From: Ornithinimicrobium pekingense DSM 21552
GTDB taxonomy: Bacteria > Actinomycetota > Actinomycetes > Actinomycetales > Dermatophilaceae
Length of the DNA: 64,000 nt
Reading direction: 5' to 3'
Assembly (NCBI RefSeq): GCF_000421185.1
Contig: NZ_ATWJ01000011.1
Location: 124,001-188,000, forward strand
Below, piece by piece: positions 1 through 64,000 of the stretch (positions are counted from its first letter, which is position 1; every line of letters starts with the position of its first letter). The notes beneath the pieces were generated by a model that saw only the letters and a program-made list of their open reading frames with translations, made no database searches and had not been told where the DNA came from. Made by a program: the position numbers and the translations under genes.

Positions 1-55
1 AGAGCGTGAGCGGGTCGAGGTCGCGCATCCGGGCGGCACGCACGTCGGGAGGCAT
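1..55 (-). CDS. N-terminal fragment, possible GNAT acetyltransferase
   Basis: An ATG on the minus strand at 55 opens a frame that runs off the left edge and reads MPPDVRAARMRDLDPLTL. The tail of this (LDPLTL) resembles the beginning of ElaA-like GNAT acetyltransferases, where a similar segment precedes the acetyl-CoA fold. A second in-frame ATG lies at 28. Only 18 codons are visible, so both the family and the start are guesses. It would be divergent from the PHP gene at 144. Confidence 0.3.
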   Translation of the reverse strand, partial: MPPDVRAARMRDLDPLTL

Positions 56-131
56 GCCCGCAAGGGTATGCCGCGGCCGGGCGCCCTCGCGCTCTGCCCA
101 CGGACGGCGGGCGTGCGGGCCGGCGACGGCA

Positions 132-137
132 TACCGT
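132..137 (+). promoter_or_regulatory. -10 box of a probable leaderless promoter
   Basis: TACCGT fits TANNNT and ends 6 nt before the ATG at 144, the spacing expected when transcription starts on the start codon. No purine-rich ribosome binding site lies between. No good -35 hexamer is visible. The same arrangement recurs at many genes in this window. Confidence 0.4.
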
Positions 138-143
138 CGGGGC

Positions 144-1214
144 ATGACGATCGAGCCCGTCGACGCCCTGCGTCGCATCGCCTTCCTCCTCGAGCGCAGC
201 CGTGAGGAGACGCGGCGGGTCGAGGCCTACCGCAACGCGGCCAAGGTGCTGCTCCCGCTCGGGGAGGACGAGGTGCGCCGCCGCGTGGGCGACGGCAGCC
301 TGCAGGAGCTGCCCGGCATCGGGCCTTCTACCTCGAAGGTGATCGCGCAGGCCGTCGCCGGGCAGGTCCCGGACAAGCTCGCCGACCTCGAGGCCGCGGC
401 GGGGGTCCCCCTCGCCGAGGGCGGGGAGGCGCTGCGCGCGGTCCTGCGCGGCGACCTGCACACCCACTCGGACTGGTCCGACGGCGGCTCCCCGGTCGAG
501 GAGATGGTCGCCACCGCGATGGAGCTCGGCCACGACTACCTCGCGCTGACCGACCACTCCCCCCGGCTCACCGTGGCCAACGGGCTCACCGCCGCCCGGC
601 TGCGCCGCCAGCTGACGGTCGTCGACGCCGTCAACGCCCACGTGGGCGACTCCTTCCGGCTGCTCAGGGGGATCGAGGTCGACATCCTCGACGACGGGGA
701 GCTGGACCAGGAGCCGGGCCTGCTCGCCGAGCTCGACGTCCGGGTGGCCTCGGTCCACTCCAAGCTGCGGATGGAGAAGGGGGCGATGACGCGGCGGATG
801 GTCACGGCCGTCCGCAACCCGCTGACCTCGGTCCTCGGTCACTGCACCGGCCGGCGGGTGATGCCCCGGCGCGGCGACAAGGGGGCGGGCAACGGGGGCC
901 GGGTCCGGCCGCAGAGCGAGTTCGACGCGCGGGCGGTCTTCGAGGCCTGCGCACAGACCGGCACGGCCGTGGAGATCAACTCCCGGCCCGAGCGGCAGGA
1001 CCCTCCGGGGGACCTGCTCGAGCTCGCCGTCGAGACCGGCTGCCTCTTCGCGCTCAGCACCGACGCCCATGCGCCCGGGCAGCTGGACTTCCTCGACCAC
1101 GGCTGTGCGCGGGCGGTCCGCCACGGGGTGCCGCCGGAGCGGATCGTCAACACCTGGCCACTGGCCGAGCTGCTCGCGTGGGCGGCGGACCCGACCGCGG
1201 CGCGCACCCTCTGA
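144..1214 (+). CDS. PHP-domain metal-dependent phosphoesterase with helix-hairpin-helix
   Basis: A 356-residue protein matching the C-terminal half of family X DNA polymerases without the polymerase core. Residues about 1-90 form a helix-hairpin-helix region (LQELPGIGPSTSKVIAQA), which usually binds DNA or partners non-specifically. From about residue 105 the PHP metal-site motifs follow in order: DLHTHSDWSDGG, TDHS, a GIEVD strand, VASVHS, GHC, EINSRP and STDAHAP. Family knowledge: PHP proteins hydrolyse phosphate esters with two or three metals; the substrate here is unknown. The frame is open upstream to position 6, but the ATG at 144 is preferred because of the TACCGT box 6 nt upstream and because homology begins there. 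Confidence 0.82.
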   Translation: MTIEPVDALRRIAFLLERSREETRRVEAYRNAAKVLLPLGEDEVRRRVGDGSLQELPGIGPSTSKVIAQAVAGQVPDKLADLEAAAGVPLAEGGEALRAVLRGDLHTHSDWSDGGSPVEEMVATAMELGHDYLALTDHSPRLTVANGLTAARLRRQLTVVDAVNAHVGDSFRLLRGIEVDILDDGELDQEPGLLAELDVRVASVHSKLRMEKGAMTRRMVTAVRNPLTSVLGHCTGRRVMPRRGDKGAGNGGRVRPQSEFDARAVFEACAQTGTAVEINSRPERQDPPGDLLELAVETGCLFALSTDAHAPGQLDFLDHGCARAVRHGVPPERIVNTWPLAELLAWAADPTAARTL

Positions 1215-1336
1215 CCTGCGGCGATGCCGCGCAGCTACCGCCGTTTTGGTGTCCTCGCCATCCGTCCCGTATGCTCTCTCACTGTCCTCAGCGGATCCGA
1301 GCAGGTCGTCTGACGAGGGGCCGAAAGCAGGACAAG

Positions 1337-1409
1337 GCCCCCATCGTCTAGCGGCCTAGGACCCCGCCCTTTCACGGCGGTAGCACGGGTTCGAATCCCG
1401 TTGGGGGTG
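1337..1409 (+). tRNA. tRNA-Glu (anticodon TTC)
   Basis: A 73-nt cloverleaf. The acceptor arm GCCCCCA pairs with TGGGGGT (one G-U at the first position), the anticodon loop reads CTTTCAC, and the T-loop is GTTCGAATC. CCA is not encoded in full. First of three tRNAs in a row. Confidence 0.96.
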
Positions 1410-1438
1410 CACAGGTCTCGTCCTGTTGTTGTGAACGA

Positions 1439-1512
1439 GGCCCCGTGGCGCAGTTGGTTAGCGCGCCGCCCTGTCACGGCGGAGGTCGCGGGTTCGAGTC
1501 CCGTCGGGGTCG
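1439..1512 (+). tRNA. tRNA-Asp (anticodon GTC)
   Basis: A 74-nt cloverleaf with acceptor GGCCCCG pairing with CGGGGTC, anticodon loop CTGTCAC, and T-loop GTTCGAGTC. It lies 29 nt after tRNA-Glu, probably in one transcript. Confidence 0.96.
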
Positions 1513-1570
1513 CAGAGCGTGCGGCGTGGTCAGCACCGAGAGGTGCTGGCCACGCCTCAGCACTACTCAT

Positions 1571-1644
1571 GGCCAGGTAGCTCAGTTGGTACGAGCGTCC
1601 GACTGAAAATCGGAAGGTCGGCGGTTCGACCCCGCCCCTGGCCA
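1571..1644 (+). tRNA. tRNA-Phe (anticodon GAA)
   Basis: A 74-nt cloverleaf with acceptor GGCCAGG pairing with CCTGGCC, anticodon loop CTGAAAA, T-loop GTTCGACCC and discriminator A. A terminator hairpin follows at once, so this is the last member of the Glu-Asp-Phe cluster. Confidence 0.96.
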
Positions 1645-1651
1645 CGGCGAG

Positions 1652-1687
1652 AAGCCCCGGGGCTGCCCCTGACGCCCCCGGGGCTTT
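1652..1687 (+). terminator. Rho-independent terminator after the tRNA cluster
   Basis: AAGCCCCGGGG at 1652-1662 pairs with CCCCGGGGCTT at 1676-1686 around a 13-nt loop, followed by a short T run. It lies 7 nt past tRNA-Phe. Confidence 0.8.
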
Positions 1688-1729
1688 CGCGTGCCCGGCC
1701 CGCACCTCTCCGCGACGCAGCCCCGAAAA

Positions 1730-1749
1730 ACTACCTGAAGTAGTAGCAT
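1730..1749 (+). promoter_or_regulatory. Small inverted repeat and -10-like box before the gene at 1779
   Basis: ACTAC (1730-1734) and GTAGT (1740-1744) form an inverted repeat with a 5-nt spacer in a short AT-richer stretch, overlapping TAGCAT (1744-1749), a plausible -10. This could be a promoter with a repressor site for the following gene. The arms are only 5 bp. Confidence 0.3.
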
Positions 1750-1778
1750 GGGGACAGGCAGAGGGCTGAGGAGACGAC

Positions 1779-2741
1779 ATGCGCACCGCCGACCCGCACA
1801 TCCCGGCCCCCGAGGTCGACCAGGACTTCTTCGGGTGGGAGGAGCAGGCCGGCGGCGGCAGCGGCTCCTTCGCCGCGGGGGGCCGCATGGTCGCGCACCG
1901 GGTCGAGGCCTTCCACACCGTCCACACCGCCTCGATGCAGGCGGTCCGGGAGCTGCTGCCGAGCGAGCAGCTGCGCCCGGCCCGCTGGTCGCAGGACAGG
2001 GGCCTGGTCTTCGTGGCGGCCCTGCACCTGCGCGACGTGACCACGCGCGACGGCAGCGGCACCACGCTGGCGCTGCCGCCCTTCGCCGCGGTGGCCGTCG
2101 GGGTCCTGCCCACCGCCCCGTCCGACGTCCCGCGCCTGGCTCCCTACCGGCACCCGCTGCGCGGCTTCGTCCTGCACCTGGCGGTGACCGACGTCGTCGC
2201 CGCGCGGACCGGCCGCGCCGCCGGCCTGCCTGCCTTCGTGGCCGACCTCGCCGTCCACGACAGCCCGCACCGCCGCCACGTCGCGGTCACCGAGGCGGGC
2301 CACGGGATCCTGGAGCTGCGTGCGCACGTGCACGGCCACGCCCGCCCCGAGCATTCCCCCGTGGTCCTCTGCTCCGCGCTGGACGGCCAGCTCGTGCAGA
2401 TGCCAGGACGTTTCTTCGGCCACCGGCAGCTGATGCTCGGCGGGGACGACGGCGCCTTCCTCCTGCCCGGTCTCCACCCGGTCGCAGAGCACCTGCGCGC
2501 GCTGCGGGCCGACTCGGCCGCGCTCGTCACCGTCAACCACGTGGGCGCCCGCATGGTCCTCGACGGACCACGGTCGGTCGGCGAGGCCTCCGTCTACGCC
2601 GGCCACCTGCCCGACCCCGAGCAGAGCCGTGGCCGGTGGACTGTCGCCTACCCCGACACCCCGCCGCTGGACCAGTACGCCGCCCCCGCGGACGAGGCCG
2701 TGGAGGTTCCCCCGGCCCGCCGGCTCAAGGCCCTCGGCTGA
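1779..2741 (+). CDS. Conserved hypothetical protein, 320 aa
   Basis: I do not recognise this protein with confidence. It has no signal peptide or membrane segment and looks cytoplasmic. It carries a histidine-rich stretch in the middle (HDSPHRRHVAV, later HVHGHARPEHS) and a long run of predicted beta strands, which gives a weak impression of an acetoacetate-decarboxylase-like barrel, but I cannot point to the catalytic lysine of that family. GAGGAG about 7 nt upstream is a good ribosome binding site and fixes the ATG. It is followed 23 nt later by glutaryl-CoA dehydrogenase, so the two may be cotranscribed, although that gene also appears to have its own -10 box. Confidence 0.65.
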   Translation: MRTADPHIPAPEVDQDFFGWEEQAGGGSGSFAAGGRMVAHRVEAFHTVHTASMQAVRELLPSEQLRPARWSQDRGLVFVAALHLRDVTTRDGSGTTLALPPFAAVAVGVLPTAPSDVPRLAPYRHPLRGFVLHLAVTDVVAARTGRAAGLPAFVADLAVHDSPHRRHVAVTEAGHGILELRAHVHGHARPEHSPVVLCSALDGQLVQMPGRFFGHRQLMLGGDDGAFLLPGLHPVAEHLRALRADSAALVTVNHVGARMVLDGPRSVGEASVYAGHLPDPEQSRGRWTVAYPDTPPLDQYAAPADEAVEVPPARRLKALG

Positions 2742-2764
2742 CCGCCGGTATCTTCGGCTGGGTG

Positions 2765-3958
2765 ATGCACCCGACACGCCGCCTCCGACCGCCCGTGACC
2801 CCCGACGACCTCCTCGAGGTGGACGGTCTGCTGGACGACGAGGAGCGTGCCGTGCGCGCCACCGTCCGTCAGGTGGTGGACGAGCAGGTCCGCCCGCACG
2901 TCGCCGGCTGGTACGAGGCCGGTGAGCTGCCCGCCCGCGAGCTCGCCCGGGAGCTCGGTCGGGTGGGCCTGCTGGGGATGCACCTGGAGGGCTACGGGTG
3001 CGCCGGGACGAGCGCGACGGCATACGGGCTCGCGTGCCTGGAGCTGGAGGCCGGCGACTCGGGCATCCGCTCCCTCGTCAGCGTCCAGGGGTCCCTGGCG
3101 ATGTACGCCATCCGGGCCTACGGCAGCGAGGAGCACCGGACCACCTGGCTGCCGCGGATGGCGACCGGCGAGGCGATCGGCTGCTTCGGCCTCACCGAGC
3201 CCGACGTCGGCTCCGACCCGGCGGGGATGCGCACGCGCGCACGCCGGGAGGGCGGCGGGGACTGGGTGCTCGACGGCACCAAGATGTGGATCACCAACGG
3301 CTCGGTCGCCGACGTCGCGGTGGTCTGGGCGCAGACCGACGACGGCGTGCGCGGCTTCGTGGTGCCCACGGACACCCCGGGCTTCACCGCCAACCCGGTC
3401 CACCACAAGATGTCGCTGCGCGCCTCGGTGACCAGCGAGCTGGTGCTGGAGGGCGTCCGGCTGCCGGTCTCCGCCGAGCTGCCCGGCGTGCAGGGGCTCA
3501 AGGGCCCGCTCGGCTGCCTCAACGAGGCCCGGTTCGGGATCGTCTTCGGGGCCGTCGGCGCGGCGCGGGACTGCCTGCTCACCGCGATCGACTACGCCGG
3601 CAGCCGCGTGCAGTTCGACCGCCCGATCGGCGGCTTCCAGCTGACCCAGGCCAAGCTGGCCGACATGACGGTGGAGTACGCCAAGGCGCTGCTCCTGGCC
3701 CTGCACCTGGGGCGGGTGAAGGACCGGCAGGGCCTCGCCCCGGCGCAGATCAGCCTGGGCAAGCTCAACAACGTGCGCGAGGCCCTGGAGATCGCCCGCA
3801 CCACCCGGACCATCCTGGGCGCCAACGGCATCACGCTGGAGTATCCCGTCATGCGGCACGCCAACAACCTCGAGTCGGTCCTCACCTACGAGGGCACCAG
3901 CGAGATGCACGCCCTGACGATCGGGCAGGCGCTGACCGGCCGGCAGGCGTTCCGCTGA
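2765..3958 (+). CDS. gcdH: Glutaryl-CoA dehydrogenase (acyl-CoA dehydrogenase family)
   Basis: A 397-residue flavoprotein that oxidises and decarboxylates glutaryl-CoA to crotonyl-CoA in lysine/tryptophan and glutarate degradation. Visible signatures are the FAD-binding CFGLTEPDVGSDP, KMWITNGSVADV, the substrate-side LGCLNEARFGI, the RVQFDRPIGGFQLTQ segment, and YEGTSEMHAL carrying the catalytic glutamate. Full length for the family. A TATCTT box at 2749-2754 lies 7 nt before a GTG at 2762, so translation may instead begin one codon earlier on a leaderless mRNA. The next gene, a 2-oxoacid dehydrogenase E1, starts 22 nt after the stop, which would fit a route from a 2-oxoacid to this enzyme. 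Confidence 0.87.
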   Translation: MHPTRRLRPPVTPDDLLEVDGLLDDEERAVRATVRQVVDEQVRPHVAGWYEAGELPARELARELGRVGLLGMHLEGYGCAGTSATAYGLACLELEAGDSGIRSLVSVQGSLAMYAIRAYGSEEHRTTWLPRMATGEAIGCFGLTEPDVGSDPAGMRTRARREGGGDWVLDGTKMWITNGSVADVAVVWAQTDDGVRGFVVPTDTPGFTANPVHHKMSLRASVTSELVLEGVRLPVSAELPGVQGLKGPLGCLNEARFGIVFGAVGAARDCLLTAIDYAGSRVQFDRPIGGFQLTQAKLADMTVEYAKALLLALHLGRVKDRQGLAPAQISLGKLNNVREALEIARTTRTILGANGITLEYPVMRHANNLESVLTYEGTSEMHALTIGQALTGRQAFR

Positions 3959-3980
3959 GCCGCCCGGCGAGGACGGGCCC

Positions 3981-6218
3981 GTGACCGAGCAGGTCGACTC
4001 CTTCTTCACCGCGCGGGCGGCCGCCCTGGCCCGGCGGCCGGGGACGGCGCTGCCAGCCGACCTGCCCGAGGAGCAGGCGCTAGCGCTGCTGGAGGCGATG
4101 ACGACCAGCCGCCACCTCGACCTCGCGGCACGGGTGCTCCGCGCGCGGGGTCGGGGCTACTACACGATCGGCTCCGCGGGCCACGAGTCGAACGCGGCGG
4201 TGGCCGCCGCCCTCCGGCCCACCGACCCCGCCCTGCTGCACTACCGCTCCGGCGGGTTCTACCAGCGGCGGGCCGCCCAGGTGCCCGGGCACGACGGGGT
4301 CCGCGACGTGCTGCTCGGCCTGGTGGCCGCCCGCGAGGAGCCCGGCTCCGGCGGCAGGCACAAGGTCTTCGGCTCCCCCGGCCTGCACGTCATACCGCAG
4401 ACCTCGACGATCGCCTCGCACCTGCCCCGTGCGCTCGGGCTGGCCTTCGCCCTGGGCCGCACGCAGCGCCTGGGGGTAGAGCCGCCCTGGCCCGCCGACG
4501 CGGTCGTGGTCGCCAGCTTCGGTGACGCCTCGGCCAGCCACTCGACCGCGGTCGGTGCCCTCCACGCGGCGATGCAGGCGAGCTACCGGGGTATGCCGCT
4601 GCCGCTCCTGCTGGTCTGCGAGGACAACGGCCTGGGCATCAGCGTGCGCACGCCCGCGGGGTGGGTCGAGCGCGCCTTCGGCGGCCGGCCCGACCTGCGG
4701 TGGTTCGTCGCGGACGGGGCCGACCCGGTGGCGACCGTGCACGCCGCCCGGGACGCGGCCCGGTTCGTGCGCACGCACCGCCGGCCGGCGTTCCTGCACC
4801 TGCGCACCGTCCGGCTCATGGGCCACGCGGGCACCGACGTCGAGACGGCCTACCGCTCCCCCGCCGAGATCGCCGCCGACCTGGAGCGTGACCCCCTGCT
4901 GGCCACGGCCGACCTGCTCGTCTCGACCGGGGTGCTGACCGCCCAGGAGGTGCTCGACCGCTACGAGCGCACGCGCGAGCACGTGCTGAAGGTCGCCGAC
5001 GAGGTCGCCGGTCTCCCGCAGCACACCTCGGCCGCCACCCTGGCCGCGCCCGTCGCCTGGCCGGCCACCACCGGCCCCGCCGCGGCCCGGGCCGGCTACG
5101 CGGACGCGGCCGCGCGCCGCCGGGTCTTCGGCGACCGGCTGCCCGAGGACGAGGGGCCGCTGACGCTCGCGCGGTCGCTCAACCGGGCGCTGCTGGAGGG
5201 TGCCGCGCTCCACCCCGGCCTGGTCGTGCTCGGCGAGGACGTGGGCCGCAAGGGCGGCGTCTACGGCGTGACCCGGGGCCTGCAGAAGAAGCTTGGCCAG
5301 ACCCGGGTCTTCGACACCCTCCTCGACGAGCAGACGATCCTCGGGCTCGGCCTGGGCGCCGGCCTCGCGGGACTGCTGCCGGTCCCGGAGATCCAGTACC
5401 TCGCCTACCTGCACAACGCCGAGGACCAGCTGCGGGGCGAGGCGGCGACGCTGCCGTTCTTCTCCGACGGGCGCTACCGCAACCCCATGGTGGTGCGGGT
5501 GCCCGGCTACGGCTACCAGAAGGGCTTCGGCGGGCACTTCCACAACGACAACGCCGTCGGCGTGCTGCGCGACGTGCCCGGCCTCGTCGTCGCCTCGCCC
5601 TCGCGCCCTGACGACGCCGCCACGATGCTGCTCACCTGCCTCGACGCCGCGGCCCGTCTCGGCCGCGTCTGCGTGTTCCTCGAGCCCATCGCGCTCTACC
5701 ACACCGAGGACCTCCACGAGCCGGGCGACGGGCTCTGGCGCACGGCATACCCCGCCCCCGGCAGCCACGACGACCCGGGCCTCGGCCGGGCGCGCACCCA
5801 CGGCGACGGCACCGACCTGACTCTCGTCACCTTCGGCAACGGCCTGCCGATGTCGCTGCGGGTGGCCCGCCGCCTCGAGGCCGACGGCATCCACGCGCGG
5901 GTGGTCGACCTGCGCTGGCTCGCCCCGCTGCCCGTCGAGGACCTGCTGCGCGAGGCGGAGGCCACCGGCCGCGTGCTCGTCGTCGACGAGACCCGCCGGA
6001 GCGGCGGCGTCTCCGAGGGGGTGGTGACCGCGCTGGTCGACGCCGCCTACGGTGGGCGGGTGGCCCGGGTCGCCAGCCACGACAGCTTCATCCCCCTCGG
6101 CGACGCGGCGCTGACCGTGCTGCTCTCCGAGGAGACCATCGAAGGCGCCGCCCGCGACCTGGTCGGCGACGACCGGACCACCGGGCGACATTCGCTGCGA
6201 GACGAGGAGACCCCATGA
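3981..6218 (+). CDS. Fused alpha-beta E1 subunit of a 2-oxoacid dehydrogenase
   Basis: A 745-residue thiamine-diphosphate enzyme in which the E1 alpha and beta chains are one polypeptide. Residues 1-350 are the alpha part, with the cofactor motif running from [10 protein letters not shown] to CEDNG. Residues about 385-740 are the transketolase-like beta part ([49 protein letters not shown]). Family knowledge: such E1s decarboxylate branched-chain or related 2-oxoacids for transfer to a lipoyl E2. No E2 is adjacent; a dihydrolipoyl dehydrogenase lies far off at 31.9 kb. The start is GTG. Its position between gcdH and fgd makes 2-oxoadipate a candidate substrate, which is inference only. Confidence 0.82.
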
Positions 6219-7246
6219 CCGCAGGCCTGAGGATCGGCTACAAGGCGTCCGCCGAGCAGTTCGCCCCGCGCGAGCTCGTCGAGCTCGGCGTCGCGGCGGA
6301 GGAGGCGGGTATGCAGTCCGCCTTCGTCTCCGACCACTTCCAGCCCTGGCGCCACGAGGGCGGCCACGCCCCGTTCGCGATCGCCTGGATGACGGCCGTC
6401 GGCGAGCGCACGCGGGAGATCACGTTGGGCACCTCGGTGCTCACGCCGACGTTCCGCTACAACCCGGCCGTGGTCGCGCAGGCGTTCGCCACGATGGGCT
6501 GCCTCTACCCCGGCCGGGTCATCCTGGGCGTCGGCTCCGGCGAGGCGCTCAACGAGCTGGCGACCGGCGGGGTGACCGGCGACTGGCCCGACTTCAAGGA
6601 GCGCTTCGCCCGGCTGCGCGAGTCCGTGCGGCTCATGCGCGAGCTCTGGGGAGGCGGGCGGACCACCTTCGAGGGCGACTTCTACCGCACCGACGAGGCG
6701 ACCCTCTACGACGTGCCGGACGGTGGCGTCCCGGTCTACGTCGCGGCGGGTGGCCCGACGATGGCGAAGTACGCCGGACGGGCCGGGGACGGCTTCATCT
6801 GCACGAGCGGCAAGGGGATGGAGCTCTACACCGACCAGCTGCTCCCGGCGGTCGCCGAGGGCCGGTCGCTGTCCAAGGACCCGGGCCGACCGATCGAGAA
6901 GATGATCGAGATCAAGGTCTCCTACGAGCGTCGGCACGAGGAGGCGATGGAGAACTGCCGGTTCTGGGCGCCGCTGTCCCTCACCCCCGAGCAGAAGCAC
7001 AGCATCGGTGACCCCCAGGAGATGGAGCGGGCCGCCGACGACCTGCCCATCGAGCAGGTGGCCCGGCGGTGGATCGTCGGCAGCGACCCGCAGGAGATCG
7101 TCGACCAGGTCCGTCCCTACGTGCAGGCCGGGTTCGACCACCTCGTGCTGCACGGCCCCGGGCACGACCAGCGCCGCTTCCTCGAGCTCTACGCCGAGGA
7201 CCTCGCCGAGCCGCTGCACGCGCTCGCCGCCGACCTGCCCGGCTGA
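6215..7246 (+). CDS. fgd: F420-dependent glucose-6-phosphate dehydrogenase
   Basis: A 343-residue luciferase-like TIM-barrel enzyme that oxidises glucose-6-phosphate to 6-phosphogluconolactone and reduces coenzyme F420. Long stretches match the mycobacterial enzyme: [87 protein letters not shown] and the C-terminal [14 protein letters not shown]. The ATG overlaps the stop of the E1 gene (ATGA), so translation is coupled. Presence of Fgd implies the organism makes F420. It converges with the next gene across only 11 nt. Confidence 0.95.
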
Positions 7247-7257
7247 GGGCGCCCTGG

Positions 7258-9141
7258 TCAGCGACCGAGCAGCGCGTGCCGGATCAGCGAGTGCAGGGCC
7301 GCGAGCCCGTCACGGGAGAGCACCGACTCGGCGTGGCCCTGGATCGAGGCCACCCCCGGCCCGCGGAGCCCGACCACCGCGTCGTCGGGCTCGTGCACGG
7401 CCACCTCGAGGGGACGCCCCGCGACCGACACCCCGCCGGCCGGCGGCCGGGCCACGAAGGTGTTGTAGAAGCCGATGCGGCGCACCGTCCCCCACAGGTC
7501 GACCGGCAGCTGCACCCCCTGGTTGGTCGGGGAGAGGCGGGCGATGCGCAGCCCGGCGAGGTCGGCCAGCACCTGGTGGGACAGGCACACGGCCAGCACC
7601 GGCCGGCCCGCCTCCAGCCGGGCGGAGAGCAGGTCGCGCAGCCGCACGACCCGCTCGTCCGCCTGGTCGGCGGGGTCACCTGGGCCGGGCCCGTAGAGGA
7701 CCAGGTCGAGGTCCTCGTCCAGCACGTCGGCCTCGTCGACCTGCTCCCAGCGGCGCACCTCGGCCACCATCCCCACGTGGCGCACCATGTGGGCCAGCAT
7801 CTGCGTCCAGGTGTCCTCCGCGTCGACGAGCAGCACCCGCCGCCCCGCCAGCTCGGGGTCGGGCCGGGACTCCTGCGGCGCGAGCCAGAAGGGTGAGAGC
7901 GACTCGTTGCGGGCGGCCAGGTCCTCGGCGACGCCGGGCAGCGTGGCGAGCTGCACGTCATACCTCAGCTGCCGGCGTGGGCGCAGGCCGAGAGCGGCGA
8001 GCATGCCCCGTGCCTTGGCCGCGGTCTCGGCGACCTCCGAACGCGGGTCGGAGTGGCGGACCAGCGTCGCACCGGCGCTGACGGTGACCGTGCCGGCGTC
8101 GTCGACGTGGGCGGTGCGGATGAGGATCGGGGCGTCCAGGCGCTCGCCGCCCTCCTCGTCCAGGTCGAGCAGGGCGAGGACGCCGGAGTAGTAGCCGCGG
8201 CCGGTCGGCTCGTGCCGGCGGATCACCGTGCAGGCGTTCTCCATCGGCGAGCCGGTCACGGTGGGCGCGAACATGGTCAGACGCAGCACGTCGCGCACGT
8301 CGGCCTCGCTCGAGCCGTCGAGGAGGTACTCCGTGTGCGTCAGGTGGGCCATCTGCTTGAGGTAGGGGCCGGCGATCCGCCCGCCGTGCGAGCAGATCTG
8401 GGCCATCATCTTCATCTCCTCGTCGACGACCATGAAGAGCTCCTCGGTCTCCTTGGTGTCCTTGACGAAGGCTGAGAACGACTCCCGCAGCTCGGTTCCG
8501 TCCGGGTCGTCCGAGGGGTGACGGAAGGTGCCGGAGATGGGGTTCATCCACACGCGTCCGTCGCGCACGCTGACGTGCCGCTCCGGGGTGGCGCCCACGA
8601 GCGTGTGGCCGGGCGTGTGCACGGCGAAGGACCAGTAGGCGCCACGCTCGTCGACGAGCAGGGTCCGCAGCCAGGTCAGCGCAGCGGTCGCGGGGTCGGC
8701 GGTGGTGCGGGCGACGACGTCGCGGCGGATGACGAAGTTGGCGCCCTCCCCCTGCCCGATCTCCTCCTCGATGACTCGCTCGACCGTGGCCGCGTAGTCG
8801 TCGTCGCTCACGCTGAACCGCTCGCCGTCGACCTCGACCGTCCCCTGCGGCAGCGCCGCCACGAGCTCGTCCACGGACAGCCGCTGGTATGCCGTCGCGC
8901 TCAGCACGCGCAGGGGCGTGCCGTCGTCGTGCACGTCGAAGCCCCGCTCGGCGATCTGGCGGTAGGGCACGAGCGCGAGCACCGGCAGGTCCGGCCGCGG
9001 CCGCGGGACCTCGCGCAGCAGGTCGAGGTCGAGGACGTCCCCCACCAGCACCTCGACGAGCTCCTGCCCCTCCCGCCACAGCACGGCCCAGGACAGCCCG
9101 TCGGGGTCGGCGAGGATCCGGTCGAGCAGGTGCGCGGGCAT
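7258..9141 (-). CDS. PhzE-like chorismate-binding/glutamine amidotransferase fusion
   Basis: A 627-residue fusion. Residues 1 to about 400 are the chorismate-binding fold of anthranilate/ADIC synthases (PTVTGSPMENACTVIRRHE, YYSGVLALLD, ILIRTAHVD). Residues about 430-627 are a class I glutamine amidotransferase with nucleophile Cys in AVCLSHQ and His/Glu in GHAES. Order, length and GFYNTFVAR match PhzE, which makes 2-amino-2-deoxyisochorismate for phenazines and related metabolites; tryptophan-pathway TrpE and TrpG are normally separate. No phenazine genes or trp genes are nearby, so its product is unclear. ATG 9141 is chosen for its GGGAG ribosome binding site; a GTG 30 nt upstream is also in frame. 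Confidence 0.8.
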   Translation of the reverse strand: MPAHLLDRILADPDGLSWAVLWREGQELVEVLVGDVLDLDLLREVPRPRPDLPVLALVPYRQIAERGFDVHDDGTPLRVLSATAYQRLSVDELVAALPQGTVEVDGERFSVSDDDYAATVERVIEEEIGQGEGANFVIRRDVVARTTADPATAALTWLRTLLVDERGAYWSFAVHTPGHTLVGATPERHVSVRDGRVWMNPISGTFRHPSDDPDGTELRESFSAFVKDTKETEELFMVVDEEMKMMAQICSHGGRIAGPYLKQMAHLTHTEYLLDGSSEADVRDVLRLTMFAPTVTGSPMENACTVIRRHEPTGRGYYSGVLALLDLDEEGGERLDAPILIRTAHVDDAGTVTVSAGATLVRHSDPRSEVAETAAKARGMLAALGLRPRRQLRYDVQLATLPGVAEDLAARNESLSPFWLAPQESRPDPELAGRRVLLVDAEDTWTQMLAHMVRHVGMVAEVRRWEQVDEADVLDEDLDLVLYGPGPGDPADQADERVVRLRDLLSARLEAGRPVLAVCLSHQVLADLAGLRIARLSPTNQGVQLPVDLWGTVRRIGFYNTFVARPPAGGVSVAGRPLEVAVHEPDDAVVGLRGPGVASIQGHAESVLSRDGLAALHSLIRHALLGR

Positions 9142-9188
9142 GCGCCACAGTCTCCCATCCGGGGCGCGCACGACCGGCCGCAGGCTCC

Positions 9189-9217
9189 TTTACAGGGTCC
9201 TCGACCGGCCCTACCGT
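9189..9217 (+). promoter_or_regulatory. Strong-looking sigma-70 promoter
   Basis: TTTACA (9189-9194), a 17-bp spacer, and TACCGT (9212-9217). It points at the secreted protein at 9320 and predicts an untranslated leader of about 95 nt. Confidence 0.6.
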
Positions 9218-9224
9218 GGCAGGT

Positions 9225-9252
9225 CTGAGACGGGTCCGCCTTCGAGTCTCAG
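9225..9252 (+). promoter_or_regulatory. Inverted repeat at the predicted transcription start
   Basis: CTGAGAC (9225-9231) and GTCTCAG (9246-9252) are perfect 7-bp arms around a 14-nt loop, beginning where the promoter at 9189-9217 should start transcription. It can be an operator or a 5'-end RNA hairpin. Confidence 0.4.
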
Positions 9253-9319
9253 TCGGTGGGGGCACCGGGAGCAGGAGGGCCGGCACGCCACCAGGACCCA
9301 CACCCGCAGGGAGACATCG

Positions 9320-10462
9320 ATGCGTCGTTCGTCGTTCCTCGCCGGCATCTGCGCCGGCACCCTCGCGGCCACCCTGGCCGCAGCACCGTCCCTGGCTCAC
9401 GGGGACCGCGATCGCGACCACCGCGACCGCGCCCCGGAGACGGTCGCCACCGGCCTCGTCGGGCCGCTCACCCTGGCCGTCGACCACGGCCGCACCGCCT
9501 ACGTCACGCAGACCTTCGCCGGCCTGCTCTCCCGGGTCAGCAGGTCGGGCGAGGTCACCAACCTCGTCGCGGCCGCCGACCCGGAGAGCCAGGAGGTGGT
9601 CGGCGTGAGCCTGGGCCGCCGCGGCGCGGTCTACTACGTCGACACCGACTACGCGGCCGGCACCAGCTACGTCAACCGCGTCGACCGCCACGGCGAGGTC
9701 GACCGGGTCAGCCAGGACCTCTTCGCCTACGAGGCGAGGAAGAACCCGGACCGCCGGCAGACCTACGGCTTCGTGGGGCTGGGCCGCAGCTGCGCCCAGG
9801 AGCTGGCACAGTTCGAGACCGACAACGCCGGCAACCTGCCCCCGCTGTCCGCCTACAAGGGCATCGTGGAGTCCCACGGCTACCAGACCACGGTGGTCAA
9901 GGACGACATCTACGTCGCGGACGCCGCGGCCAACGCGATCCTCAAGGTCGACGGGCGGTCGGGGAAGATCCGCACGGTCGCCGTGCTGCCGGCCCGGAAG
10001 GTGACGTTCACGGCCGAGGTCATGGCCACGGTCGAGGGGGCGACCGGCGTGGACGTCCCGGACTGCCTCGAGGACGCCACCTTCGTGCCTGAGCCGGTGC
10101 CGACCGACGTCGAGGTCGGCAAGGACGGCACGCTCTACGTCTCGACCCTGCAGGGCTGGCTGGGCGAGGTGCAGCCGCTGAGCTCGGTCTACCGGGTCGA
10201 CCCCCGCTCCGGCAGGGCCACCTGGCTGGCCGGCGGCATGCACGGCGCGACCGGGCTCGCCGTGCACGGCAGGGACGTCGTCGTCGCCGAGATGTTCGCC
10301 GGGGAGGTCTCGGTGATCCCGAAGGGCCGCAAGACGGCCTGGACGCTCTTCGAGGTGCCCAGCCCCGGTGACGTCGAGTCCGACGGCCGACACGTCTGGG
10401 CCACGACCGGCGTCTTCGACGAGACCGGCAACGGCTCGCTGGTCCGCTACCGCATGCGGTGA
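9320..10462 (+). CDS. Secreted ScyD/ScyE-family beta-propeller protein
   Basis: A 380-residue exported protein. The N-terminus MRRSSFLAGICAGTLAATLAAAPSLAHG is a typical signal peptide with cleavage near residue 26. The rest is a series of NHL-like propeller blades (GLVGPLTLAVDHG, GVSLGRRGAVYYVDTDY, VKDDIYVADAAANAILKVD, GKDGTLYVSTLQGW, GATGLAVHGRDVVVAEM). Family knowledge: ScyD/ScyE proteins are extracellular propellers named after cyanobacterial scytonemin genes; in actinobacteria the role is unknown. GGGAGA upstream of the ATG is a good ribosome binding site. The C-terminus overlaps the 3' end of the convergent EEP gene by 16 bp. Confidence 0.78.
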   Translation: MRRSSFLAGICAGTLAATLAAAPSLAHGDRDRDHRDRAPETVATGLVGPLTLAVDHGRTAYVTQTFAGLLSRVSRSGEVTNLVAAADPESQEVVGVSLGRRGAVYYVDTDYAAGTSYVNRVDRHGEVDRVSQDLFAYEARKNPDRRQTYGFVGLGRSCAQELAQFETDNAGNLPPLSAYKGIVESHGYQTTVVKDDIYVADAAANAILKVDGRSGKIRTVAVLPARKVTFTAEVMATVEGATGVDVPDCLEDATFVPEPVPTDVEVGKDGTLYVSTLQGWLGEVQPLSSVYRVDPRSGRATWLAGGMHGATGLAVHGRDVVVAEMFAGEVSVIPKGRKTAWTLFEVPSPGDVESDGRHVWATTGVFDETGNGSLVRYRMR

Positions 10463-11238
10463 CCCGGCGCCACGTCCAGGTCCACGACGACCGGGGCGTG
10501 GTCGGACACCGGCGGCCTCGGCGTGCTGACCGCCCGCACGGGCGGCAGCGCGCCGAGGCCGACCACGTGGTCGACCTGCACGCGGGGTCGCGCCATCGGG
10601 TAGGTCCTCGCCCGCGCCAGCAGCGACGCGCCGGTCAGCCGGGGCACCAGGGCGGCGGGCAGGTTGAGGTCGCCCAGGAGGACCTGCGGGCCCGGCAGGC
10701 CCCGCAGCCAGCGCGCCGTGCGCCGCAGCTGCGCCGCGTTGACGCCCGGCACGAAGGACAGGTGGGTGCAGGCGACCGTCATCACCCCCGCCGGGGTCTC
10801 GAGCGTGGCCGCCACCACCGCCCGCGGCTCGTCGGCCAGCCAGAGCACGCGCCGCATACCCGGCACCGGGACGGGCATCCGCACCAGCGGGGCGGGCGCC
10901 AGCCGCAGCACGTGCCACGACAGCACGGGGAACCTGGTCAGCAGGGCCACCCCGTAGCCGTCCCGGGTCAGCCCGAGGTCGTCGTCGTCGGCGGGGCGCC
11001 AGGTCGTGGCCGGGTCGCCCACCACCGTCGGCACGAAGCGTGCGTCGACCGCGCCCATGGCACCGGCCGCCACGTCGGTCACGTCGACGAACCCCGAGCG
11101 CGGCTGCCCGCGGTCGACCTCCTGCAGGGCCAGGACGTCGGCGTCCAGGTCCGCCACGGCACCGGCCAGGCGGGCCTCGTCGACCCGGAGGTCCTGGGTG
11201 TTCCTGCCGTGGAAGACGTTCCAGGTCACCAGCCGCAT
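10447..11238 (-). CDS. Endonuclease/exonuclease/phosphatase family protein
   Basis: A 263-residue metal-dependent hydrolase of the EEP fold. Visible motifs are the N-terminal RLVTWNVFHGRN (Asn metal ligand), ALQEVDRG (catalytic Glu), THLSFVPG, LLGDLNLP (Asp and Asn) and the terminal SDHAPVVVDLD (Asp-His pair). The family contains nucleases, lipid and sugar phosphatases; nothing in the sequence picks the substrate. There is no signal peptide. It converges on the propeller gene and overlaps it by 16 bp. Its ATG is 144 nt from that of furA on the other strand, so the gap between them holds both promoters. Confidence 0.8.
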   Translation of the reverse strand: MRLVTWNVFHGRNTQDLRVDEARLAGAVADLDADVLALQEVDRGQPRSGFVDVTDVAAGAMGAVDARFVPTVVGDPATTWRPADDDDLGLTRDGYGVALLTRFPVLSWHVLRLAPAPLVRMPVPVPGMRRVLWLADEPRAVVAATLETPAGVMTVACTHLSFVPGVNAAQLRRTARWLRGLPGPQVLLGDLNLPAALVPRLTGASLLARARTYPMARPRVQVDHVVGLGALPPVRAVSTPRPPVSDHAPVVVDLDVAPGHRMR

Positions 11239-11343
11239 GCCCGGACGCTACCCGGGCCGGACCAAGGCGGCGCGGCGCAGCGCCGCACCTGCAGGAGGCC
11301 GCGGCCGACAGGACGAGCCACGCCACGCCACGCCGAAGCAGTC

Positions 11344-11372
11344 TTGACTCGTTCCAGTCTGTCGGTCAGGAT
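11344..11372 (+). promoter_or_regulatory. furA-katG promoter with probable FurA operator
   Basis: TTGACT (11344-11349), a 17-bp spacer and CAGGAT (11367-11372). AGTCT occurs on both sides of the -35 (11340-11344 and 11356-11360). The predicted start falls at or just before the furA ATG at 11382, so the message may be leaderless. Autoregulation by FurA at such a site is known in actinobacteria; here it is inferred. Confidence 0.5.
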
Positions 11373-11381
11373 GGCACGCCT

Positions 11382-11816
11382 ATGGCACCCCAGGACCTCA
11401 CCTCGGTGCTGCGGGGCGCCTCCCTGCGCGTGACCCGTCCCCGCCTCGCGGTGCTGGCCGCCGTGCACGACCACCCCCACGCCGACACCGACGCGCTCAT
11501 CCGCCTCGTGCGGGCCGACCTGGGGGCGGTCTCGCACCAGGCCGTCTACGACGTGCTGCGCGTGCTGACCGAGGCCGGCCTGCTGCGCCGCATCCAGCCC
11601 GCGGGCGCCACCGCCCGCTACGAGGCGCGGGTCGGCGACAACCACCATCACGTCGTCTGCCGCTCGTGCGGCACGATCGCCGACGTCGAGTGCGCCGTCG
11701 GGCACGCCCCCTGCCTCACCGCCTCCGACAGCCACGGCTTCGTGGTCGACGAGGCGGAGGTCGTCTACTGGGGCACCTGCCCCGGCTGCGCGGCCGCCCT
11801 CACCCCCGAAAAGTAA
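11382..11816 (+). CDS. furA: Fur-family transcriptional regulator (FurA)
   Basis: A 144-residue metalloregulator. Residues 1-80 form the winged helix (LRVTRPRLAVLAAVHDHPHADTDALIRLV, SHQAVYDVLRVLTEAGLLRRIQ). The C-terminal half has the metal-binding HHHVVCRSCGTI and the structural zinc pair in GTCPGC. Directly upstream of katG with 21 nt between, the arrangement in which FurA represses furA-katG and oxidative stress releases it. The ATG at 11382 is chosen from homology; AGGA about 10 nt upstream could serve as a weak ribosome binding site, or the mRNA is leaderless. Confidence 0.92.
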   Translation: MAPQDLTSVLRGASLRVTRPRLAVLAAVHDHPHADTDALIRLVRADLGAVSHQAVYDVLRVLTEAGLLRRIQPAGATARYEARVGDNHHHVVCRSCGTIADVECAVGHAPCLTASDSHGFVVDEAEVVYWGTCPGCAAALTPEK

Positions 11817-14120
<2,304 letters not shown>

Positions 14121-14130
14121 GCAACCGCGT

Positions 14131-14148
14131 CGGCCCGGCTCAGGGCCG
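14131..14148. terminator. Hairpin between convergent katG and nagA
   Basis: CGGCCC (14131-14136) and GGGCCG (14143-14148) with a 6-nt loop, in the 47-nt gap between two convergent stops. No T run on either side, so termination is only suggested by position. Confidence 0.4.
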
Positions 14149-14167
14149 GCCGCCACGTCCGGGGCCG

Positions 14168-15310
14168 TCAGGCCGTCGGGGACCCCACGGGGTGCCCGGC
14201 GAGCCAGACGGCCCCGACGTGCAGGTCGGCGTCGAGGGCCACCACGTCCGCCCGGCACCCGGGCTCGAGCCGTCCGAGGTCGTCCCACCCCATCGCCGCG
14301 GCCGGAGCCGCCGTGGCGGCGTGCACGGCCTGGCGCAGCGGGACCCCGGCGGCCACCGCGGTCCGCACCGCCCGGTCGAGGCTCAGGGTGCTGCCCGCGA
14401 TCGAGCCGCCCTCGCGGAGCCGGGCCACGCCGTCGACCACGTCGACGGCGAGCCGGCCCAGCGTGTAGCTGCCGTCCCCGGCCAGGGCCGCGGCCATCGC
14501 GTCGGAGACCAGCACCCACCGCGCCCCCGCCCGGCGGGCCGTCGCGCGCACGACGGCGAGGTGCTGGTGGACCCCGTCGGCGATGGTCTCGACCCACACC
14601 CGGTCGTCCTCCAGCAGCGCCAGCGTCGGGCCGGGCTCGCGGTGGTGGTGCGGGCGGGAGCCGTTGTAGAGGTGGGTCGCCACGCTCGCCCCCGACTCGA
14701 TCGCGACCCGCGTCTGCTCGTAGGAGGCGTCGGTGTGCCCGACGGCCACGCGCACGCCGCGGCCCACCAGCTGCCGCACGGCCTCGAGCGCACCGGGGCG
14801 CTCGGGGGCCAGGGTGACCATCACCAGCGCGTCACCGGCAGCGTCGGCGAGCGCCGCGACCTCGGCCGGGTCGGGGTCGCGGAGCAGGCCGGGCGGGTGG
14901 GCCCCGCACCACCGCTCGGCCAGCCAGGGACCCTCGAGGTGGATGCCACCGAGGTCGCCGGCCTCCACGAGGGGCCGCAGGGCCCGCACCTGCTGGGCCA
15001 GCACGTCGGCCGACTCGGTCACCAGGCTCGCGACCATCGTCGTCGTCCCGTGCCGCAGGTGCGCCTCCCGCGCCCGGAGCGCGGCGTGGGCGCCGTCGCC
15101 GAACGCCGATCCCCCACCGCCGTGGTTGTGGATGTCGACGAACCCGGGGCAGAGCACCGCATACCTCGGGCCGGGTGGTCCCCAGGGCCCGTCGGGACCC
15201 TCTCCCTGCCCGACCTCGACGATCCGGTCGTCCTCGACGAGGACCCAGCCGTCGACGACCTCCCGGTCGGGCGTGAGCACCCGGTCGGCACGCAGCACCT
15301 GGGTCGTCAT
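14168..15310 (-). CDS. nagA: N-acetylglucosamine-6-phosphate deacetylase
   Basis: A 380-residue amidohydrolase that deacetylates GlcNAc-6-P to glucosamine-6-P. Motifs: the metal-site strand CPGFVDIHNHGGGGSAFGDG, IHLEGPWL (metal-binding Glu), VAVGHTDA (His), ATHLYNGSRPH (His), VSDAM (catalytic Asp) and IAGSTLSLDRAV. It is the last gene of the sialic acid operon; its ATG is separated from the nagB stop by one nucleotide, so translation is coupled. In the pathway it follows NanE and precedes NagB. Confidence 0.95.
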   Translation of the reverse strand: MTTQVLRADRVLTPDREVVDGWVLVEDDRIVEVGQGEGPDGPWGPPGPRYAVLCPGFVDIHNHGGGGSAFGDGAHAALRAREAHLRHGTTTMVASLVTESADVLAQQVRALRPLVEAGDLGGIHLEGPWLAERWCGAHPPGLLRDPDPAEVAALADAAGDALVMVTLAPERPGALEAVRQLVGRGVRVAVGHTDASYEQTRVAIESGASVATHLYNGSRPHHHREPGPTLALLEDDRVWVETIADGVHQHLAVVRATARRAGARWVLVSDAMAAALAGDGSYTLGRLAVDVVDGVARLREGGSIAGSTLSLDRAVRTAVAAGVPLRQAVHAATAAPAAAMGWDDLGRLEPGCRADVVALDADLHVGAVWLAGHPVGSPTA

Positions 15311-15311
15311 C

Positions 15312-16097
15312 TCACAGATCCTGCCAGTCCGGCTTGGCCGACCAGGTCTCGCGGTAGTAGTCGGCCAGCTGCAGCCGGGACGCCGCAGCGTCGTCGAGCA
15401 GGACGGTGACGTGCGGGTGCAGCTGCAGCGCCGACGCGGGCCAGAGCGCGCTGACGGGGCCCTCGACCATCTGGTGCACGGCCTCGGCCTTCGCGGCGCC
15501 CAGGGCGACCAGGACCAGGTGGCGTGCGTCGAGGATGGTGGCGACGCCCTGCGTGAGGCAGTGCGTCGGCACGGCGTCGACGTCGCCGCCGAAGAACCGG
15601 GCGTTGTCGAGGCGGGTCCGCCGGGTCAGCGTCTTGACCCGGGTGCGGGAGGCCAGCGAGGACCCCGGCTCGTTGAAGGCGATGTGCCCGGTGGCCCCGA
15701 TGCCGAGCAGCTGGACGTCGACCCCTCCCGCGTCGGCGATGGCCTGCTCGTAGGAGGCGCACTCGCCGGGCAGGTCGGCGGCGCAGCCGTCGGGGCCGCG
15801 GACGGCCGCGGGGTCGAGGTCCACGTGCTCGACCAGGTCGCGGTGGATGACGTTGCGGTAGGTCTCGGGGTGGTCGGCGGGCAGCCCGACGTACTCGTCG
15901 AGCAGGAAGGCCCGGCACCCCGCCAGGCTCAGCTCGTCCCGGGCCACGCGCGCGCCGAGCTCACGGTAGACGTGCAGCGGGCTGGAGCCGGTCGCCAGGC
16001 CCAGCACGGCCCGCGGGTCCCGCGCGACGTGCTGGGCCACCGCGTCGGCACCGACCCTGCCGACCTGCTCGGCGCCCTCGAGGATGACGACCTCCAT
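15312..16097 (-). CDS. nagB: Glucosamine-6-phosphate deaminase
   Basis: A 261-residue aldose-ketose isomerase that turns glucosamine-6-P into fructose-6-P and ammonia. Motifs: LGLATGSSPLHVYREL (phosphate binding), FLLDEYVGLP (catalytic Asp), GIGATGHIAFNEPGSS (catalytic His and Glu) and LTRRTRLDNARFF. The position of E. coli Asp141, before the His, is Thr here (ATGH rather than NDGH); other bacteria also vary there. Its ATG overlaps the nanE stop by one base (TGATG). It is the last step linking sialic acid and GlcNAc to glycolysis. Confidence 0.93.
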   Translation of the reverse strand: MEVVILEGAEQVGRVGADAVAQHVARDPRAVLGLATGSSPLHVYRELGARVARDELSLAGCRAFLLDEYVGLPADHPETYRNVIHRDLVEHVDLDPAAVRGPDGCAADLPGECASYEQAIADAGGVDVQLLGIGATGHIAFNEPGSSLASRTRVKTLTRRTRLDNARFFGGDVDAVPTHCLTQGVATILDARHLVLVALGAAKAEAVHQMVEGPVSALWPASALQLHPHVTVLLDDAAASRLQLADYYRETWSAKPDWQDL

Positions 16098-16789
16098 CAG
16101 CCTGCTCCCATCGCGTCCACGAACCACCGCGTGAGCGAGGTGGGGTGGGTGATCGCGGTGCCGACGCAGACGGCGTGGGCACCGGCCGCGAGCGCCGCGG
16201 CCGCGTGGGCGTGGGTGTGGATCCGCCCCTCCGCGACCACCGGGTGGCCCGGCAGCGCGGCGGTCACCTCGCGCAGCAGCTCCAGGTCGGGCCCCTCCGT
16301 CCGGGGACGGGCCGCGGTGTAACCCGCCAGCGTGGTGCCCACGAGGTCGGCACCCGCCTCCGCGGCGGCGACCGCCGAGGCCAGGTCGTCGCAGTCGGCC
16401 ATGACCAGCACCCCGTGCTCCTCGTGCAGCATGCGCACCGTGTCGGCGAACGTGCTGCCGTCCTGCCGCGTGCGCAGCGTGGCGTCGACGGCGACGACGT
16501 GCGCGCCGGCCTCCGCGACCGCCCGGGCGTGCCGGAGGGTCGGGGTGATGTACACGCCCGCGTCGCCGTCCTTCCACAGTCCGACGACGGGCACGTCGAC
16601 CCGCTCCACGGCCGCGCGCACGTCCTCCACGCCCTGCACGCGCACCGCCGCGGCGCCGCCCTCGACCACGGCTGCGGCCACCGCCGCCATCACCTCCGGC
16701 GACCGGAGAGGCTCGCCGGGGTAGGCCTGGCACGACACCACGAGCCGGCCCCGCAGGGCCGTCACGATGTCGTCGGGGTGGGTGGTCAT
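16097..16789 (-). CDS. nanE: N-acetylmannosamine-6-phosphate 2-epimerase
   Basis: A 230-residue TIM-barrel enzyme interconverting ManNAc-6-P and GlcNAc-6-P. Motifs: RLVVSCQAYPGEPL, AAVRVQGVEDVRAA, VGLWKDG, VVAVDATLRTR, VMADCDD, DLVGTTLAGYT and VVAEGRIHT. ATG 16789 has CAGGAG as ribosome binding site. The stop overlaps the nagB start. Placement after nanA and nanK matches the order of the reactions. Confidence 0.95.
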   Translation of the reverse strand: MTTHPDDIVTALRGRLVVSCQAYPGEPLRSPEVMAAVAAAVVEGGAAAVRVQGVEDVRAAVERVDVPVVGLWKDGDAGVYITPTLRHARAVAEAGAHVVAVDATLRTRQDGSTFADTVRMLHEEHGVLVMADCDDLASAVAAAEAGADLVGTTLAGYTAARPRTEGPDLELLREVTAALPGHPVVAEGRIHTHAHAAAALAAGAHAVCVGTAITHPTSLTRWFVDAMGAG

Positions 16790-16823
16790 GGGCGCTCCTG
16801 CGGGGGTGGTGGGACGGGTGTGA

Positions 16824-17792
16824 TCAGGGTATGCAGTGCTCGGTCGCCCAGTGCGCCGCACCGCGCAGCGCAGCCTGGACGCCGAGGTCGGAGAACCGGA
16901 CCGGGACGTCGGCGACGACGTCCATCGCCTGCTCCCGCACGCCCTCGAGCAGGGCCTGGCGCCACGGCCCGCCGGCCTGGCTCAGCCCCCCGCCGACGAC
17001 GAGCACCTGGGGGTCGAGCACGTTGAGCAGCCCGCCGAGGGCGCGGCCGGTCGCACGCCCCGCGAGGGCGAGCACCTCCCGCGCCACGGGCGCGTCCGGG
17101 TCGTCGCGCTGGACGGCGTCGGCGCGGACGGCGTCGGCAGAGGCACCGGCGAGCGCCGCGACCTCCCGGCCGCTGAGCCGCCGGCCGGTGCGACGCTGCA
17201 TCTCGGCCGCCACGCCGGTTCCCGAGGCCAGGGCCTCCAGGTGACCGTCGTGGCCGCAGCTGCACCGCAGGCCCGACGCCTCGGCGACGGGCACGTGCCC
17301 CACGTGGCCGGCGACCCCGCGCGCGCCCAGGACCGGTGCCCCGTCCACGACGTGACAGCCGCCGATGCCGGTGCCGATTGCCACGACGAGGGCCGACCGG
17401 GTCCCGGTGGCGGCACCGCCCAGCACCTCCCCCAGCCCGTGCGCGTGGACGTCGTTGAGCACGGCCGTGGGCATCCCGAGCGCCTCCGTGAACCGCTCGC
17501 CCAGGGGGGTGCCCGCCCACCCGAGGATGAGGTTCGTGGCGTGGGTGACCCGCCCGGTGCCCGGCTCCACCGTCCCCGCCGAGGAGATGCCGACCCGGGC
17601 CGGGGGTTCGGCGGCCGCGTCGAGGACGGTGCGTGCCGCCCCCAGGGCGGCCTGCACCACCGCCTCACCACCCTCTGCGGCGGGCGTGGGGACGGTCGTG
17701 AGGTGCTCCACCGCCGTGCCGCCGCCGTGTCCCGGGACGAGACCGGCGGCGATCTTCGTGCCGCCGATGTCGACGGCCAGGGTGGGGTTCAC
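16824..17792 (-). CDS. nanK: ROK-family kinase, probable N-acetylmannosamine kinase
   Basis: A 322-residue sugar kinase: DIGGTKIAAGLV (phosphate loop), VLNDVHAHGLGE (catalytic Asp), VVAIGTGIGG, and a ROK zinc region near residue 175. That zinc region reads CSCGHDGHLE: the third Cys of the usual CxCGxxGCxE is His here. Function as ManNAc kinase is inferred from its place between nanA and nanE; ROK sequences alone do not separate it from glucokinases. It starts at GTG 17792, one nucleotide past the nanA stop, so translation is coupled. Confidence 0.85.
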   Translation of the reverse strand: MNPTLAVDIGGTKIAAGLVPGHGGGTAVEHLTTVPTPAAEGGEAVVQAALGAARTVLDAAAEPPARVGISSAGTVEPGTGRVTHATNLILGWAGTPLGERFTEALGMPTAVLNDVHAHGLGEVLGGAATGTRSALVVAIGTGIGGCHVVDGAPVLGARGVAGHVGHVPVAEASGLRCSCGHDGHLEALASGTGVAAEMQRRTGRRLSGREVAALAGASADAVRADAVQRDDPDAPVAREVLALAGRATGRALGGLLNVLDPQVLVVGGGLSQAGGPWRQALLEGVREQAMDVVADVPVRFSDLGVQAALRGAAHWATEHCIP

Positions 17793-17793
17793 C

Positions 17794-18711
17794 TCACTCC
17801 AGGCCGGCGGCGGCGCACAGCTCGGCGATGCGCCCGGCGTGGTCGGCCCCGAGCGGGACCAGCGGCGGTGCCATGACGTTGGTGTCGAGGACGCCGAGGT
17901 GGTGCAGAGCCGTCTTGAAGGCCCCGATGCCGGCTGCGGGACCGACCCGGTCGGAGGGGACGAAGACGATCTCGAAGAGCGCAGCGAGGCGGTCCTGCTC
18001 GGCGCGCACGGTCTCCCAGTCGCCGGCCCGGGCCGCGCGGTCCATCCGCACGTAGCCGGCCGGGTCGACGTTGCCGAGCCCGGGCACGGAGCCGTGGGCG
18101 CCGGCCAGGTAGGCGCCGTCGACGACGACCTCGTGGCCGGTCAGCAGGGTCAGCGGCTCTCCGGCGGCGCGGTTCATCATCGCCAGCCGGCGGAAGCTCA
18201 CGTCGTCGCCGGAGGAGTCCTTGACACCGGTGAGCACGCCCTCGACGCCCAGGCGGACGAGCAGGTCCGGCGGCAGCTTGTAGTGGGTGCAGACCGGGAT
18301 GTCGTAGGCCCACACCGGCAGGCTGGTGCCCTCGGCGAGCGCGCGGAAGGAGGCCTCGACCTCGGCCGGGCCGGTGACGGCGTAGAAGGGCGCGGTGGCC
18401 ACGATCCCGGCGGCACCGACGCGCTCGGCCACGCGGGCGTGCGCGAGCACCCGCTCGACCTGGGTGTCGATGACACCGGCGAGCACCGGCACCCGCCCGT
18501 CGACGAAGCTGGTGACGGCCTCGAGGGCTGCGGCGCGACGGGTGTCGTCGAGGAAGGCGGTCTCGCTGCTGGAGCCGAGGGCGAAGATGCCGTCGACGCC
18601 TCCGTCGACCAGCCGGGCGACGAGCCGCTCGAGGGAGGGCAGGTCGATCTGGCCGTCCGCGGTGAAGGGGGTGAGGACGGGCGGGACGACGCCTCGGAGC
18701 CGGTCGGTCAT
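17794..18711 (-). CDS. nanA: N-acetylneuraminate lyase (DapA/NanA family)
   Basis: A 305-residue class I aldolase, TIM barrel. Motifs: GVVPPVLTPFTADGQID, ALGSSSETAFL, the tyrosine in VWAYDIPV, and the Schiff-base lysine in LTGVKDSSGDD. Family members cleave sialic acid to ManNAc and pyruvate or act on other 2-oxo acids; the flanking nanK-nanE-nagBA genes make sialic acid the likely substrate. ATG 18711 has AAAGGA as ribosome binding site; an upstream in-frame ATG at 18735 is less likely. 20 nt separate it from the transporter gene before it. Confidence 0.88.
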   Translation of the reverse strand: MTDRLRGVVPPVLTPFTADGQIDLPSLERLVARLVDGGVDGIFALGSSSETAFLDDTRRAAALEAVTSFVDGRVPVLAGVIDTQVERVLAHARVAERVGAAGIVATAPFYAVTGPAEVEASFRALAEGTSLPVWAYDIPVCTHYKLPPDLLVRLGVEGVLTGVKDSSGDDVSFRRLAMMNRAAGEPLTLLTGHEVVVDGAYLAGAHGSVPGLGNVDPAGYVRMDRAARAGDWETVRAEQDRLAALFEIVFVPSDRVGPAAGIGAFKTALHHLGVLDTNVMAPPLVPLGADHAGRIAELCAAAGLE

Positions 18712-18731
18712 GGGAGTCCTTTCGGGGGTGG

Positions 18732-19562
18732 TCACAGCAGCGAGGGCGTCGCGGCCAGCAGCGTGCGGGTGTAGGGGTCGGCGGGGTTGCCCAGCACGAC
18801 GTCGGCGGGGCCGGTCTCCACGACCCGCCCGGCGTTCATCACCGCGACCCGGTCGGAGACGTAGCGCACCGTGCTGATGTCGTGGCTGATGAAGACCAGG
18901 CCGAGCCCGAGCTCGTCCTTGAGGTCGGTGAGCAGGTTGAGCACCTGGGCCCGCACCGAGACGTCGAGCGCCGAGGTGGGCTCGTCGGCCACGACCACGT
19001 CGGGCTCGAGGGTCAGCGCGCGGGCGATGGCCACCCGCTGGCGCTGCCCGCCGGAGATCTGCCGCGGCAGCACCTCCAGCGCGGACTGCGGCAGGCCGAC
19101 GAGGCTGACCAGCTCGCGCACGCGCTCCAGCCGGGAGCGCTCGCTGCCGATCCCGTGCACGCGCAGGGGGTCGACGAGCTGCTCGCGCACGACCATGCGC
19201 GGGTTGAGCGCCGTGGCCGGGTCCTGGAAGACCACGGAGACGGCCCGGCCGAGCGTGCGGCGGTCCCGGCCACGGTGGCGCAGCCGCTCGCCGCGGAAGA
19301 GCACCTCCCCGCTCGTGGGGCGCTGCAGGCCGACCATGACGCGGGCCAGGGTGGACTTGCCGCAGCCGGACTCCCCCACGATCCCCACGGTCTCGCCGCG
19401 GCCGACGGTGAAGTCGACGCCGGCGACGGCGTGGACCTTGTCGGGGCGGAACAGGCTGCCGGTGCGTGCGCGGTGCACCACGTGCACGTCGCGCAGCTCG
19501 ATGACGGGGGGCGGGGCGGCGGCTGCGGCCGGTGCGGGGGTGCGGGTGGTCGGGGCGCTCAT
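18732..19562 (-). CDS. ABC importer ATPase (SiaI/DppF-like)
   Basis: A 276-residue ATP-binding subunit of a dipeptide/oligopeptide-type (family 5) importer. Walker A GESGCGKST, Q-loop VVFQDPATALNP, signature SGGQRQR, Walker B VVVADEPTSALD, and a switch His in FISHD are all present. The usual C-terminal peptide-importer extension is short. Its ATG at 19562 overlaps the end of the preceding fused permease-ATPase by 4 nt. In Corynebacterium a transporter with this make-up (siaEFGI) imports sialic acid; the same role is inferred from the operon. Confidence 0.88.
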   Translation of the reverse strand: MSAPTTRTPAPAAAAAPPPVIELRDVHVVHRARTGSLFRPDKVHAVAGVDFTVGRGETVGIVGESGCGKSTLARVMVGLQRPTSGEVLFRGERLRHRGRDRRTLGRAVSVVFQDPATALNPRMVVREQLVDPLRVHGIGSERSRLERVRELVSLVGLPQSALEVLPRQISGGQRQRVAIARALTLEPDVVVADEPTSALDVSVRAQVLNLLTDLKDELGLGLVFISHDISTVRYVSDRVAVMNAGRVVETGPADVVLGNPADPYTRTLLAATPSLL

Positions 19563-21661
19563 CGGCGGGCCTCCTGAGCCTTCGCGGCCTCCAGGGCGTC
19601 GGTGGTGGCGTAGCGGTGCGTGGTGCCGGGCACGAGGCGCAGGTCGGGGCGGGTCCCGAGCCCGACGCCCCGGTGCACCGAGCGCGGCGCGAAGCGGTCG
19701 CCGTGGACGAAGTCCTGCGGGGAGGGCACGGTGCCGGGCACCTGGTGCAGCCGTTCGGCGCCGGACTCGATCGAGAGCACCGAGCCCAGCAGCCCTCGGG
19801 TGTACTCGTGCCGCGGGTCGAGCAGCAGCTCGGAGGTGGCCCCCTGCTCGACCACCTGCCCGGCGTACATCACCGTGATGCGGTGGGCCAGCTGGGCCAC
19901 GAGCGCCAGGTCGTGGCTGACGAAGACCATCGCGAAGCCCAGCTCACGGCGCAGCTCGTTGAGCAGGTCCACGACCTGCTGCTGCACGGTTACGTCGAGC
20001 GCCGTGGTCGGCTCGTCGGCGATGAGCAGGCGGGGGTTGCGGGTGAGCGCCATCGCGATGAGCACCCGCTGGCGCTGGCCGCCGGAGAGCTCGTGCGGGT
20101 AGGACTTCAGCGTGCGCCGGGGGTCGAGCCCGACCAGCTCCATCAGCTCGGTGGCCGACCGCTTGCCGCCGCGGCGCAGGAGCTGCTGCAGCTGGGAGCT
20201 GACGAGCATGGAGGGGTTGAGGCTGGACAGCGCGTCCTGGTAGACCATCGCCATGTCGTGGCCGCGCAGCGCGTTGCGGCGCCGGGGGTCGAGGGTCAGC
20301 ACGTCCTGGCCGGCGAAGCGGATCTCGCCGGTGATGCGTGCGGTGGGCGGCAGCAGGCCCATGATCGACATAGCGGTGATCGACTTGCCGCAGCCCGACT
20401 CCCCCACCAGACCCATGGTCTCCCCGGGGCGGACGCCGAAGGACACGTCGTCGACGATGTCGACGTCCCCGTGCGCCTGCGGGAAGGCGATGGACAGGTG
20501 GCGCACCTCCAGCAGCGGCTCGGCGGCGGTGTCCTCGTAGACGAGCCGGTCGGTGCGACGCTCCTCCGAGACGCGCAGGGTATGGAGGTTGTCGGCCAGG
20601 AGCGCACGTGCCCGCTCGGCGTCGGTGCGGCCCAGGACGCGGGCACCGCCGTCGACGTCGGCCTGCCCGGTCAGCTCCTGCTCGTCCTGCTCGCCGTCGA
20701 CCGGCAGCGGGACGGTGCTGCCGGTCGCGCCGACGGTGGCCACCTCCTCGGCGGCGGGGGCCGTCCCGGCCGTCACCTCGTCGACGTCCACGGGCCGGCG
20801 CACCCGGGGGCTGGCGAGCGCGTCGGTGAGGCCCTCGGCGAGGACGTTGAGGGACAGCACCGTCAGCAGGATCATCAGGCCGGGGAAGAAGGTGGGCCAC
20901 CAGTAGCCCGACAGCAGCAGCTGCTTGCCCTCGGCCAGGATGTTGCCCCACGACGGGTCCGGCGGGCGGACACCGGCGTTGATGAACGACAGCGAGGCCT
21001 CGAGCACGATGGCGTCGGCGACGAGCACGGTGGCGAAGACCATGATCGGCGCCAGGGTGTTGCGGGCGACGTGCTTGACCAGGATGCGGGGCGTCCCGGC
21101 CCCCATGACGCGGGACGCGGCGACGTAGTCCTCGCCGAACTGCGCCAGCACGTTGGCCCGGATGACCCGGGACAGCTGCGGCATGTAGAGGAAGCCGATG
21201 GCGAAGATGATCACCGGCAGGCTCGTGCCCCAGACCGCGACGAAGACGGCGGCCAGGGCGATGCCCGGAAAGCTCATGATGATGTCGAGGACCCGCATGA
21301 GGACCTCGGAGACGACCTTGCCGCTGGTGGCGGCCACGGAGCCGAGCACGGCCGCCGCCAGCAGCGCGCCGCCGGTGGCGAGGACACCGATGAGCAGCGA
21401 GGACCGCGCACCGTAGACCACGCGGGCGAAGATGTCGCGGCCGCTGCCGTCGGTGCCGAACCAGTGCTCGGGGCCGGGCGGCTGCACGGGGGTGCCGATG
21501 GCGTAGGGGCCGGCCGGCACGAGCACCGGGGCCAGCAGCGCCGCCAGCCCGAGCAGCACGAGGAAGCCGAGGGCGACCTTCGACGTGAGGGGCAGGTCCC
21601 GCAGGGCGCCCAGGCGCGCGCCGGAGACGGAGGTGAGTCGGTCGGAGAGACGGCGTCGCAT
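19559..21661 (-). CDS. Fused permease-ATPase of the sialic acid ABC importer (SiaG-like)
   Basis: A 700-residue fusion of a DppC-type permease and a DppD-type ATPase. Residues 1 to about 290 hold an N-terminal cytoplasmic segment and about six membrane helices with the permease coupling loop (EDYVAASRVMGAGTPRILVKHVARN). A charged linker of about 90 residues follows. The ATPase (about 385-660) has Walker A GESGCGKS, signature LSGGQRQR, Walker B LLIADEPTTALD and VSHD. Such fusions are characteristic of the sialic acid transporter of corynebacteria. The ATG overlaps the stop of the permease before it (TGATG). Confidence 0.88.
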   Translation of the reverse strand: MRRRLSDRLTSVSGARLGALRDLPLTSKVALGFLVLLGLAALLAPVLVPAGPYAIGTPVQPPGPEHWFGTDGSGRDIFARVVYGARSSLLIGVLATGGALLAAAVLGSVAATSGKVVSEVLMRVLDIIMSFPGIALAAVFVAVWGTSLPVIIFAIGFLYMPQLSRVIRANVLAQFGEDYVAASRVMGAGTPRILVKHVARNTLAPIMVFATVLVADAIVLEASLSFINAGVRPPDPSWGNILAEGKQLLLSGYWWPTFFPGLMILLTVLSLNVLAEGLTDALASPRVRRPVDVDEVTAGTAPAAEEVATVGATGSTVPLPVDGEQDEQELTGQADVDGGARVLGRTDAERARALLADNLHTLRVSEERRTDRLVYEDTAAEPLLEVRHLSIAFPQAHGDVDIVDDVSFGVRPGETMGLVGESGCGKSITAMSIMGLLPPTARITGEIRFAGQDVLTLDPRRRNALRGHDMAMVYQDALSSLNPSMLVSSQLQQLLRRGGKRSATELMELVGLDPRRTLKSYPHELSGGQRQRVLIAMALTRNPRLLIADEPTTALDVTVQQQVVDLLNELRRELGFAMVFVSHDLALVAQLAHRITVMYAGQVVEQGATSELLLDPRHEYTRGLLGSVLSIESGAERLHQVPGTVPSPQDFVHGDRFAPRSVHRGVGLGTRPDLRLVPGTTHRYATTDALEAAKAQEARR

Positions 21662-22632
21662 CAGATGTTCCGGATCCTCGGGTTGACCAGCACGTAGAGC
21701 AGGTCGACCACGATGTTGACGACGATGAAGGCGATGGCGACGACGAGCGTGACGCCCTGCACGAGGAAGACGTCGTTGCGGGTGACCCCGTCGAGGATGA
21801 GCTGGCCCATCGCGCGGATGTTGAAGATGATCTCGATGATCACGGCGCCACCCATGAGGTAGCCGACCCGCAGCCCGAGCACGGTCAGCGGCGTGATGAG
21901 CGCGTTGCGCAGCACGTTGCGGGCCACGACCTCGCGCCGAGGGATGCCCGAGCCGATCGCGGTGCGGACGTAGTCACGGTCCAGCTCCTCCACCATCGCC
22001 GTGCGCACGACCCGCGTGAGCGAGCCGGCGACCGGCACGGCCAGCGCCAGCGCCGGCAGCACGATGTTGGAGGTGTACTGCCCCGGGTCCTGGGCGAAGG
22101 GCACCCACTGCAGGATCAGCGCGGGGAAGACCCCCCACCCGCCCGGCACCGTGCCGAGCCACTGGATGAGCAGGATCGCCAGCCAGAACGACGGCGTGGC
22201 CAGCGCGGCGATCGAGGCCACCCGGATCGCCTGGTCGACGAACCGGTCGCGGTAGAGCGCGGCCAGCACGCCCAGCACCAGCGACAGGACGATCGCGATC
22301 GCCAGCCCGATGAACGTCAGCTGGAGCGTGATCGGGAAGGCCGCCGCGACCACCTCCGTGACGGGGGCGTTGCCGCTGGTCGTGCCGAGGTCGCCGCGCA
22401 GCATACCCACGAGGAAGCTCAGGTAGCGGGTCAGGAGCGGCTGGTCCAGGCCGTTGCGCTCGCGGTAGGCCTCCAGGGCCTCGGGCGAGGCCGACTCCCC
22501 CAGCGCCAGCCGGGCGGGGTCGGCCGGCGAGAGCGACATCACCAGGAACACCAGCAGGGTGACTCCCAGGATCATCACCGGCAGCGCCATGAGGCGCCGG
22601 CCGATCAGTCTGAGCAGGTTGGACACGGGCAT
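21661..22632 (-). CDS. ABC importer permease (SiaF/DppB-like)
   Basis: A 323-residue inner-membrane permease of the DppB type with about six transmembrane helices: an N-terminal helix (LPVMILGVTLLVFLVMSLS), then the family motif DPARLALGESASPEALE, and the cytoplasmic coupling loop DRDYVRTAIGSGIPRREVVARN. It pairs with the permease half of the next gene to form the channel. Separated from the substrate-binding protein gene by 124 nt that hold a long perfect hairpin. Confidence 0.9.
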   Translation of the reverse strand: MPVSNLLRLIGRRLMALPVMILGVTLLVFLVMSLSPADPARLALGESASPEALEAYRERNGLDQPLLTRYLSFLVGMLRGDLGTTSGNAPVTEVVAAAFPITLQLTFIGLAIAIVLSLVLGVLAALYRDRFVDQAIRVASIAALATPSFWLAILLIQWLGTVPGGWGVFPALILQWVPFAQDPGQYTSNIVLPALALAVPVAGSLTRVVRTAMVEELDRDYVRTAIGSGIPRREVVARNVLRNALITPLTVLGLRVGYLMGGAVIIEIIFNIRAMGQLILDGVTRNDVFLVQGVTLVVAIAFIVVNIVVDLLYVLVNPRIRNI

Positions 22633-22708
22633 CTCCTCGGGTGCGAGCGCGGGGCGGCCGGGCCGCCGGGTCGGGGCAGGGTATGCGGTGCGCTCGGGGC
22701 AGGACGGG

Positions 22709-22749
22709 CCCGCGGGCGGCGCGGGTGCAGGGGGTGCGCCGCCCGCGGG
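22709..22749 (-). other. Long perfect hairpin between transporter genes
   Basis: CCCGCGGGCGGCGC (22709-22722) and GCGCCGCCCGCGGG (22736-22749) form a perfect 14-bp stem around a 13-nt loop, starting 7 nt after the stop of the binding-protein gene. No T run follows. Hairpins at this place in other importer operons protect the binding-protein part of the message or attenuate the rest, giving excess binding protein; that is inferred here. Confidence 0.6.
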
Positions 22750-22756
22750 AGCGGGG

Positions 22757-24388
22757 TCAGGCCGTGGTCCCTACGTCCACGAAGGACAGGCCGGTCAGCG
22801 AGATGGGCTCGAAGTCCACCAGGGACTCCTCGTCCCAGGCGGTCGGCGCCTTGCGGTGGAAGAGCGGGTAGAGCGGGACCTCCTCGGAGACCAGGTCGAA
22901 GATCTGGTGCCAGGCGTCCAGCTGACCCTGCTCGTCGGTGGCCTGCAGGCCCTGGTCCAGCAGCGCCTGGACCTGGTCGTAGCTCTCGCTGCCCTTCCAG
23001 TGCATGCGGGAGTCGGTCCACAGGTCCGAGCCGTACCACCAGCGCAGCAGCAGGTCCGCGTCGTTGCCGAAGACCGAGGGGTCACCGGGGGCGATGAAGG
23101 CGTCGAACGCCTCGGGGTTGCCGTCGATGGTGGTGTAGGCGTCGGCCGACTGCTTCTCCTCGAACTGCACGTCCACGCCGACCTCCTTGAGGTTCTCGAC
23201 GATGATCGGCGTGCACTGCTTGACCCAGTCGTGGTTGGTCGCCAGCAGGCGGAAGGAGGAGACGCCGGCCTCCTCGAAGAGGGCCTTGCTCTTGTCCACG
23301 TCGCGGGTGTAGACGACGGAGGCCTCCTGGAAGGCGGGGTGGTCGGGCTGGACGAACGCCCGGGCCGCCTCGGCCTGGCCGGTCAGGCCGGTGCCGATGA
23401 TCGTGTCCATGTCCAGGGCGTAGAGGAAGGCCTGGCGGGCCTTGACGTCGGCGAAGGGGTTGCCCTCGGTGCCGTTGAACATCGCGAAGAGCAGCCCGAA
23501 GCCCTGCACCGACTCGACCGTCGAGGAGGCCTTGAGCTGGTCGATGGACAGGTAGGGGACCGAGTCGACCGCCTGCACGCTCTGCGACTGCAGCGCGTTG
23601 GTGCGGGTGGCCGGGTCGGGGATGATCTGCCAGTTCATGGTCGCGGCGCGGGCCGGACGCGGGCCGGTGTAGTCGTCGTTGCGCTCGAAGGTGATGACCT
23701 TGCTGACGCCGCCGTTGTCGGTCATCTGCCACGGGCCGGTGCCGACCGGGTTGGCGTCGAAGGCCTCGGCGTCGCCGCTGGCGGCCGCCTGGGGCACGAT
23801 CTTGACGACCGAGAGCCGCTCAGCCAGGACCCCGACGGGGTACTCCAGGTCGATGGTGACCGTCTTCTCGTCCTTGGCGGTGACGCCGGAGATGAACGGG
23901 ATGAAGCCGGCGTAGAGGGAGGCGTTCTCCGGGTCGAGGACGCGCTCGAAGGAGAAGACGACGTCCTCGGCGGTGACCGGCGTGCCGTCGTGGAAGACCG
24001 CGCCGTCACGCAGCGTGACGTCGACCGACGTGCCGCCGTCGGAGACCGCCGGCAGCTCGGACGCCAGGGCCGGGTAGACCTCGCGGGAGGCGGGGTCGAG
24101 CTCGGTCAGGCCCTCCATGGTGTGCCAGTTGGCGGCCACGGTCAGGGCGGCGGTGGTGGTCATCGGGTCGTAGCCGTTGGTCCCCAGCTCGTAGGAGATG
24201 GCGGCGGTGATGGTGCCGTTCTCGGCGGCGTCGTCACCGCCGGTGGAGGTGGCGGTGTCCGCAGCGGCGCCGTCCTCGTCCGGAGCGCAGGCTGCGAGAC
24301 TGGCGGCCAGCCCGGCGGCCAGGCCCATGGTGCCGGTCAGCCGGAGGAAGCCGCGCCGGCTGGCCTGGTGGTTCAGTGCGTTCGTCAT
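22757..24388 (-). CDS. Solute-binding lipoprotein of the sialic acid ABC importer (SiaE-like)
   Basis: A 543-residue family 5 extracellular binding protein. The N-terminus has a twin-arginine motif (SRRGFLRLTG) and a lipobox (LAASLAAC), so it is probably exported folded and lipid-anchored. The mature part carries the family hallmarks DPMTTTAALTVAANWHTMEGL, LRDGAVFHDGTPVTAEDVVFSFER and GTGPWQM. Family 5 members bind peptides, nickel, sugars or sialic acid; the operon points to sialic acid. First gene of the nine-gene minus-strand operon; its promoter lies in the 145-nt region shared with the divergent regulator. Confidence 0.9.
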   Translation of the reverse strand: MTNALNHQASRRGFLRLTGTMGLAAGLAASLAACAPDEDGAAADTATSTGGDDAAENGTITAAISYELGTNGYDPMTTTAALTVAANWHTMEGLTELDPASREVYPALASELPAVSDGGTSVDVTLRDGAVFHDGTPVTAEDVVFSFERVLDPENASLYAGFIPFISGVTAKDEKTVTIDLEYPVGVLAERLSVVKIVPQAAASGDAEAFDANPVGTGPWQMTDNGGVSKVITFERNDDYTGPRPARAATMNWQIIPDPATRTNALQSQSVQAVDSVPYLSIDQLKASSTVESVQGFGLLFAMFNGTEGNPFADVKARQAFLYALDMDTIIGTGLTGQAEAARAFVQPDHPAFQEASVVYTRDVDKSKALFEEAGVSSFRLLATNHDWVKQCTPIIVENLKEVGVDVQFEEKQSADAYTTIDGNPEAFDAFIAPGDPSVFGNDADLLLRWWYGSDLWTDSRMHWKGSESYDQVQALLDQGLQATDEQGQLDAWHQIFDLVSEEVPLYPLFHRKAPTAWDEESLVDFEPISLTGLSFVDVGTTA

Positions 24389-24430
24389 TGGTACGCATAC
24401 CTCTCGTCGTGCGCTGCAACGCGCTCACAT

Positions 24431-24450
24431 GACATCGGACATCTGACGTC
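24431..24450. promoter_or_regulatory. Tandem-repeat operator, probably for the GntR-family regulator
   Basis: Three copies of GAC(A/G)TC with a 7-bp period: GACATC 24431-24436, GACATC 24438-24443, GACGTC 24445-24450. Direct repeats with about one helical turn per 1.5 copies resemble the three GGTATA repeats bound by E. coli NanR, also a FadR-type GntR protein. The block sits at the predicted start of the transporter operon and over the -35 region of the regulator gene. Confidence 0.55.
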
Positions 24451-24458
24451 GGGCAGAG

Positions 24459-24485
24459 ACTATAGTGAGCACCGGCTCCCGTCAA
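24459..24485 (-). promoter_or_regulatory. Divergent promoter core between regulator and sialic acid operon
   Basis: ACTATAGT (24459-24466) is a palindrome that supplies a TATAGT -10 box on both strands. For the minus strand a TTGACG -35 lies at 24480-24485 with a 15-bp spacer, predicting a start near 24452 for the transporter operon. For the plus strand the same box would serve the regulator gene, with a poor -35 near 24436-24441. Confidence 0.5.
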
Positions 24486-24533
24486 CGACCGGGGCGTCGC
24501 ACCGGCGCTCCTACCCCCCAGGAGGACGCACGC

Positions 24534-25301
24534 GTGAACACCGCCGCCGGCAGCTCGGTCGCCCGACGCAAGGCCCAGTGGTCCACCGTCGAGGAGATCA
24601 AGCAGTACATCCTCGAGCTGCGCCTCCACCCGGGCGACCCCCTGCCCACCGAGACCGAGCTGTGCGAGGCGCTCGGCGTCTCGCGCTCCTCGGTGCGAGA
24701 GGCGATGCGGACGCTGAGCTCCCTGGACATCGTGGAGGTGCGGCACGGGCACGGCAGCTTCGTCGGCGGCCTGTCCATGTCGCCGCTGGTCTCAGGGCTG
24801 ATCTTCCGCAGCGTGCTCGACTCCGAGGGCGACCTGCGCACGCTGCGCGAGGTGGTCGACCTGCGGATCGCGCTCGACCTGGGCACCGCCGAGGAGCTGG
24901 TCGAGCTGCACCGCGGCGGACCGCCGCGCGACGACCTGCGCGGGCTGGTCGAGCGGATGCGCCAGCACACCGCCCGCGGGGAGGGCTTCGCCGAGGAGGA
25001 CGGCGCGTTCCACCGCGAGCTGCTGGCCGGCCTGGACAACACGATCGTGCGCCAGCTCGTCAGCGCGCTGTGGGAGGTGCACACCGAGGTCGTGCCCAAG
25101 CTGGGGCTGCCGCCGGCCCGCGACATCGACAAGACCGTCGAGGCGCACGAGGCGATGCTCGACGCGCTGGAGGCCGGTGACGTCGAGGCCTACCGCACCG
25201 CCGTCGCCGACCACTACCAGCCGCTCCTGACCGCGATCGAGGCCGCCGTGGCCAGCAACTCGGCCACGCCCGCCGCACCGCGCGAGGCCCGCATCTCCTG
25301 A
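24534..25301 (+). CDS. GntR-family (FadR subfamily) regulator, probable NanR
   Basis: A 255-residue repressor. Residues about 20-90 are the GntR winged helix (IKQYILELRLHPGDPLPTE, ALGVSRSSVREAMRTL, HGHGSFV). Residues about 100-240 are an FCD ligand-binding domain (LREVVDLRIALDLGTAEEL, DGAFHRELLAGLDN, VEAHEAMLDALEAGD). It is divergent from the sialic acid operon and very probably controls it, with sialic acid or ManNAc-6-P as candidate effectors. GTG 24534 is chosen because AGGAGG lies 8 nt before it and because the longer in-frame start at 24465 would fall inside the -10 box. Confidence 0.87.
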   Translation: MNTAAGSSVARRKAQWSTVEEIKQYILELRLHPGDPLPTETELCEALGVSRSSVREAMRTLSSLDIVEVRHGHGSFVGGLSMSPLVSGLIFRSVLDSEGDLRTLREVVDLRIALDLGTAEELVELHRGGPPRDDLRGLVERMRQHTARGEGFAEEDGAFHRELLAGLDNTIVRQLVSALWEVHTEVVPKLGLPPARDIDKTVEAHEAMLDALEAGDVEAYRTAVADHYQPLLTAIEAAVASNSATPAAPREARIS

Positions 25302-25321
25302 CCGGTCGGCGCGTCCACGAC

Positions 25322-25374
25322 GGCGAACGGCCCTCGTGCCGAGGAAGCTACCCCGGCACGAAGGCACGTTCGCC
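25322..25374. terminator. Long hairpin between convergent regulator and ilvD
   Basis: GGCGAACGGCCCTCGTGCC (25322-25340) pairs almost fully with the block at 25355-25374 (GGCACGAAGG then CACGTTCGCC) around a 14-nt loop. No T run. Its symmetry suits termination on both strands. Confidence 0.55.
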
Positions 25375-25389
25375 GGCACGTCCGCGACG

Positions 25390-30494
<5,105 letters not shown>

Positions 30495-30568
30495 GATCTG
30501 GTCCTAGTCGCGTGGGGTGCGGGTGTGTGCGGGTGCTGAGGAGGAGCGGGGCAGGAGGCTCGGGCAAC

Positions 30569-30602
30569 AAAAAACCCCTCGGCCCGGAGGGCAAACGAGG
30601 GG
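30569..30602 (-). terminator. Attenuator terminator in the ilvB leader
   Basis: On the minus strand CCCCTCG and CGAGGGG (genomic 30596-30602 and 30575-30581), with an inner GCCC/GGGC stem, are followed by six T (genomic A run 30569-30574). It lies between the leader peptide and ilvB, about 75 nt before the ilvB ATG, so it must be read through for expression. Confidence 0.85.
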
Positions 30603-30622
30603 AGGACGCGTCTCGGCTGGAG

Positions 30623-30673
30623 TCAGGCCGTGGCGCGTCCCGGGCTAATAAGTACGAGGGCGAAAAGGTGCAT
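30623..30673 (-). CDS. ilv leader peptide (attenuation control)
   Basis: A 16-codon ORF reading MHLFALVLISPGRATA. Residues 3-9 are mostly branched-chain, encoded by CTT, CTC, GTA, CTT and ATT, codons that are rare in this GC-rich DNA. A stalled ribosome here would free the downstream leader to avoid the terminator at 30569-30602; the end of the ORF (GGGACGCG) can pair with CGCGTCC just before that terminator. This is the classical arrangement for control by leucine, valine and isoleucine tRNA charging. Confidence 0.85.
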   Translation of the reverse strand: MHLFALVLISPGRATA

Positions 30674-30679
30674 GTCGCC

Positions 30680-30708
30680 ACCTTCCCCCATCGCTGCCGC
30701 GACGTCAA
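30680..30708 (-). promoter_or_regulatory. Promoter of the ilvBNCD operon
   Basis: On the minus strand TTGACG (30703-30708), a 17-bp spacer and GAAGGT (30680-30685), then 6 nt to the leader-peptide ATG, so the leader peptide is probably translated from a leaderless message. The -10 is weak (only A2 and T6 match). GGAAGG in the same place could alternatively be a ribosome binding site. Confidence 0.45.
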
Positions 30709-30754
30709 CCCCCTTGGATGGATATGTGAGGGAGGGCACACTCATGCACTTATC

Positions 30755-30793
30755 GATATGTCGTTGACATATCTCGACGCATCATGTCATTCT
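30755..30793 (+). promoter_or_regulatory. Promoter and palindromic operator of the PadR gene
   Basis: GATATGTC (30755-30762) and GACATATC (30766-30773) are perfect 8-bp arms with a 3-nt spacer, containing ATGT...ACAT as in PadR-type sites. The right half overlaps a TTGACA -35 (30764-30769), followed after 18 bp by CATTCT (30788-30793). A dimer bound here would block the promoter, so autoregulation is likely. The stretch is notably AT-rich for this genome. Confidence 0.55.
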
Positions 30794-30851
30794 CGACAGC
30801 AGAGCGCGGCCGCGTCGAACCGGGTGGTCGCCCTGACATCAGGAGGCAGAC

Positions 30852-31694
30852 ATGACCTACCGCGGACGCGGGTCGGGCTTCGACCCCGAGCAGTTCTTCG
30901 GCCCCGAGGGGCCCTTCGGCCCCCGCGGCCCGCTGGGGCCCGGTGGCATCTTCGGACCCGCCGGCCCGTTCGGCACCGGCGGCGGCTGGGGCCACTGGTC
31001 CGGCGAGCCGGGGCCGGGCCGTCACGGCCACGGCCCGCGCGGCGGTGGCCGGGGTCGCCCCCGCGCCCGCCGCGGTGACGTGCGCAACGCGATCCTGAAG
31101 CTGCTGGTGGAGGAGCCGCTCAACGGCTACCAGCTCATGCAGCGCATCGCCGAGGGCACCGAGGGCAGCTGGCGCCCCAGCTCCGGGGCGATCTACCCCG
31201 CCCTCGCCCAGCTGGAGGACGAGGGCCTGGTCCGGCAGACCGAGGTCGACGGACGCAAGGCCTACGAGCTCACCGACAGCGGCCGCGAGGCGGCCGAGGC
31301 CGGGCCCGACCTGGGCTGGTCGGCCGGCGAGGAGCCCGACGACCCGTGGGCCGGCGGTCAGGGTCGTCGCGGCCAGGGGCGTGGCGGCGCGGGCCCCTTC
31401 GGCGGCTCCGGCCCGTTCGGCGGCTCCGGCCCGTTCGGCGGCGGACGCGCCGGTGGTGGCGGCCGGCGGACCGGCGGGCAGCTGTGGAAGGCCCTGGGCA
31501 GCGTCGCGATGGCGACCCAGGCCGTGGGTCAGGCCGGCGACGCGGCCCTGACCACCGCCGCCTCCGACCTGCTCGAGAGGACGCGCCGCGACCTCTACCG
31601 CCTGCTCGCCGAGGCCGAGGTCGCCCGCGACGACTGGGCCGAGGCCACCGACGACGTCGACGAGGTCGCCGAGGGCGAGATCATCGAGGACTGA
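30852..31694 (+). CDS. PadR-family transcriptional regulator with Gly/Pro-rich arms
   Basis: A 280-residue protein. Residues 1-75 are low complexity with repeated G-P-F-G and G-P-G-G units and then basic residues. Residues about 75-150 are the PadR winged helix ([68 protein letters not shown]). A second Gly-rich stretch contains three copies of GPFGGSG-like units, and the C-terminus (about 225-280) is helical and acidic. AGGAGG before the ATG is a strong ribosome binding site. No transporter or enzyme target is adjacent; the upstream palindrome suggests it controls itself. Confidence 0.82.
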
Positions 31695-31738
31695 GGCGAC
31701 CGCATACCCGCAGGACCCCCCACCCGACAGACCCGCCC

Positions 31739-31793
31739 AGTGCCCCACGTGCGTCGCTGCTCCGGCCCCGCCGGGCGACGGAAGTGGGGCACT
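31739..31793. terminator. Large hairpin after the PadR gene
   Basis: AGTGCCCCAC (31739-31748) and GTGGGGCACT (31784-31793) are perfect 10-bp arms; inside them CGTCGC and GCGACG form a second stem. No T run. Probably a terminator separating padR from lpdA. Confidence 0.5.
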
Positions 31794-31875
31794 CGGCGCG
31801 TCCGGCACCTCACGACATACCAGAAGGTGGGGTGCCCGGCGGCGCGTTCACGACCTGTCCGCAATACTTGCCCCC

Positions 31876-33270
31876 ATGGCCGATCACTTTGACGTTGTTG
31901 TCCTGGGCGCCGGCCCCGGTGGGTATGTCGCGGCGATCCGCGCGGCCCAGCTGGGCAAGAAGGTGGCCGTCGTCGAGAAGAAGTACTGGGGCGGTGTCTG
32001 CCTCAACGTCGGGTGCATCCCGTCCAAGGCGCTGCTGAAGAACGCCGAGCTCGCGCACACGCTGACGCACGAGAAGAAGAAGTACGGCATCGAGGGCGAC
32101 GCCACGATGTCCTACGGCCCGACGCACGCACGCAGCCGCCAGGTCTCGGCCGGCATCGTCAAGGGCGTCCACTTCCTGATGAAGAAGAACAAGATCACCG
32201 AGATCGACGGCTGGGGCACGCTGACGGGCCCGAAGAGCATGGACGTCGAGCTCAACGACGGTGAGAAGCAGCAGCTGGAGTTCGACAACCTCATCCTGGC
32301 GACCGGGTCGGTGACGCGGATGCTGCCCGGCGTCGAGGTCAGCAAGAACGTCGTCACCTACGAGGAGCAGATCCTCGACGACGAGCTGCCCGGCTCGATC
32401 ATCATCGCCGGCTCCGGCGCGATCGGCGTGGAGTTCGCCTACGTCATGAAGAACTTCGGGGTCGACGTCACGATCGTGGAGTTCATGGACCGCATGGTCC
32501 CCGCCGAGGACGCCGACATCTCCAAGGAGCTGGCCAAGCACTACAAGAAGCTCGGCGTGAAGGTCCTCACCGGCACCAAGGTCGAGGCGGTCGAGGACAC
32601 CGGCTCGGGCGTCAAGGTGAAGGTTTCGAAGGACGGCACGGAGGAGACGCTCGAGGCCGACCGGCTGCTGTCGGCCATCGGCTTCGCCCCTCGGGTCGAG
32701 GGCTTCGGCCTGGAGTCGACCGGTGTCGAGCTGACCGACCGCGGCGCCATCGCGATCGACGACTACATGCGCACCAACGTCGACGGCGTCTACGCCATCG
32801 GTGACGTCACCGCCAAGCTCATGCTGGCGCACGTGGCCGAGGCGATGGGCATCGTCGCCGCCGAGGTCATCGCCGGTGCCGAGACCATGCCGCTGGACTA
32901 CCGGATGATCCCCCGCGCCACCTACTGCCACCCGCAGGTCGCCTCGATGGGCCTGACCGAGCAGCAGGCCAAGGACGCCGGGCACGAGGTGCGGACCGCG
33001 AGCTTCCCCTTCACCGCCAACGGCAAGGCGATGGGCCTGGGCGACGCGGTCGGCTTCGTCAAGGTCGTCGCCGACGCCGAGCACAACGAGATCCTCGGCA
33101 CGCACATGATCGGCCCGGACGTCACCGAGCTGCTCCCGGCCGTCAACGTCGCGCAGACGTGGGACCTGACCGCCGACGAGGTCTCCCGCGTGGTCTTCGC
33201 CCACCCGACCCTCGGCGAGGCGGTCAAGGAGGCCATGCACGGCATCGCCGGCCACATGATCAACTTCTGA
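31876..33270 (+). CDS. lpdA: Dihydrolipoyl dehydrogenase
   Basis: A 464-residue FAD disulfide oxidoreductase that reoxidises the lipoyl groups of 2-oxoacid dehydrogenase complexes (E3). FAD-binding [21 protein letters not shown], redox disulfide in [19 protein letters not shown]-binding [17 protein letters not shown], the second FAD motif [21 protein letters not shown], and a C-terminal active-site HPTLGE. There is no ribosome binding site; AATACT ends 7 nt before the ATG, so the message looks leaderless. It stands alone, as usual in this group, and could serve the E1 at 4-6 kb. Confidence 0.96.
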
Positions 33271-33278
33271 GGCGGCCG

Positions 33279-34817
33279 GTGGCCGCGCGCTCCGGCGTCG
33301 GGCGCGCGGCCCTGCTGGTCTCCGCCCTCACCGCGCTGTCCACGGTCCTGGGGCTCGTCCGGGACGCCGTCATCGCGGCGGTCTACGGCGCGGGCGCCCA
33401 GCTGGACGCCTGGTTCGTCGCCCTGGGGCTGTCCAGCATCCTGCTCGGGGTGCTCGGCACCTCCCTCAACCGGGCCGTCACCCCGCAGGTCGCCCGCGAG
33501 GCGGACGCCGAGAGCACGGGCGAGGGTATGCCGTGCGCCGGGCACCCGGGGTGGTGGACCGCGACGGTCGTGGGCACGGTGGCCCTGGGGGTCGTCGGCG
33601 TCCTGCTCGGGGTCGCGGCCGGACCGGTCTCGGCCGTGCTGGCCCCGGGGCTGGCGGCCACCGACGACGGCACGCTCGTGCTGCTCGTGCGCGTGGTGCT
33701 GCTCGCGACGGTGCTCATCGCCGCGACCGACCTGCTCGCCGGGTTGGCCCAGGGGCACGGCGTCTTCCGGTGGGCGGCGCTGCAGGGGGTGCCCTTCAAC
33801 GTCGTGATGATCGCGGCCGCCGCGCTGCTCGGCCCGCGGCTGGGCGTCGTCGCCCTGGCCTGGGGCTTCGTCGTCGGCTCCCTGCTGCGGATGCTGCTGC
33901 AGCTGTGGCCGGCGTGGCGGCACCGCTGGCGCCTGCGGGCCCGCTGGGACCTCGGGGGTCCGGCGTGGCGAGAGGTCCGGGCCATGGTGCCGGCGCTCAT
34001 GGTCGGCCAGGCGGTCGTCAACGTCAACACGCTCGTCGACCGCGCCGTCGCCTCCACGGTCGAGGAGGGCGCGGTCACCGCGATCTTCCTGGGCTGGCGA
34101 CTGGTCAACCTGCCGCAGGTCCTGGTCGTGGCCGCCCTGATGGCGCCGCTCTACCCCGCGATGGGGTCGGCCGCCGCGAGGGGAGCCCGGGAGCTGCGCG
34201 GCCTCGTGCACCGCGGGACCGGCGTCACGCTGACCGTCCTGGTCCCGGTGGTCGCGCTGCTGGCGGCCGTCCCGCACGAGGTCGTCTCCCTGGCCTTCGG
34301 CCGGGGCGGTTTCGACGACGAGGCGGTGGCGGCGACCGCGACGGCGGTGCTCTGGTTCCTCCCCGCCCTGCTCGCGGTGGGCTGGCGCCAGGTCGTGGTG
34401 AGCGCCTCCTACGCGGTGGGCGACACCCGCGGCCCGGTCGCCGTCAGCATCCTGGCGATGGTCGTCAACGTCGTCGGGGACCTGACGCTGGCCCCGGTCA
34501 TGGGTGTGCCCGGCATCGTGCTCGCCACCTCGGTCTCGCTGGTGCTCGCCGCGGTCCTCACCAGCCTGCTGGTGGCCCGCCGCCACCGGCTGCTGGCCGG
34601 GCGCGTCGCCCGTGGCCAGCTGTCCCGGGCGACGGTCGGCGGAGCGGCGGCAGGGCTGGCCGGCTGGCTGGCCTCGCGTCTGCTGGGTGACCTGCACGAC
34701 CTCGTCGTCGTGGCGGCGGTGGGCGCCGTGGTGCTCGCCGTGCAGCAGGGGGTGCTGCACCTCCTGCGCGCTCCCGAGCGGCACGTCGCCCGGGACGTCC
34801 TCGCGCGCCTGCGCTGA
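33279..34817 (+). CDS. MurJ/MviN-like lipid flippase
   Basis: A 512-residue integral membrane protein with about 14 helices in the MATE/MOP superfamily. It matches MurJ-like proteins at the start (STVLGLVRDAVIAAVYGAGAQLDAWFVA), in LNRAVTPQVAREAD, AALMAPLYPAMGSAAARG and LAFGRGGFDDEAV. Family members flip lipid II or related polyprenyl-linked sugars across the inner membrane. This one is shorter than the large actinobacterial MurJ with its kinase-like tail, so it may be a paralogue for another glycan. The start is GTG 33279, 8 nt past the lpdA stop. Confidence 0.72.
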   Translation: MAARSGVGRAALLVSALTALSTVLGLVRDAVIAAVYGAGAQLDAWFVALGLSSILLGVLGTSLNRAVTPQVAREADAESTGEGMPCAGHPGWWTATVVGTVALGVVGVLLGVAAGPVSAVLAPGLAATDDGTLVLLVRVVLLATVLIAATDLLAGLAQGHGVFRWAALQGVPFNVVMIAAAALLGPRLGVVALAWGFVVGSLLRMLLQLWPAWRHRWRLRARWDLGGPAWREVRAMVPALMVGQAVVNVNTLVDRAVASTVEEGAVTAIFLGWRLVNLPQVLVVAALMAPLYPAMGSAAARGARELRGLVHRGTGVTLTVLVPVVALLAAVPHEVVSLAFGRGGFDDEAVAATATAVLWFLPALLAVGWRQVVVSASYAVGDTRGPVAVSILAMVVNVVGDLTLAPVMGVPGIVLATSVSLVLAAVLTSLLVARRHRLLAGRVARGQLSRATVGGAAAGLAGWLASRLLGDLHDLVVVAAVGAVVLAVQQGVLHLLRAPERHVARDVLARLR

Positions 34818-34823
34818 GGCCGG

Positions 34824-36089
34824 TCAGGACGCGAGCGGCTCCCGGCCCTCGGCCTCGTCACCGCTGCTCCCGGCCCTGTCCCCACGGCCACCGAGGCCGT
34901 CGTCCGCACCGTCGAGTCCGTCCGCATGACCGTCGGGCTCGGCGTCGTCCGCGCGCAGCCGCGCGGTGAGCAGGTGTGTCACGGGGCCGGGGTCAGCCAC
35001 CCGCGCGAGACTGTGCCGGGCACCGACGGCCCAGCGCAGGCTGGACCCCAGGTCGCGCGCCAGCCCGCCGCGGCGCTCGACCCGTGCCCGGCGCAGGTCC
35101 CCGGAGAGCCAGTGGTAGCGCACCTCCGTGCGTCCGTCGGACAGCTCCGGGACCGGCCGGCCCAGCACGCCGCGGACCCAGGCGTCGAGCAGGCCCGGGC
35201 GGGCGGCCTCGCTGAGCGCCAGCGACCCGAACGGCCGGCCGTTGAGGTCGATCAACCAGGCGGTGCCCGCTGCGTCGGTGAGGAACTGCAGCTCGACAAG
35301 ACCGGTCCAGCCCATCTCCCGCAGCATGGCCTCGGCGCGCTCGGCCAGGACGGGGTCGACGGGCACGGTGACGGCACGGGCGGAGGCCCCGCTCGGGGTC
35401 GGCCAGACGTGGGTGGCCTCCTGCTGCACGCGTCCGAGCAGGCGCCCCTCGTGCAGCACGCCGATCAGGGCACCGAGCCGGCCCTCGACGACCTGCTGCA
35501 GGACCGGCTCCTCGCCCTGCGCCCGCAGCCGCGCGAGCTGCCCGACCACCTCGTCGGCCTCGCGGCACAGGCGCGCCTCGACCCGGTGGCGGCGGGTGAC
35601 GCCCGGCCGCCAGTGCGTGCGCGACTTGACCACGACGGGCAGGGGGACGGCGCTGAGGTCGGCGTCGGGCGGCGGGACCCACGTCTCAGGGGCCGCCAGG
35701 CCGGCCTGCCGACCGACCTGCACCAGGGCCAGCTTGTCCAGCGCACGGTCGACGACCGCCGCCGGGGGCGTCGCCGCCGGGACGGGAAGGTCGTCGGCGA
35801 CGTGGGCCAGGGCGGCCATCCAGTCGTCACCCGCCCCCACGACGAGGTCGTAGCCGCCCTCCTCCACCGCTGCGGTGACCGCGCGGACGAAAGGCTGCAG
35901 CGCGCCGCGGGGTCGCCGCACGACGTGGGTGGCGCTCACGGCCCGGGAGGCGCCGACCAGGCCGGCCGAGGCGCGCGGGGTCCCCGCCCCCACCCGCCAG
36001 CCGTGCGCCCGCAGCGCCCGGGCCACGGTCACGGAGCCGCGGTCACGCACGTGCGCCAGGACCAGGACGGCTCCAGGCGCGGGGGGCAT
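34824..36089 (-). CDS. ATP-grasp domain protein, substrate unknown
   Basis: A 421-residue protein. The N-terminal 100 residues are a Rossmann-like preATP-grasp domain (GAVLVLAHVRDRGSVTVARALRAHGW, DLVVGAGDDWMAALAHVADDL). The ATP-grasp part follows (LDKLALVQVGRQAGLAAPETW, LPVVVKSRTHW, PVLQQVVEGRLGALIGVLHEGRLLG, and the metal-site GLVELQFLTDAAGTAWLIDLNGRPFGS). The last 40 residues are Asp/Gly-rich. Such enzymes ligate a carboxylate to an amine or similar; nothing here tells which. The ATG at 36089 has an extended -10 (TGTTAGGTT) ending 7 nt before it, indicating a leaderless message. Confidence 0.72.
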   Translation of the reverse strand: MPPAPGAVLVLAHVRDRGSVTVARALRAHGWRVGAGTPRASAGLVGASRAVSATHVVRRPRGALQPFVRAVTAAVEEGGYDLVVGAGDDWMAALAHVADDLPVPAATPPAAVVDRALDKLALVQVGRQAGLAAPETWVPPPDADLSAVPLPVVVKSRTHWRPGVTRRHRVEARLCREADEVVGQLARLRAQGEEPVLQQVVEGRLGALIGVLHEGRLLGRVQQEATHVWPTPSGASARAVTVPVDPVLAERAEAMLREMGWTGLVELQFLTDAAGTAWLIDLNGRPFGSLALSEAARPGLLDAWVRGVLGRPVPELSDGRTEVRYHWLSGDLRRARVERRGGLARDLGSSLRWAVGARHSLARVADPGPVTHLLTARLRADDAEPDGHADGLDGADDGLGGRGDRAGSSGDEAEGREPLAS

Positions 36090-36096
36090 ACCCACC

Positions 36097-36102
36097 AACC
36101 TA
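36097..36102 (-). promoter_or_regulatory. Extended -10 of a leaderless promoter
   Basis: TAGGTT on the minus strand, preceded by TGT, 7 nt before the ATG at 36089. No -35 is evident. Confidence 0.45.
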
Positions 36103-36210
36103 ACAATCGCGCCGGACCGCGGCCGTGGTGACGGGCCCTCGGCCTGTCGCCCTCGCCAGGTGCACGACCCCGGGACGAGACCGCCCGAGGCCGGCCGGAC
36201 GCCTCCTCGA

Positions 36211-36247
36211 CCGGGGGTTGTCCCCCGGTCAGGTCCGGGAGCGCACC
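36211..36247 (+). repeat. Duplicated upstream element, copy 1
   Basis: About 37 nt nearly identical to 36721-36759. It contains a hairpin, CCGGGGG and CCCCCGG around TTGT, followed by the shared GGGAGCGCACC. It lies 39 nt before the ATG of the first PspC gene, the same distance as copy 2 from the second gene, so promoter and gene were duplicated together. Confidence 0.75.
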
Positions 36248-36286
36248 GGCTGCCCCTCTCCACCCGTCCGCGGAAGGCTGGGAGGC

Positions 36287-36691
36287 ATGAACGAGACCAT
36301 CCCTCCCACGCCTGCCACGGCCACCGGTGCTACGAGCGCCGTCGACGACGTCTGGGGCGTCCACCGCCCGCCCGCGCTGCAGGGTCAGCCCGCCGCCGGC
36401 CCGAGCCCGTCCGGCCCCGGGCCCGCCTCTCCGGGTGCGGCACCGCTGAGCCGCGACACGACCTCCGGCGTGGTCGGTGGCGTCTGTGCCGGCATCGCCC
36501 GCCGGACGGGCCTGTCCCCCGCCGCGGTGCGGCTCGCCGCCGTCGCGCTGGTCCTCTTCCTCGGCACCGGCATCGGTGCCTACCTCATCCTCTGGGCCCT
36601 GCTGCCCGACGACTCCGGCCGCGTCCCGGCCGAGCGCGCCGCCCGGGCGCTGAGCAGCTCTGGAGACCGTCGACCGCTGACCCACCACTGA
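36287..36691 (+). CDS. PspC-domain membrane protein, copy 1
   Basis: A 134-residue protein. A Pro/Ala/Gly-rich N-terminus with a DDVWGVHRPP motif is followed from about residue 55 by a PspC domain (LSRDTTSGVVGGVCAGIARRTGLSPAAVRLAAVALVLFLGTGIGAYLILWALLPDDSG) with one or two membrane helices. PspC proteins sense envelope stress or partner with a regulator; the actinobacterial role is not settled. GGGAGG before the ATG is the ribosome binding site. It is shorter than copy 2 by about 100 residues, lacking its C-terminal helices. Confidence 0.82.
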   Translation: MNETIPPTPATATGATSAVDDVWGVHRPPALQGQPAAGPSPSGPGPASPGAAPLSRDTTSGVVGGVCAGIARRTGLSPAAVRLAAVALVLFLGTGIGAYLILWALLPDDSGRVPAERAARALSSSGDRRPLTHH

Positions 36692-36720
36692 CCGGACCCT
36701 GGCGGGCCGACCGCCCGGAA

Positions 36721-36759
36721 CCCGGGGGGTTGTCCCCCCGTCAGATCCGGGAGCGCACC
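36721..36759 (+). repeat. Duplicated upstream element, copy 2
   Basis: Matches 36211-36247 with a few changes; its hairpin is CGGGGGG and CCCCCCG around TTGT. It lies 38 nt before the second PspC gene. Confidence 0.75.
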
Positions 36760-36797
36760 TGCTGACGAAACACCCCCGACTGCGAGACGCTGGAGAC

Positions 36798-37502
36798 ATG
36801 AACGACACCCACCGCAACGACCACGACGACCACCTTCCCCCGGCACCGCCCCACCACCCGCCGGTCCCGCCCCAGGAGCCGCAGGGCGTCCCGCACCCGC
36901 CGCCGCCCACCTTCGGCCAGCCGGCGCCGACCGCCCCGGGCGGCACGCACGACGACGTCTGGGGTGTCCGTCCCCCGGTCCTCGGCCAGCCGCCTGCCGG
37001 CTACGACGCCGCCCAGGGTCACGGCCAGCCCGGCTACGGCCAGCCCGGCTACGGCCAGCAGGGCCCGACGGGCGCGTCCGGCACCTCCCAGCTCGACCGC
37101 GGCCTGTCCGCGCTGCAGAAGTCACCGCTGCGCCGCGACACCAACGACGGCATCATCGGTGGCGTCGCCGCCGGTGTGGCCAAGCGGCTCAACATCTCGA
37201 CCGCCGCGGCCCGCCTCGGCTTCATCGCCCTGGCCCTCTTCTTCGGCAGCGGCATCGCCGCCTACCTCATCGCCTGGGCGCTGCTGCCCGACGAGTCCGG
37301 ACGCACGCACGTCGAGCAGGGCGTGCGGGGCGGCAACACCCAGTCGCTGGTCATCACCGTGCTCGGCGGCATCGCCGCGCTCGGCATGATCTCCTCGGTG
37401 CTGGACGGCCTGGGCTGGCTGGTGCCGATCGCGGTCACGGCCGGCATCGTCTGGTACGTCGTCAGCGCGGGCCGCAAGAAGGGCGACGGCACCACCGGCT
37501 GA
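36798..37502 (+). CDS. PspC-domain membrane protein, copy 2
   Basis: A 234-residue paralogue of the gene before it. It starts with a His/Pro/Gln-rich cytoplasmic arm containing DDVWGVRPP, shared with copy 1, and a repeat of GYGQP units. The PspC domain lies at about 115-175 (LRRDTNDGIIGGVAAGVAKRLNISTAAARLGFIALALFFGSGIAAYLIAWALLPDESG), and two further hydrophobic segments follow near the C-terminus (SLVITVLGGIAALGMIS, GWLVPIAVTAGIVWYVV). Upstream element, start region and domain are all duplicated, so the pair arose by tandem duplication and then diverged. Confidence 0.83.
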   Translation: MNDTHRNDHDDHLPPAPPHHPPVPPQEPQGVPHPPPPTFGQPAPTAPGGTHDDVWGVRPPVLGQPPAGYDAAQGHGQPGYGQPGYGQQGPTGASGTSQLDRGLSALQKSPLRRDTNDGIIGGVAAGVAKRLNISTAAARLGFIALALFFGSGIAAYLIAWALLPDESGRTHVEQGVRGGNTQSLVITVLGGIAALGMISSVLDGLGWLVPIAVTAGIVWYVVSAGRKKGDGTTG

Positions 37503-37506
37503 CCGC

Positions 37507-37574
37507 CGGTCCGACCGCGGACCGTCGTTCAGCTCCACCCGCGGGTGTGCCGCGTGGTCAGCCGACCACGCGGC
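37507..37574. terminator. Two hairpins between convergent genes
   Basis: CGGTCCG (37507-37513) with CGGACCG (37518-37524), then GCCGCGTGGTC (37549-37559) with GACCACGCGGC (37564-37574), the latter a perfect 11-bp stem with a 4-nt loop. They lie between the PspC gene and the convergent coiled-coil gene. Confidence 0.6.
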
Positions 37575-37627
37575 ATACCTGTGCCCGGACCCGGGCCGGC
37601 CCCCGAGGGGTATGGCGTGCGCCCCCG

Positions 37628-38539
37628 TCACCCGGGCAGGCCGGCGCGCAGCTCGCGCAGGCGGTGCATGGCCGCGCCGACCGCCTCCAGCGCCGCGTCC
37701 ACCTGGCCCCTGGCCCGGCGGATGCGGTCTCCGACCAGGTAGTCGGTGACGAAGTTGTCGAACCAGATGTCCAGTCCGCGGGAGAGCTGGTCGACGACCG
37801 GGGCGTCGACGCCCGGCAGCTCGACGTCGGCCAGCTCGCGGGAGAAGCGCCCCAGCGCCTCGGCGGCGTCGTCCAGGTGCTGGGTGGCGCGGTCCAGCTC
37901 GTCGTGCTTGAGCATGGAGGAGAGCATCCCGCCGCCGGCGAAGGTGTCCCACGTGGACCAGCCGTCGGCACTGCCCAACCTCTCCCGTGCCTGGCGCAGC
38001 GCGTCCGCGGCCCGCGCACCCGCGGCCAGCGCCTCGTCCAGCTCGCGCCGCCAGCGCAGGTCCTCCAGCCGCCGACCGGCCTCCGCCGCGCGGTCCCGCA
38101 GGACGACGGCGCCGGGCTCCCCCGCCCGTCGGTGCACCTCCGTCAGCATCTCCTCGTAGCCGACCTCGACGTCGCCGAGCGCCGCCTGCTGGGCCCGCAG
38201 ACCCTCCGCCTCCCGGCGGAGGGTGTCCTGGTGGCTCGCGGCGCGGGCGGAGGCGTACTCCGCCGCCTGCGCCTCCGACCGCTCGGTGGTGAGCCGCTCG
38301 GCCAGGTCGCCGCGGACGGAGGCCCACAGCCGAGACGGGGACAACCCGCCCGCCTCGAGCCGCCGGACGTCGGCGCGCTCCTTGCCCAGCGCCGCGCTCA
38401 GCCGCTCGACCTCCTGGGCGGCCTCGCGCAGCCGGGGCTCCATCCCCGCCAGCCGGCTCGCCAGCCGCTGGTGCTCGGCGCGTGCCGCGGTGAGCTCGTC
38501 GAACCGTCGTGCCAGTGCTGCATACCTGTCCTCCGTCAT
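37628..38539 (-). CDS. Coiled-coil protein of unknown function
   Basis: A 303-residue soluble protein, mostly alpha-helical, with heptad-like stretches at residues about 5-65 (RYAALARRFDELTAARAEHQRLASRLAG, EVERLSAALGKERADVRRLE) and about 90-190. The C-terminal third is conserved-looking (GWSTWDTFAGGGMLSSMLKHDELDRATQHLDDAAEALGRFSREL, LDIWFDNFVTDYLVGDRIRRA). I do not recognise a named family. There is no signal peptide or membrane helix. GGAGGA just before the ATG is the ribosome binding site. It is divergent from the beta-propeller lipoprotein. Confidence 0.68.
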   Translation of the reverse strand: MTEDRYAALARRFDELTAARAEHQRLASRLAGMEPRLREAAQEVERLSAALGKERADVRRLEAGGLSPSRLWASVRGDLAERLTTERSEAQAAEYASARAASHQDTLRREAEGLRAQQAALGDVEVGYEEMLTEVHRRAGEPGAVVLRDRAAEAGRRLEDLRWRRELDEALAAGARAADALRQARERLGSADGWSTWDTFAGGGMLSSMLKHDELDRATQHLDDAAEALGRFSRELADVELPGVDAPVVDQLSRGLDIWFDNFVTDYLVGDRIRRARGQVDAALEAVGAAMHRLRELRAGLPG

Positions 38540-38568
38540 GCTTCCTCCGATGTCGGTGACCGGTCGAC

Positions 38569-38603
38569 GGTTCCGCGGAACCTGACCCGGCCGCCTCGCG
38601 TCC
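38569..38603. promoter_or_regulatory. Palindrome with ECF-like promoter elements
   Basis: GGTTCCGCGGAACC (38569-38582) is a perfect 14-bp palindrome in the middle of a divergent gap. Its right half GGAACC matches the -35 of SigE/ECF promoters, and CGTC follows at 38599-38602 after 16 bp, as expected for a -10 of that type, pointing at the lipoprotein gene. The left half gives the same -35 for the other strand. Confidence 0.4.
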
Positions 38604-38649
38604 GACCGGGGACACCGTCGTCAGCCGATCCCACCACGAGGAGGCCACG

Positions 38650-40716
38650 ATGCCTCGCACGACCGTGATCACCGCCCTCTGCCTCGCCGCCGCGACCGCC
38701 GTCGCCGGGTGCGCGCAGGCGCCGCCGCAGCCGCCGGGCGCCGACCCAGGGGGGTCGACGAGCCCGCCCGCGGGCCCGTGGGACGAGGCGGCCGCCCGCG
38801 CGGCGGTCACCGCGCTGCCCGCGAGCTTCCTCGCCGACTTCGACGACTGCGCCGACCTCCTGACCTACTACCAGGCCAACGCCCTGGAGGTCGTGGGCCC
38901 CTACGGCCTGGGCGGTCACGGCGGCTGGTACGCCGCCGAGGGAGACGAGGCGTTCGCCGCCGCCGACAGCGCCGGTGGCGACGCCGGGGCGGCGCAGCAG
39001 GAGGCCGGGTCGGGCGGGGCCGTCGAGCACTCGACGACCAACGTGCAGGAGGAGGGTGTCGACGAGTCGGACATCGTCAAGACCGACGGCCGGATCATCG
39101 TGACGGTCGTCAACGGCCGCGTCCGCATCGTCGACGTGGCGAGCGCCGAGGTCGTCTCGACCGTCCGCCTGCCGGGCCGTGCCGACCGGACGCACCCCTC
39201 CGAGGTGCTCCTGCACGAGGACACCCTGGTCGTCCTCGCCCAGGAGTGGTCCGACGGCGTCCACCCGGTCGACGGCACCTTCGTCGCCTTCCCGGCGACC
39301 CGGACCGTGGTGGTCACCGTGGACGTGTCCGACCCGGCCGCACCGCGCACCCTCGGCTCGGTCCGGCTGGAGGGCGGCTACCGCTCGGCCCGCCTCGTCG
39401 ACGGGACCCTGCGCCTGGTCATGGTCACCGACCCTCCGGGCGTGGAGCAGACCCGCCCCGCCAAGGGCACGCTGGCCGCCGAGGAGGAGGCCGAGGAGCG
39501 CAACCGCGAGCTCATCCGGGCCACGACCATCGACGACTGGGTGCCGCACCTGCAGGTGCTCGACCCGGAGGGGCGGGTGCAGACCACCGACGCCCTCCTC
39601 GGCTGCGACCAGGTCTCGCGGCCGCGCGACCCCGCCGGCCTGTCCACGATGTCGGTCCTGACCTTCGACCTCGGCACGGCGGCCCCCTCCCCGACCTCGG
39701 GCGCCGGCCTGGTGGCCACCGGCAGCACGGTCTACGCCTCGACCGACCGGCTGGTCGTCAGCACCAGTCTCTGGGACCTGTGGACGTGGGCGGGCAGCCC
39801 GTCCGCCGACGCGCTCTGGCCCGGCGGGGCCCCCGCCAACCGCACCGACCTGCACGTCTTCGACATCAGCGACCCCGGCGCCACCCGCTGGAGCGCCTCC
39901 GGCAGCGTCGAGGGCCACCTGCTGAGCCAGTGGGCCGTGGACGAGCAGGACGGGGTCCTGCGGGTCGCCACCACCGTCGACCCGCCCGGGGCGTCGCAGA
40001 CCTCGGCCTCCTCGCTCGTCGTCCTGCGCGAGGACGACGGCGAGCTGGTGGAGACCGGGCGGGTGGACGGTCTCGGCGTGACCGAGACGATCCACGCCGT
40101 CCGCTACCTCAGCGCCGACCTCGCGGCGGTGGTCACCTTCCGGCAGACCGACCCCCTCTACCTCGTCGACACCAGCGACCCGACGGCACCGCGGGTGGCG
40201 GGCGAGCTGAAGATCCCGGGCTACTCCGCCTACCTGCACCCGGTCGGGCAGGACCGGCTGATGGGGGTCGGGCAGGACGCCGACGAGCAGACGGGCCGGA
40301 CCAGGGGTCTGCAGGTGTCGATGTTCGACATCAGCGACGTCACCGCCCCGCGGCAGACCCAGGTGCTCACCTGGCCCGACTCCTGGTCCCCGGTCGAGCA
40401 CGACCACCGCGCCTTCACCTGGTGGCCGGCCACCGGGCAGGTGGTGCTGCCGATGACGCGGTGGGGCTCCGGCGACGGCGAGGGCATGGACGTGCGCCCG
40501 CAGGACCACTTCGGCGGCGTCACCGTGATCGGCGTCGACGGGCAGACCCTGACCGAGGGGCCCTCGGTGAGCACGGGGCCCAAGCAGCAGGCCTGGGGCG
40601 AGGGGCCGATGCGCACCCTCGTCATCGGCGACCAGCTGTGGACCCTGGACTGGCAGGGGATGGCCCGCTTCGACCTGGCGACCATGGAGGGCGGGTGGGT
40701 GCTCGACCTCCCGTGA
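38650..40716 (+). CDS. Beta-propeller domain lipoprotein
   Basis: A 688-residue surface lipoprotein. The signal peptide ends in the lipobox AVAGC at residue 20. After an acidic linker comes the family start TNVQEEGVDESDIVKTDGRIIVTVVNGRVRIVDV, then repeated blades such as VSDPAAPRTLGSVRLEGGYRSARLVDGTLRLVM, LHVFDISDPGATRWSASGSVEG, LYLVDTSDPTAPRVAGELKIPGYSAYLHPVG and MFDISDVTAPRQ. This is the beta-propeller family found in archaea, Bacillus and actinobacteria, function unknown. GAGGAGG before the ATG is a strong ribosome binding site. Convergent with ectC across 12 nt. Confidence 0.85.
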   Translation: MPRTTVITALCLAAATAVAGCAQAPPQPPGADPGGSTSPPAGPWDEAAARAAVTALPASFLADFDDCADLLTYYQANALEVVGPYGLGGHGGWYAAEGDEAFAAADSAGGDAGAAQQEAGSGGAVEHSTTNVQEEGVDESDIVKTDGRIIVTVVNGRVRIVDVASAEVVSTVRLPGRADRTHPSEVLLHEDTLVVLAQEWSDGVHPVDGTFVAFPATRTVVVTVDVSDPAAPRTLGSVRLEGGYRSARLVDGTLRLVMVTDPPGVEQTRPAKGTLAAEEEAEERNRELIRATTIDDWVPHLQVLDPEGRVQTTDALLGCDQVSRPRDPAGLSTMSVLTFDLGTAAPSPTSGAGLVATGSTVYASTDRLVVSTSLWDLWTWAGSPSADALWPGGAPANRTDLHVFDISDPGATRWSASGSVEGHLLSQWAVDEQDGVLRVATTVDPPGASQTSASSLVVLREDDGELVETGRVDGLGVTETIHAVRYLSADLAAVVTFRQTDPLYLVDTSDPTAPRVAGELKIPGYSAYLHPVGQDRLMGVGQDADEQTGRTRGLQVSMFDISDVTAPRQTQVLTWPDSWSPVEHDHRAFTWWPATGQVVLPMTRWGSGDGEGMDVRPQDHFGGVTVIGVDGQTLTEGPSVSTGPKQQAWGEGPMRTLVIGDQLWTLDWQGMARFDLATMEGGWVLDLP

Positions 40717-40728
40717 GCGGGGCCGGCC

Positions 40729-41124
40729 TCAGGCCTCGTCCGCGGTCAGCAGCGGGTAGACGCCGTCCTCGTCGTGCACCTCGCGGCCGGTCACCGGCGG
40801 GTTGAACACGCAGGCGGTGCGGATGTCGGTCTCGGCGCGCACGGTGTGCTTCTCGTGGCCGTCGAGCAGGTAGACGGTGCCCGGCCGCAGCTCGTGCTCC
40901 TGCCCGGTCTCACGGTCGACCAGCGTGCCGGTGCCGGAGTAGACGTAGACGCACTCGACGTGGTTGGCGTACCACATCTCGGTCTCGGTCCCGGCCTTGA
41001 GCAGGGTGTCGTGGAAGGAGAAGCCGACGCCGTCGCCGGCGAGCACGAACCGGCGGCTGCGCCAGTTGCCGTGCTCGACGTCGCGGTCGGTGCCGTCGAG
41101 CTCCTCGATGTGGATGACCTTCAT
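40729..41124 (-). CDS. ectC: L-ectoine synthase
   Basis: A 131-residue cupin that cyclises N-gamma-acetyl-diaminobutyrate to the osmoprotectant ectoine. It shows the family pattern: [57 protein letters not shown], the metal-binding cupin segment, and [43 protein letters not shown] before the ATG. It is the last gene of the operon; no ectoine hydroxylase (ectD) follows, so hydroxyectoine is not made from this locus. Confidence 0.96.
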
Positions 41125-41186
41125 GGGATTCCCTCCAGGGGTCTCGTCTCGTGGGTAGGGGTCGTGCCAGGGTGTCGGGCCGTGGG

Positions 41187-42485
41187 TCAGGCGGTGGCCC
41201 GGACCGCCTCGGCCAGCAGCTGCAGGCCGCGGTCGAGCTCCTCCTCGGTCACGGTCAGCGGCGGCATCAGCTTGACCACCTCGCTGTCCGGGCCCGAGGT
41301 CTCGACCAGCAGCCCGCGGTCGAAGGCGGCCGCGGCGACCCGCTCGGCGCGGCTGAGGTCCTCGAAGGCCAGGCCGGCGAGGAGCCCGCGACCACGGTAT
41401 GCCGCACCGCCCGCCTCGGCGCCGATGCGCTCCAGACCCTCGCGCAGCCGGGCGCCGCGCTGCCGGACCGTCTCGGCGAAGGTGTCGTCGGACCAGAACT
41501 CGCGCAGCGCCGCCGTCGCGGTCACGAACGCGGGGTTGAAGCCGCGGAAGGTGCCGTTGTGCTCGCCCGGCTCCCACTGGTCCAGCTCGGGGCGCAGCAG
41601 GGTCACGGCGAACGGCAGGCCCAGCCCGGACAGGGACTTGGACAGGCAGATGATGTCCGGGTCGATCCCCGCCTCCTCGAAGGAGAAGAACGTCCCGGTG
41701 CGGCCGCAGCCGGCCTGCACGTCGTCGACGATGAGCAGGACCTCGAAGCGACGGCACAGGTCGGCCAGCGCGCGCAGCCACTCGGCCCGGGCGGCGTTGA
41801 GCCCGCCCTCGCCCTGCACGGTCTCGACGATCACCGCGGCGGGCAGGGCCACGCCGGAGCCGCTGTCGGCCCAGACGCGCTCCAGCCAGTGGAGGTCGGG
41901 CGTGCGGCCGTCGAGGTAGTCGTCGTAGGGGGCCGTCATCGAGTGGTAGAGCGGGGTGCCGGCGCCCTCGCGCTTCAGGGAGTTGCCGGTGACGGCCAGC
42001 GAGCCCAGCGTCATGCCGTGGAAGGCGTTGGTGAAGGACACCACGTCGGTGCGGCCGGTCGCCTTGCGGGCGACCTTGAGCGCGGACTCCACGCTGTTGG
42101 TGCCGGTGGGACCGGGGAACTGGACCTTGTGCCCCATACCCCTGGGGCGCAGGACGAGCTCCTCGAGGGCGAGGAGGAAGTCGCGCTTGGCCGGGGTGAA
42201 CATGTCCATGGCGTGGACCACGGTGTCCTGCGCGAGGTAGTCCTGCAGCGCCCGCTTGAGCGCGGGATGGTTGTGGCCGTAGTTGAGGGCGCCCGCGCCC
42301 GAGAAGAAGTCGAGGTAGGTCGTGCCGTCCTCGGTGGTCTGCTCGGCGCCGAGCGCGCGCTCGAAGACCACGGGCCAGCTGCGGCAGTAGCTGCGGACGT
42401 CGGACTCGCGGCGCTCGAACACCGCGGTGGACGTGCTGTCGGTCGTGCCGGCGGTGGTGCCGGTGGGGGTCGTCGTTGCGGTCAT
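41187..42485 (-). CDS. ectB: Diaminobutyrate-2-oxoglutarate aminotransferase
   Basis: A 432-residue class III PLP aminotransferase that makes 2,4-diaminobutyrate from aspartate semialdehyde and glutamate. Motifs: [12 protein letters not shown] near the N-terminus, [34 protein letters not shown] (phosphate binding), [32 protein letters not shown] and the PLP lysine in [13 protein letters not shown]. The first 20 residues are Thr-rich and variable. AAGGAA precedes ATG 42485. 88 nt separate it from ectA. Confidence 0.96.
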
Positions 42486-42573
42486 CGGTTCCTTCCCCGG
42501 GCTGGTGCCCGGTGCGGTCGGTGTCGGGTGGTCCTGCTGCACGGGTATGGCGTGCACCGGGGTGCGCGCGTCC

Positions 42574-43107
42574 TCAGCCGGTCCCGCGCAGCGGGGTGAT
42601 GCGGTGCAGCAGCTCGGGCTGCCAGTCGCCCTCGCCCGGGAAGTGCTCGGCCCCGAACAGGTCGGTGACGTGGTGGCCTGCGCCCTGCCGCCGGGCGAAG
42701 GACTCGAACAGCCGGATCGAGGCGGGGTTGCCCTCGGTGATGGTCGTCTCGAGGGTGTGGGCACCGGTGCGCCGGGCGAGCTCGTCGAGGAGCTGGCCGG
42801 CCAGGCCCCGGCCGCGGCACGACTCGTCGACCGCGATCTGCCAGACCATGAGGGTGCCTGGCGCCTCGGGCCGCCGGAAGCCGCTGACGAAGCCGCCGAC
42901 CTCGCCGTCGACCTCGGCCACGAGCGAGGTGGCCGCGAAGTCGCGCGCCCACAGCAGGTAGGCGTAGGGCGGGTTGAGGTCGAGCCGTCGGGAGTCGCGG
43001 GCCACGCGCCACATCGCCGCGCCGTCGCCGACGTCCGGGTGGCGGATGACCTCGGGGCGGGGCAGGGTCGCCGTGCCGCCGCGGGCGCTGTCCGGCGTGC
43101 TGCTCAT
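42574..43107 (-). CDS. ectA: Diaminobutyrate acetyltransferase
   Basis: A 177-residue GNAT enzyme that acetylates diaminobutyrate at the gamma amine. Motifs: IRHPDVGDGAAMWRVARDSRRLDLNPPYAYLLWARDF at the N-terminus, the acetyl-CoA loop DESCRGRGLAGQLL, and LETTITEGNPASIRLFESFARR. Its ATG overlaps the stop of lysC (ATGA), so the two are translationally coupled. Confidence 0.95.
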   Translation of the reverse strand: MSSTPDSARGGTATLPRPEVIRHPDVGDGAAMWRVARDSRRLDLNPPYAYLLWARDFAATSLVAEVDGEVGGFVSGFRRPEAPGTLMVWQIAVDESCRGRGLAGQLLDELARRTGAHTLETTITEGNPASIRLFESFARRQGAGHHVTDLFGAEHFPGEGDWQPELLHRITPLRGTG

Positions 43108-44402
43108 CGGCCGCTCCCGGCGTGGACGCGCGCCTCACCCTCGGTGGAGGGCAGGTCGAAGGCCTCGTGCAGCACGCGCGCGGCCTCCTCGACCTGGTCG
43201 CCGTCGACGACGACCGACAGGCGGATCTCGGAGGTGGAGATGAGGTGCACGGTGATGCCGGCCGCGCTGAGCGCGTCGAAGAGCCGGGCGGGGACCTCCG
43301 GTGAGGACCGCATCCCGGCGCCGACGATCGAGACCTTGCCGACGTCCTCGGTCACGGTCACGTGGCGGAAGCCGAGCCGGGGCTGCGCCGCCCGCAGCGC
43401 GTCGGCCGCCCGCTGCCCGTCCGCGACGGGCAGGGCGAAGGAGAAGTCGATCAACCCGGTGTCCTCGGCGGTGTGGGTCTGGCCGACCATGTCGACCGCG
43501 GACACCGTGTCGGAGATGACCGCGAAGATCGCGGCGGCCGAGCCCGGGGCGTCGGGCACCCCCACGACGGTGAGCTTGCACTGGTCGTGGCTGTGCGCCA
43601 GACCACGGACGAGGGCTTCTTCCACGGTGTCCTTCCTGGTTGCGGTGATGGGGTGGTCGGCCGGCACCACGTCGAGGTCGTCGGTGACCCAGGTGCCGGG
43701 CCGGTCGCTGAAGCTCGAGCGCACGTGCAGCGGCACGTCGTAGCGGCGTGCCAGCTCCACCGAGCGCAGGTGCAGGATCTTCGCGCCGTGCGCGGCCAGC
43801 TCCAGCGCCTCCTCGGTGGAGAGGACCGGCAGCTGGTGCGCGTCGTGCACGACGCGGGGGTCGGCCGAGAACAGGCCGTCGACGTCGGTGTAGATCTCGC
43901 ACACGTCGGCGCCCACGGACGCGGCCAGCGCGACCGCCGTGGTGTCGGACCCGCCCCGGCCGAGGGTGGTGATGTCGTCGCCCGCGCCGCCCTGGAAGCC
44001 GGCGACGATCGCGACCGCACCGGACTCGACGGTGCGGACGATCCGGTCGGGGCGCATGCCGACGATGCGGGCGGAGCCGAACTCGTCGGTGGTGGCCAGG
44101 CCGGCCTGCTGACCGGTGAACGAGACGGCCTCGTGGCCCATCTCGTGCAGGGTCATGGCGAGGAGGGCCATCGAGATGCGCTCCCCCGCGGTCAGCAGCA
44201 TGTCGAGCTCCCGGGCGGGTGGGTCCGGGCTGACGTCGTCGGCCAGGTCGGCGAGCTCGTCGGTGGTGTCACCCATCGCCGAGACCACGACCGCGACGTC
44301 GTGGCCGGCCTCTCGGGTCGCGACGATGCGCCGGGCGACCCGGCGCATGCTCTCGGTGTCGGACAGGGACGAGCCGCCGTACTTCTGGACGACCAGGGTC
44401 AT
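43104..44402 (-). CDS. lysC: Aspartokinase, first gene of the ectoine operon
   Basis: A 432-residue enzyme phosphorylating aspartate, the entry to lysine, threonine, methionine and ectoine. The catalytic domain has VQKYGGSSLSDTESMRRVARRI, TAGERISMALLAMTL, GRGGSDTTAVALAASVGADVCEIYTDVDGLFSADPR. Two ACT domains follow (about 270-420), including QTHTAEDTGLIDFSFALP and VSIVGAGMRSSPEVPARLFDALSAAGI, so feedback control is likely. By sequence it is the ordinary actinobacterial type, but it sits directly in front of ectA with an ATGA overlap and without asd. ATG 44402 has CGGAG upstream. Confidence 0.92.
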   Translation of the reverse strand: MTLVVQKYGGSSLSDTESMRRVARRIVATREAGHDVAVVVSAMGDTTDELADLADDVSPDPPARELDMLLTAGERISMALLAMTLHEMGHEAVSFTGQQAGLATTDEFGSARIVGMRPDRIVRTVESGAVAIVAGFQGGAGDDITTLGRGGSDTTAVALAASVGADVCEIYTDVDGLFSADPRVVHDAHQLPVLSTEEALELAAHGAKILHLRSVELARRYDVPLHVRSSFSDRPGTWVTDDLDVVPADHPITATRKDTVEEALVRGLAHSHDQCKLTVVGVPDAPGSAAAIFAVISDTVSAVDMVGQTHTAEDTGLIDFSFALPVADGQRAADALRAAQPRLGFRHVTVTEDVGKVSIVGAGMRSSPEVPARLFDALSAAGITVHLISTSEIRLSVVVDGDQVEEAARVLHEAFDLPSTEGEARVHAGSGR

Positions 44403-44709
44403 GCGATCTCCGTAGGGATAGCTGGCGTCTGGACGCTGCTCCACGTTAAGGACCTGTGGCCGATGTGTCGAAGTTGACTGCCGCACCCCCGATCCCGACG
44501 TGCGCGCGGCTACCAGCCCCTGCTCCCCACGTCCACCGCGCCGCACCCCCTGCGGGACAGCCGGCAGAGGGCCGTGGAATAACCCGTGGCGGGCCGCCGG
44601 AGCGGTCGCTCCTGCCGCGAGGTCCGCCGTCCACCGATGATTCGACACCCCAGAGAGCACTATGCGAAGAATCATCGTTGCTGCATCCATCAGCGCCCGC
44701 CACGCCGAA
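44403..44709. other. Long non-coding region between lysC and the met leader
   Basis: About 300 nt without a supported gene. It holds a perfect 9-bp inverted repeat, CGATGATTC (44635-44643) and GAATCATCG (44669-44677), in an AT-richer stretch that could be an operator for either side. The frame of lysC stays open through it on the minus strand, which is usual at this GC content and not evidence of coding. Confidence 0.5.
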
Positions 44710-44739
44710 TTGACTTCGTTCTCCGACGCCTGGTAGACA
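44710..44739 (+). promoter_or_regulatory. Promoter of the met leader and metYX
   Basis: TTGACT (44710-44715), an 18-bp spacer and TAGACA (44734-44739), then 8 nt to the ATG of the leader ORF at 44748. Transcription should begin on or next to that ATG, making the leader ORF leaderless. Confidence 0.65.
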
Positions 44740-44747
44740 TCGGACCC

Positions 44748-44783
44748 ATGAGCACCCCGCGACGCCGAATGCGCAGCTGCTGA
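44748..44783 (+). CDS. Cysteine-containing leader peptide upstream of metY
   Basis: A short ORF encoding MSTPRRRMRSC, ending in AGC TGC TGA. Small, Arg-rich leader peptides carrying cysteine are known before sulfur-metabolism genes in actinobacteria, where ribosome stalling at Cys codons senses cysteine supply. Here the final codons themselves (CGCAGCTGCT, 44772-44781) are repeated at 44794-44803; because GCAGCTGC is self-complementary the two copies can pair, and a ribosome stalled on the Cys codon would mask the first copy. The promoter is placed so that the ORF is leaderless. Confidence 0.68.
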   Translation: MSTPRRRMRSC

Positions 44784-44844
44784 GCCCTTCCTCCGCAGCT
44801 GCTCTCGCGACGTCGCGACGCGCCCGGTGCACCGACCGCACCGG
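44772..44844 (+). promoter_or_regulatory. Candidate attenuator structures of the metYX leader
   Basis: CGCAGCTGCT at 44772-44781 and 44794-44803 can form a stem. Downstream, CCGGTGC (44824-44830) and GCACCGG (44838-44844) form a 7-bp hairpin with a 7-nt loop. No T run follows, so control could act by Rho or on translation rather than by intrinsic termination. About 95 nt remain before metY. Confidence 0.45.
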
Positions 44845-44939
44845 ACACGCCATACCTGCGCTGTGCGAGCCGGGCCCAGCAGAGTGACCTCCCCCACCTG
44901 CCCCCCGCACGAACCCTCGATCCTCAAGGACAGCGCACC

Positions 44940-46277
44940 ATGAGCACCTACTCCGACTTCACCACCCGCCAGGTCCACGCCGGCCAGACCCCCGACCCCG
45001 CGACCGGCGCCCGTGCCCTGCCGATCCACCAGACGACCTCGTTCGTCTTCGCCGACGCCGAGCAGGCCGCCAACCGCTTCGCCCTGGCCGAGCTCGGCCC
45101 GATCTACACCCGCATCAACAACCCCACCCAGGAGGTCGTGGAGAACCGGCTCGCCGACCTCGAGGGCGGGGTCGGCGCCCTGCTCGTGGCCTCGGGCATG
45201 AGCGCGATCACCCTGTCGATCCTCAACGTGGCCGGCGCCGGCGACCACGTCGTGGCCAGCCCGAGCCTCTACGGCGGCACGCAGAACCTCTTCGCGCACA
45301 CGCTGCCCAGGCTGGGGATCGAGGTGTCCTTCGTCGAGGACCCCACCGACCCCGCGTCGTGGCGCTCCGCCGCGACGGAGCGCACCAAGGCGTTCTTCGG
45401 GGAGAGCATCGCCAACCCCAGCGGCGAGGTGCTGGACGTGGAGAACGTGGCGCGCGTCGCCCACGAGGTCGGCGTGCCGCTCATCGTGGACAACACCATC
45501 CCGACGCCCTTCCTCACGCGCCCGATCGAGCACGGCGCGGACGTCGTCGTGCACTCGGCGACCAAGTACCTCGGCGGACACGGCACCGCCATCGGCGGCG
45601 TCATCGTCGACAGCGGCAACTTCGACTACGGCACCGACCGCTTCCCCGGCTTCACCGAGCCCGACGCCAGCTACAACGGCCTGGTCTACGCCGAGGCGCT
45701 GGGCAAGGACGGCATCTTCGGGGTCAACCTGTCCTACATCCTCAAGGCCCGGGTCCAGCTGCTGCGCGACCTCGGCCCGGCGATCTCGCCCTTCAACGCC
45801 TTCCTGCTCGCCCAGGGCATCGAGACGCTCTCCCTGCGGGTGGAGCGGCACGTCAGCAACGCCGCCCAGGTCGTCGAGCACCTCTCGGGCCACGACCAGG
45901 TCGAGAAGGTCATCTACGCCGGGCTGCCCGAGCACCCCTCCTACGAGCTGGCGCAGAAGTACCTGCCCGGCGGCCCCGGCGCCGTCCTCGCCTTCGAGAT
46001 CAAGGGTGGCGTGGAGGCCGGCAAGGCCTTCGTCTCCGCGCTGGAGCTGCACAGCCTCGTGGCCAACATCGGCGACGTCCGCTCGCTGGTCATCCACCCC
46101 GCGTCCACGACCCACAGCCAGCTGAGCGAGGAGGCCCGGCGCGCCGCCGGCGTCACCCCGGGCCTGGTCCGCCTCGCCGTCGGCATCGAGGGCATCGCCG
46201 ACATCCTCGCCGACCTGGACACCGGCTTCGAGGCCGCCGCCCGGGTCGCCGGCGGGGCGTCGGGGCAGGCGGCCTGA
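44940..46277 (+). CDS. metY: O-acetylhomoserine sulfhydrylase
   Basis: A 445-residue PLP enzyme of the Cys/Met metabolism family that makes homocysteine from O-acetylhomoserine and sulfide. Motifs: TTRQVHAGQTPDPATGARALPIHQTTSF, YTRINNPTQEVVENRLADLEGG, SGMSAITLSIL, VDNTIPTPFLTRPIEHGADVVVHSATKYLGGHG (PLP lysine in SATK) and a C-terminal RSLVIHPASTTHSQL. AAGGA precedes the ATG. metX follows 3 nt after the stop, so one operon supplies substrate and enzyme. Confidence 0.95.
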   Translation: MSTYSDFTTRQVHAGQTPDPATGARALPIHQTTSFVFADAEQAANRFALAELGPIYTRINNPTQEVVENRLADLEGGVGALLVASGMSAITLSILNVAGAGDHVVASPSLYGGTQNLFAHTLPRLGIEVSFVEDPTDPASWRSAATERTKAFFGESIANPSGEVLDVENVARVAHEVGVPLIVDNTIPTPFLTRPIEHGADVVVHSATKYLGGHGTAIGGVIVDSGNFDYGTDRFPGFTEPDASYNGLVYAEALGKDGIFGVNLSYILKARVQLLRDLGPAISPFNAFLLAQGIETLSLRVERHVSNAAQVVEHLSGHDQVEKVIYAGLPEHPSYELAQKYLPGGPGAVLAFEIKGGVEAGKAFVSALELHSLVANIGDVRSLVIHPASTTHSQLSEEARRAAGVTPGLVRLAVGIEGIADILADLDTGFEAAARVAGGASGQAA

Positions 46278-46280
46278 ACC

Positions 46281-47474
46281 ATGACCGCCTCCCGACGTCG
46301 CACCCACGTCGTCGGTGACCTGCCGCTGGAGTCCGGCGAGGTCCTCGAGGACGTGCGCGTCAGCTTCCAGAGCTGGGGCCGGCTCAACGAGGCCCGGGAC
46401 AACGCCGTGCTGGTCCTGCACGCGCTGACCGGCGACAGCCACGTCGTCGGCGACCGGGGCCCGGACCAGCCGACCCCCGGCTGGTGGCCGGGGCTCATCG
46501 GCCCCGGTGCCCCGCTCGACACCGACGAGTACTTCGTGCTCGCGCCGGCCGTCCTCGGCGGCTGCCGGGGCACCACGGGACCCTCCTCGATCGCTCCCGA
46601 CGGCCGCCCCTACGGCTCCTCCTTCCCGCGGATCACCGTGCGCGACCAGGTGCGCGCCGAGGCGCTGCTGGCGGACGCCCTGGGCATCCGGTCCTTCGCG
46701 CTCGTCGTCGGCGGCTCCGTCGGGGGTATGCGGTCGCTCGAGTGGGCGGTCACCCTCCCCGGGCGCGTGCGCCGGTGCGTGGTCCTGGCCGCCGGCGCGG
46801 CCGCCACCGCCGACCAGATCGCCTGGTCGGTCCCGCAGACGCACGCGATCCGGCTGGACCCGCAGTTCCACGGCGGCGACTACTACCCCGGCCCCGGCCC
46901 CCGCCACGGCCTGGAGATCGCCCGCCAGGTCGCCCACGCCACCTACCGCTCCGCCGACGAGCTGGCGCTGCGCTTCGGCCGGGACGGCCAGGAGGGCGAG
47001 GACCCGCTGCGCGGCGGCCGGTACGCGGTGGAGTCCTACCTCGAGCACCACGGCCGCAAGCTGGCCCGCCGGTTCGACCCCAACTCCTACCTGGTGCTCA
47101 CCGAGGCGATGAGCTCCCACGACGTGGGGCGCGGCCGGGGCGGGGTCGCTGCCGCGCTGCGGCGGATCACCGCCGAGCTCACCGTGGGCGTCGTGAGCAG
47201 CGACCGGCTCTTTCCCCCGGCCGACGGTGCGGTCGTCGCGGGCTCCCCCGCCTGCCGCGAGCTGGCCGTCATCGACTCCCCCTACGGGCACGACGCCTTC
47301 CTCATCGAGACCGAGCAGGTCTTCTCGATCATCGAGCGCGCCCTGACGGGCGCGCCGGTGCCGGCGGCCCACCGACCGCCGCGCCAGGCCGACCGCGCCT
47401 GCCCGCCCCCGGGTGGGGACGCGCTGGTCGGCGCCGCGGGCAGAGCGGTGACCCCCACGCCCGCCGCCTACTGA
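46281..47474 (+). CDS. metX: Homoserine O-acetyltransferase
   Basis: A 397-residue alpha/beta hydrolase that acetylates homoserine with acetyl-CoA. Motifs: VSFQSWGRLNEARDNAVLVLHALTGDSH, APAVLGGCRGTTGPSS, the nucleophile Ser in VVGGSVGGMRSLEW (usually GGSMGG; Val replaces Met), and the catalytic Asp and His near the end (SSDRLFPP, YGHDAFLIE). The last 40 residues are Pro-rich and not part of the fold. Directly follows metY. Confidence 0.94.
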   Translation: MTASRRRTHVVGDLPLESGEVLEDVRVSFQSWGRLNEARDNAVLVLHALTGDSHVVGDRGPDQPTPGWWPGLIGPGAPLDTDEYFVLAPAVLGGCRGTTGPSSIAPDGRPYGSSFPRITVRDQVRAEALLADALGIRSFALVVGGSVGGMRSLEWAVTLPGRVRRCVVLAAGAAATADQIAWSVPQTHAIRLDPQFHGGDYYPGPGPRHGLEIARQVAHATYRSADELALRFGRDGQEGEDPLRGGRYAVESYLEHHGRKLARRFDPNSYLVLTEAMSSHDVGRGRGGVAAALRRITAELTVGVVSSDRLFPPADGAVVAGSPACRELAVIDSPYGHDAFLIETEQVFSIIERALTGAPVPAAHRPPRQADRACPPPGGDALVGAAGRAVTPTPAAY

Positions 47475-47511
47475 CCAGGCACGACTCCTTCCCCCGAGGG
47501 CTGGGTCGGCA

Positions 47512-47517
47512 TACCCT
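47512..47517 (+). promoter_or_regulatory. -10 box of a leaderless promoter
   Basis: TACCCT ends 6 nt before the ATG at 47524 with no ribosome binding site between; it is part of GGCATACCCT, which also occurs before the alpha-glucosidase gene on the other strand. No clear -35. Confidence 0.45.
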
Positions 47518-47523
47518 GCCTCC

Positions 47524-48051
47524 ATGTCGCGCCCAGCAGACTCCGCCGCCAGCCGCCCGCCCGGGGCGCCCGACGTGGGTCTGGACGACGCCCGCGTGGG
47601 CGCGGTGATCGACGTGGCCGTCCACAACGTCACGCACGCGGGCGGTCCCTTCGGGGCCCTCGTCGTGGGGCCGGACGGGACCGAGGTCGCCCGGGGCGGC
47701 AACCGGGTCACCAGCTCCCTCGACCCCACCGCGCACGCCGAGGTCACCGCCATCCGGTCCGCCTGCCAGGAGCTCGGGGACTTCTCCCTCGAGGGCCACA
47801 CGCTCTACGCCTCCTGCGAGCCGTGCCCGATGTGCCTGGCCGCCTGCCTCTGGGCGCGGCTGGACCGGGTCGTCTTCGCCGCCGACCGGCACGCCGCCCA
47901 CCGGGCCGGCTTCGACGACCGCGCCTTCCACGGCCTCTTCCGGATCGACCTCGGGGCCAGCTGGCCCGTGCGGGTCGTGCACCACCCGCACGCGCGCAGC
48001 GAGGAGCCCTTCGACGCCTGGCGGTCCCTGACCGCCCGCGTGGAGTACTGA
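47524..48051 (+). CDS. Nucleoside/nucleobase deaminase, guanine deaminase-like
   Basis: A 175-residue zinc enzyme of the cytidine/deoxycytidylate deaminase superfamily. Zinc and catalytic residues are in TAHAEVTAIRSAC (His and Glu) and SCEPCPMCLAACLW (two Cys). The C-terminal AFHGLFRIDLGASWPVRVVHH resembles bacterial guanine deaminases of the GuaD type rather than tRNA deaminase TadA, which also lacks the long 15-residue N-terminal arm seen here. Function as guanine deaminase is inferred. Leaderless start by position of the -10 box. Confidence 0.8.
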   Translation: MSRPADSAASRPPGAPDVGLDDARVGAVIDVAVHNVTHAGGPFGALVVGPDGTEVARGGNRVTSSLDPTAHAEVTAIRSACQELGDFSLEGHTLYASCEPCPMCLAACLWARLDRVVFAADRHAAHRAGFDDRAFHGLFRIDLGASWPVRVVHHPHARSEEPFDAWRSLTARVEY

Positions 48052-48136
48052 CCCCCCTCCGCACGGAACCGCCCGCAGCCGGGCGCCGTCCACCCCGTAG
48101 GATCGATACCGGACCGACAGGGGAAGGAGGGCACCG

Positions 48137-48634
48137 ATGCCCGACTGGTTGGCGAACAGCCCGCAGTGGCTGTGGTGGGTCGGGGCCGCCCTGGCGTTCG
48201 GCATCGTGGAGATGACCACCCTCGACCTCATCTTCCTCATGCTCGCGCTCGGCGCCCTGGCCGCGGCCGTCGTCGCCGGGGCGGGCCTGCCCCTCGTCGG
48301 GCAGGTGCTGGTCTTCGGCGTCGCCGCCGGGCTGTTCGTCTTCGCGCTGCGCCCCGTCGCTCTGCGTCACGTGCGCATGGAGGGTCGGGGCGGCGTCATC
48401 GGCATCGAGGGCAACATCGGCCAGACCGCCACGGTCCTGGAGCCGGTCACCGACCGCTCCGGCCTGGTCAAGCTGCGCGGTGAGCAGTGGACCGCGCGCG
48501 CCGACCTGGCCGGGCAGACCTTCGGCGTCGGCGACCTGGTGACCGTGGTCAAGATCGACGGCGCCACCGCCGTCGTGGCCGCCGCGCCGCCGGAGGACAA
48601 GCCCTTCGACGCCGACCGCCCGGTCGAGCACTGA
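48137..48634 (+). CDS. NfeD-family membrane protein
   Basis: A 165-residue protein. Two or three membrane helices (LWWVGAALAFGIVEMTTLDLIFLMLALGALAAAVVAGAG, LVGQVLVFGVAAGLFVFAL) are followed by a soluble OB-fold domain (GIEGNIGQTATVLEPVTDRSGLVKLRGEQWTARADLAGQTFGVGDLVTVVKIDG). NfeD proteins work with SPFH proteins in membrane microdomains, and the SPFH gene is next. A TAGGAT box lies at 48098-48103 and GGAAGGAGG precedes the ATG. Confidence 0.88.
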   Translation: MPDWLANSPQWLWWVGAALAFGIVEMTTLDLIFLMLALGALAAAVVAGAGLPLVGQVLVFGVAAGLFVFALRPVALRHVRMEGRGGVIGIEGNIGQTATVLEPVTDRSGLVKLRGEQWTARADLAGQTFGVGDLVTVVKIDGATAVVAAAPPEDKPFDADRPVEH

Positions 48635-48740
48635 CCTGACGCCGGCGGGCCCCCACCTGCCGCACGCAACCGATCCACCCCGGTGCACGTCATACCCGCA
48701 CCGACCACGACCTTGTCCGACCCAACGAAGGAGACCCCTC

Positions 48741-50069
48741 ATGGATCCCATGGGCATCATCGTCTGGGCCGTCGTAGCCCTGATCGTGCTCTTCGTGATC
48801 ACCGCCATCGCCCGCGCGATCCGCATCGTGCCCCAGGCGACCGCCGTGATCGTGGAGCGCCTCGGCAAGTACGACCGCACCCTGGACGCCGGACTGCACT
48901 TCCTCGTGCCGTTCATCGACCGGCCGCGCTCGGTGGTCGACCTGCGCGAGCAGGTCGTCAGCTTCCCGCCGCAGCCGGTGATCACCAGCGACAACCTCGT
49001 CGTCTCGATCGACACCGTCATCTACTTCCAGCCGACCGACCCCAAGGCGGCGACCTACGAGATCGCCAACTACATCCAGGGCATCGAGCAGCTGACCGTC
49101 ACCACGCTGCGCAACGTCATCGGCTCCCTCGACCTGGAGCAGACGCTGACCAGCCGCGACATGATCAACGGCCAGCTGCGCGGCGTCCTCGACGAGGCCA
49201 CCGGCCGCTGGGGCATCCGCGTCAACCGGGTCGAGCTCAAGGCCATCGACCCGCCCGCCTCCGTGCAGGACTCGATGGAGAAGCAGATGCGCGCCGAGCG
49301 TGACCGCCGCGCCGCGATCCTGAACGCCGAGGGTGTCAAGCAGAGCCAGATCCTCACGGCCGAGGGTGAGAAGCAGGCCCAGATCCTGCGCGCGGAGGGC
49401 ACCGCCCAGTCCGCGATCCTGGAGTCCCAGGGTGAGGCCCGCGCGATCCTGCAGGTCTTCGACGCGATCCACAAGGGCAACCCCGACAGCAAGCTGCTGG
49501 CCTACCAGTACCTGCAGATGCTGCCGCAGATCGCCCAGGGCGAGTCCAACAAGATGTGGGTCGTGCCCACCGAGCTCACCTCGGCGCTGGCCGGGATCGG
49601 CAACGCGCTGGGCGGCAGCGGCAGCTCCGGCGGCACCAACTACCTCGACGGCCCGTCGGCGGGGCTGCGCCCGGACGCCGGCGACACCGGCCTGGACGAC
49701 CTCGACGCACCGACCCTGGAGGACCCGCGCGAGGCGCTGCGCCGGGCCCGCGAGGAAGCCGAGGGCGCCACCCGTGACGCCGAGGGCTCCACCCGCGGCC
49801 GGTCCAAGGAGGACGCCGACCGCGCGATCCACGAGGCCGCCGAGAAGGCACGCCGCGCCCAGCAGGAGGTCGAGCACCAGGGCACCGGCACCGCGCCCGG
49901 CCTGGACCCGCTGCAGCAGCAGGACCCGGCCGTGCCGGACCTGCCGCAGCAGGCCGAGGCCCAGCCGGCAGACCCGCCGCAGACCGGGCAGTCCTTCGAC
50001 CCGCAGCACTCCTGGCAGCGGGCCGAGGGTGAGAGGTCGTCCTGGGAGAGCACCGGACGTGACGGCTGA
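48741..50069 (+). CDS. SPFH/stomatin-family membrane protein
   Basis: A 442-residue protein anchored by one N-terminal helix (IIVWAVVALIVLFVITAIARAI). The SPFH domain spans about 28-200 (VIVERLGKYDRTLDAGLHFLVPFID, DNLVVSIDTVIYFQPTDPKAATYEIANY, LDLEQTLTSRDMINGQLRGVLDEATGRWGI), then a coiled coil with repeated E-G-xK-Q-xxIL-xAEG units, and a 150-residue disordered tail rich in Pro, Gln and Glu. Such proteins oligomerise at the membrane and organise microdomains, with NfeD as partner. AAGGAG precedes the ATG. Confidence 0.9.
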   Translation: MDPMGIIVWAVVALIVLFVITAIARAIRIVPQATAVIVERLGKYDRTLDAGLHFLVPFIDRPRSVVDLREQVVSFPPQPVITSDNLVVSIDTVIYFQPTDPKAATYEIANYIQGIEQLTVTTLRNVIGSLDLEQTLTSRDMINGQLRGVLDEATGRWGIRVNRVELKAIDPPASVQDSMEKQMRAERDRRAAILNAEGVKQSQILTAEGEKQAQILRAEGTAQSAILESQGEARAILQVFDAIHKGNPDSKLLAYQYLQMLPQIAQGESNKMWVVPTELTSALAGIGNALGGSGSSGGTNYLDGPSAGLRPDAGDTGLDDLDAPTLEDPREALRRAREEAEGATRDAEGSTRGRSKEDADRAIHEAAEKARRAQQEVEHQGTGTAPGLDPLQQQDPAVPDLPQQAEAQPADPPQTGQSFDPQHSWQRAEGERSSWESTGRDG

Positions 50070-50095
50070 CCGCAGGCCGTAGCACCACCGGGGAC

Positions 50096-50126
50096 GGGGG
50101 CCGTGACCGAGGAGGTCACGGCCCCC
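50096..50126 (+). terminator. Terminator after the SPFH gene
   Basis: GGGGGCCGTGACC (50096-50108) and GGTCACGGCCCCC (50114-50126), a perfect 13-bp stem with a 5-nt loop. Only a single T follows. Confidence 0.7.
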
Positions 50127-50180
50127 TCCGCGTGCCCGCTGCGGTTGTGCCGACGGCGCTGCCACGACAGGGTGAGGCTC

Positions 50181-51860
50181 ATGCGGATCACCGACACCAG
50201 CGACCTGTGGTGGAAGAGCGCGGTCATCTACTGCCTCGACGTCGAGACCTTCCTCGACGCCGACGGTGACGGGGTGGGCGACCTCGAGGGCCTGGCCCAG
50301 CGGATCGACTACCTGGCCGACCTCGGCATCACCTGCCTGTGGCTCATGCCCTTCTACCCCAGCCCCGACCGGGACGACGGCTACGACATCAAGGACTACC
50401 TCTCCGTGGACGAGCGGCTGGGCGACCTGGGGCGGATGGTGGAGATCCTGCGCCTGGCGCACGACCGCGGCATGCGCGTCGTCGCCGACCTCGTGGTCAA
50501 CCACACCAGCGACCAGCACCCCTGGTTCAAGAGGTCGCGCGCGGAGAAGGACCCGGCCAAGAACCCCTACCGCGACTACTACGTCTGGCGCGCCGACGAC
50601 CCCGGGGACACCTCCGACCAGGTGGTCTTCCCCGACAAGGAGGACTCGATCTGGACCAAGGACGACAAGACCGGGGAGTGGTACCTGCACCACTTCTACC
50701 GCCACCAGCCCGACCTCAACCTCGACCATCCCGAGGTCGTCGCCGAGCTGCTGCGTGCGGTCGGCTTCTGGCTCGAGCTCGGCTTCGACGGCTTCCGCGT
50801 CGACGGGGTGCCCTTCTTCGCCCAGGAGCCCGGCAAGGAGGGTGAGGACGACGTCGTCGACCCGCACGCATTCATGAAGAAGCTGCGTGACTTCATCCAG
50901 CTGCGACGCGGCGACGCGATGACGCTGGGTGAGGTCAACCTGCCGCACGAGCAGCAGCTGGCCTTCTTCGGCGGGGAGTCGGCCGACGAGTTCCACATGC
51001 AGTTCGACTTCATCGGGATGCAGGCGACCTACCTGTCGATGGCACGGCAGGACGCCCGGCCGCTGGTCAAGGCCCTGCAGGAGCGTCCGGTGCTGCACCG
51101 GACCAACCAGTGGGCGACCTTCCTGCGCAACCACGACGAGCTCACCCTCGACAAGCTGACCGACTCCGAGCGCCAGGAGGTCTTCGACGCCTTCGGCCCG
51201 GAGAAGCGGATGCAGGTCTACGACCGCGGCCTGAAGCGGCGCCTGCCGACGATGATGGGCGGCGACCCCCGTCGGGTCCGGATGGCCTACTCCCTGATGT
51301 TCTCCCTGCCGGGCACGCCCACCCTCTACTACGGGGAGGAGATCGGCATGGGCGAGGACCTGGCCGCCGAGGGCCGGATGGCCGTGCGCACCCCGATGCA
51401 GTGGAGCGCCACGAAGAACGGCGGCTTCTCCTCGGCCCAGCCCTCCCGGCTGGTGCAGGCGGTCGTCGGGGACGGTTACGGCCCCGAGCACGTCAACGTC
51501 ATGGACCAGCTGCACGACCCGGACTCGCTGCTGTCCTGGATCCGCCAGCTGATCAAGCTGCGCCACGCCTGCCCCGAGCTCGGCTGGGGCGAGCTGCAGA
51601 TCCTCGAGCACGACGCCGGCCCCGCGGTGCTGGCCCACCGGCTCTCGCTGGAGAGCACCGCGATCATCGCGATGCACAACCTCGGCGCCGACCCGGTGAC
51701 GGTCACCGTGCCGGCCGACGGCTTCGGCGACGAGCCGCGGGTGGTCGACCTGCTCACCCACGACGTCCTCGAGCCGGGCACCGAGGTCGAGTGCGCGCTC
51801 GAGGGGTATGGCGTGCGCTGGCTGCGCGTGCGCCCCACCGGCGACCTGGCGGTGCCGTGA
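50181..51860 (+). CDS. GH13 glycosidase, trehalose-synthase-like
   Basis: A 559-residue alpha-amylase-family enzyme. Conserved regions: DGDGVGDLEGLAQRIDYLADLGITCLWLMPFYPSP, DLVVNHTSDQHPWF, nucleophile Asp in GFDGFRVDGVPFF, acid Glu in MTLGEVNLP, and FLRNHDELTLDKL. NHDELTL and the VP after the nucleophile are typical of trehalose synthase and relatives, which isomerise maltose and trehalose; the overall fit is to a TreS-like subgroup, not a maltokinase fusion. ATG 50181 is chosen from homology; the upstream GTG at 50103 lies inside the terminator hairpin. The next gene overlaps its stop. Confidence 0.8.
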   Translation: MRITDTSDLWWKSAVIYCLDVETFLDADGDGVGDLEGLAQRIDYLADLGITCLWLMPFYPSPDRDDGYDIKDYLSVDERLGDLGRMVEILRLAHDRGMRVVADLVVNHTSDQHPWFKRSRAEKDPAKNPYRDYYVWRADDPGDTSDQVVFPDKEDSIWTKDDKTGEWYLHHFYRHQPDLNLDHPEVVAELLRAVGFWLELGFDGFRVDGVPFFAQEPGKEGEDDVVDPHAFMKKLRDFIQLRRGDAMTLGEVNLPHEQQLAFFGGESADEFHMQFDFIGMQATYLSMARQDARPLVKALQERPVLHRTNQWATFLRNHDELTLDKLTDSERQEVFDAFGPEKRMQVYDRGLKRRLPTMMGGDPRRVRMAYSLMFSLPGTPTLYYGEEIGMGEDLAAEGRMAVRTPMQWSATKNGGFSSAQPSRLVQAVVGDGYGPEHVNVMDQLHDPDSLLSWIRQLIKLRHACPELGWGELQILEHDAGPAVLAHRLSLESTAIIAMHNLGADPVTVTVPADGFGDEPRVVDLLTHDVLEPGTEVECALEGYGVRWLRVRPTGDLAVP

Positions 51861-52816
51861 TGCGCATCGGTTTCCACGCCTCCCACGAGCAGATCTCGCC
51901 CCGCCAGCTGCTGGCCGACGTCCAGCACGCCGAGCGCGCGGGCTTCGAGATGGCGATGTGCTCCGACCACCTGTTCCCGTGGTCGGAGCGCCAGGGCCAC
52001 TCGGGCTACACCTGGTCCTGGCTGGGCGCGGCCCTGGCCACGACCGACCTGTCCTTCGGCTGCGTCTCGGCGCCGGGGCAGCGTTACCACCCCGCCGTCC
52101 ACGCGCAGAAGATCGCCACCCTGGGCCAGATGTTCCCGGGGCGCTTCTGGGTGGCCCTCGGCAGCGGCGAGAACATGAACGAGCACGTCACCGGCGACCG
52201 CTGGCCGGTCAAGGAGGTCCGCACCCGCCGGCTCGAGGAGTGCGTCGGCATCATCCGCCGCCTGCTCGACGGCGAGGAGGTGACCCACGACGGCCTCGTC
52301 ACGGTCGACCGCGCCCGGATCTGGGAGCGGGCCGACCCCCGCCCCTTGCTGGTCGGGCCCGCGGCGTCGGTGGAGTCCGCGGGCCGCGTCGCCGCGTGGG
52401 CGGACGGGCTCGCCACCCTCAACCAGCCGGTCGACACCCTGCGCGAGCTGCTCGCCGCCTACCGCGACGCGGGCGGACGGGGCACCGCGGCCCTCCAGGT
52501 TCACCTGTCCTGGGCCCCGACCGAGGAGGAGGCGGAGGCGATCGCGCACGACCAGTGGCGCAGCAACGTCTTCCCCGAGCCGGTCAACTGGGACACCGCG
52601 GTGCCGGAGGCCTTCGACGTCGTCTCTCAGCACGTCTCCGCCGCGACGGTCCGCGAGCACGTCCGGGTCTCCGCCGACCTGGGGCAGCACCGCGCCTGGC
52701 TGGAGGAGTACGCCTCGCTCGGCTTCGACGACATCTACCTGCACTTCGTGGGCCAGGAGCAGGAGCGCTTCATCGACACCTTCGGCGAGCAGGTGCTGCC
52801 CGCGCTGCGCGGGTAG
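51860..52816 (+). CDS. Luciferase-like flavin oxidoreductase (TIGR03885-like)
   Basis: A 318-residue TIM-barrel oxidoreductase of the luciferase-like monooxygenase class. Motifs: RIGFHASHEQISPRQLL, MCSDHLFPWSERQGHSGYTWSWLGAAL, LGSGENMNEHVTGDRWP and YHPAVHAQKIATL. It matches the subgroup described as probable non-F420 flavin oxidoreductases. The ATG overlaps the stop of the GH13 gene (TGATG), so they are made together, but how an oxidoreductase serves a glycosidase is unknown. Confidence 0.82.
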   Translation: MRIGFHASHEQISPRQLLADVQHAERAGFEMAMCSDHLFPWSERQGHSGYTWSWLGAALATTDLSFGCVSAPGQRYHPAVHAQKIATLGQMFPGRFWVALGSGENMNEHVTGDRWPVKEVRTRRLEECVGIIRRLLDGEEVTHDGLVTVDRARIWERADPRPLLVGPAASVESAGRVAAWADGLATLNQPVDTLRELLAAYRDAGGRGTAALQVHLSWAPTEEEAEAIAHDQWRSNVFPEPVNWDTAVPEAFDVVSQHVSAATVREHVRVSADLGQHRAWLEEYASLGFDDIYLHFVGQEQERFIDTFGEQVLPALRG

Positions 52817-52834
52817 GGAGCGCCGCACCGGTCC

Positions 52835-52877
52835 CGTCCCGTGGAAGTGTCGGCATGCTCGACACTCCCACGGGACG
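52835..52877. terminator. Long hairpin between convergent genes
   Basis: CGTCCCGTGG and AGTGTCG (52835-52852) pair with CGACACT and CCACGGGACG (52860-52877), 17 bp with one mismatch and a 7-nt loop. It suits termination on both strands. Confidence 0.65.
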
Positions 52878-52883
52878 CCGTCG

Positions 52884-54611
52884 CTAGACCTGCCGGCGGA
52901 GGACGACCGCCTCCCAGCCGGGGAGCACCCGGTCGTCGGCGACCGAGACGGCCGCCCGCGCCGAGGTGGGAAGCGCCGCCTCCGCGCCCTCCCAGCCCGC
53001 CAGGATCTCGGGAGGCACCGCCACGGGCTCCCGCCCGAACGCCGCCAACGTCAGCAGTCGCGTGCCCTCGTGCTCCCGCTCGAACGCCCACAGCTGCGCG
53101 TGGTCCATCGCCAGCGGGGTGACCGAGCCGTGCGAGACGGCCGGCTCCTCGTGCCGCAGGTCGACCAGCGCGCGGTAGTGCTCGAACACCGACCCCTCGA
53201 CCCCGACCTGCGCCTCGGCGTTGATCTCGGCGTGGTTCGGTGCTACCGGGATCCACGGCTCACCGGTGGTGAAGCCGGCGTGCGGCGCGGCGCTCCAGTG
53301 CACGGGGGTGCGGGCGTTGTCCCGGCTCACCGCCCGCAGCCCGGGCAGCAGGTCCTCGAACGGGACGCCCGCCTCGGTCTGCTCGCGGATGTAGTTGAGC
53401 GACTCGATGTCCCGGAAGTCCGCGGGCGAGGAGAAGGGCACGTTCGTCATACCCAGCTCCTCCCCCTGGTAGACGTAGGGCGTGCCGCGCAGGGTGTGCA
53501 GCACCGTGGCCAGGGTCTTGGCCGAGCGCTCCCGCCATACCGGGTCGTCGTCGCCGAAGCGCGAGACGGCCCGCGGCTGGTCGTGGTTGTCCCAGTAGAG
53601 GGAGTTCCAGCCGACGTCGGCGAGCTCGACCTGCCAGTGCATGAGGTTCTCGCGCAGGTGCGGCATCCCCATCGGCACGCGGTCGAACTTGCCGCCCGGG
53701 CCGGACCCGAGGTCGACGTGCTCGAACTGGAAGACCATGTCGACCTCGCGCCGGTCGGGGTCGGTGAACCGGGCGGCCTGCTCGGCCGTCACTCCCGGCA
53801 TCTCCCCGACCGTGAGGAAGGCGCGGGGGTGGTCGGCGAAGACCTGCTCGTACATCTCCTGCAGGTGGTCGTGCACCCCCGGGTTGGTCGCGACCAGCGG
53901 GAACATCTGCCCCCACAGGTCACCGAGCTGCTGCTCGCCGTCCGGCAGGCCCTCGGGCTTGTCGATGAGGTTGATGACGTCCATCCGGAAGCCGTCGACA
54001 CCGCGGTCGAGCCACCAGCGCATCATCGCGTAGACGGCCTCGCGCACGGCCGGGTTCGTCCAGTTCAGGTCCGGCTGCTTGCGGCTGAACAGGTGCAGGT
54101 AGTACTCCCCCGTCGCCTCGTCCCACTCCCAGGCCGAGCCGGAGAAGAACGAGCCCCAGTTGTTGGGCTCGGCACCCGGCTCGCCGCCGACGCACCCCTC
54201 CCGGGGCGGGCGCCACCAGTACCAGTCGCGCCGGTCGCTGCCGCGCGAGGACCGCGAGTCGACGAACCAGGCGTGCTCATCGGAGGTGTGGTTGACCACG
54301 AGGTCCATGAGCAGGCGGATGCCGTGCTCGTGCGCTCGCGCGACGAGCTCGTCCAGGTCCTCGAGCGTCCCGAAGAGGGGGTCGACGTCCTGGTAGTCGG
54401 CGATGTCGTAGCCGTTGTCGTCCTGCGGCGAGCGGTAGACCGGGCCGAGCCACAGCACGTCCACGCCGAGGCGCTGCAGGTGGCCGAGCCGGCCGATGAG
54501 GCCGCGCAGGTCACCGACACCGTCGCCGTCGCTGTCGGCGAAGCTGCGGGGATAGACCTGGTAGACCACGGCGCGCTTCCACCAGTCACGGGGCAGGTCG
54601 TCGCTGAGCAT
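52884..54611 (-). CDS. Alpha-glucosidase / oligo-1,6-glucosidase (GH13)
   Basis: A 575-residue cytoplasmic glycosidase. Motifs: WWKRAVVYQVYPRSFADSDGDGVGDLRGLIGRL, DLVVNHTSDEHAWF, nucleophile Asp in GFRMDVINLI, Glu in LTVGEMPG, and NHDQPRAVSRFG. The Val after the nucleophile and NHDQPR are typical of enzymes that cut alpha-1,6 or alpha-1,4 bonds in short oligosaccharides such as isomaltose, maltose or sucrose. ATG 54611 has TACCCT (minus strand) ending 7 nt upstream and no ribosome binding site, indicating a leaderless message. Confidence 0.9.
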   Translation of the reverse strand: MLSDDLPRDWWKRAVVYQVYPRSFADSDGDGVGDLRGLIGRLGHLQRLGVDVLWLGPVYRSPQDDNGYDIADYQDVDPLFGTLEDLDELVARAHEHGIRLLMDLVVNHTSDEHAWFVDSRSSRGSDRRDWYWWRPPREGCVGGEPGAEPNNWGSFFSGSAWEWDEATGEYYLHLFSRKQPDLNWTNPAVREAVYAMMRWWLDRGVDGFRMDVINLIDKPEGLPDGEQQLGDLWGQMFPLVATNPGVHDHLQEMYEQVFADHPRAFLTVGEMPGVTAEQAARFTDPDRREVDMVFQFEHVDLGSGPGGKFDRVPMGMPHLRENLMHWQVELADVGWNSLYWDNHDQPRAVSRFGDDDPVWRERSAKTLATVLHTLRGTPYVYQGEELGMTNVPFSSPADFRDIESLNYIREQTEAGVPFEDLLPGLRAVSRDNARTPVHWSAAPHAGFTTGEPWIPVAPNHAEINAEAQVGVEGSVFEHYRALVDLRHEEPAVSHGSVTPLAMDHAQLWAFEREHEGTRLLTLAAFGREPVAVPPEILAGWEGAEAALPTSARAAVSVADDRVLPGWEAVVLRRQV

Positions 54612-54618
54612 GCTTGCG

Positions 54619-54624
54619 AGGGTA
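54619..54624 (-). promoter_or_regulatory. -10 box of a leaderless promoter
   Basis: TACCCT on the minus strand, within CATACCCT, 7 nt before the ATG at 54611. Confidence 0.45.
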
Positions 54625-54649
54625 TGGGGTGCGCGCCCGGCTCGCGCGA

Positions 54650-56035
54650 TCAGCCGTAGGTGGCGGCTGCCCAGGCCGCCCACTCCCGCTCCAGCGCCTC
54701 CAGGGTCAGACCCGTACGCTCCACCAGCAGCGCGTCGGCGTCGGCGGCGTCGCGCCAGGTGTCCACCCGCGTCAGGCCCACTCCGACGTCCCGGGCGGTC
54801 TCGAAGCCGAACCGCTGCTCCAGGAAGCTGAACACCATGGCCGAGGAGGCGTAGGCCAGCTCGCCCGCCTCCTGGGAGTCGTAGTAGTAGTCGGAGAAGG
54901 AGTCGGGCAGCTCCAGCGGCTCCTCCCCCAGCGGGTCGAGCGCGGCACGGTAAGCCTCGTCGACGACGTAGTCGCGGCGGTAGCCGTACCACTCGGCCAG
55001 GCCCTCCCAGACCCACACCGGCGGGCGGACGTCGGGGTCGCCGTCCATGACGGCGTGCACCGCCTCGTGCCGCATCAGCCCCCAGCCGCCGGGAGGGGTG
55101 CCGAACGCCAGCTCCTCGACCAGCAGGTCGAGGTCGAGCACGACGCGGTCGACCCGCTCCTCGGAGACCCCCACGCCGAGCTCGCCCGGTGCCGGCCGCT
55201 CCCCCAGGCCCTGCATGGTGATCGAGACCCCGGCCGGGTCGACCGCGAGGCCGGTGTCGTCGGCGATCGCCCGCAGCGTGGCCTCGTCGACCAGCTGCAC
55301 GACGAGCCGCTGGCGACCGCCGGTGCCGAAGTCGAGGAAGACGTTGGCGACGGCGCTCTCCAGCCCGGGCAGCAGGGCCGTGACGTCGTCGCGCCGACCT
55401 GCCGGCGCGAGGAGGACCAGCTGGTCGGTCACGGTGACGTCGACGGCGTCGAGGTCCCACAGCTGCGGGTGGCCGTCGGAGCGGTCCGCCCCCTCGACCG
55501 CGCTGACCAGCGGCTCCTGACCTGCCGCCCGGCGCACCGTCATGCGGTAGGACTCCCGCGCCGGCACCGGGTCGGCGCCGGTCACCTGGTGGGCGAGGAC
55601 GAGCTGCACGACCGTCCCGTCCCCGGTGTCGCGCTCCACGACCGCGTCGGGCAGCAGCTCGCGCACGTCCATCGGCACCTCGCGGACCGCACGGAACCAC
55701 CGGCGCTGCTGCTCGACGAGCTCCTCCCCCTCGAAGAAGGCCGCCCAGTCGTCCTCGGTGCCCTCGGTCAGGACGGCGTCCATGCGGGCGACCAGGTCCA
55801 CGACGTCGGCGTCCTCGAGGGGCTCATGTGCACCGGCGCCGGTCCCGGAGGCCCGGTCGGCCGACGGGCCGGGGACGGCGTCGGCCGGCAGACCTACCGC
55901 CTCCGGGGGGAGGGTGGCGGAGGGCACGGTCGGCACCGCCTCGACCAGCGTGCCGCAGCCGCCGAGCGTCAGCGCGGCCGCGAGCGCCACGGCGGCGGCC
56001 GACGGTGCGCGCCGCGGGCGCGGAGGCTGGGTCAC
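54650..56035 (-). CDS. Lipoprotein with gluzincin metallopeptidase-like domain
   Basis: A 461-residue exported protein. A basic N-terminus and hydrophobic core (AAAVALAAALTLGGC) end in a lipobox Cys. The C-terminal third has a zinc site: LMRHEAVHAVMDGD (HExxH) and the third ligand Glu in VWEGLAEWYGY, followed by AGELAYASSAMVFSFLEQRFG, as in MA-clan peptidases. The N-terminal part (about 70-250) is a globular domain without known match. Substrate unknown. The start is uncertain: GTG 56035 gives a normal signal peptide, while ATG 56065 would add ten residues and has a weak -10 at leaderless distance. Confidence 0.74.
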   Translation of the reverse strand: MTQPPRPRRAPSAAAVALAAALTLGGCGTLVEAVPTVPSATLPPEAVGLPADAVPGPSADRASGTGAGAHEPLEDADVVDLVARMDAVLTEGTEDDWAAFFEGEELVEQQRRWFRAVREVPMDVRELLPDAVVERDTGDGTVVQLVLAHQVTGADPVPARESYRMTVRRAAGQEPLVSAVEGADRSDGHPQLWDLDAVDVTVTDQLVLLAPAGRRDDVTALLPGLESAVANVFLDFGTGGRQRLVVQLVDEATLRAIADDTGLAVDPAGVSITMQGLGERPAPGELGVGVSEERVDRVVLDLDLLVEELAFGTPPGGWGLMRHEAVHAVMDGDPDVRPPVWVWEGLAEWYGYRRDYVVDEAYRAALDPLGEEPLELPDSFSDYYYDSQEAGELAYASSAMVFSFLEQRFGFETARDVGVGLTRVDTWRDAADADALLVERTGLTLEALEREWAAWAAATYG

Positions 56036-56071
56036 GGAGGACAAGCCTGCCACCTGCGCGGGCATGGTCCG

Positions 56072-56077
56072 TACCCT
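56072..56077 (+). promoter_or_regulatory. -10 box of a leaderless promoter
   Basis: TACCCT ends 7 nt before the ATG at 56085. The overlapping minus-strand CAGGGT lies 7 nt before the alternative ATG (56065) of the divergent lipoprotein gene. Confidence 0.4.
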
Positions 56078-56084
56078 GAGGCGC

Positions 56085-57296
56085 ATGTGGATCCGCGACG
56101 TCAGACCCTGGGGTGCCGAGCCGTGCGACGTGCAGGTGGAGGGCGAGACCATCGCCGAGGTGGTGCCGGCTGGCGGCGCTGCGCAGGGCGGGGGGACGCA
56201 GCACGACGTGGAGGGGCGGGGACGGCTGCTGCTGCCGGCGTTCGCCGACGTGCACGTGCACCTCGACTCGACCCGGCTGGGGCTGCCCTTCCGGCCGCAC
56301 ACCGGGGGCCCCGGCGTGTGGACGATGATGCTCAACGACCGGAGGCACTGGCGCGAGGCCGAGGTCGGCATCGTCGAGCGGGTCGCGCACACGCTCGGGC
56401 TCATGGTGGCGCGGGGGACGACCCGTGTGCGCTCGTTCGCCCAGGTCGACGTGGACGCCGGCCTGGAGCGCCTGGAGGCTGTGCTGGCCGCGCGCGAGAC
56501 GCACCGGGACCGGGCCGAGGTGCAGGTCATCGCCTTCCCGCAGGCCGGGCTGCTGCGCGAGGAGGGGTCGGCGCAGGTGCTCGAGGACGCGCTGCGCGCC
56601 GGCGCGGACGTGGTGGGTGGCATCGACCCGTGCACCCTGGACCGTGACCCGGTGCGCCACCTCGACATCGTCTTCGGGCTCGCGGAGCGGTATGGCGTGC
56701 CCGTCGACGTCCACCTGCACGAGCCGGGCGAGCTGGGCCGCTTCTCCGCCGACCTGATCCTGGAGCGGACGGTGGCCCTGGGCATGCAGGGCCATGTGCT
56801 CATCTCCCACGGGTACGGGCTGTGGGACGGCACGGAGAGCCAGACGAGAGCGCTGGTCGAGCGGTTCGCCGAGGCCGACGTGGCGACGGCGACGGTGGCC
56901 CCCGGCGGGCGGCAGACGCTGCCCCTGGAGCTGCTCGCCGAGCACGGGGTGCGGGTCGGGCTCGGTGAGGACGGGCAGCGCGACTACTGGTCGCCCTACG
57001 GCAACGCCGACATGCTCGACCGCACCTGGCAGCTGGCCTTCACGCACGGCTTCCGGCGTGACGACCTCGTCGAGCACTGCCTGGCCGTCGCCTCGCGGGG
57101 CGGTGCCTCGATCATGGACGGCGACCTGCCGCGGCTCTCCGGGGTCGGTGACCGGCCGGGCCTGGCGGTGGGTGACCGTGCCGACCTGCTGCTGCTCGAG
57201 GGCGAGACGCCCACGGCCGCGGTGATGGACCGGTCGGCGGACCGCACGGTGCTGCACCGCGGCCACGTCGTCGCCGACGGCCTCGAGCTGCGCTGA
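56085..57296 (+). CDS. Amidohydrolase, cytosine deaminase-like
   Basis: A 403-residue metal-dependent hydrolase. Metal and catalytic residues: FADVHVHLDSTRLG (HxH), VDVHLHEPGELG (His), LISHGYGLWDG (His) and the catalytic acid near GLGEDGQRDYWSPYGNADML, where cytosine deaminases have GHDDV..W.P.G..ML. The fold and the last motif place it near CodA and related N-isopropylammelide or creatinine hydrolases. The exact substrate cannot be read; the usual His-Asp-Asp of CodA is Glu-Asp here. No purine or pyrimidine genes adjoin. Confidence 0.75.
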   Translation: MWIRDVRPWGAEPCDVQVEGETIAEVVPAGGAAQGGGTQHDVEGRGRLLLPAFADVHVHLDSTRLGLPFRPHTGGPGVWTMMLNDRRHWREAEVGIVERVAHTLGLMVARGTTRVRSFAQVDVDAGLERLEAVLAARETHRDRAEVQVIAFPQAGLLREEGSAQVLEDALRAGADVVGGIDPCTLDRDPVRHLDIVFGLAERYGVPVDVHLHEPGELGRFSADLILERTVALGMQGHVLISHGYGLWDGTESQTRALVERFAEADVATATVAPGGRQTLPLELLAEHGVRVGLGEDGQRDYWSPYGNADMLDRTWQLAFTHGFRRDDLVEHCLAVASRGGASIMDGDLPRLSGVGDRPGLAVGDRADLLLLEGETPTAAVMDRSADRTVLHRGHVVADGLELR

Positions 57297-57315
57297 GGCG
57301 CCGCGGGGCGGAGCC

Positions 57316-57855
57316 TCAGCCGGTCAGGTCGAGGTCGAGCTGGGCCATGACCATCCGGACCGCCCGCTCGACCGGGTTGGCGATGTCCACGACGATGCCC
57401 CGCTCGTCCGGGGCGAGCATCTCCAGGGTGTCCAGCTGCGACTCCAGCAGCGTGGGCGGCATGAAGTGCTCGCGCGACTCCATACGCTCCAGCAGCAGGC
57501 CCTTGTCCCCGTGCATGTGCACGAAGTAGGTGCCCGCGCCGCCCTCGCGCAGCATCTCGCGGTAGGCGCGGCGCAGCGCCGAGCAGGCCAGGATGGTGGG
57601 CTCGCCGCGGGCGTCCCGCTCGGCCGTCCAGTCGGCGAGGATCCGCAGCCAGGGCCACCGGTCCTCGTCGACGAGCGGGCGCCCGCCGGCCATCTTGTCG
57701 ATGTTGGCCTGCGGGTGGTAGGAGTCGCCCTCGGCGTACTCCCAGCCCAGCCGCTCGTGCAGCGCCCGGGCGATCGTGCTCTTGCCGCACCCCGAGACCC
57801 CCATCACGACGAGGTGGACGGGCGCGCCGGGCACCGGGTCGGGCAGGGGGGTCAT
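57316..57855 (-). CDS. gntK: Gluconokinase
   Basis: A 179-residue P-loop kinase making 6-phosphogluconate. Walker A is VMGVSGCGKSTIARAL, then EGDSYHPQANIDKMAGGRPLVDEDRWPWL, ACSALRRAYREMLR, and EHFMPPTLLESQLDTLE, all typical of GntK. It follows gntP on the same strand with a 70-nt gap, so uptake and phosphorylation of gluconate are coupled. No gluconate regulator is adjacent. Confidence 0.95.
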   Translation of the reverse strand: MTPLPDPVPGAPVHLVVMGVSGCGKSTIARALHERLGWEYAEGDSYHPQANIDKMAGGRPLVDEDRWPWLRILADWTAERDARGEPTILACSALRRAYREMLREGGAGTYFVHMHGDKGLLLERMESREHFMPPTLLESQLDTLEMLAPDERGIVVDIANPVERAVRMVMAQLDLDLTG

Positions 57856-57925
57856 GACGTCACCGTATCGGCACGGTCCAGCGCCGCGGCCGGGGTTGCC
57901 GCCTGTTGCCGGTCGGGCCCGGGGG

Positions 57926-59365
57926 TCATGGCACGAGGTACCAGAGCACCAGCGCGATGACGAAGATCGTCACGCCCAGCGTGGTCTCCATGACCGTCCA
58001 CGTGCGCAGCGTGGTCTTGACGTCCATCCCGAAGAACCGGCTGACCAGCCAGAAGCCGGAGTCGTTGACGTGGGAGAGCACGGTCGCGCCGGCTGCGATC
58101 GCCAGCACCAGGCAGACGACCTTGAGGTCGGACAGGTCGGCGGCGGCCACGCCCGCGGACATCAGGCCGGCGGTGGTCACCAGGGCGACGGTCGCCGAGC
58201 CCTGCGCGACGCGCAGCGCGGTGGAGATGACGAAGGCGGAGACGATGAGCGGCAGGCCGAGGTCGGCCAGGCTGTCCGACAGGGCCGCGCCGATGCCCGA
58301 GTAGCGCAGGACACCGCCGAACATGCCGCCGGCGCCGGTGATGAGGATGATCGCGCAGATCGGGGCGAGCGCGTCGTTGAGCAGGCTCTCGACCGTGGCC
58401 AGCGAGCGCCCGCGGGTGCCGAGCACGTAGGTGGCCACGAGCAGGGTGATGAGCAGGGCGACGGGGGTCTGCCCGACGAAGACCAGGGCGTCCAGGAAGA
58501 CGCCGTCGCCCAGCGTCCCGGCCTGACGGAGCGTGGAGATCGTCGTGTTGAGCGCGATGAGGAGGAAGGGCAGCAGCAGGATCCCCAGGACCAGGCCGAA
58601 GGACGGTGGGGTGACCTCCTCCTCGCCCCGCGCGATCCGCTCGGCCCGGGCGTCGTCGTCGGCGTCGTCGAGGTCGCTGGGCTCGCCCGACATGGTCCCG
58701 CGCAGGATCGAGTCGTTGATCGGGACCATCACCTTGCCGGCATAGGCCTTGGTGAAGAGGTAGACGCCGACGTACCAGGAGGCGAACGCGACCGGCAGGC
58801 CGACCAGCAGCGTGAGGCCGACGGAGCCGCCGAGCTCGGTCGCCGCCGTCACCGGGCCGGGGTGCGGCGGGACGATCGCGTGCATCGCGGCGAAGGCGCC
58901 GGCGGCCGGGATGGCGTAGAGCAGGACCGAGCCGCCGAAGCGCCGCGCCACCGAGAAGATGATCGGCAGGAAGACGACCAGGCCGGCGTCGAAGAAGATC
59001 GGGATGCCGAAGAGCAGCGCCGCGACACCGAGCGCGAACGGTGCCCGCTGCTCGCCGAACCGGCTGATGAGCGTGTCCGCCAGGACCTGCGCCCCGCCGG
59101 TGACCTCGAGCAGCCGGCCGATCATGGCGCCGAGGCCGACGAGCAGCGCCACCGACCCCAGCGTGCTGCCGAAGAAGCTGGTCGCGACCCCGGCGAGCTC
59201 ACCGAACGGGATGCCCGCCGCGAGACCGGTGAGGAAGCTGACCAGGATGAGCGCCACGAAGGCGTGCATCCGCAGGTACATGATGAGGAAGAGCAGCACG
59301 GCGACCGCCGCCGCCGCGATGGTCAGCAGCGTCCCCGCGCCGTAGACGGGTTCCATCGGTTCCAT
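57926..59365 (-). CDS. gntP: Gluconate:H+ symporter (GntP family)
   Basis: A 479-residue permease with about 12 to 14 membrane helices. Family features: ALILVSFLTGLAAGIPFGEL, GSTLGSVALLVGLGAMIGRLLEVTGGAQVLADTLI, FGIPIFFDAGLVVFLPIIFSVARR, PPHPGPVTAATELGGSVGLTLL, and the C-terminal SHVNDSGFWLVSRFFGMDVKTTLRTW. A charged cytoplasmic loop of about 40 residues (GEPSDLDDADDDARAERIA) lies in the middle. GGGAGG precedes ATG 59365. A TAGCGT box lies at 59402-59407 on the minus strand. Confidence 0.95.
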   Translation of the reverse strand: MEPMEPVYGAGTLLTIAAAAVAVLLFLIMYLRMHAFVALILVSFLTGLAAGIPFGELAGVATSFFGSTLGSVALLVGLGAMIGRLLEVTGGAQVLADTLISRFGEQRAPFALGVAALLFGIPIFFDAGLVVFLPIIFSVARRFGGSVLLYAIPAAGAFAAMHAIVPPHPGPVTAATELGGSVGLTLLVGLPVAFASWYVGVYLFTKAYAGKVMVPINDSILRGTMSGEPSDLDDADDDARAERIARGEEEVTPPSFGLVLGILLLPFLLIALNTTISTLRQAGTLGDGVFLDALVFVGQTPVALLITLLVATYVLGTRGRSLATVESLLNDALAPICAIILITGAGGMFGGVLRYSGIGAALSDSLADLGLPLIVSAFVISTALRVAQGSATVALVTTAGLMSAGVAAADLSDLKVVCLVLAIAAGATVLSHVNDSGFWLVSRFFGMDVKTTLRTWTVMETTLGVTIFVIALVLWYLVP

Positions 59366-59460
59366 GAGCGGCCTCCCAGGTCGTCGTTGACGGTCGCCGC
59401 CACGCTATGCCCGGGCGTGGGGGCCCGCCATCCGACACGGCGAGGGCCCGCGGACGGGGG

Positions 59461-60207
59461 TCAGGTCAGGTCGGAGACCACCCGGGCCACGAGGGCGGCC
59501 TGGGCGTCCACGGCATACCCCGGCAGCTCGGGACCCGCCTGCTCGGCGAGCACCGACAGCTCGGTGCACGCCAGCAGCACCGTGTCGGCCTCGCCGCGCA
59601 GGCGCGCGACGAGGTCGAGGAAGTCGGGCGTGCTGACCGGCAGGCCCGCCTTGACCCCGTCGTAGATGACCGACATCACCTCGCGCTGCCCCGCCTCGTC
59701 GGGCAGCAGCGACCGGGCCCCGAGGTCGGCGAGCGCCTCCTGGTAGACGCCGCTGAGCCGGGTGCCGTCGGTGGCGAGCACCATGACCCGGGGCTGCTGG
59801 GAGCCGCTCTCCCGGGCGCGCGCCACGGCCGCCTGCGCCCCGACCCGCACCAGGGAGAGCAGCGGCAGCGGCAGCTCCTCGGGCAGGAAGGCGTGCGAGG
59901 TGTTGCAGGCGATGACGGCGCAGCTGGCGCCCAGCCGGGCGAGGACCTCGAGGTCACCCATGAGGTAGGGCGTGGGGTCGGGCTGCTCGGGGTCGAGGAG
60001 CCGCCTGGTGCGGTCCGGGACGCCGGCGTGGGAGAGCACGACGGTGTCGATGTGCTCCTGGTCGGTGGCCGCGGGCGTGGCGCGGACGAGCGCGTCGAGG
60101 AAGGCCACCGTCGCCGCCGGGCCCATCCCGCCAAGGACCCCCAGGACCGGGCGGTCCCACGTCCCGGGCAGGAGGCGGCCGTCGGTGCTCGTGCCGTCGG
60201 CAGTCAT
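59461..60207 (-). CDS. Aspartate/glutamate racemase family protein, likely aspartate racemase
   Basis: A 248-residue two-domain racemase that inverts an amino acid with two cysteines and no cofactor. Motifs: VLGVLGGMGPAATVAFLDALVRATPAATDQEH, first cysteine in VIACNTSHAF, second in LLACTELSVL. GGMGPxAT and the short length match aspartate racemases more than MurI glutamate racemases. The ATG overlaps the stop of the ATP-grasp ligase (ATGA), so both are made together. In Enterococcus the aspartate racemase gene is next to the D-aspartate ligase gene, the same pairing as here. Confidence 0.82.
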   Translation of the reverse strand: MTADGTSTDGRLLPGTWDRPVLGVLGGMGPAATVAFLDALVRATPAATDQEHIDTVVLSHAGVPDRTRRLLDPEQPDPTPYLMGDLEVLARLGASCAVIACNTSHAFLPEELPLPLLSLVRVGAQAAVARARESGSQQPRVMVLATDGTRLSGVYQEALADLGARSLLPDEAGQREVMSVIYDGVKAGLPVSTPDFLDLVARLRGEADTVLLACTELSVLAEQAGPELPGYAVDAQAALVARVVSDLT

Positions 60208-61463
60208 GCCGTCACCGGCCGGCGGTAGTGGGTGGCGAAGTTCGTGGTGTAGAGGACGTCGTTCTTGAGCTGGGCCAGCCGGCGCTCCCGGCCGCCGTCC
60301 ACCGCGTAGCGCAGCGGGCGCAGCACCCGTCCCGAGCGCCGGATGCTCGCCAGCCGGGTCCGGGTGGCGGGGTCGGTGACGTAGCGGCGCAGCAGCGGGA
60401 CCGGCACGATCGAGTAGAGCCAGTCGTCGGTCTCGGGCCCGACGTCGACGCCGTCGTAGGGGTCGCGGTCCTCCACGTGCTCGCGCACCAGCGGCGTCAC
60501 GATCGGGTGACCGGCGGCGGCCAGGTAGGCGTGGGAGCGGCCCAGGCGGGGGTTGAGCTCGAAGAAGTACTCGGTGCCGTCGCGCGGGTCGACCTTGATG
60601 TCGAAGTTGGCGTAGCCGGTCCAGCCCGCGTGCCGCAGCAGCCGGGACGCCTCCTCGACCGCGGTGAAGCTGGCCCCGTGGACCACCGCGAGCGGGTTGC
60701 CGATCATCGCGGGGTCGTGGTCCTCCAGCAGCACGTGCCCCAGCCGCCCCCACCGCACGGCCCCGGTCAGGTCGGAGTATGTCGTGAGCACGCGCATCTG
60801 CTCGTCGCCGCCGGGGATACGCTCCTGGACCACGAGCGCGCCCGCGTAGCCGGCCCCGGTCATGGTGCGGCGGAGCGCGCGGAGGTCGTCGAGGTCGTCG
60901 CAGTAGGCGACCTTCTTCTTGCCCTCGTAGACCAGCGTGCTGAAGGAGGAGTCACCCGCCTTGACCACCAGCGGCCAGCGCAGGCCCTCGAGGATCGCCG
61001 GCAGGTCGGCCTCGGGGGCGCCGGCGGGCACGGCGCGGGTGACGGGGTGGGCGACCCCGACCTCCTCGCACAGCGCGGCGAAGCCCTCCTTGTCCGACAG
61101 CCGCTGGATGAGCGGCAGCGGCGGGTAGGGCACCACGAAGCGCTCGTCGAGGCGGTCGCGCAGCCCCGCGATGCGGGTCACCCACGTGTCGACCGTGCCC
61201 ATGAGCAGGACGCGGTGGCCCTCGCGCCGGTCGGCGATGCCGCGCAGGCAGGCGAGCAGCTCCTCGTCGTCGTCCATGCCGGGAAGGCGGACGTTGTCGA
61301 CGATCGCCGACCCGCGGACCGCCGACGGGACGGTGCGGCTGACGACGGTGGTGCGCACGCCCAGCTCGGCGTGGAAGGCGCGGGCCAGGGTGTAGGTGGC
61401 CAGCTCGCCGCCGAGCACGACGGGCACGAAGGGGACGGTGTAGTCGTGCACGGGCCGGGACAT
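60204..61463 (-). CDS. ATP-grasp ligase resembling D-aspartate ligase (AslA)
   Basis: A 419-residue ATP-grasp enzyme. It follows the D-aspartate ligase of enterococci along its length: PVVLGGELATYTLARAFH at the start, YEGKKKVAYCDDLDDLRALR, VVQERIPGGDEQMRVLTTYSD, RLGHVLLEDHDPAMIGNPLAV, and the metal-site segment WTGYANFDIKVDPRDG then FFELNPRLGRS. That enzyme adds D-Asp to the side chain of the third residue of the peptidoglycan stem, starting a cross-bridge. With a coupled aspartate racemase this points to a D-Asp (or D-Glu) bridge, A4 type. TACGCT (61471-61476, minus) ends 7 nt before the ATG: leaderless. Confidence 0.78.
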   Translation of the reverse strand: MSRPVHDYTVPFVPVVLGGELATYTLARAFHAELGVRTTVVSRTVPSAVRGSAIVDNVRLPGMDDDEELLACLRGIADRREGHRVLLMGTVDTWVTRIAGLRDRLDERFVVPYPPLPLIQRLSDKEGFAALCEEVGVAHPVTRAVPAGAPEADLPAILEGLRWPLVVKAGDSSFSTLVYEGKKKVAYCDDLDDLRALRRTMTGAGYAGALVVQERIPGGDEQMRVLTTYSDLTGAVRWGRLGHVLLEDHDPAMIGNPLAVVHGASFTAVEEASRLLRHAGWTGYANFDIKVDPRDGTEYFFELNPRLGRSHAYLAAAGHPIVTPLVREHVEDRDPYDGVDVGPETDDWLYSIVPVPLLRRYVTDPATRTRLASIRRSGRVLRPLRYAVDGGRERRLAQLKNDVLYTTNFATHYRRPVTA

Positions 61464-61470
61464 GGCCGGA

Positions 61471-61476
61471 AGCGTA
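61471..61476 (-). promoter_or_regulatory. -10 box of the ligase-racemase operon
   Basis: TACGCT on the minus strand, 7 nt before the ATG at 61463, with no ribosome binding site. Confidence 0.45.
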
Positions 61477-61491
61477 CCGGCAGCACCCTGG

Positions 61492-62145
61492 TCAGCCCTG
61501 CACGTCCAGCCAGCCCTCCCCCTCGCTGCCCGGCACGATCTGCGCCTCCCCGGAGGTCAGCCCGGCCAGCAGGCCGGGCAGGTCGTCGGCGGCCACGGCG
61601 TCGCTGACCACCGGGACCTGGACGCGCAGGGTGACGCGGTCGGCATACCCGATGTGCGGCACGCCGATGCCCCTGGCGCGCAGGTCGTGCTCGAGGCGGC
61701 CGGCGAGGTCGTGCCCGACGCGCACGTCGACCTCCCGGACGCGCACCCGGGTCAGGACCTCCGCCTCCTCGACGGCCGCGCGCACCGCGTCGGAGTAGGC
61801 CCGGACGAGGCCCCCGGTGCCGAGCAGGGTGCCGCCGAACCAGCGGGTCACGACGGCGATCACGTCGGTGAGCCCCGAGGAGGTCAGCACCTGCAGCATC
61901 GGCGTGCCCGCGGTGCCGGCCGGCTCGCCGTCGTCGTTGCTGCGCACGGTCGCGCCGTCGGGCCCGAGGACGAAGGCCGAGCAGTGGTGACGCGCGTCCC
62001 AGTGCGTCGTGCGCGCCTCCTCCACGACCGCCCGGGCGGCCGCCTCGTCGTCGGCGCGGCGCAGCCAGCACTCGAAGACCGACCGCTTCTCCTCGGTCCG
62101 CGCCACGACGGGGGCGGCGACCGTGCGGTAGCTCGAGGGCTGCAT
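61492..62145 (-). CDS. IMPACT/YigZ-family protein
   Basis: A 217-residue protein. The N-terminal UPF0029 domain (about 1-125) has KRSVFECWLRRADDEAAARAVVEEAR, HHCSAFVLG, SNDDGEPAGTAGTPMLQVL and VVTRWFGGTLLGTGGLVRAYSDAV, the family signature. A C-terminal DUF1949-like half follows. Bacterial members bind nucleic acid or help translation control; the role is not established. TACGCT (62152-62157, minus strand) ends 6 nt before ATG 62145, so the message is probably leaderless. Confidence 0.9.
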   Translation of the reverse strand: MQPSSYRTVAAPVVARTEEKRSVFECWLRRADDEAAARAVVEEARTTHWDARHHCSAFVLGPDGATVRSNDDGEPAGTAGTPMLQVLTSSGLTDVIAVVTRWFGGTLLGTGGLVRAYSDAVRAAVEEAEVLTRVRVREVDVRVGHDLAGRLEHDLRARGIGVPHIGYADRVTLRVQVPVVSDAVAADDLPGLLAGLTSGEAQIVPGSEGEGWLDVQG

Positions 62146-62151
62146 CGCAGC

Positions 62152-62174
62152 AGCGTAGGCGCCGTTCGTACAGT
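62152..62174. promoter_or_regulatory. Back-to-back leaderless promoters
   Basis: Minus-strand TACGCT (62152-62157) is 6 nt from the ATG at 62145; plus-strand TACAGT (62169-62174) is 7 nt from the ATG at 62182. The two start codons are only 36 nt apart, so each promoter's upstream region lies over the other gene's start. Confidence 0.5.
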
Positions 62175-62181
62175 TGAGGGC

Positions 62182-62850
62182 ATGACCCGTGCGCGTCGCT
62201 CGTCCGTGGCCCTGCTCCTCGCCACCCTGCTGGTGGCCCCGGCCGGGACCGCGACCGCGCACGACCAGCTCGTCGGCAGCGACCCCGAGGACGGGTCCAC
62301 CGTCGAGGCCCCCGACGAGATCGAGCTCACCTTCTCCGGGGCCATCGGTGACCTCGGGGCGCAGGTGGCGGTGACCGACGGCTCCGGGCGGTCGGTCGTC
62401 GACGGCGACCCAGACGTCGACGGCACGGTGGTGGAGCAGGACCTGCTCGACGACCTCGCCGACGGTGACTACGCGGTGATCTGGCGGGTGACGAGCCAGG
62501 ACGGGCACCCCATCTCCGGGGAGTTCAGCTTCACGGTCGAGGGCGAGGACGACCCCGACGACTCCCCCTCCGCCGGGAGCGCGGAGGACAGCGCGACGGC
62601 GGACGACACGGGAACCGCGGACGACACCGCGACGGCCGACGACACTGCGGCGGCGGACGACACCGCCACCGCCGGGGACACCGCCCAGGCCGAGGAGACC
62701 GGCGGGACCGACGACGCGGACGTCACCGCCGACCCCGCGGAGTCGCAGGGGATGGGCGGCCTGCCCGTCTGGGCGTGGGTGGTCGTCGCCCTCCTGGGTC
62801 TGGGGGTCGCCGGGCTCCTCGCCCGCACCTGGAGCCGGGGACGGGAGTAG
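62182..62850 (+). CDS. copC: CopC-domain copper-binding membrane protein
   Basis: A 222-residue exported protein. The signal peptide ends at TATA|HDQLVGSDP, leaving an N-terminal His as copper ligand. The CopC domain spans about 27-118 with the second copper site in RVTSQDGHPISGEFSFTV. A 60-residue linker of T-A-D-D-T repeats follows, then a C-terminal helix (VWAWVVVALLGLGVAGLLA) and basic tail, so the domain is tethered outside the membrane. No copD or DUF1775 gene is visible next to it. Confidence 0.9.
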   Translation: MTRARRSSVALLLATLLVAPAGTATAHDQLVGSDPEDGSTVEAPDEIELTFSGAIGDLGAQVAVTDGSGRSVVDGDPDVDGTVVEQDLLDDLADGDYAVIWRVTSQDGHPISGEFSFTVEGEDDPDDSPSAGSAEDSATADDTGTADDTATADDTAAADDTATAGDTAQAEETGGTDDADVTADPAESQGMGGLPVWAWVVVALLGLGVAGLLARTWSRGRE

Positions 62851-63055
62851 CGGGGCGCCGCCCTCACGTCCGTGCACGTCATACCCGGTGCGGGTGCGCG
62901 CCGGAGGTGTGGCGCGCGTGGACCGATGCGGGATGTGAGGGTCGCCTCATGTAGCCTTGGCACCACGAACGCTCACAATCCCCGGGCCGGCTCCGCGACC
63001 TGATCCGTCAGCAAGCGATGCCGCCCCGGCAGACTCGACACAAGGGGGTCACGCC
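62851..63055. other. Intergenic region with probable long leader
   Basis: 205 nt before the DUF3073 gene. TAGCCT near 62955 may be a -10. The remainder is GC-rich and could fold, but I cannot match it to a known riboswitch. A CATACC hexamer lies at 62880. Confidence 0.3.
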
Positions 63056-63310
63056 ATGGGGCGCGGCCGGGCCAAGGCAAAGCAGATCAAGGTGGCCAGG
63101 AAGCTGAAGTACTCGGCTCCGTCCACCGACCTCACCGCTCTGGAGCGTGAGCTCCACAGCTCGCGCGGCGACTACAGCTACGACAGCTCGCCGGCGGACG
63201 ACGAGGGTGACGACCAGGACGACGAGGACCCCTACGCCGCGTATGCGGCGTACGCGGCCGAGGGCGGCGAGGACGACTACGAGTCGTGGGCCGCCGGCGG
63301 CCGAGGCTGA
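63056..63310 (+). CDS. DUF3073 protein
   Basis: An 84-residue protein typical of actinobacteria. The conserved basic start MGRGRAKAKQIKVARKLKYS and the segment STDLTALERELHSS define DUF3073; the C-terminal half is acidic with repeated Tyr-Ala units. Function unknown; the basic N-terminus suggests nucleic acid binding. AAGGGGG lies about 7 nt before the ATG. The ABC exporter gene begins 1 nt after the stop. Confidence 0.9.
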   Translation: MGRGRAKAKQIKVARKLKYSAPSTDLTALERELHSSRGDYSYDSSPADDEGDDQDDEDPYAAYAAYAAEGGEDDYESWAAGGRG

Positions 63311-63311
63311 G

Positions 63312-64000
63312 GTGCCGCAGGCACCTCCTGCCAGCACCACCCCCACCAGCCACCCGCTGACCCAGCTCTGGGTCAGGTACCGGCAGTACCGCGCACGCGT
63401 GGTGCTGGCGTTCGTGCTGTCCACGGTCCGCAAGGTCATGGACGTCATGCCCGAGCTGCTCATCGGTGCCGCGATCGACGTGGTGGTGCGGGGGTCGGAC
63501 TCGTTCGTCGCCTCCCTCCTGGGCGTCGCCGACCGCCACGAGCAGATCCTGTGGCTGGCGGTCGTCAACGCCGTCGTCTGGGTGCTGGAGTCGACGTTCG
63601 ACTACCTCTCGGCGCTGACCTGGCGCAACCTGGCGCAGCAGGTCGAGCACGACCTGCGGCTGGAGACCTACGGGCACGTGCAGAGCCTCGACATGGCCTG
63701 GCACGAGTCGCGCTCGACGGGCTCGACGCTCGCGGTGGTCAACGACGACGTCAACCAGCTCGAGCGCTTCCTGGACACCGGCGTCGACCGGCTCTGGACG
63801 CTCGCGCTCAACGTCGTGCTGGTCGGCGCGGTCTTCGCGGCGAGCAGCTGGACGCTGACGCTGCTGGCGTTCCTGCCGATCCCGGTGATCATCGTGGGGT
63901 CGCTGTGGTTCCAGCGCCGCCTCGAGCCCAGGTATGCCGTGGTCCGCTCCGCGGTGGCGCGGATCAGCGGGCTCGTCTCCGGCAACCTCGGCGGGATGGC
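63312..64000 (+). CDS. ABC exporter, N-terminal membrane domain (runs off the window)
   Basis: The first 229 codons of a type I ABC exporter half-transporter. After a Pro-rich start come membrane helices (VVLAFVLSTVRKVMDVMPELLIGAAIDVV, ILWLAVVNAVVWVLESTFDYLS, LWTLALNVVLVGAVFAASSWTLTLLAFLPIPVIIVGSLWF) and the cytoplasmic segments RNLAQQVEHDLRLETYGHVQSLDMAWHESRSTGSTLAVVNDDVNQLERFL, characteristic of lipid A/drug exporter permease domains. The ATPase domain would follow beyond the edge. The GTG at 63312, 1 nt after the DUF3073 stop, is the first suitable start; GAGG lies 5 nt before it. Confidence 0.85.
   Translation, partial: MPQAPPASTTPTSHPLTQLWVRYRQYRARVVLAFVLSTVRKVMDVMPELLIGAAIDVVVRGSDSFVASLLGVADRHEQILWLAVVNAVVWVLESTFDYLSALTWRNLAQQVEHDLRLETYGHVQSLDMAWHESRSTGSTLAVVNDDVNQLERFLDTGVDRLWTLALNVVLVGAVFAASSWTLTLLAFLPIPVIIVGSLWFQRRLEPRYAVVRSAVARISGLVSGNLGGM

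Follow-up and report, generated by a model that had tools for sequence, protein, structure and literature searches.

A ligase-racemase pair in Ornithinimicrobium pekingense, predicted to place D-aspartate in the peptidoglycan cross-bridge, shares a chromosomal slot with a racemase-less sister ligase

We analyzed a 64,000-nucleotide stretch of the genome of Ornithinimicrobium pekingense DSM 21552 (here called the window). On its minus strand lies a gene for a 419-aa ATP-grasp ligase with an ATG start (60204 to 61463), followed on the same strand by a gene for a 248-aa two-cysteine protein of the Asp/Glu racemase family (59461 to 60207). The two genes overlap at an ATGA, with the racemase ATG at 60207 to 60205 and the ligase TGA at 60206 to 60204, and both frames are intact. 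This layout, including both cysteines, is the one that an earlier sequence-only reading had described. We predict that the first gene encodes a D-Asp:peptidoglycan-precursor ligase, of the type called A below, and that the second encodes an L-Asp/D-Asp racemase. Outside this cassette, the conserved right flank of the slot is a UPF0029/YigZ-family gene on the minus strand (61492 to 62139, the stretch tested), and the left flank consists of the gluconate permease gene gntP (57926 to 59365, minus strand) and gntK (57316 to 57855). Among 31 Ornithinimicrobium genomes surveyed, the pair is retained in all 7 that bear an A-type ligase, and thus the pairing is not due to chance. The closest named genome in the scan was that of O. 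tianjinense, with 66% ligase identity.

The segment directly upstream of the ligase (61464 to 61476, minus strand) holds a −10-like TANNNT hexamer (61476 to 61471), 7 nt before the ATG. We found TANNNT exactly 7 nt upstream of an in-frame ATG in 4/4 A-type congeners examined as well (L202 to L205). The hexamer itself varies among these five genomes, being TACGCT in three and TATTTT and TAATTT in the others. This conservation supports a leaderless promoter for the cassette, as had been proposed from the window alone. Because the ligase comes after yigZ on the same strand, read-through from yigZ is also possible.

The racemase matched PF01177 (E value, 1.4e-33; 116.9 bits against a cutoff of 31) and TIGR00035 (140.8 bits; cutoff, 93.1), and among solved structures it comes closest to the aspartate racemase 1jfl (E value, 6.8e-32). 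Both catalytic cysteines, C101 (AVIACNTSHA) and C214 (VLLACTELSV), are present and align with 1jfl. The racemase scores above asp_race with the cysteate-racemase model CuyB (NF052483), yet its 174.9 bits fall below the CuyB cutoff of 190. We rejected a cysteate-racemase role based on this score, since the racemases of L. curvatus (185 bits) and Cellulomonas flavigena (218 bits) score still higher. The C. flavigena racemase (L238, 5403 to 6056), which exceeds the CuyB cutoff, adjoins a D-Asp-type ligase in a species with a D-Asp wall. The CuyB model probably misnames such ligase-linked racemases.

The ligase matched no curated equivalog and gave weak CPS/ATP-grasp profile matches alone, and it has no close solved structure. 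In a protein search of a plasmid collection, the ligases of three lactobacilli matched it with 26.5 to 29.9% identity over 96% of its length (E values, 2e-37 to 3e-45). These three lactobacilli have D-Asp walls. A racemase gene lies directly upstream of the ligase in L. curvatus, and the ligase neighborhoods checked in L. crispatus and L. fermentum contain none beside the ligase. We modeled the structure of the window ligase from 64 sequences (pLDDT, 93.6; pTM, 0.91). Foldseek ranked the L-amino acid ligase 3vot first, followed by other ATP-grasp enzymes, at 12 to 19% identity. E302 and N304, the E-x-N of ATP-grasp ligases, are invariant in the 64 sequences, and we take them to be the metal-binding E-x-N of the window ligase. 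In alignment, the ELNPRLGRS loop of the ligase corresponds to the EMNPRVSRS motif of carbamoyl phosphate synthase; residue 310 comes directly after R309 of this loop. The L-amino acid ligase BL00235 (3vot), PylC (4ffl), and carbamoyl phosphate synthase have the ATP-grasp fold and carboxylate activation in common with the window ligase but differ in their substrates, with structural-match identities in the range just given.

The known precedent for the window pair is the aslA-racD pair of lactic acid bacteria. A review (PMC4155827) describes AslA as attaching D-Asp, in the form of beta-aspartyl phosphate, to L-Lys and places racD and aslA in one operon in L. lactis. In aslA-racD of L. lactis and with Aslfm of Enterococcus faecium, an ATP-grasp ligase is likewise coupled to an Asp racemase in hosts with D-Asp walls. 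The window ligase was compared with the lactobacillar relatives, to which its homology extends over 96% of its length. Unlike these systems, the window cassette has the order ligase-racemase with an ATGA overlap and belongs to a separate actinobacterial clade. Cassettes of the window type also differ in their predicted ornithine or DAP acceptors and in standing where relatives have a sister ligase that lacks a racemase.

We built a quick, unrooted maximum-likelihood tree of 162 ligase rows from loci L003 to L141. Clade A (SH-aLRT, 90) contains 72 actinobacterial rows, including the window ligase, and 68 of them have an adjacent racemase gene. Clade B (SH-aLRT, 100) contains 65 rows, none of which has one. 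The unlinked clade A rows are L014, L017 (which has little space downstream), L020, and one Nesterenkonia copy. Over the whole tree the racemase label changes 6 times, compared with 54.5 times when shuffled, a figure that shows clustering only, as the loci were picked by similarity to the window ligase with near-copies included. The window ligase sits within clade A on a long stem, and its nearest neighbors inside A are uncertain. The lactobacillar ligases fall outside both clades and are more distant from A than B is, with the reservation that the tree is unrooted and quick and has long branches. The AslA clade named in the earlier reading would thus hold for the family at large and, in this tree, not for an exclusive clade, since the rows from lactic acid bacteria lie outside the A-plus-B group. 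Among other members of the family, Nesterenkonia ebinurensis (L099, 4775 to 9298) has three ligases close together, none adjoined by a racemase gene, and Dermabacter and Helcobacillus have second ligases at 32 to 33% identity.

The two clades also differ in a small set of residues. All 68 racemase-linked A rows have S or T at position 310, and all 65 B rows have N there. Clade B additionally has N90, T221, and S225 (65/65 each) and T237 (62/65). S310 occurs in 4 rows from lactic acid bacteria and Subdoligranulum, in 3 from Oceanobacillus, in the 4 unlinked clade A rows, and in all 16 rows of a group of its own, drawn chiefly from clostridia and Eggerthellaceae, of which 12 are racemase linked (one being L016 of family f1) and 4 unlinked. 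We then read 129 further rows, many of them from the same genomes as the first set, and found S or T at 310 in 50/50 linked rows and N310 in 76/79 unlinked rows. The remaining three unlinked rows, L234 (Beutenbergia cavernae), L236, and L237, have a third pattern (SDATVVS and similar). Because this pattern is found in the L-Glu-bridged B. cavernae and two relatives, these ligases are a possible L-Glu ligase class. Our guess, from an unrooted tree, is that S310 is the older state and N310 the derived one. Ligase-racemase pairs were also observed in Eggerthellaceae and Clostridia (L093, L098, L107, L111, L113, L116, L117, L124, L130, L132, and L136), which suggests D-Asp bridges there.

In surveys of whole genera, we called A and B by score against the window ligase and read the signature at the fetched loci. 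The ligase is present in 30 of 31 Ornithinimicrobium genomes, always as one per genome, and the racemase is present in 7, which are exactly the A-type ones; no genome contains both A and B. In three of these genomes (G002, G008, and G021) the ligase is in two overlapping or adjoining pieces, perhaps through sequencing errors or as pseudogenes. Of 81 Cellulomonas genomes, 79 have the ligase, three of them with two (G473, G474, and G476); the racemase occurs in 21, the same 21 that have the best-scoring ligases, and adjoins the ligase in each. All 38 Brachybacterium genomes have a family ligase, with two matches in 36, and the 15 with a racemase are the same 15 that have the best-scoring ligase. 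One Brachybacterium genome (G508) had four ligase matches, along with raised contamination. An order-wide draw gave the ligase at an E value of 1e-25 or better in 169 of 347 genomes.

In the genomes read from all three genera, the A cassette occupies the position in which relatives have the B ligase. In the window and in 4/4 other A-type Ornithinimicrobium genomes read, the cassette is on the yigZ strand and directly adjoins yigZ, with copC and DUF3073 beyond. In 4/4 B-type genomes read, a racemase-less ligase lies beside yigZ-copC-DUF3073 on the opposite strand, and the far side of the slot has gntK in three and gntP in one. In a distant B subgroup of the genus, the ligase is in the usual slot in 1/6 genomes and elsewhere in 5/6 (L210, L211, and L213 to L215). 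The Ornithinimicrobium flank tree is too weak to separate one exchange from several. Brachybacterium avium and Brachybacterium faecium are collinear, with flanking genes 74 to 93% identical. Their first slot is occupied either by an A ligase with its racemase or, in the opposite orientation, by a B ligase (38% identity), and their second slot contains a B ligase in both species. The Brachybacterium flank tree (17 of 18 loci) requires 4 label changes, each of them imposed by branches with good support, and places Brachybacterium vulturis, a B-type species, beside the A-type B. avium. In the Cellulomonadaceae group, the ligase, A or B, comes after the same 6-phosphogluconate dehydrogenase gene in 40/40 loci compared, and the label changes 4 times, 2 of them forced by well-supported branches; two Isoptericola loci of this set, with B then A in the slot, were counted as A. 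The slot thus adjoins gluconate genes in two settings, gntK/gntP in Ornithinimicrobium (window, 57316 to 59365) and 6-phosphogluconate dehydrogenase in Cellulomonadaceae (L238, 2450 to 4072). Some genomes contain both types. Isoptericola and Xylanimonas have a B ligase in tandem with an A cassette (L061, L063, L064, L066, L258, and L261), with Q303 in the B copy where read, and Promicromonospora carries both A and B ligases.

We paired published wall statements with genomes for 12 species, 5 racemase positive and 7 negative. Among the racemase-positive species, the sources give D-Asp for C. flavigena, L-Orn-D-Asp for C. bogoriensis, L-Lys-D-Asp for X. cellulosilytica, Asp (a composition, not a bridge structure) for B. 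avium, and L-Orn-D-Glu for C. carbonis. The 7 negative species have the ligase without an adjoining racemase. For these, the sources give L-Lys-Ser-D-Glu for S. keddieii; L-Lys-L-Glu for B. cavernae; Orn, Ala, Gly, and Glu for O. sufpigmenti and O. faecis and no Asp for B. faecium and B. vulturis (compositions, not bridge structures, for these four); and, for A. subterranea, some Asp in the hydrolysate (0.55), with none reported for the bridge. For B. cavernae and A. subterranea the search for a racemase covered only the surroundings of the ligase, and S. keddieii does not appear among the 92 genomes matched in the racemase check. In these sources, Asp is in the wall of 4/5 racemase-positive species and is a bridge residue in 0/7 negative ones (Fisher P = 0.010, with kinship ignored). 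The sequence-only reading had called for such a survey of pair against wall type. The disagreement is C. carbonis, which has a single ligase, A type with a racemase, and is listed with D-Glu. Outside the count, Cellulomonas fimi, C. uda, C. gelida, and C. hominis have D-Glu walls. Pengzhenrongella, also outside the count, agrees at the genus level (B ligase in P. frigida; genus given as L-Orn-D-Glu), and published statements give Asp-containing walls for A. ferrariae, A. fermentans, and A. solisilvae, again outside the count. The literature drawn on was PMC9973731, PMC3035266, PMC8878594, PMC11165906, PMC6113628, PMC6090031, PMC3035206, PMC3035249, PMC4155827, PMC3035217, PMC11839211, PMC3035225, and PMC3544764. 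In the open-access literature we found no wall composition for the window's species or O. tianjinense and no wall data for most Isoptericola, Promicromonospora, and Cellulomonas species.

From the pairing, the clades, the residue signature, the slot, the co-occurrence, and the agreement with published walls, we infer the substrate and acceptor of the ligase, the substrate of the B ligases, and the direction of exchange. Very probably, the window pair makes D-Asp and fixes it in the cell wall cross-bridge, and exchange of cassettes in the slot would alter the wall chemotype. According to this model, the racemase would convert L-Asp to D-Asp, and the ligase would use ATP to activate D-Asp to an acyl phosphate and join it to the bridge-acceptor amino group of a cytoplasmic peptidoglycan precursor, either the L-Orn side chain or a Gly on L-Orn. 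D-Asp would then carry the cross-link. We predict that the wall of the window species contains ornithine with D-Asp in the bridge. The sequence-only reading had the pair attach D-Asp to the third stem residue; a D-Asp ligase and racemase remain the best reading, but the acceptor need not be the third residue. Ornithinimicrobium bridges hold Gly before the acidic residue. It had also allowed for D-Asp or D-Glu, and here we narrow the prediction to D-Asp, as Glu bridges go with the racemase-less sister clade.

The B ligases of Micrococcales belong to the same family and, in the genomes read, the same slot, with one per genome in Ornithinimicrobium. They differ from A in having no racemase and in N90, T221, S225, N310, and mostly T237, and their hosts have Glu rather than Asp bridges where known. 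They are probable D-Glu ligases and would perform the same step as the A enzymes with D-Glu in place of D-Asp, so that a swap of the cassette would change the wall chemotype. The racemase would travel with A only because D-Glu is already made for the stem and D-Asp is not. We argue for functional replacement because the two types use one slot and do not occur together in any of the 31 Ornithinimicrobium genomes.

Racemase linkage could instead be a phylogenetic marker only, with the wall agreement a coincidence of few, related species. The 12 species do come from few genera, the Fisher test ignores their kinship, and on the Brachybacterium tree 41/500 shuffles cluster the label at least as much as observed, while it is strongly clustered on the ligase tree. 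We nevertheless consider this unlikely, as the label needs 4 changes on the Brachybacterium flank tree and two species close together on it differ as expected, B. avium having Asp and an A ligase and B. vulturis no Asp and a B ligase. It is more doubtful still that the pair feeds D-Asp into a product other than peptidoglycan, such as a secreted peptide, an osmolyte dipeptide, or a nonwall conjugate. The best-ranked solved fold is indeed a dipeptide ligase (3vot), and none of the flanking genes tested is a wall gene, but the ligase is present in nearly every genome of the three genera surveyed (30/31, 79/81, and 38/38), A and B never co-occur in the 31 Ornithinimicrobium genomes, and the A type accompanies Asp in the walls as published. 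Least probable of all is that the ligase adds D-Glu, or both residues, beside a racemase for glutamate or cysteate that has no part in the wall, a reading that draws on the CuyB scores and the D-Glu listing of C. carbonis but is opposed by the reported D-Asp of C. flavigena itself, by a CuyB model that does not discriminate (the L. curvatus racemase also scores highly), and by the clade split and residue signature.

Against the D-Asp reading we counted the C. carbonis listing, the tandem of A and B in X. cellulosilytica and Isoptericola, the presence of both types in Promicromonospora, the Asp of A. subterranea, the four unlinked A ligases, the two of three lactobacillar ligases without a racemase, the position of the lactic acid bacteria outside A, and the CuyB score above that of asp_race. 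Because of the tandems, ligases and residues do not stand in a simple one-to-one relation. A rule of one ligase per bridge residue fits Brachybacterium, with its two matches in 36/38 genomes, and fails in X. cellulosilytica, which has two ligases and an L-Lys-D-Asp wall; we rejected it.

We found no earlier description of the cassette swap or the residue code in the open-access literature. An assignment of a D-Asp or D-Glu ligase in Micrococcales was likewise not found in open-access titles and abstract openings, a weak sign of novelty, as subscription journals were mostly outside this search. On balance, we favor the view that the acidic residue of A4-type bridges is set by one slot, in which a D-Asp cassette and a D-Glu ligase replace each other in Ornithinimicrobium, in Cellulomonas/Actinotalea, and repeatedly in Brachybacterium, and that residues 90, 221, 225, 237, and 310, with the third pattern in the L-Glu-bridged Beutenbergia, are a specificity code that predicts wall type. 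The definition of actinobacterial genera has long drawn on peptidoglycan type, and the acidic bridge residue is a classical taxonomic marker. If our view is true, the bridge residue would be predictable from sequence through one slot and a small number of residues, which would also point to the D-Glu ligase of Micrococcales. Wall type seems to change by the in-place exchange of one cassette, and this may account for the differing wall chemistry of close species.
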